Assembly: GCA_027346205.1 (NCBI GenBank)
Contig: DAIESR010000353.1
Span: 1 to 16,917, forward strand
From: Beijerinckiaceae bacterium
GTDB lineage: Bacteria > Pseudomonadota > Alphaproteobacteria > Rhizobiales > Beijerinckiaceae
Length of the DNA stretch: 16,917 nucleotides
Direction of reading: 5' to 3'
The position numbers were made by a program, and so were the translations under genes. A model generated the notes under the pieces. It saw only the letters and a program-made list of their open reading frames with translations. It had not been told where the DNA came from and searched no databases. Of the stretch, positions 1-16,917 are shown piece by piece; within the stretch, counting starts at the first letter, position 1; each line of letters opens with the position of its first letter.

Positions 1-85
1 GGTTGCCGGAAAGGTTTTGCGAGAGATCCCGCAACCCCTCCTGCGCGGGCGGCTCGGTCTCAGGCGGCTCTCTGCTCGAGTCCAT
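1..85 (-). CDS. Possible start of a leftward gene, cut by the window edge
   Basis: On the minus strand an ATG at 85 opens a frame that stays open for 28 codons to the left edge. Its third codon positions are mostly G or C, as in the genes nearby. The peptide begins MDSSREPPETEPPAQ and continues into a short hydrophilic segment that I do not recognise. An in-frame stop lies four codons upstream of the ATG, so this is the first ATG possible. There is no clear Shine-Dalgarno sequence. The start is about 40 nt from the centre of the FixK/FNR box at 119-132, so that box may serve both directions. The frame is too short to be sure it is a gene. Confidence 0.3.
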   Translation of the reverse strand, partial: MDSSREPPETEPPAQEGLRDLSQNLSGN

Positions 86-118
86 GAGGGGAAGCTAGCT
101 CGTCCCTATGACGCGACT

Positions 119-132
119 TTGATGCGCATCAA
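119..132 (+). promoter_or_regulatory. FixK/FNR-type box (anaerobox), perfect palindrome
   Basis: The sequence TTGATGCGCATCAA matches the FNR/FixK consensus TTGAT-N4-ATCAA in all ten defined positions. Its centre lies about 103 nt before the ATG of the MBL-fold gene. If it acts at -41.5 as a class II site, transcription would start near 167, giving a leader of about 62 nt. The binding protein is inferred: it would be the FixK expected downstream of the fixLJ genes at the other end of the window. Confidence 0.75.
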
Positions 133-228
133 ACGGCACGCGGCTTGGGGGAGGCATCGTCCGTTTTGGCACCAATCTCGTCTGATTTGGCGCAATGCCG
201 GACTTTGCGATGAGATTAAGGTTCTCTC

Positions 229-1263
229 ATGCGGCCGCTCCTGCATCCAACGCTCCTCAATGGTCGGTTCGGCGACCCCGTCCTTTGCCTCGAAACCCTG
301 TTCGAGAAGCAGATCATGCTGTGCGATCTCGGCACTGTCGATGTCCTTTCGTCACGGGAGATCCAGCGCATCGAACATGTCTTCGTCTCTCATGCCCATA
401 TTGATCACTTCATCGGCTTCGATCGCATCCTGCGGATATTGGTGGGGCGCGAGAAGCAGGTTCATCTCTACGGACCGCCCGACTTTGCCGATCGCGTCCG
501 GCATAAGCTTTCCGGCTATCAATGGAATCTCGCCGCCAGCTATCTCTGCGACCTCGCCTTCATCGTGACCGAGATCCACCCATCTTTCGCGACCCGCACC
601 GTCTCTTTTCGTCTGAAGAACGGCTTTGCGCCGGAAGAGATCGGCTGCGGCTTTGCGGCAGGCGGCCTTATCTTGAACGGAGCGAGCTTTCGGGTTCACG
701 GTGCTGTTTTGGATCACCGAACGCCCTGCCTTGCCTTTGCGATCACGGAAGTGGCACATGTCAACATTTGGAAAACGGAACTCGCCAAGCTCGGTCTGCC
801 GATCGGACCATGGCTGCATGATCTCAAGCGCGCAGTGCTCGGCGGTGCGCCGGATGATCTGAAGATCCAGATCGAAGCGCCGGAATTAGCGAACGGCAGC
901 CGCGAAATAGAGCTGGGTGCGCTACGCAATGTCTATAAGATCACGCCAGGGCAGAAGATCGGCTATGTGACGGATATTGGCGATACGCCAGACAATCGCC
1001 GTGGCGTTGTGCAACTCGTCGAGGGCGCCGACATTCTGTTCATCGAAGCGCCCTTTATCGGCGCGGACAGGGCGTTGGCGGCGGAGCGCGCCCATCTCAC
1101 CACCGTCGCGGCTGGCGAGATTGCGCGCGCCGCCAAGATACGCCACGTCGAGCCGTTCCATTTCTCGCCGCGCTATGCCGGTCAAGAGCAGCGCATGCTG
1201 GCAGAAGTCGCCGAGGCCTTTGTCGGCACCTGCCGGCCCGAAACAGGACACAAATACGCATGA
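229..1263 (+). CDS. RNase Z-like MBL-fold metallohydrolase
   Basis: This 344-residue protein belongs to the metallo-beta-lactamase superfamily, close to ribonuclease Z (tRNA 3' endonuclease). The metal-binding signature HAHIDH is at residues 55-60. Other likely ligands are H163 (in LDHRTP), D249 (in YVTDIGDTP) and H311 (in EPFHFSPRY). An AHLT motif at residues 288-291 matches a histidine motif of the RNase Z group. No signal peptide or membrane segment is seen, so it is probably cytoplasmic. The gene is first of three in an apparent operon behind a perfect FixK/FNR box and overlaps the next gene by 4 nt. Whether its substrate is tRNA or something else cannot be read from the sequence. The THUMP neighbour suggests RNA. 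It could be a diverged paralogue rather than the housekeeping RNase Z. Confidence 0.85.
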   Translation: MRPLLHPTLLNGRFGDPVLCLETLFEKQIMLCDLGTVDVLSSREIQRIEHVFVSHAHIDHFIGFDRILRILVGREKQVHLYGPPDFADRVRHKLSGYQWNLAASYLCDLAFIVTEIHPSFATRTVSFRLKNGFAPEEIGCGFAAGGLILNGASFRVHGAVLDHRTPCLAFAITEVAHVNIWKTELAKLGLPIGPWLHDLKRAVLGGAPDDLKIQIEAPELANGSREIELGALRNVYKITPGQKIGYVTDIGDTPDNRRGVVQLVEGADILFIEAPFIGADRALAAERAHLTTVAAGEIARAAKIRHVEPFHFSPRYAGQEQRMLAEVAEAFVGTCRPETGHKYA

Positions 1264-1799
1264 GGGACTGGAACGTCATCGTCACCGTCTTTCAGGACGG
1301 CTTCCGGCGCGCGTTGCGCGCCTTGAAGACGTTCGGCGCAGTCGAGCACGGCTATTATCACAATGTGCTCGGGATGAAGGTCGACGATCCCATGGCCTTG
1401 CTTCAAGCCATTGAGCAGCAGACGGCGCTTGAGCCGGCGCTGTTCGATTCCATCTCGCGCGTCGCCCCCGCAATGCAGACTTTCGAGTTCCACTCTGCCG
1501 AAGAGTTTCGGGAGAAAGCAAGAGCGGCCGTGCTGAAATGGGTTCCTGATCTTGCCGGCCGATCGTTCCATGTCCGCTTGCATCGCCGCGGCTTCAAACA
1601 TGAGCTGGAATCGCCAGCGGCCGAAAAAAGTCTCGCCGAGGCACTTCTTGACGCGCTCGCGGAGCAAGGCAGTTCGGCCTCCATTTCTTTTTCGGATCCG
1701 GATGTGATCATCTCGATCGATACGATCGATCACCGCGCGGGCTTAGCGGTCTTCACAAGAGAGGATCTTGCACATCATCCGCTGCTGAGACCGGATTAG
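1260..1799 (+). CDS. THUMP-domain protein, putative RNA-binding
   Basis: This 179-residue protein starts at an ATG that overlaps the stop codon of the MBL-fold gene (ATGA, 4 nt), which points to translational coupling. Residues about 75-165 look like a THUMP domain: the strand FHVRLHRRGFKHEL, then a conserved helix beginning AAEKSLAEALLDAL, then the hydrophobic strand pair VIISIDTID and AGLAVFTRED. THUMP domains bind RNA, usually the acceptor end of tRNA, and are normally fused to a catalytic domain such as a methyltransferase, deaminase or ThiI. No catalytic domain is visible here, so the protein may be an RNA-binding partner, as Tan1 is in yeast tRNA acetylation. Pairing with an RNase Z-like hydrolase supports an RNA role, but the reaction is unknown. 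Assignment rests on motif reading only. Confidence 0.7.
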   Translation: MRDWNVIVTVFQDGFRRALRALKTFGAVEHGYYHNVLGMKVDDPMALLQAIEQQTALEPALFDSISRVAPAMQTFEFHSAEEFREKARAAVLKWVPDLAGRSFHVRLHRRGFKHELESPAAEKSLAEALLDALAEQGSSASISFSDPDVIISIDTIDHRAGLAVFTREDLAHHPLLRPD

Positions 1800-1826
1800 A
1801 CGCGCACGCCACGTCAAAGAGAGGCA

Positions 1827-3698
1827 ATGGGGAGGGCAATGGGATCTGCCTGGGGGCTGCGCGCCGCCGCGCGCGAGATAAATTCAAACGATCTTATCGA
1901 CCCTAAAGAGGCCGGCACTCTGTGGGGGCTCTTCTGCGAGCGAGTCCGGCGTAGTTCGGATACGATCGCCTATCGCGAATATGACGGCTTGGCACAATGC
2001 TGGCGCGACCACTCGTGGCGCATGATGGCGGCGCGGACCGACCGCTTCAGAGCGGCTTTCGCCAAAGAGGGGTTGCAGCCCGGCGATCGTATTGCCGTGC
2101 TTCTGCACAATGGCATCGATTGGGTGTGCTTCGACATGGCTGCGCATGGGCAGGGTCTGGTCGTCGTTGCGCTCTACCCACAGGACAGCACGGCTGACCA
2201 AGCCTATATCCTTGCGCATTCGGACGCTCGCTTGGCGCTTGTCGATACATGGGCGAGGTGGAGAGCGCTTCAGGGCGCGCCGATAAGGCTTTCAGCCCTC
2301 GCGCGCGTCTGGATTCGCGAGCCTGCTGGAGACGCCGGCGCGCAAGCAAAAGATGGGCTCGTCCGCGAGTTCGCTGATGTTTTGGAGGAAGCATCCGGAC
2401 CCGTGCCAGAGCCGGACGTTGAGCCCACCGCCTTGGCGACATTGATCTATACGTCCGGCACGACGGGTCGGCCTAAAGGCGTGATGCTGTCGCATGCCGC
2501 GCTTCTTTGGAACGCCGTCGCCGTCGCCGCCGTCATACCCCCGCGCCCCGACGATGTGTTCCTGTCGGTGCTTCCGCTCGCCCATGCCTTCGAGAGAACT
2601 GTCGGCTGCTACCTCGCCATGATGGGAGGTGCGGCCGTCGCCTATGCACGCTCGCCGCAGCATCTTGTCGAGGATGTGAAAACTATTCGCCCGACGGTTC
2701 TGCTCGGAGTTCCGCGGCTCTTCGAAAGAATTCATGCCGTGATCCTGGCGAGAGGCGAGGCGAACTGGATTGGCGGTGCTCTGCTGCGCCTTTTGGCTTC
2801 GCTGGGATGGCGAAGGTTCCAAGCGCAGACGCATGCAGGAGGCAGATTGGGTCTTGCCGCACGCCTGATCCTGTGCCTTCTCGATCGCTGGGTCGGCGCG
2901 CCGCTCCTGGCCGCCTTCGGAAGCCGGTTGCGGGTGATTGTCAGCGGCGGTGCGCCGCTTGATCAGGTCGCCGCGCGTTTCCTGATCGGCGTCGGCTTCC
3001 CTTTGGTCGAAGGCTATGGCCTCACCGAGGCGGGGCCCGTTGTTGCCGCGACTGCCTTCGAGGACAGCGTGCCGGGATCGGTCGGGCGGCCGCTGCCCGG
3101 TGTCGAGGTGAAGCTCGGCGAGGCCGATGAACTCTTGGTGCGCTCACCCTCGCTCATGATGGGCTATTGGAAGGACAAGGCCGAGACGGCCCACGCATTC
3201 TCCGACACGGATTGGCTCGCTACAGGCGATATTGCCGAAATCAAGGATGGTCGGATCTATATCCGCGGCCGTCTCAAGGAGATCATCATCCTGTCGATCG
3301 GCGAGAAGATCAATCCGAGCCTCATCGAGGCGGAAATGGCGCGTGACGCCTTGTTCCAGCAGGTCGCCGTCATCGGCGAAGGCCGGCCCTTCCTCGCCGT
3401 GCTTGCTGTTCTCGATCCAGAGCGCTGGGCTCGTTTTGCACAAGAAAATCAACTCGCACCGGATCAGCCCAATTCGCCCGCTGCGAAAGAACTCGTCCTC
3501 GCTCGTTTGGCGGTGAGACTCGCAACCGTCCCACGCTACGCACAAATTCACGCCGTGCATCTCTCTCTCGTACCATGGACGATCGATGCGGGACTTCTCA
3601 CGCCCACCCTCAAGGTCAAACGCGAGGTGCTGCAAAATCGGTTCGGTGACGAGATCGAAGCGCTATATGCCGCGCATCGACCGCCGATATCGATTTGA
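1827..3698 (+). CDS. AMP-dependent synthetase/ligase, long-chain acyl-CoA synthetase type
   Basis: This 623-residue adenylate-forming enzyme should activate a carboxylic acid, probably a fatty acid, to acyl-AMP and then acyl-CoA. The ATP-binding loop YTSGTTGRPKG is at residues 208-218, the adenine-binding motif EGYGLTEAGP at 395-404, TGD at 467-469, the hinge motif RGRLKE at 480-485, and the C-terminal lysine motif LTPTLKVKR at 591-599. Motif spacing and length fit the FAA1-type long-chain acyl-CoA synthetases. The start is uncertain: the ATG at 1827 follows AGAGAGG, while the in-frame ATG at 1839 follows GGGAGGG with only 2 nt between. It lies 27 nt after the THUMP gene and is likely the last gene of the FixK-box operon. 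Substrate range cannot be told from sequence. No membrane segment is obvious. Confidence 0.88.
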   Translation: MGRAMGSAWGLRAAAREINSNDLIDPKEAGTLWGLFCERVRRSSDTIAYREYDGLAQCWRDHSWRMMAARTDRFRAAFAKEGLQPGDRIAVLLHNGIDWVCFDMAAHGQGLVVVALYPQDSTADQAYILAHSDARLALVDTWARWRALQGAPIRLSALARVWIREPAGDAGAQAKDGLVREFADVLEEASGPVPEPDVEPTALATLIYTSGTTGRPKGVMLSHAALLWNAVAVAAVIPPRPDDVFLSVLPLAHAFERTVGCYLAMMGGAAVAYARSPQHLVEDVKTIRPTVLLGVPRLFERIHAVILARGEANWIGGALLRLLASLGWRRFQAQTHAGGRLGLAARLILCLLDRWVGAPLLAAFGSRLRVIVSGGAPLDQVAARFLIGVGFPLVEGYGLTEAGPVVAATAFEDSVPGSVGRPLPGVEVKLGEADELLVRSPSLMMGYWKDKAETAHAFSDTDWLATGDIAEIKDGRIYIRGRLKEIIILSIGEKINPSLIEAEMARDALFQQVAVIGEGRPFLAVLAVLDPERWARFAQENQLAPDQPNSPAAKELVLARLAVRLATVPRYAQIHAVHLSLVPWTIDAGLLTPTLKVKREVLQNRFGDEIEALYAAHRPPISI

Positions 3699-3719
3699 AT
3701 ATTTTGATGATCGAGTTTG

Positions 3720-3763
3720 GAGCGTTTTCCGATCGGATGGAATCATCCGATCGGAAAACGCTC
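3720..3763. repeat. Long perfect palindrome (20-bp arms) in rhizobial-type intergenic element
   Basis: Arms 3720-3739 (starting GAGCGTTTTCCGATCGG) and 3744-3763 are exact reverse complements around a 4-nt loop, GAAT. The hairpin lies 22 nt past the stop of the acyl-CoA ligase gene and between convergent genes, so it could end transcription or protect RNA 3' ends. No T-run follows it, so it is not a classic intrinsic terminator. The layout resembles palindromic modules of Rhizobium intergenic mosaic elements. Confidence 0.8.
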
Positions 3764-3794
3764 ACAATCAATATATTCTGGCATGCCCTTCATC

Positions 3795-3830
3795 GGAAAA
3801 GTCTTTCAACTTTTCCGGGACATGCTCTAG
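3795..3830 (-). repeat. 36-bp dispersed repeat module, copy 1
   Basis: This module matches 32 of 36 bases of the inverted copy at 12683-12718. It contains a hairpin with arms 3794-3802 and 3809-3817 (CGGAAAAGT and ACTTTTCCG) and ends in GGGACATGCTCTAG. It runs a few bases into the 3' end of the ribonucleotide reductase frame, so it supplies the end of that coding sequence. With the palindrome at 3720-3763 it forms one composite element filling the convergent spacer. Confidence 0.75.
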
Positions 3831-6331
3831 TCGGATTCACGCTCCAGCGCACAACAATGCGGCGCCTCGGTGCCCGCCGCTGCTTCGCTGAGTACGGCGC
3901 CACGCACGGCATTGGGACGAAAAACCGTGCAGCCCTTCAACCCCTTTTCATAAGCGATGTCATAGATCCGTTTGAAATCCTCGAAGGAACATTCCTCGGG
4001 CACATTGATCGTCTTGGAAATCGAGTTGTCGACGTAAGGCTGCAGCGCCGCCTGCATGGCCAAATGCGTGGCTGCCGGCAATTCACTGGCGGTGATGAAG
4101 GCATCGGGAAATCCGTCTTTTGATCCGCTTATCTTGCGCCACAGCGCCAAGGCATAGTCGGTCAGCATGAATTCTTTCGGCGCGCCATTTTCTCCGAGCA
4201 CCTTGCGGCTATAAGAGGCTGCGAAAATGGGTTCGAGACCGCTCGAAACATTGCCGGCAAGCAGGCTGATCGTGCCGGTTGGCGCAATCGCGAGGAGATG
4301 GCTGTTGCGAATGCCACTGGCCGCTATGCCGTCGCGGATATCTTCCGGCAAGCTGCGAATGAACGCGCCTGCAAGATATTTATCCTGCTCGAAGAAAGGA
4401 AAGCTGCCTTTTTCCGTGGCGAGATCGATGGAAGCGCGATAGGCCGTATGACAGATGCGACGCATGATGTCGCTGGCGACCTGCAACGAGGCCTCGCTGC
4501 CGTAAGTAACGCCCAGCATCAGCAGAGCGTCGGCGAGGCCAGTGATGCCAAGCCCGATGCGACGCGTTCCTTTTGCCTGCGCAGCCTGCTGTGGCAAGGG
4601 AAAGCGCGAGATATCGATGACATCATCCAGGAGGCGAACGGCGATCGGCACACTTGCCGTGAGTGCATCGAAATCGAAACTGGCATTCAGCGTAAAGGGG
4701 CGGCTGACGAAGCGGGTCAGATTGAGCGATCCGAGATCGCAAGCGCCATAGGGCGGCAGCGGGATCTCGCCGCATGGATTGGTAGCGTCGATCCGCTCGC
4801 GGTACCAGAGATTATTGAGATGATTGATGCGATCGATAAAGAGGACGCCGGGCTCCGCGTAGTCATAGGTCGCGGCGAGAAGCCGACGCCATAGAGCCCG
4901 GGCGCCGATGTGTCGAATGACTCGGCACGGTGCCGATTCGGTCATTCCCGACCACTGGCGCAGGAGAGTCGGCCCCTCGCCTTCGATCGCCACTGCGGGA
5001 AAGAGCAACGGCCATTCGGCATCGTTGCGCACGGCCGCCATGAATTCATCCGTGATCAGAACCGACAGATTAAAGTGACGAAGCTGTCCAGCCTGCTGCT
5101 TGGCGGCAATGAACTCTTCAATATCGGGATGGTCGCAGCGCAATGTCGCCATCATGGCGCCCCGGCGAGCACCGGTGGAAAGAATCGTGTCGCACATCGA
5201 GTCCCAGACGCGCATGAAAGACACGGGGCCAGAGGCGATACTGCCGACGCCCCGTGCGATTGTGCCGCGCGGCCGCAGAGTCGAGAAGTCGCAACCAATG
5301 CCGCCGCCTTGCTGCATCGTCGTCGCCGAGTCCTGCAAAGCGGCGAAAATGCCTGGGATCGAATCTTCGATCGTCCCCATCACAAAGCAATTGAAGAGCG
5401 TGACATTGCGGCCGGTGCCTGCCCCGGCGTCGATACGGCCGCCAGGGAGAAATTTAAAACCCTGCAACAGCTCGAAGAATCGTTCTTCCCAACTGTCCTG
5501 GCCTGAAGGCTCCGCGCTTGCGAGCGCATGCGCGACGCGTCGCCAGCTTTCGATGATCGATCGCTCCTCAATGCCATGCCCGACATAGCGGTACTTGGTT
5601 TCCCACACATGGCGCGAGATTTCTGTGGTGAGATCATCCATGGTCACGCTCACACATTCCAAAGGTCTGCCGGCCGCCTCTGTCGAGTAGGACCTTGTCG
5701 CACGCGCCGATAGACTATCACAGAGAGGAATCGAAGCGACGACCTCATAGCCGAGCCCCTGCTGCTGCGGGGATCGGAAGAGTTCGATCGACCGAACTGT
5801 CTGCTTGAATGAGAGCTGGCGATCCATCGGCTGCATTTGGGCGATCCTGCACCCATTTTTGCCGAGGCGGGCCAAGGTCACATGCGGTCGAAGTGGTCTC
5901 TCGTCGGTTTGATTGAATGCCGAGAGCAGCAGCATCTGCAAGAGACGAAGCTCATCCGTCGCTGCGCATTCCACCCAAAGAAATTTCGACTCTATAGGCG
6001 CGGGTCCGTAGTTCAGATGTTCGAAGGCGAGGGTGAAGCTGCCGATCGATTGCAGTGCTTTTCGCAAGATATCAGCGGCGGCCTCGACATTCGCCTCTTT
6101 CCATGGCGGCACCAGCGTCAGATGAAGATCGGCAGCAGGGACGAGCCGAACCGAAGGATCTTCGAGAGGCCGGGCGATTTTCGCGAGCGCGGATGCAATC
6201 TCGGGGGCGACCTTGATGCCGACGAAGAGGCGGGCAGGACGCTGCTGGCCCGCGCCGCTCATGTCCTCCGATGGACCAGCCAGTTCGGATGCCATAGAAA
6301 GGTCAGGCTCCATACGACGTCTCGCTATCAT
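3827..6331 (-). CDS. nrdJ: 2'-5' RNA ligase domain fused to B12-dependent class II ribonucleotide reductase
   Basis: One unbroken frame of 834 codons carries two domains. Residues about 33-200 look like a LigT/ThpR-type 2'-5' RNA ligase or RNA 2',3'-cyclic phosphodiesterase, with the paired motifs HLTL (70-73) and HVTL (150-153) about 80 residues apart. Residues 231-834 are an adenosylcobalamin-dependent class II ribonucleotide reductase, which makes deoxynucleotides without oxygen. The redox cysteines are likely C315 (FNCFV) and C531, and the thiyl-radical cysteine C520 in NPCGE. The spacing C520 to C531 equals that in Thermotoga NrdJ. PTGTISLLAG is at 684-693, and a vicinal CC at 826-827 may regenerate the active site. 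The reductase could start alone at M231 (position 5641), but no Shine-Dalgarno precedes it, which favours a fusion. The upstream start is also uncertain (6331, 6313, 6295 or 6262). It is probably the last gene of the CBS-DUF3775 operon. Confidence 0.9.
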   Translation of the reverse strand: MIARRRMEPDLSMASELAGPSEDMSGAGQQRPARLFVGIKVAPEIASALAKIARPLEDPSVRLVPAADLHLTLVPPWKEANVEAAADILRKALQSIGSFTLAFEHLNYGPAPIESKFLWVECAATDELRLLQMLLLSAFNQTDERPLRPHVTLARLGKNGCRIAQMQPMDRQLSFKQTVRSIELFRSPQQQGLGYEVVASIPLCDSLSARATRSYSTEAAGRPLECVSVTMDDLTTEISRHVWETKYRYVGHGIEERSIIESWRRVAHALASAEPSGQDSWEERFFELLQGFKFLPGGRIDAGAGTGRNVTLFNCFVMGTIEDSIPGIFAALQDSATTMQQGGGIGCDFSTLRPRGTIARGVGSIASGPVSFMRVWDSMCDTILSTGARRGAMMATLRCDHPDIEEFIAAKQQAGQLRHFNLSVLITDEFMAAVRNDAEWPLLFPAVAIEGEGPTLLRQWSGMTESAPCRVIRHIGARALWRRLLAATYDYAEPGVLFIDRINHLNNLWYRERIDATNPCGEIPLPPYGACDLGSLNLTRFVSRPFTLNASFDFDALTASVPIAVRLLDDVIDISRFPLPQQAAQAKGTRRIGLGITGLADALLMLGVTYGSEASLQVASDIMRRICHTAYRASIDLATEKGSFPFFEQDKYLAGAFIRSLPEDIRDGIAASGIRNSHLLAIAPTGTISLLAGNVSSGLEPIFAASYSRKVLGENGAPKEFMLTDYALALWRKISGSKDGFPDAFITASELPAATHLAMQAALQPYVDNSISKTINVPEECSFEDFKRIYDIAYEKGLKGCTVFRPNAVRGAVLSEAAAGTEAPHCCALERESD

Positions 6332-6358
6332 CCTAGCGCCGGCGCGTGAGGCTTGGCG

Positions 6359-6772
6359 TCAGGCTGCTTCGGACTCGTAAAGCCCTTTTTGAAGGTGGTC
6401 GTGCAGATCGGCATCTTCCATGAGCGCTGCGGTGAGAGCGGCGGCGCCCAAGAGTTCCGCTTCGGAAACGCCGTGATGCCATTTTTCCGCGGCGAGATCA
6501 CCTTGGCCGATGCGCATCAAAGTATAGAGCTCGACGCGCGCCGCGGGCGTGAGTGCCGCGATGGCGTCACGCAATGCGGTCAACTGTTCGGATTCGGGAG
6601 CGAGCGGTTGATAGCCGAGCTCGGCAGTCGGATTATGTTCTCCACGCGCAGGCTCGGTCCCGCCTAGATCCTCTTCGGCGACATTGCCAAGAAGCGCGTC
6701 ACGCTGTGTGCGAGCGGTCTTGGCCAGAAGAGCAATGAAGTGAGCTTGGTCGCTCGTAAGATTTTTTAGCAT
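6359..6772 (-). CDS. DUF3775 domain-containing protein
   Basis: I chose the ATG at 6772 because AGGAG stands 7 nt before it. The same frame could begin at 6838, but that segment has no such site. The 137-residue product begins MLKNLTSDQAHFIALLAKTAR. Its C-terminal half, around ALTPAARVELYTLMRIGQGDL, is typical of DUF3775, a small family of unknown function common in Hyphomicrobiales. The protein is acidic and soluble by appearance. It lies 27 nt before the furthest start of the 2'-5' RNA ligase/reductase frame and 99 nt after the CBS gene, so the three are probably transcribed together. Nothing in the sequence reveals a catalytic site. Confidence 0.75.
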   Translation of the reverse strand: MLKNLTSDQAHFIALLAKTARTQRDALLGNVAEEDLGGTEPARGEHNPTAELGYQPLAPESEQLTALRDAIAALTPAARVELYTLMRIGQGDLAAEKWHHGVSEAELLGAAALTAALMEDADLHDHLQKGLYESEAA

Positions 6773-6803
6773 CGAGAGACTCCTGCTTCGTGTGAAGAGA
6801 CCT

Positions 6804-6838
6804 GTGGACGGCGATGTCCATAGAGCATGGCCGTCCAC
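6804..6838 (-). other. Inverted repeat between the CBS and DUF3775 genes
   Basis: Arms GTGGACGGC (6804-6812) and GCCGTCCAC (6830-6838) are perfect complements, 9 bp, around a 17-nt loop. The hairpin sits in the 99-nt spacer inside the presumed operon, with no T-run after it. It could be an RNA-processing or stability element, or a weak attenuator that lowers expression of the downstream genes relative to the CBS gene. Confidence 0.4.
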
Positions 6839-6871
6839 CGGCTTTCGCTTGGCTGCGCAATGATCCTGCGC

Positions 6872-7291
6872 TCAAACGTGGTGTGCGGAAACCGCGCGCA
6901 GAACTTCGCCGGACGCCTGTTTGCTGAGCCGGGTCGAAATATCGCCGAGGCTCAGCATGCCGAGAACAGCATGATGCGTGTCGGTGACCGCCAAACGGCG
7001 AATCTTCTTCGCCTCCATCATCTCGACAGCGCTGTCGATTTCGTCCTCCGGCGCACAGCAAATCGCATTCTTCGTCATCACGTCTTTTGCCGTCAGCTGG
7101 CTGAGATCACTGCCGTCAGCGAGAGCGCGGCAGGTGAGATCGCGATCGGTGATCATGCCGACTATGTGGCCCTTGGCCGTCACCGGTATTGCACCAATGT
7201 CGAAATCGCGCATCTTCTTCGCGATCTCTTTGACTGGCGTGTTCTGCTCGACGAATTGCGCACCCTTGTGCATGATGTCTTTCACCTTCAT
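6872..7291 (-). CDS. Tandem CBS-domain protein
   Basis: The 139-residue protein consists of two CBS domains, about residues 7-58 (VKDIMHKG through GMITDRDLTCRA) and 71-125 (AKDVMTKN through GMLSLGDIS). CBS pairs bind adenosine nucleotides such as AMP, ATP or S-adenosylmethionine and act as energy or ligand sensors. No enzyme or transporter domain is attached, so it may be a free regulatory subunit. The start at 7291 is well supported by AGGAGG five to six nt upstream (7302-7297). A FixK/FNR box at 7364-7377 is centred about 79 nt from the start codon, which would place transcription start near 7329. Stand-alone CBS proteins of this kind often occur in low-oxygen or stress clusters of alphaproteobacteria. 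Confidence 0.9.
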   Translation of the reverse strand: MKVKDIMHKGAQFVEQNTPVKEIAKKMRDFDIGAIPVTAKGHIVGMITDRDLTCRALADGSDLSQLTAKDVMTKNAICCAPEDEIDSAVEMMEAKKIRRLAVTDTHHAVLGMLSLGDISTRLSKQASGEVLRAVSAHHV

Positions 7292-7363
7292 CTTTTCCTC
7301 CTGAGAACAGACTCAACCAGATGCCGCAAGCCAGGGAGCTTATCGCTCGGCTCGTTCGAATGA

Positions 7364-7377
7364 TTGATATGCGTCAA
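7364..7377 (-). promoter_or_regulatory. FixK/FNR-type box facing the CBS-DUF3775-nrdJ operon
   Basis: TTGATATGCGTCAA matches TTGAT-N4-ATCAA in nine of ten defined positions (GTCAA in one half). A class II position at -41.5 for the leftward genes puts the transcript start near 7329 with a leader of about 38 nt. The box is nearer to the CBS gene than the second site at 7460-7473, which suits the divergent hydrolase gene instead. Confidence 0.7.
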
Positions 7378-7459
7378 GGAGGTATGAAAGCGGGCGATTT
7401 GTGCTGCCGCCGCGATAGGCTGCGGAGGGTGCTACAAAACGACATGCCAGGGATTGGCT

Positions 7460-7473
7460 TTGATCTCGATCAA
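7460..7473 (+). promoter_or_regulatory. FixK/FNR-type box facing the alpha/beta hydrolase gene
   Basis: TTGATCTCGATCAA is a perfect match to TTGAT-N4-ATCAA. With a -41.5 arrangement, transcription would start near 7508, just before the Shine-Dalgarno at 7511-7516 and the ATG at 7526. That geometry argues for the 7526 start and against the in-frame ATG at 7496. Confidence 0.75.
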
Positions 7474-7525
7474 GCTAGGGAACCGGATCGCATAGATGAT
7501 GCGTCAGCCAGGGAGGATTTGGCGC

Positions 7526-8239
7526 ATGAAGCTTCCCCTTTTCAGTCCAATGGAGCGAAGCGGCGCGGAAGGCACGGCGGAGCGGCGTGAGATTATCATC
7601 CCACCGCTCGGCCTTGGTGGAACGTTGAGCATTCCAGCTGGCGCATACGCGCTGGTCGTCTTTGTCCATGGCAGTGGTTCCAGCCGCTTCAGTCCACGCA
7701 ATCGGGCCGTCGCCCATGCGCTCAACGAACATGCCATTGCAACCTTGCTCTTCGACCTTTTGACAGAAGAGGAGGAGGCCAATCGAGCCAATGTTTTCGA
7801 CATTGGGCTTCTCGCGGGACGCCTCGCTCAAGCCGTCGATTGGATCGATGGAGACCCGCAGCTTCGTCGTCTTCCGCTCGGTCTCTTCGGCGCGAGCACT
7901 GGCGCCGCGGCAGCGCTTGTTGCAGCGGAAAGGCTCGGCAATCGTATCGGTGCCGTCGTTTCTCGCGGCGGGAGGCCGGATCTCGCCGGGCGGGATCTCG
8001 ATGGGCTCGAGACGCCGACCCTCTTGATCGTGGGCGGTAGGGATTTCGGCGTCATCGAGCTCAACGAAGAGGCCTTAGCGCGGCTCCAGGGGCCGAAAGC
8101 AATCGAGATCGTTCCTGGCGCCACGCATCTTTTCCCGGAACCGGGCGCGCTCGAAGCCGTGATGGCCGAAGCGGCACAATGGTTCAAAACTTATTTGGCG
8201 AAAGGCTCCGCACCAGGCCCCGAATCTGCGCCGCAATAG
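7526..8239 (+). CDS. Alpha/beta hydrolase, dienelactone-hydrolase-like
   Basis: The 237-residue protein has the alpha/beta hydrolase pattern: oxyanion-loop motif HGSGSS (residues 48-53), nucleophile elbow GASTG with S124, acid D173 (in VGGRD) and base H201 (in PGATHLF). It resembles the dienelactone hydrolase-type proteins that in other alphaproteobacteria occur alone or beside phosphoribosyltransferases. The substrate is unknown. The ATG at 7526 is preferred over 7496 because GGGAGG precedes it by 9 nt and a FixK/FNR box predicts a transcript start near 7508. There is no signal peptide, so it should be cytoplasmic. It is transcribed divergently from the CBS gene and converges with the leftward DUF2267-CapA unit. 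Confidence 0.85.
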   Translation: MKLPLFSPMERSGAEGTAERREIIIPPLGLGGTLSIPAGAYALVVFVHGSGSSRFSPRNRAVAHALNEHAIATLLFDLLTEEEEANRANVFDIGLLAGRLAQAVDWIDGDPQLRRLPLGLFGASTGAAAALVAAERLGNRIGAVVSRGGRPDLAGRDLDGLETPTLLIVGGRDFGVIELNEEALARLQGPKAIEIVPGATHLFPEPGALEAVMAEAAQWFKTYLAKGSAPGPESAPQ

Positions 8240-8277
8240 CCGCCGGTGCAGCGCACACACAAATCAGGCCCGGCGCC

Positions 8278-8484
8278 TTATTCCTCGAAGATCGGCGGTT
8301 CGGATTTTTCATCGGGCTCGATGCTTTCGATCGGCTGTTTCTCTTCCGCCGGGACTTCGCCTTGAATCTCCATAGGCTCGTCGTCGATCAGCTTGGCGGA
8401 TTCGTTGACATTCTCATCGTAGGAATAGTGCCTGTCCCGCCGCTTGGGCTTGACTGCGGCTTTGTGAATGCGTGCGTTTGGCAT
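8278..8484 (-). CDS. Small acidic hypothetical protein
   Basis: This 68-residue protein has a basic N-terminal third (KAAVKPKRRDRHYSYD) followed by a strongly acidic, proline-containing tail (about residues 30-68). It has no membrane segment and is probably disordered. I do not recognise a family. The gene is credible because GGGAGGAG stands at a good distance before the ATG at 8484 and because it follows the CapA-family gene by only 24 nt in the same direction. It is probably the last member of the DUF2267-CapA operon, and hence under the FixK-like box upstream of that operon. Confidence 0.6.
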   Translation of the reverse strand: MPNARIHKAAVKPKRRDRHYSYDENVNESAKLIDDEPMEIQGEVPAEEKQPIESIEPDEKSEPPIFEE

Positions 8485-8508
8485 CGGACTCCTCCCTGAT
8501 TGTCGGGA

Positions 8509-9690
8509 TCAGACGATCGGCACGGATTGGGTGGCCGCGCTCCGCGATTGCGCAACAAGCGTCCCGTCGGGCCTGACATCGATTCGTGTGGCAAAGCGGC
8601 GGCTTTCGTGGTCGAGAACTCTGCCGAGCCAGCGGATATCATCGCGCGATGCCGGTTCGAGACGGAAACGCCGGATCTGGAGCGGTACCATTTCCAGGTC
8701 GAGAAGATCGTCGCTCGTCGTATCTATGTTTGCGAAATACATGAGAGCGAGATCGTCGCGGAACGCCTCATAGCCTCTGATCCCTTCATAGTCGTTCAGG
8801 AAATCGCCGCATCCGTAAAGAATGAGCCGGTTGCGATAGATTTCGATGCCCTTCGCATGATGCGAGGAATGGCCATGGAGGATCGAGATTCCGGCCTTGT
8901 CGATGAGTTCATGGGCAAACCGCCTTTGATCATCGGGAATGTCGTAGCCCCAATTGGAGCCCCAATGGATCGACGCGACAATGACGTCATGCGGCTGCTT
9001 GACCTTGGCCACCTCATCGGCCACGCGGGCGGCGCTGCGCGCGGTCAGATCTTGCAAGAGGTTGATGCCGGGCGCATGTGGACGCGCCGCCCAGTCTCTC
9101 GGCACGCCACTCGTGATCGAAGCGAATGCAAAGACGAGTAGGCGACCTTTGCCGCCGAGATCAAGGATGGCAGGCGCTTTGGCCTCTGCGAGATCGCGAC
9201 CTGCACCGGCCGTCTTGACCTTTAAGCGCGCCAGCGTGCTGAGAGTTTCAAGCAATCCGGCTTCGCTCCAATCGAGCACATGATTATTGGCGAGAGCGCA
9301 GCAATCAATGCCGGCCGCCGACAAGCATTCGGCATTCTCTGGGCTCATCCGGTAATTGATGCCTTTCGGGACATAAGCCTCACTATGCGTGACACTGGTC
9401 TCGAGATTTATGATGCGCGCATCCGGCTTTCGCCGGCTCAGTTCGTCGAGTGCTGCGCCCCAGACATAGGAAAACGACGCCGGCCGCGCGATCGGTCCGT
9501 TCTCCACCTCGGCGAGACGCACATAGTCCACCGCCGAATCCATGCCGGACTCATAAAGGCGAGGGTCGCTCGGACGCGGCAGAATTTGGTCGATGCCGCG
9601 GCCAGTCATGACATCCCCGCAAAGAAAGATCTTGGTGCAGTGGTGTGGCGCAGACATTTTAGCGCGACCTCGCGGCTTGGCCCGGCTCAC
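8509..9690 (-). CDS. CapA-family protein (PGA_cap-type phosphoesterase fold)
   Basis: The 393-residue protein carries the full motif set of the CapA/PGA_cap family, a relative of the calcineurin-like phosphoesterases: GDVMTGR (25-31), NLETS (95-99), NNH (135-137), SIHWGSNW (240-247), HGHSSHH (272-278) and YGCGDF (292-297). The founding member takes part in poly-gamma-glutamate synthesis in Bacillus. Most proteobacterial homologues lack the other capsule genes and have no proven role, and no capB or capC homologue is seen here. The start shown is a GTG that overlaps the DUF2267 stop by 4 nt (GTGA); an ATG at 9657, just before the first conserved strand, is an alternative. There is no signal peptide or membrane anchor, unlike Bacillus CapA, so it is probably cytoplasmic. 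Confidence 0.85.
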   Translation of the reverse strand: MSRAKPRGRAKMSAPHHCTKIFLCGDVMTGRGIDQILPRPSDPRLYESGMDSAVDYVRLAEVENGPIARPASFSYVWGAALDELSRRKPDARIINLETSVTHSEAYVPKGINYRMSPENAECLSAAGIDCCALANNHVLDWSEAGLLETLSTLARLKVKTAGAGRDLAEAKAPAILDLGGKGRLLVFAFASITSGVPRDWAARPHAPGINLLQDLTARSAARVADEVAKVKQPHDVIVASIHWGSNWGYDIPDDQRRFAHELIDKAGISILHGHSSHHAKGIEIYRNRLILYGCGDFLNDYEGIRGYEAFRDDLALMYFANIDTTSDDLLDLEMVPLQIRRFRLEPASRDDIRWLGRVLDHESRRFATRIDVRPDGTLVAQSRSAATQSVPIV

Positions 9691-10109
9691 GCGGGCCAGA
9701 ACGCCCGCAGCTCCTTGGGCGTTGCCGCTTTCACGTCTTCAAGCTCGGAAGCCGGCAGATGTGCTGCGAGCAGAGCGAAGACCGCATGGGCGACCTCTTC
9801 TGCATCAATGCCCGGATCACGATGCACGCCTTCGTGTATCCGCTCAAGGAAAGCATCGCGGCTCTTTGCGCTGCGCTGCGGCCTTTCCATGTGCCAGCCC
9901 TCATAATAAAGACCGCGCAGCAGCACGGTCAGATATTCTCCGAGAAAAACCGCTTCCGTCGGCGGCAGGCTGTCGCGCAGAGCATGCAGACTCGCGATGA
10001 GAGCCAGATAGGCCTTGTCACGATCGTGCCAGCCGAGGCGGCGTGTGAGGTCGTTGATCCAGTCTGCCGCGGCCTGCGCGGCGAGATCGAACTGAGGAAT
10101 TACCGTCAT
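9687..10109 (-). CDS. DUF2267 domain-containing protein
   Basis: The 140-residue protein matches the DUF2267 pattern through its length: a first helical block (AADWINDLTRRLGW, DRDKAYLALIASLHALRD), the signature LLRGLYYEGWH, then a second block with AEEVAHAVFALLAAHL and a C-terminal PKELRAFWP. The function of the family is unknown; members are helical, soluble and common in stress-related clusters with CBS or universal-stress proteins. I prefer the ATG at 10109; a GTG directly before it (10112) is possible. It leads an operon with the CapA-family gene (4-nt overlap) and the small acidic gene, behind a FixK-like box at 10166-10179. Confidence 0.85.
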   Translation of the reverse strand: MTVIPQFDLAAQAAADWINDLTRRLGWHDRDKAYLALIASLHALRDSLPPTEAVFLGEYLTVLLRGLYYEGWHMERPQRSAKSRDAFLERIHEGVHRDPGIDAEEVAHAVFALLAAHLPASELEDVKAATPKELRAFWPA

Positions 10110-10165
10110 CACCGAAAGCCCACCTGTTCGCTGGTGCCATCGTGATCTAATGGTTAGAAGTCATG

Positions 10166-10179
10166 TTGCGGTAGATCAA
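10166..10179 (-). promoter_or_regulatory. FixK-like box upstream of the DUF2267-CapA operon
   Basis: TTGCGGTAGATCAA fits the FixK2-type consensus TTG(A/C)-N6-(T/G)CAA and has one perfect ATCAA half. Its centre is about 63 nt from the DUF2267 start, so a -41.5 position gives a leader of about 20 nt. It is weaker than the perfect boxes at 119 and 7460. Confidence 0.55.
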
Positions 10180-10295
10180 GGCTGGGCATTTGCGCGGATG
10201 CCCGCATTTAAAGACATGCTCTCGCGCTGGCGTGCATCCGCCGATGCGGACTGCACTCTTCTGCGTATTCCGGTGTAAATATCGCTCTGTGGATG

Positions 10296-10372
10296 TGGTA
10301 GCGGAGGAGGGACTCGAACCCCCGACACAAGGATTATGATTCCTCTGCTCTAGCCGGCTGAGCTACTCCGCC
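10296..10372 (-). tRNA. tRNA-Met (CAT), elongator type
   Basis: The minus strand folds as a complete cloverleaf: acceptor GGCGGAG with CTCCGCT (first pair G-T), D-arm GCTC/GAGC, anticodon stem GAGGA/TCCTT with loop ATCATAA (anticodon CAT), T-arm GGGGG/CCCTC with loop TTCGAGT, discriminator A and encoded CCA. The acceptor stem and the sequence around the anticodon match elongator tRNA-Met of alphaproteobacteria rather than initiator tRNA. A lysidine-modified tRNA-Ile2 also has CAT but usually a different acceptor. It stands alone between the DUF2267 operon and the methyltransferase gene. Confidence 0.95.
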
Positions 10373-10462
10373 ATAGGCGCATTTGTGAAAGCGTCTTGAG
10401 GCTCGGCGGTATAGGCCGCGGCTGCGCAGAGTGTCAAGACAGTGTAGCCGCGTCTGCGGACG

Positions 10463-11203
10463 TCAGGGTTTCTTGATCCGCGTCAGCGTGAAGAGGCCGA
10501 AGGGAGGAAGCGCCCTGCGTTCGGTCAGGATCAGCTCTGGCCGCGCGGCCAGCCAATCGCCCAGCACCGCCCAGGGAAATTCCGGCCGCCAGCCGAGCGC
10601 GGTGCTACGCTTGCCGAGCCAGGCTTCGATCTTCGCGACAGGCCCCTGTTCGGCGCCGATATGATTGACGAGAATGATCTCGCCGCCCGGCTTCAAAACG
10701 CGCAGCCATTCGTCGAGGCTCGCCTCCGGCCGAGGTAGGACTGTTAGTACATAGGGTGCGACGATAGCGTCGAAACGCTCTTCCGCAAAGGCCAGCCGGC
10801 AGGCGTCCATTACGGCGAGGCCTGCGACGGCGTTGAGACCGGCCTCGCGCGTGCGGTGTGCCGCGCGGCGCAGCATGGGCAAGGAGAGATCGACGCCGAC
10901 GATCTCGAGCGAGGGATCGAACATCGGCAATTCAAGCCCGGTGCCGACACCGACGTCGAGCACGCGCCCGCCCTTATGGCGATTGGCGGCGGCGGCGACG
11001 CATCGACGCCCCGCCCGCATCACCAGGGCGAATGCGAGATCATAGACCGGGGCCCAGCGCGCATAGGCCGAGGCGACATGCGCATTGTCCAAGGGGTGCG
11101 TCTCATGGGGATGCGCTTCTTGGCCTGTCCCTGCTCCAGCATCTTGGGCAGTGTGCTGGCCGGCGTCACACCCCATTTTTCTGGGATCGCGCGGTGCACT
11201 CAT
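10463..11203 (-). CDS. Class I SAM-dependent methyltransferase, PmtA-like
   Basis: I place the start at the ATG at 11203 because it shares one base with the mnmA stop (TAATG), the mark of translational coupling; the frame stays open further upstream inside mnmA only by chance. The 246-residue product has a variable His- and Gly-rich N-terminus (to about residue 40), then YARWAPVYDL (47-56), the SAM-binding motif VLDVGVGTGLEL (81-92), acidic D105 in VGVDLS, and the post-motif LRVLKPGGEIILVNH (167-181). YARWAPVYD and the closing LFTLTRI segment resemble the rhizobial/Rhodobacter phosphatidylethanolamine N-methyltransferase PmtA, which makes phosphatidylcholine precursors. Other small-molecule methyltransferases (UbiE-like) share much of this, so the substrate is tentative. 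Confidence 0.7.
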   Translation of the reverse strand: MSAPRDPRKMGCDAGQHTAQDAGAGTGQEAHPHETHPLDNAHVASAYARWAPVYDLAFALVMRAGRRCVAAAANRHKGGRVLDVGVGTGLELPMFDPSLEIVGVDLSLPMLRRAAHRTREAGLNAVAGLAVMDACRLAFAEERFDAIVAPYVLTVLPRPEASLDEWLRVLKPGGEIILVNHIGAEQGPVAKIEAWLGKRSTALGWRPEFPWAVLGDWLAARPELILTERRALPPFGLFTLTRIKKP

Positions 11204-12447
11204 TAATGATGAGGGCTGGCAGCTAGTGGGGGGGCCGTCGTGGCTGCCTCCTGGGGCGCCTGCGTGGCGGATTCCGTTGCACTGATGAAGCCGCCGCCGA
11301 GAACCCGCGCATCGGTCAAATCCGAGGCGTAAAAGACGCACGCCTGCCCCGGCGCGACGCCATCCTCGTCGGTGGCGAAATCGACATAGGCATCGTCGCC
11401 GTCGAGATGGAGAAAGCCGGGCACAGGCGGGCGGGTCGAGCGCACGCGCACGAAGAGATCGCGTCCGTCGCGGGCGAGATCATCGAGCGTGCCGTCGCCA
11501 ATCCAATTGAGCTCGCGCAGGCGCGCGCGGCGCGTGGCGAGCGCCGAACGCGGCCCGACCACGACCTCCGCCCTGGCAGCATCGAGTTTCACGACATAAA
11601 GCGGCTCGCCGGCGGCCGCTCCGTGGGTGCTGAGGCCGAGCCCGCGCCGCTGCCCGATCGTATAATGGATGACGCCTGCATGGTGGCCGAGCACACGCCC
11701 GTCGATATGGACGATGTCGCCGGGGACGGCCGCCTCGGGCCAGATCCGCTCGATGAAATCGCTATATTTCCCCGACGGAACGAAGCAAATGTCCTGGCTG
11801 TCGGCCTTGTCGGCGACGAGCAGGCCATAGCGGTGGGCCAGCAGGCGTACATCCGTCTTCTGCATTTCGCCGAGCGGGAAGCGTAGTAGCTCAAGCTGGG
11901 CCTTGGTGGTGGCAAAGAGGAAATAGCTCTGATCGCGCGCGCTGTCCTGAGCCCGATAGAGTTCGCGGCCGCCTAGTCCATCGGGCCGCGAAGACACATA
12001 ATGGCCGGTGGCCAGAACATCGGCACCGAGATCGCGCGCCGTCTGGAACAGATCCGCAAATTTGATCTCGCTATTGCAGGAAATGCAGGGGACCGGCGTT
12101 TCGCCATCGGCATAGCTGCGGGCGAAACGGTCGATGACCTTCTTGCGGAAGAGTTCCTCGTAATCGAGGACATAATGCGGAATGTCGAGCTGCGCTGCTA
12201 CGCGTCGCGCATCGTGAATGTCCTGGCCGGCGCAACAGGCACCCTTGCGGTGCTCCGCATCGCCTTGATCATAGAGCTGCAGGGTGACGCCGATGACCTG
12301 GTAGCCCTGCTCCTTGAGCAGCGCTGCGACGACGGAGGAATCGACGCCGCCCGACATGGCGACGACGACCCGCGTCTCGGCTGGCGGCTTGCTCAAGTCG
12401 AGGCTGTTGCGAAAGACCGGCGGTGTCGGCGCTTGCGGCTCACTCAT
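11203..12447 (-). CDS. mnmA: tRNA-specific 2-thiouridylase MnmA
   Basis: MnmA thiolates uridine 34 of the tRNAs for Lys, Glu and Gln. The 414-residue product has the PP-loop MSGGVDSS at residues 31-38, the catalytic cysteine region [10 protein letters not shown] (121-130, C124 matching the nucleophile before NSEIKF), and the second active cysteine C221 in SQDICFV. The length exceeds the usual 360-380 residues because of a variable N-terminus of about 24 residues and an Ala/Thr/Pro-rich tail after SATESATQ. The start is an ATG at 12447, preferred over a TTG directly before it. The stop overlaps the start of the PmtA-like gene. Its promoter must lie in the repeat-bearing spacer to the right. 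Confidence 0.95.
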
Positions 12448-12682
12448 CAAGTTTACCCGCCATTGGTGAAGCTCACGTAGAATTCACTTCAGTTGCTCAT
12501 CTTCCGCATATTGAGGCGTCAGCATATCAAACCGGCATATTATCCGGCATGACGCTGGAGTTTCAAATTTGCGGCAGCGCTGCGACCGCTGTTTTTGGAA
12601 TTTTCATCTAAATCACCCCGATGGGCCGAATGCAATCAACGAATAGCAGCCATGTGGCCTGCCGGTCGATGTGTCGCCATCA

Positions 12683-12771
12683 CTAGGGCATGTCCCGGAA
12701 AAGTTGCTCGACTTTTCCATTATTTTAGACATCGGATATATCCGATGTCTCCTTGATGAGGACATGCTCTA
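12683..12771. repeat. Composite palindromic repeat, with copy 2 of the 36-bp module
   Basis: The first 36 bases (12683-12718) match the inverted copy at 3795-3830 in 32 positions and form the hairpin GGAAAAGT/ACTTTTCC. They are followed by a perfect 10-bp hairpin (AGACATCGGA at 12727-12736, TCCGATGTCT at 12741-12750). The outer ends, CTAGGGCATGTCC and its near-complement GGACATGCTCTA at 12760-12771, bound the element. It resembles non-coding mobile mosaic repeats of Rhizobiales. Confidence 0.75.
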
Positions 12772-12787
12772 ACTATTTGAAATAGAT

Positions 12788-12840
12788 CCGATTTGTCCCA
12801 CTTATGTAGATCGCGAGCGATTCCACATAAGCGGGATCGG
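12788..12840. repeat. Second palindromic element
   Basis: An imperfect palindrome: outer CCGAT/ATCGG, then CTTATGT (12801-12807) with ACATAAG (12825-12831), and inner ATCGC/GCGAT around 2 nt. It starts 16 nt after the previous element. The sequence differs from that element, so this appears to be another module of the same kind of mosaic. Confidence 0.6.
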
Positions 12841-13000
12841 CTCTGGGTGCTTTCGGCCGGAGAACCTGTTTATTAATGCTTTGCAACCGCCCTGTATCAT
12901 GTCGGTACAATTCGTCAAGCAACACGGGTAAAAACCTAAATATTCAACTACTATCGAGCGCTTATATTAGGAAAAAACCCATCATGGGCTTAGTTCATTC

Positions 13001-13015
13001 TTAAACTGCTTTTTA
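13001..13015 (+). promoter_or_regulatory. Possible CtrA-binding site upstream of sciP
   Basis: TTAA-N7-TTTA differs in one base from the CtrA consensus TTAA-N7-TTAA and lies about 50 nt before the sciP start. CtrA activates sciP in Caulobacter. The region is AT-rich, so a chance match is possible. Confidence 0.3.
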
Positions 13016-13060
13016 TATTGTCTTTGCATGAAGCGTCAGTTGAGTAGGTGAGTTCTGGAA

Positions 13061-13336
13061 ATGATCGAAGCGCTCCGTCCGAAAGTCAAATATGTCATCG
13101 GCCCCGATGGCAGCCCATTGACGGTTGCTGATCTGCCGCCCGTCACCACAAAGCGCTGGGTCATTCGCCGCAAAGCGGAAGTGGTGGCAGCGGTTCGCGG
13201 GGGCTTGATCTCGCTCGAAGAGGCCTGCAGCCGCTATGCGCTGACGGTTGATGAATTTCTCTCATGGCAGATGTCGATCGATCAGCATGGTCTCGCCGGG
13301 CTGCGCACCACGCGTTTGCAGCAATATCGCGCGTAA
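13061..13336 (+). CDS. sciP: CtrA inhibitor SciP (DUF1153)
   Basis: The 91-residue protein matches SciP/DUF1153 through its full length: YVIGPDGSPLTVADLPP near the N-terminus, RWVIRRKAEVVAAVRGGLISLEEACSRYALTVDEFLSWQ in the middle (a helix-turn-helix), and the closing GLAGLRTTRLQQYR. In Caulobacter SciP binds CtrA and DNA and blocks CtrA-activated transcription in swarmer cells, so it belongs to the cell-cycle circuit rather than to the low-oxygen set. AGGTGAG stands 8 nt before the ATG. The gene is monocistronic by position. Confidence 0.95.
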   Translation: MIEALRPKVKYVIGPDGSPLTVADLPPVTTKRWVIRRKAEVVAAVRGGLISLEEACSRYALTVDEFLSWQMSIDQHGLAGLRTTRLQQYRA

Positions 13337-14015
13337 CGAGCGGCTGTGCCGAAGCTCATTGTCGGCGCGGCATCCGCCTGGGTAATTGCTCATGCATCCA
13401 TTTTCAGGCCAGCGTTGATAGCTGTTTCCCGGCGAGGGTGAGACATATGGCTTCGAGGCGCCGATGGCGCGGCGACGAAAATGGCGCTGTCGGCGTGATG
13501 GAAAAACCCCAACCGCCAGTGCTTCTTGCCGACCCGCAGACTGGTTTTGTCGGATTGCCGGATAGTGTCGGATAGCAGCCCCGCGCGGATCACATCCTTG
13601 TTCTTTTTTGGCACTTCCGCAAGATGAGCGCGCAGACGCTTTGACGAGACTAATTGTTCGGCTTTGACTATAATATACATGAAAATATGTAGAATTATCA
13701 GAATAGTCTTAAAACCATGCCAAATCAAAAATTTAGAATGCAACTATTTTCATGCTTTCGCTGTTGCGCTGAGAGGCTAAATTTCTCACTTGGAGGAAGG
13801 CCCTATCGTGCGCCTTGGCGTAAGTCTCCGAGCCATTTTTCGGGACCGGTCATTCGTGCGTTCGCGCGCGTTTTTCTCTTTGAACCACGGCCGAAGCTCT
13901 TGACCGCAGCCTTGGTCCGGTCGATTTAGCAGTGTCGCTTCGGAATTTGGGACGCGGTATTCCGGATGGCCGGCGACGAAGTGGCGAGATTGGACAAGGC
14001 TGGGATCGGGTCTAG
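13337..14015. other. 679-nt spacer between sciP and fixL
   Basis: Apart from an IS66 transposase remnant around 13450-13650 I see no gene. An AT-rich part at 13650-13760 separates the remnant from about 250 nt of GC-rich sequence with short frames that I do not recognise. The fixL promoter should lie in that last part; I find no FixK/FNR box in it and no clear Shine-Dalgarno before the fixL ATG. Confidence 0.6.
13450..13650 (-). pseudogene. IS66-family transposase remnant
   Basis: On the minus strand, a stretch of about 60 residues (EVPKKNKDVIRAGLL, then QSDKTSLRVGKKHWRLGFFHHADSAIFV) resembles the core of IS66-type transposases, where the usual pattern is SDET.VRV....W.WVF......F. Here the acidic residue after SD is K, and the following WxWVF is changed to WRLGF. 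The frame is short and flanked by unrelated sequence, and the other parts of the transposase (usually about 500 residues) are missing. No terminal inverted repeats or target duplication are visible. It is a decayed insertion that marks past disturbance just upstream of fixL. Confidence 0.5.
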
Positions 14016-15551
14016 ATGAACGAGGATCTCGCTGCCCGTGCATGTGAAGGTCCGGTTGTGGACCGGCATTTGCGCGTGGCGATCGCTGCCGGAAATTGCG
14101 GCACCTTCGAATGGGATCTCAGATCGCAGGCGATCCATTGGGTCGACTTCCGGGCGTGGGCGTCGGGTGAACCACAGTTCGTCGCATCGAATGTCGCTGC
14201 CTTCATCGCCATGCTCGATCCCTTGGAACGCACCGAAATGCGTCAGGCGGCACGGGTGGCATTGCGGAAGGGCACTTTCGACGTTCGGTTCCGCCTGCGA
14301 GAGGTCGACGGCACGGTGCGCTGCCTGCGGGCTCAGGGTCGCCTGTTTCGTGAGGCAGGGGGGCGGCCGGCGAAGATCATCGGCATCGTCCGCGATACTG
14401 CCGACCAGAAGCAAGTCGAGCGGGAGTTGCGCGCTCGCGAGGAGCATCTGCGGCTCATTCTCGAGACCGTGCCCGATGCGATGATCATCATCGACGAGGT
14501 GGGAAGGATCCAATCCTTCAGCCAAGCGGCCGTGCGCCTGTTCGGCTATCGGCCGGAAGAGGTGATCGGCTCCAATGTGCATGTGCTGATGCCGGAGCCC
14601 GACCGCGGCCGCCACGACGGCTATATGCAGCGCTATCAGCGGACAGGCGAGCGCAAAATCATTGGCATTGGCCGTGTCGTGACTGGCCGGCGGAAGGACG
14701 GCTCAACCTTTCCCATGCATCTCTCGGTTGGCGAGTTGCAGAGCGCGGGACGGCGCAGCTTCACCGGTTTCGTCCGCGATCTCACGGAGCGGCAGGAGAA
14801 TATGGCGAAGCTGCAGGAGCTGCAGTCCGAGCTGGTGCATGTCTCCCGCCTGTTGGCCATGGGCGAGATGGCCTCGGGCCTCGCGCATGAGCTGAACCAG
14901 CCTTTGACAGCTATAGCCAATTATATGAAAGGCTGTCGTCGCTTGTTGCAGGATGTCGAGCATCCGCAGCGGGCAACGATCCAGGATGCTCTGGACAAGG
15001 CCGCCGACCAAGCTCTGCGCGCGGGTCAGATCATCCGCCGGCTGCGTGACTTCGCGGCGCGTGGTGAGACCGAGAAGAAGGTCGAGCGCGTTGTCAAAGT
15101 GGTGGAGGAGGCGAGCGCTTTGGCTCTCGTCGGCGCGCGTGAACTCGGCGTGCGGGTACGCCAGGAAGTTGATCCGGGCGTTGATCTGGTGCTGGCTGAT
15201 CGGGTTCAAATCCAGCAAGTTCTGGTCAATCTCTTTCGTAACGCCTTGGAGGCCATGGAGGCGACGGAGCGCCGCGAGCTTGTCGTCACCATCAGCCCAG
15301 CAGCGGATGCGATGGTCGAGGTCGGCGTGGCCGATACCGGTCACGGGATCAAGCCGGAGATCCTGCCTAGGCTCTTCGACCCTTTCGTGACCTCCAAGGC
15401 TAACGGCATGGGGGTCGGCCTCTCGATCTGCAAGACCATTATCGAGGCTCATGGCGGTAAGATGTGGGTCGAGCCGAATCCCGTCGGTGGCACGGTGTTC
15501 CGGTTCACGCTCATGGCCGCCAAAGACGAGAAGGACGACGACAATGTCTGA
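14016..15551 (+). CDS. fixL: Oxygen-sensing heme histidine kinase FixL
   Basis: The 511-residue protein has an N-terminal PAS domain (about 20-135), a heme-binding PAS domain (about 140-260) and a histidine kinase core. The heme ligand H200 (in RGRHDGY) and the O2-sensing R220 (in IGIGRVV) fall at the same residue numbers as in Bradyrhizobium FixL, and the phospho-acceptor is H291 in AHELNQPL. The ATPase part has an N box ([12 protein letters not shown]), DTGHGI and [10 protein letters not shown]. No membrane segment is seen, so it should be soluble like Bradyrhizobium FixL and unlike Sinorhizobium FixL. Without O2 on the heme it autophosphorylates and passes phosphate to FixJ. The gene overlaps fixJ by 8 nt. 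Confidence 0.97.
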
Positions 15552-16158
15552 CGCGATCGTCCATGTCATCGATGACGATTTGGCATTGCGGGATTCGCTT
15601 GCCTTTCTGCTCGGCTCCGTCGGTCTAGTCGTGCGCGCCTTCGAATCGGCGCAAGCCTTTCTTCAGGAACTCACGAGCATAGAGACGGGCTGCGTCGTCA
15701 CAGATATCCGGATGCCGGGAATCGACGGGCTCGAGCTCTTGCGGCTGCTCCAGGAAATGGGCAAGGGATTGCCAGTCATCGTTATGACCGGCCATGGCGA
15801 TGTGCCGCTCGCCGTCAAGGCGATGCGGCTTGGCGCCGCCGATTTCGTCGAAAAGCCGTTCGACGACGAGGTCATGATCGATGCCATCCGCTCAGCGCTT
15901 GCGACAAGCTTGCCCATCCAAACCGTGGCGGGCGTCAGCGATGAAATGGCCCTGCGGCTTGCCACGCTCAGCCGTCGGGAGCGGCAGGTGTTGGCAGGTT
16001 TGGTCGAGGGCCAAACCAATAAGGAGATGGCTCGTCAATTCGATTTGAGCCCGCGCACGGTCGAGGTCTACCGGGCAAAACTGATGACCAAGATGCAGGC
16101 CAATAATATTTCGGAACTGGTCCGCTTTGCTATGCGGGCGGGCATGACCGGGGAATGA
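15544..16158 (+). CDS. fixJ: Response regulator FixJ
   Basis: I place the start at the ATG at 15544, inside the end of fixL; AAGGA precedes it by 8 nt and the receiver domain starts directly after it. The 204-residue protein has a receiver domain with the acidic cluster IDDD (9-12), phosphorylation site D54 (in VVTDIRMPG), the switch threonine in MTGHGD and a lysine in VEKPF. A LuxR/NarL-type helix-turn-helix follows ([22 protein letters not shown], then [14 protein letters not shown]). Length and D54 match FixJ of Bradyrhizobium. Phosphorylated FixJ activates fixK, and so the low-oxygen regulon. It is translationally coupled to fixL. Confidence 0.97.
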
Positions 16159-16168
16159 TTTAGATCAA
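16155..16168 (+). promoter_or_regulatory. Degenerate FixK/FNR-like box overlapping the fixJ stop
   Basis: ATGATTTAGATCAA matches TTGAT-N4-ATCAA in nine of ten defined positions. It covers the fixJ stop codon and is centred about 85 nt before the next response-regulator gene, so a -41.5 position would start a transcript near 16203. It could give FixK feedback on that gene. Chance is a serious alternative. Confidence 0.35.
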
Positions 16169-16246
16169 TTGATGCAGATTACTTTTGATTAGCATGCGTG
16201 CGTCCCGGGGTGAGCCCCATGTGGGTAAAGGTGTCCCGGTATCGTG

Positions 16247-16627
16247 ATGCAAAAAATCATCCATTCCACTATCATCATCGTCGATGATGACGCGCAGGTT
16301 CTACGATCGCTCTGTTTTCTCTTGGAGACGGAGGGCTATCATGTGCTGACCTTCGGTTCCGCTGAGGAGCTTTTGGAGCAGCCCGAATTGCCCGACAACG
16401 TCTGCCTCGTCGTCGATTACCGCATGCCGATCATGAATGGTCTCGATCTCTTGACGCGTGTGCGCGCGAAACATCCGAATGTTCCGGCGCTGCTCATCAC
16501 CGGATATCCCGATGAGACGATCGAGAGCCGAGCCGGCAAGCTTGGAATCAAGGTCGTGCGCAAGCCGCATCTTGACGACGGACTTCTGCAGGGCATTCGC
16601 GATTTGCTCGTGGGCGGAGCCGCCTGA
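16247..16627 (+). CDS. Single-domain response regulator of the fixLJ locus
   Basis: The 126-residue protein is a receiver domain only: acidic residues VDDD (12-15), phosphorylation site D57 in VVDYRMP, switch threonine in LLITGYPD, and conserved lysine in VVRKPH. No output domain follows. A stand-alone receiver also sits between fixJ and fixK2 in Bradyrhizobium (my recollection of bll2758), so the arrangement looks conserved. It may act as a phosphate sink or a competitor of FixJ for FixL. The ATG at 16247 is preferred; a GTG just before it is possible. It lies 88 nt after fixJ and may be co-transcribed or have its own promoter. Confidence 0.9.
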   Translation: MQKIIHSTIIIVDDDAQVLRSLCFLLETEGYHVLTFGSAEELLEQPELPDNVCLVVDYRMPIMNGLDLLTRVRAKHPNVPALLITGYPDETIESRAGKLGIKVVRKPHLDDGLLQGIRDLLVGGAA

Positions 16628-16634
16628 TCGGCAT

Positions 16635-16658
16635 CCTTGCCGCGCTGAATGGGCAAGG
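16635..16658 (+). terminator. Possible hairpin after the single-domain regulator gene
   Basis: Arms CCTTGCC (16635-16641) and GGCAAGG (16652-16658) are perfect 7-bp complements around a 10-nt loop, 8 nt after the stop codon. No T-run follows, so a classic intrinsic terminator is not shown. Confidence 0.3.
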
Positions 16659-16883
16659 CGCTCGCCTATCGTTCGCGCTGTCACGTCCGCCTCGTTTCAT
16701 AATGCATGAAGCCGTTGTTAGAGCATCAGACCCGCAGGTGGGAACCGGCTGCGGGACAAATCGGATGCGACAACAAAAGACAAGAGCGGCAGTACCAATT
16801 CCATTTGAATGTTCGCCGCTTTAGCGTTCAGCGAATGCTGGCATGTCAGCTTCGTAAGCTCGGCAATTGGTCGCTCGAAGCTC

Positions 16884-16898
16884 CGTAGACCTACGTAA
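16884..16898 (-). promoter_or_regulatory. Possible FixJ-binding site at the right edge
   Basis: The minus strand reads TTACGTAG at 16898-16891, one base off the rhizobial FixJ box GTA(A/C)GTAG, and overlaps a small inverted repeat CGTAG-AC-CTACG (16884-16895). A FixJ-activated fixK promoter is expected here, because fixK follows the stand-alone receiver gene in related genomes. The gene itself is outside the window, so the site is inferred. Confidence 0.35.
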
Positions 16899-16917
16899 GG
16901 CACCGACCGAAATTTTC

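Follow-up and report, generated by a model that had tools for sequence, protein, structure and literature searches.

The window, by which we mean the whole 16,917-nucleotide stretch analysed here, carries on its minus strand a frame (6331..3827) that runs for 834 amino acids with no internal stop and joins a LigT-like domain to a class II (B12-dependent) ribonucleotide reductase (RNR). A preliminary description of this DNA had read it as a single open frame linking a class II RNR to a LigT domain in which both HxTx motifs are present, and the Pfam and NCBIfam matches and the active-site cysteines set out below confirm that reading. A LigT-RNR frame by chance alone is unlikely, because the joint architecture recurs in other sequences. 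The true start of the gene is probably residue 7 (giving about 828 amino acids), since the ‘MEP’ found there (position 6313) is conserved among relatives, being the start of P0002 and P0003 and of the split LigT proteins P0121-P0123, P0125 and P0126; P0006 has ‘VEP’ at the same position, and P0001, the database version of the window protein, begins at window residue 13. The genome (G000) is metagenome-like and fragmented, with 2.7 Mb spread over 579 contigs and a completeness of 87%. The features of the window are as follows:

229..1263 (+): RNase Z-like protein (PRK02126), by profile match
1260..1799 (+): THUMP-domain protein; relatives adjoin LigT in loci L065, L066 and L071
3827..6313 (-): fused gene, probable true extent, starting at M7 (‘MEP’)
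3830..5626 (-): class II (B12-dependent) RNR, residues 236-834 (Pfam, NCBIfam, 1xje alignment)
3851..3856 (-): C826-C827, C-terminal cysteine pair, invariant in alignment A1
4739..4741 (-): C531, invariant in A1, aligned with 1xje
4772..4774 (-): C520 in NPCGE, invariant in A1, aligned with 1xje
5387..5389 (-): C315, invariant in A1, aligned with Thermotoga maritima NrdJ 1xje
5627..5722 (-): linker, residues 204-235, predicted to be disordered; 21 residues longer than in P0002, P0003 and P0006
5639..5641 (-): ATG of M231, its first codons overlapped by an other-frame TGA (ATGGATGA); start of split P0004, P0005 and P0009
5651..5653 (-): GTG of V227, candidate internal RNR start, overlapped by an other-frame TGA (GTGA); P0007 and P0010 start here
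5723..6232 (-): LigT-like 2H phosphoesterase domain, residues 34-203 (Pfam, NCBIfam, model)
5873..5884 (-): second HxTx motif, HVTL, residues 150-153, invariant in alignment A2
6113..6124 (-): first HxTx motif, HLTL, residues 70-73, invariant in A2
6359..6772 (-): DUF3775 protein directly upstream of the fusion; start set by comparison with L034
6872..7291 (-): CBS-domain protein (Pfam)
10296-10372 (-): tRNA-Met (cat)

A DUF3775-like neighbour is also found in L034 and before the LigT of genome G180. The RNase Z-like and THUMP frames (229-1799) overlap by four bases and form an RNA-processing pair convergent with the fusion. At 14016-16627 a PAS histidine kinase, a response regulator and another receiver protein follow one another, of which we take the kinase and regulator to be FixL/FixJ-like. 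A search for RNA families gave none at the junction between the two domains, the tRNA being the sole match above gathering score in the window.

The N-terminal domain passed the Pfam cut-offs of LigT_PEase (PF02834; residues 40-107, 40.6 bits, cut-off 23.3) and 2_5_RNA_ligase2 (PF13563; residues 51-187, 47.9 bits, cut-off 27). It missed the cut-off of TIGR02258, the ThpR equivalog, by 1.9 bits (63.8 versus 65.7), and is therefore named LigT-like and not ThpR proper. The activity of the LigT family is that of a 2′,3′-cyclic phosphodiesterase. Both HLTL and HVTL were unchanged in all 13 LigT rows of A2 (window included), and AlphaFold2 modelled residues 31-200 with a mean pLDDT above 85 in all but one of 17 successive blocks of ten residues; a sequence search of the LigT part against solved structures gave no match at E 0.001. 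The domain thus resembles the LigT/ThpR 2′,3′-cyclic phosphodiesterases (TIGR02258, PF02834, PF13563) in its two motifs and Pfam scores, but differs from them in being joined to an RNR and in falling short of TIGR02258.

In the remainder of the protein, Pfam matched Ribonuc_red_lgN at residues 235-308 and Ribonuc_red_lgC at residues 314-803 (430 bits), NCBIfam NrdJ_Z (TIGR02504) scored 583.3 bits (above its curated cut-off of 399.95), and the class II RNR matches of both collections spanned about residues 235-810. A1 shows no change at C315, N518, C520, E522, C531, C826 and C827 across its 13 rows, P0001 among them being a repeat of the window. The active-site residues align with T. maritima NrdJ (1xje), C826-C827 lying outside that alignment. 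We take C315 and C531 to be the first and second cysteines of the redox pair, C520 to be the thiyl-radical cysteine, and N518 and E522 to be the active-site N and E of the RNR. NrdJ/NrdZ enzymes (TIGR02504; T. maritima NrdJ, PDB 1xje) therefore share with the window RNR the family score, the active-site cysteines and the C-terminal cysteine pair, whereas the window RNR has an N-terminal LigT domain, no ATP-cone match and a compact 604-residue body. According to the accessible part of one paper, most RNRs carry an ATP-cone at the end where LigT sits here (PMC11226230). A second RNR-like frame in the same genome (1191 codons, contig C556) is taken as a long class II RNR, and the fused RNR consequently looks like an accessory copy; a few Alphaproteobacteria have two NrdJd enzymes with the cysteine-rich domain in only one, as described in the accessible text of PMC5704485. 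A plasmid origin was considered and rejected: none of 102 plasmid records (E up to 1e-50) covered 80% of the query, the 40 listed records covered 64-73% of it at 43.6-55.5% identity, and two of the 102, outside those 40, were at 60-80% identity.

The preliminary description had called the linker open, and it was placed here at about residues 204-235, with pLDDT below 50 at residues 207-232, a prediction of disorder. AlphaFold2 modelled the reductase part poorly (mean pLDDT 65; pTM 0.54 for the whole), leaving the domain interface unreadable. A Foldseek search with this model returned RNRs of T. maritima and others at an rmsd near 18, and was dropped as evidence because the RNR half was poorly modelled.

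To establish how widely the fusion occurs, as the preliminary description had proposed, the whole protein was searched against about 5.8 billion proteins; scoring covered the 7999 candidates with the most words in common, and the 120 best of these were listed. Among these best 120 of 7999, intact in-frame fusions other than that of the window were found in three protein clusters at 67-72% identity, namely P0002 (72%), P0003 (locus L034; 71%) and P0006 (67%), which rules out a fusion unique to the window; none more distant than 67% was found within the same 120. The homologues are a mixture of fused and split forms, and not always two genes with a stop between them, the counter-case that the preliminary description had named. 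The nearest relatives, P0004 and P0005, are 604-residue RNRs without LigT (91% RNR identity), and P0002, P0003 and P0006 themselves stand among RNRs of about 600 residues without LigT (best 120 of 7999). A search with the LigT part among proteins of fusion size gave four, the window’s own, P0002, P0003 and P0241, all with RNR domains, and sets a lower bound, since it missed the known fusion P0006; the nearest LigT kin are separate proteins of 216-238 residues (P0121 and P0122 at 78% identity). P0008 has a LigT tail in frame, with its annotated start inside that tail and no Met at the LigT-RNR junction, and was counted as fused from the in-frame tail alone. In P0128 and P0241, which are fused and closely related to P0003, the RNR frame is broken at different places, which could be decay or sequencing error. 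The full fusion occurred in two of 397 family genomes (G000 and G008); with the window’s own genome set aside, no RNR above 60% identity appeared among the matches listed from 397 order, 398 phylum and 385 class genomes (E limits 1e-205, 1e-100 and 1e-205, respectively). No report of a LigT-RNR gene fusion was found in open-licence full texts. The protein is thus probably a new domain architecture made from known parts, one that is real, rare, probably repeatedly formed and held by a small clade.

Evidence on the ancestral arrangement came from the split relatives. Five RNR and five LigT proteins lie on contigs of equal size (8692, 2870, 10228, 14151 and 9018 bases) under the same source label, against 0.36 size matches expected by chance (from near misses among 117 x 120 sizes), which pairs them indirectly; should the 2870-base records be a single contig, it has room for the two genes only side by side. 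The protein ends of two such pairs (P0126 ending ...REQ with partner P0010 opening MSMPK..., and P0125 ending ...GHG with partner P0009 opening MDEL...) would fit few-base overlaps of the ATGA and ATGGATGA types; those of P0122/P0005 show no sign of overlap. At the window junction, TGA stops stand in both other frames (at GTGA and ATGGATGA), and one of these frames reads DLWN, close to DLAALWN in the tail of P0125. From the split-pair ends and these matching stops we infer that the window lineage once had an overlapping pair, whose frames would have been merged when the LigT tail underwent a small change out of frame.

A tree built from 25 reductases made the window sister to the split P0004/P0005 (support 100/100), and the AU test rejected the fused rows as one clade (P = 5.1e-5 without P0008; P = 1.7e-71 with P0008), so that a single clade of fused forms is ruled out. 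The fewest fused/split state changes on this tree numbered two, several forks among the other fused rows being weak. A first tree of 47 rows again placed the window with P0004/P0005, and grouped P0002, P0003 and P0006 (SH-aLRT 96); the LigT tree grouped P0002, P0003, P0006 and P0128 (91/86) and set the window elsewhere, at a weakly resolved fork nearest the split P0121. With split nearest relatives and the AU test against one clade, the fusion probably arose at least twice. A single fusion with later re-splitting is possible, though it costs more changes, and parsimony favours repeated fusion. The suggestion in the preliminary description of a recent loss of a stop codon accords with the split nearest relatives and with fused forms that are not one clade, but the recurrence of the fusion means that it was not one freak loss.

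The absence of a Shine-Dalgarno at M231, also claimed earlier, is a fair description: M231 and V227 both scored -3.3 kcal/mol, a value matched or beaten at 31% of 506 background ATG/GTG sites on the minus strand of the window. P0007 and P0010 open at the position of the window’s GTG 227 (VSV/MSM). In L034, CGAGGAGGC lies seven bases upstream of the RNR ATG within the fused frame and reaches -11.8 kcal/mol, a strength attained by none of the 506 window sites. Because of this very strong internal Shine-Dalgarno, L034 probably makes free reductase too, and the window RNR, with only -3.3 at either start, would depend more on read-through from LigT than that of L034. Between the window and L034, pN/pS was 0.45 for LigT (170 codons) and 0.22 for RNR (599 codons), values consistent with constraint on both parts.

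The genomic company of these reductases was compared across 58 RNR loci. RtcB, archease, RtcA or LigT lay within 10 kb in 7 of the 12 loci whose RNRs were at least 57.5% identical, and an RNA-repair gene did so in 1 of the 46 below this value (Fisher P = 1.9e-5), where the 57.5% cut was set post hoc, the loci are partly related, their flanks are unequal (L036 and L041 are short) and the window is positive only through its own fused LigT. Counting RtcA, RtcB and archease alone, 6 of the 12 closer loci were positive (Fisher P = 1.4e-4); with one Beijerinckiaceae locus kept, the comparison became 3/8 versus 1/46 (P = 0.008). Within the closer group, the available stretches of L036, L037, L041, L043 and L141 held no RNA-repair gene. 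The gene order in L034 is RtcB, archease, DUF3775, fusion; the RNR of G319 and G374 (genus group g18) has a split LigT, a THUMP protein and RtcA within several kilobases; and in the gammaproteobacterial loci L035 and L038 the RNR is immediately preceded by archease and RtcB. The L035 stretch (202-5292, from a gammaproteobacterial MAG) reads archease, RtcB, small class II RNR and a PF01941 AdoMet synthetase, all co-directional.

No RtcB, RtcA or archease was found within the window itself; in its genome, archease-RtcB lies on another contig (C360), and RtcA was not found in this 87% complete assembly. Among the 11 genomes of genus group g1, the small RNR and LigT occur together in two and were not found in the other nine, save for a weak LigT match in G003, and four of these nine are at least 97% complete. 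A search for RtcB in 6 of the 11 found it in G000 and G008, and gave no hit in G003, G005, G006 and G007. The Rtc RNA-repair operons (RtcB, RtcA, archease) are akin to this arrangement in that related RNRs or LigTs adjoin the same genes in several loci, but differ in that no RNR was seen in a published Rtc operon: the accessible text of PMC7790460 describes rtcBA and rsr-yrlBA-rtcBA operons and does not contain ‘ribonucleotide’. A Burkholderia low-oxygen locus was considered as a parallel and set aside, ‘ribonucle’ being absent from the accessible text of PMC6127331. As to the earlier proposal that the fusion ties RNA 2′,3′-phosphate chemistry to deoxynucleotide synthesis, what speaks for such a possible tie is the company that LigT and RNR keep with RtcB, archease or RtcA in some genomes.

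Taken together, we consider it probable that the window encodes a young LigT-RNR polypeptide derived from an adjacent gene pair, in which two working enzymes of one stress or RNA-repair module are joined by a flexible linker. The ancestor would have had the two genes side by side within that module, with a probable overlap of a few bases and translational coupling; small changes in the LigT tail, by a base-level route that can be proposed from the junction, would then have brought both genes into one frame, probably at least twice. After fusion, ribosomes making LigT would also make RNR, so that all LigT would be fused, and an internal start, with a strong Shine-Dalgarno in L034 and a weak one in the window, may supply additional free RNR. 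The catalytic residues are retained in both domains, which probably act as independent enzymes on the flexible linker. Under low oxygen or stress, LigT might trim damaged RNA ends while RNR makes deoxynucleotides without oxygen; we infer such a use from the nearby CBS and PAS-kinase/response-regulator genes.

It could be argued that the fusion is nominal, with nearly all RNR translated from its own internal start and the fused product a minor read-on by-product without a role. The very strong Shine-Dalgarno before the L034 RNR ATG, the starts of split relatives at the M231 or V227 position, and the rarity of fused forms that are not one clade would all suit this explanation. However, we hold it to be rather unlikely, as the window’s internal starts have no better than ordinary Shine-Dalgarno strength, any translated LigT must carry RNR where no stop separates the domains, P0008 lacks a Met at the junction, and both domains stay conserved. 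An error of assembly or base calling might likewise be suspected in a genome of 579 contigs at 87% completeness whose nearest relatives are split, yet this is extremely improbable, as other contigs carry three more intact in-frame fusions and the window linker has no long single-base run.

At the other extreme, the two domains might be functionally coupled, LigT sensing or processing 2′,3′-cyclic-phosphate nucleotides or RNA ends and so tuning or feeding RNR during RNA damage or dormancy. We regard this as quite doubtful: a linker predicted to be disordered does not point to any fixed interface between the domains, other RNRs of about 604 residues do without LigT (best 120 of 7999), and the same neighbourhoods would be expected from co-regulation alone. 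Those observations have to be set against the probable repetition of the fusion, the joint presence of LigT, RNR and RtcB in G000 and G008 with the absence of all three from G005, G006, G007 and (apart from its weak LigT match) G003, the RNA-repair neighbours of related RNRs in Gammaproteobacteria as well, and the place of LigT at the RNR end where most RNRs have the ATP-cone (accessible part of PMC11226230).

The fusion was probably formed more than once from one and the same pair of neighbours, a pattern seen when two functions are made together. The wider link of these RNRs with RNA-repair genes is the part worth following: if the neighbourhood holds in a wider count, it would point to a programme that mends RNA and restocks deoxynucleotides when oxygen is short. 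A bolder possibility, which we consider unlikely, is a class II RNR clade dedicated to RNA-repair modules, which accompanies RtcB, archease, RtcA and LigT in both Alpha- and Gammaproteobacteria, is repeatedly fused to LigT, and couples the response to 2′,3′-cyclic-phosphate RNA ends to an oxygen-independent deoxynucleotide supply; products of RNA breakage might even be its substrates or its regulators. No open-licence paper was found that places RtcB and archease with a ribonucleotide reductase, or RtcB with a class II RNR; three such papers mention RtcB, a ribonucleotide reductase and an operon.

Two further loci are worth noting in their own right. In L042 (5052-10292), the sole RNA-repair case below the 57.5% cut, a class II RNR (53% identity) stands with a small protein, which looks like a ribosome-hibernation factor, and a convergent RtcB-archease pair. 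In G211 (L068, 4200-7634), LigT is interrupted by a transposase-like insert, the RNR stops short at roughly 235 residues, and beyond it come a short piece of RtcB and then an archease frame; this locus is a decayed version of the arrangement.
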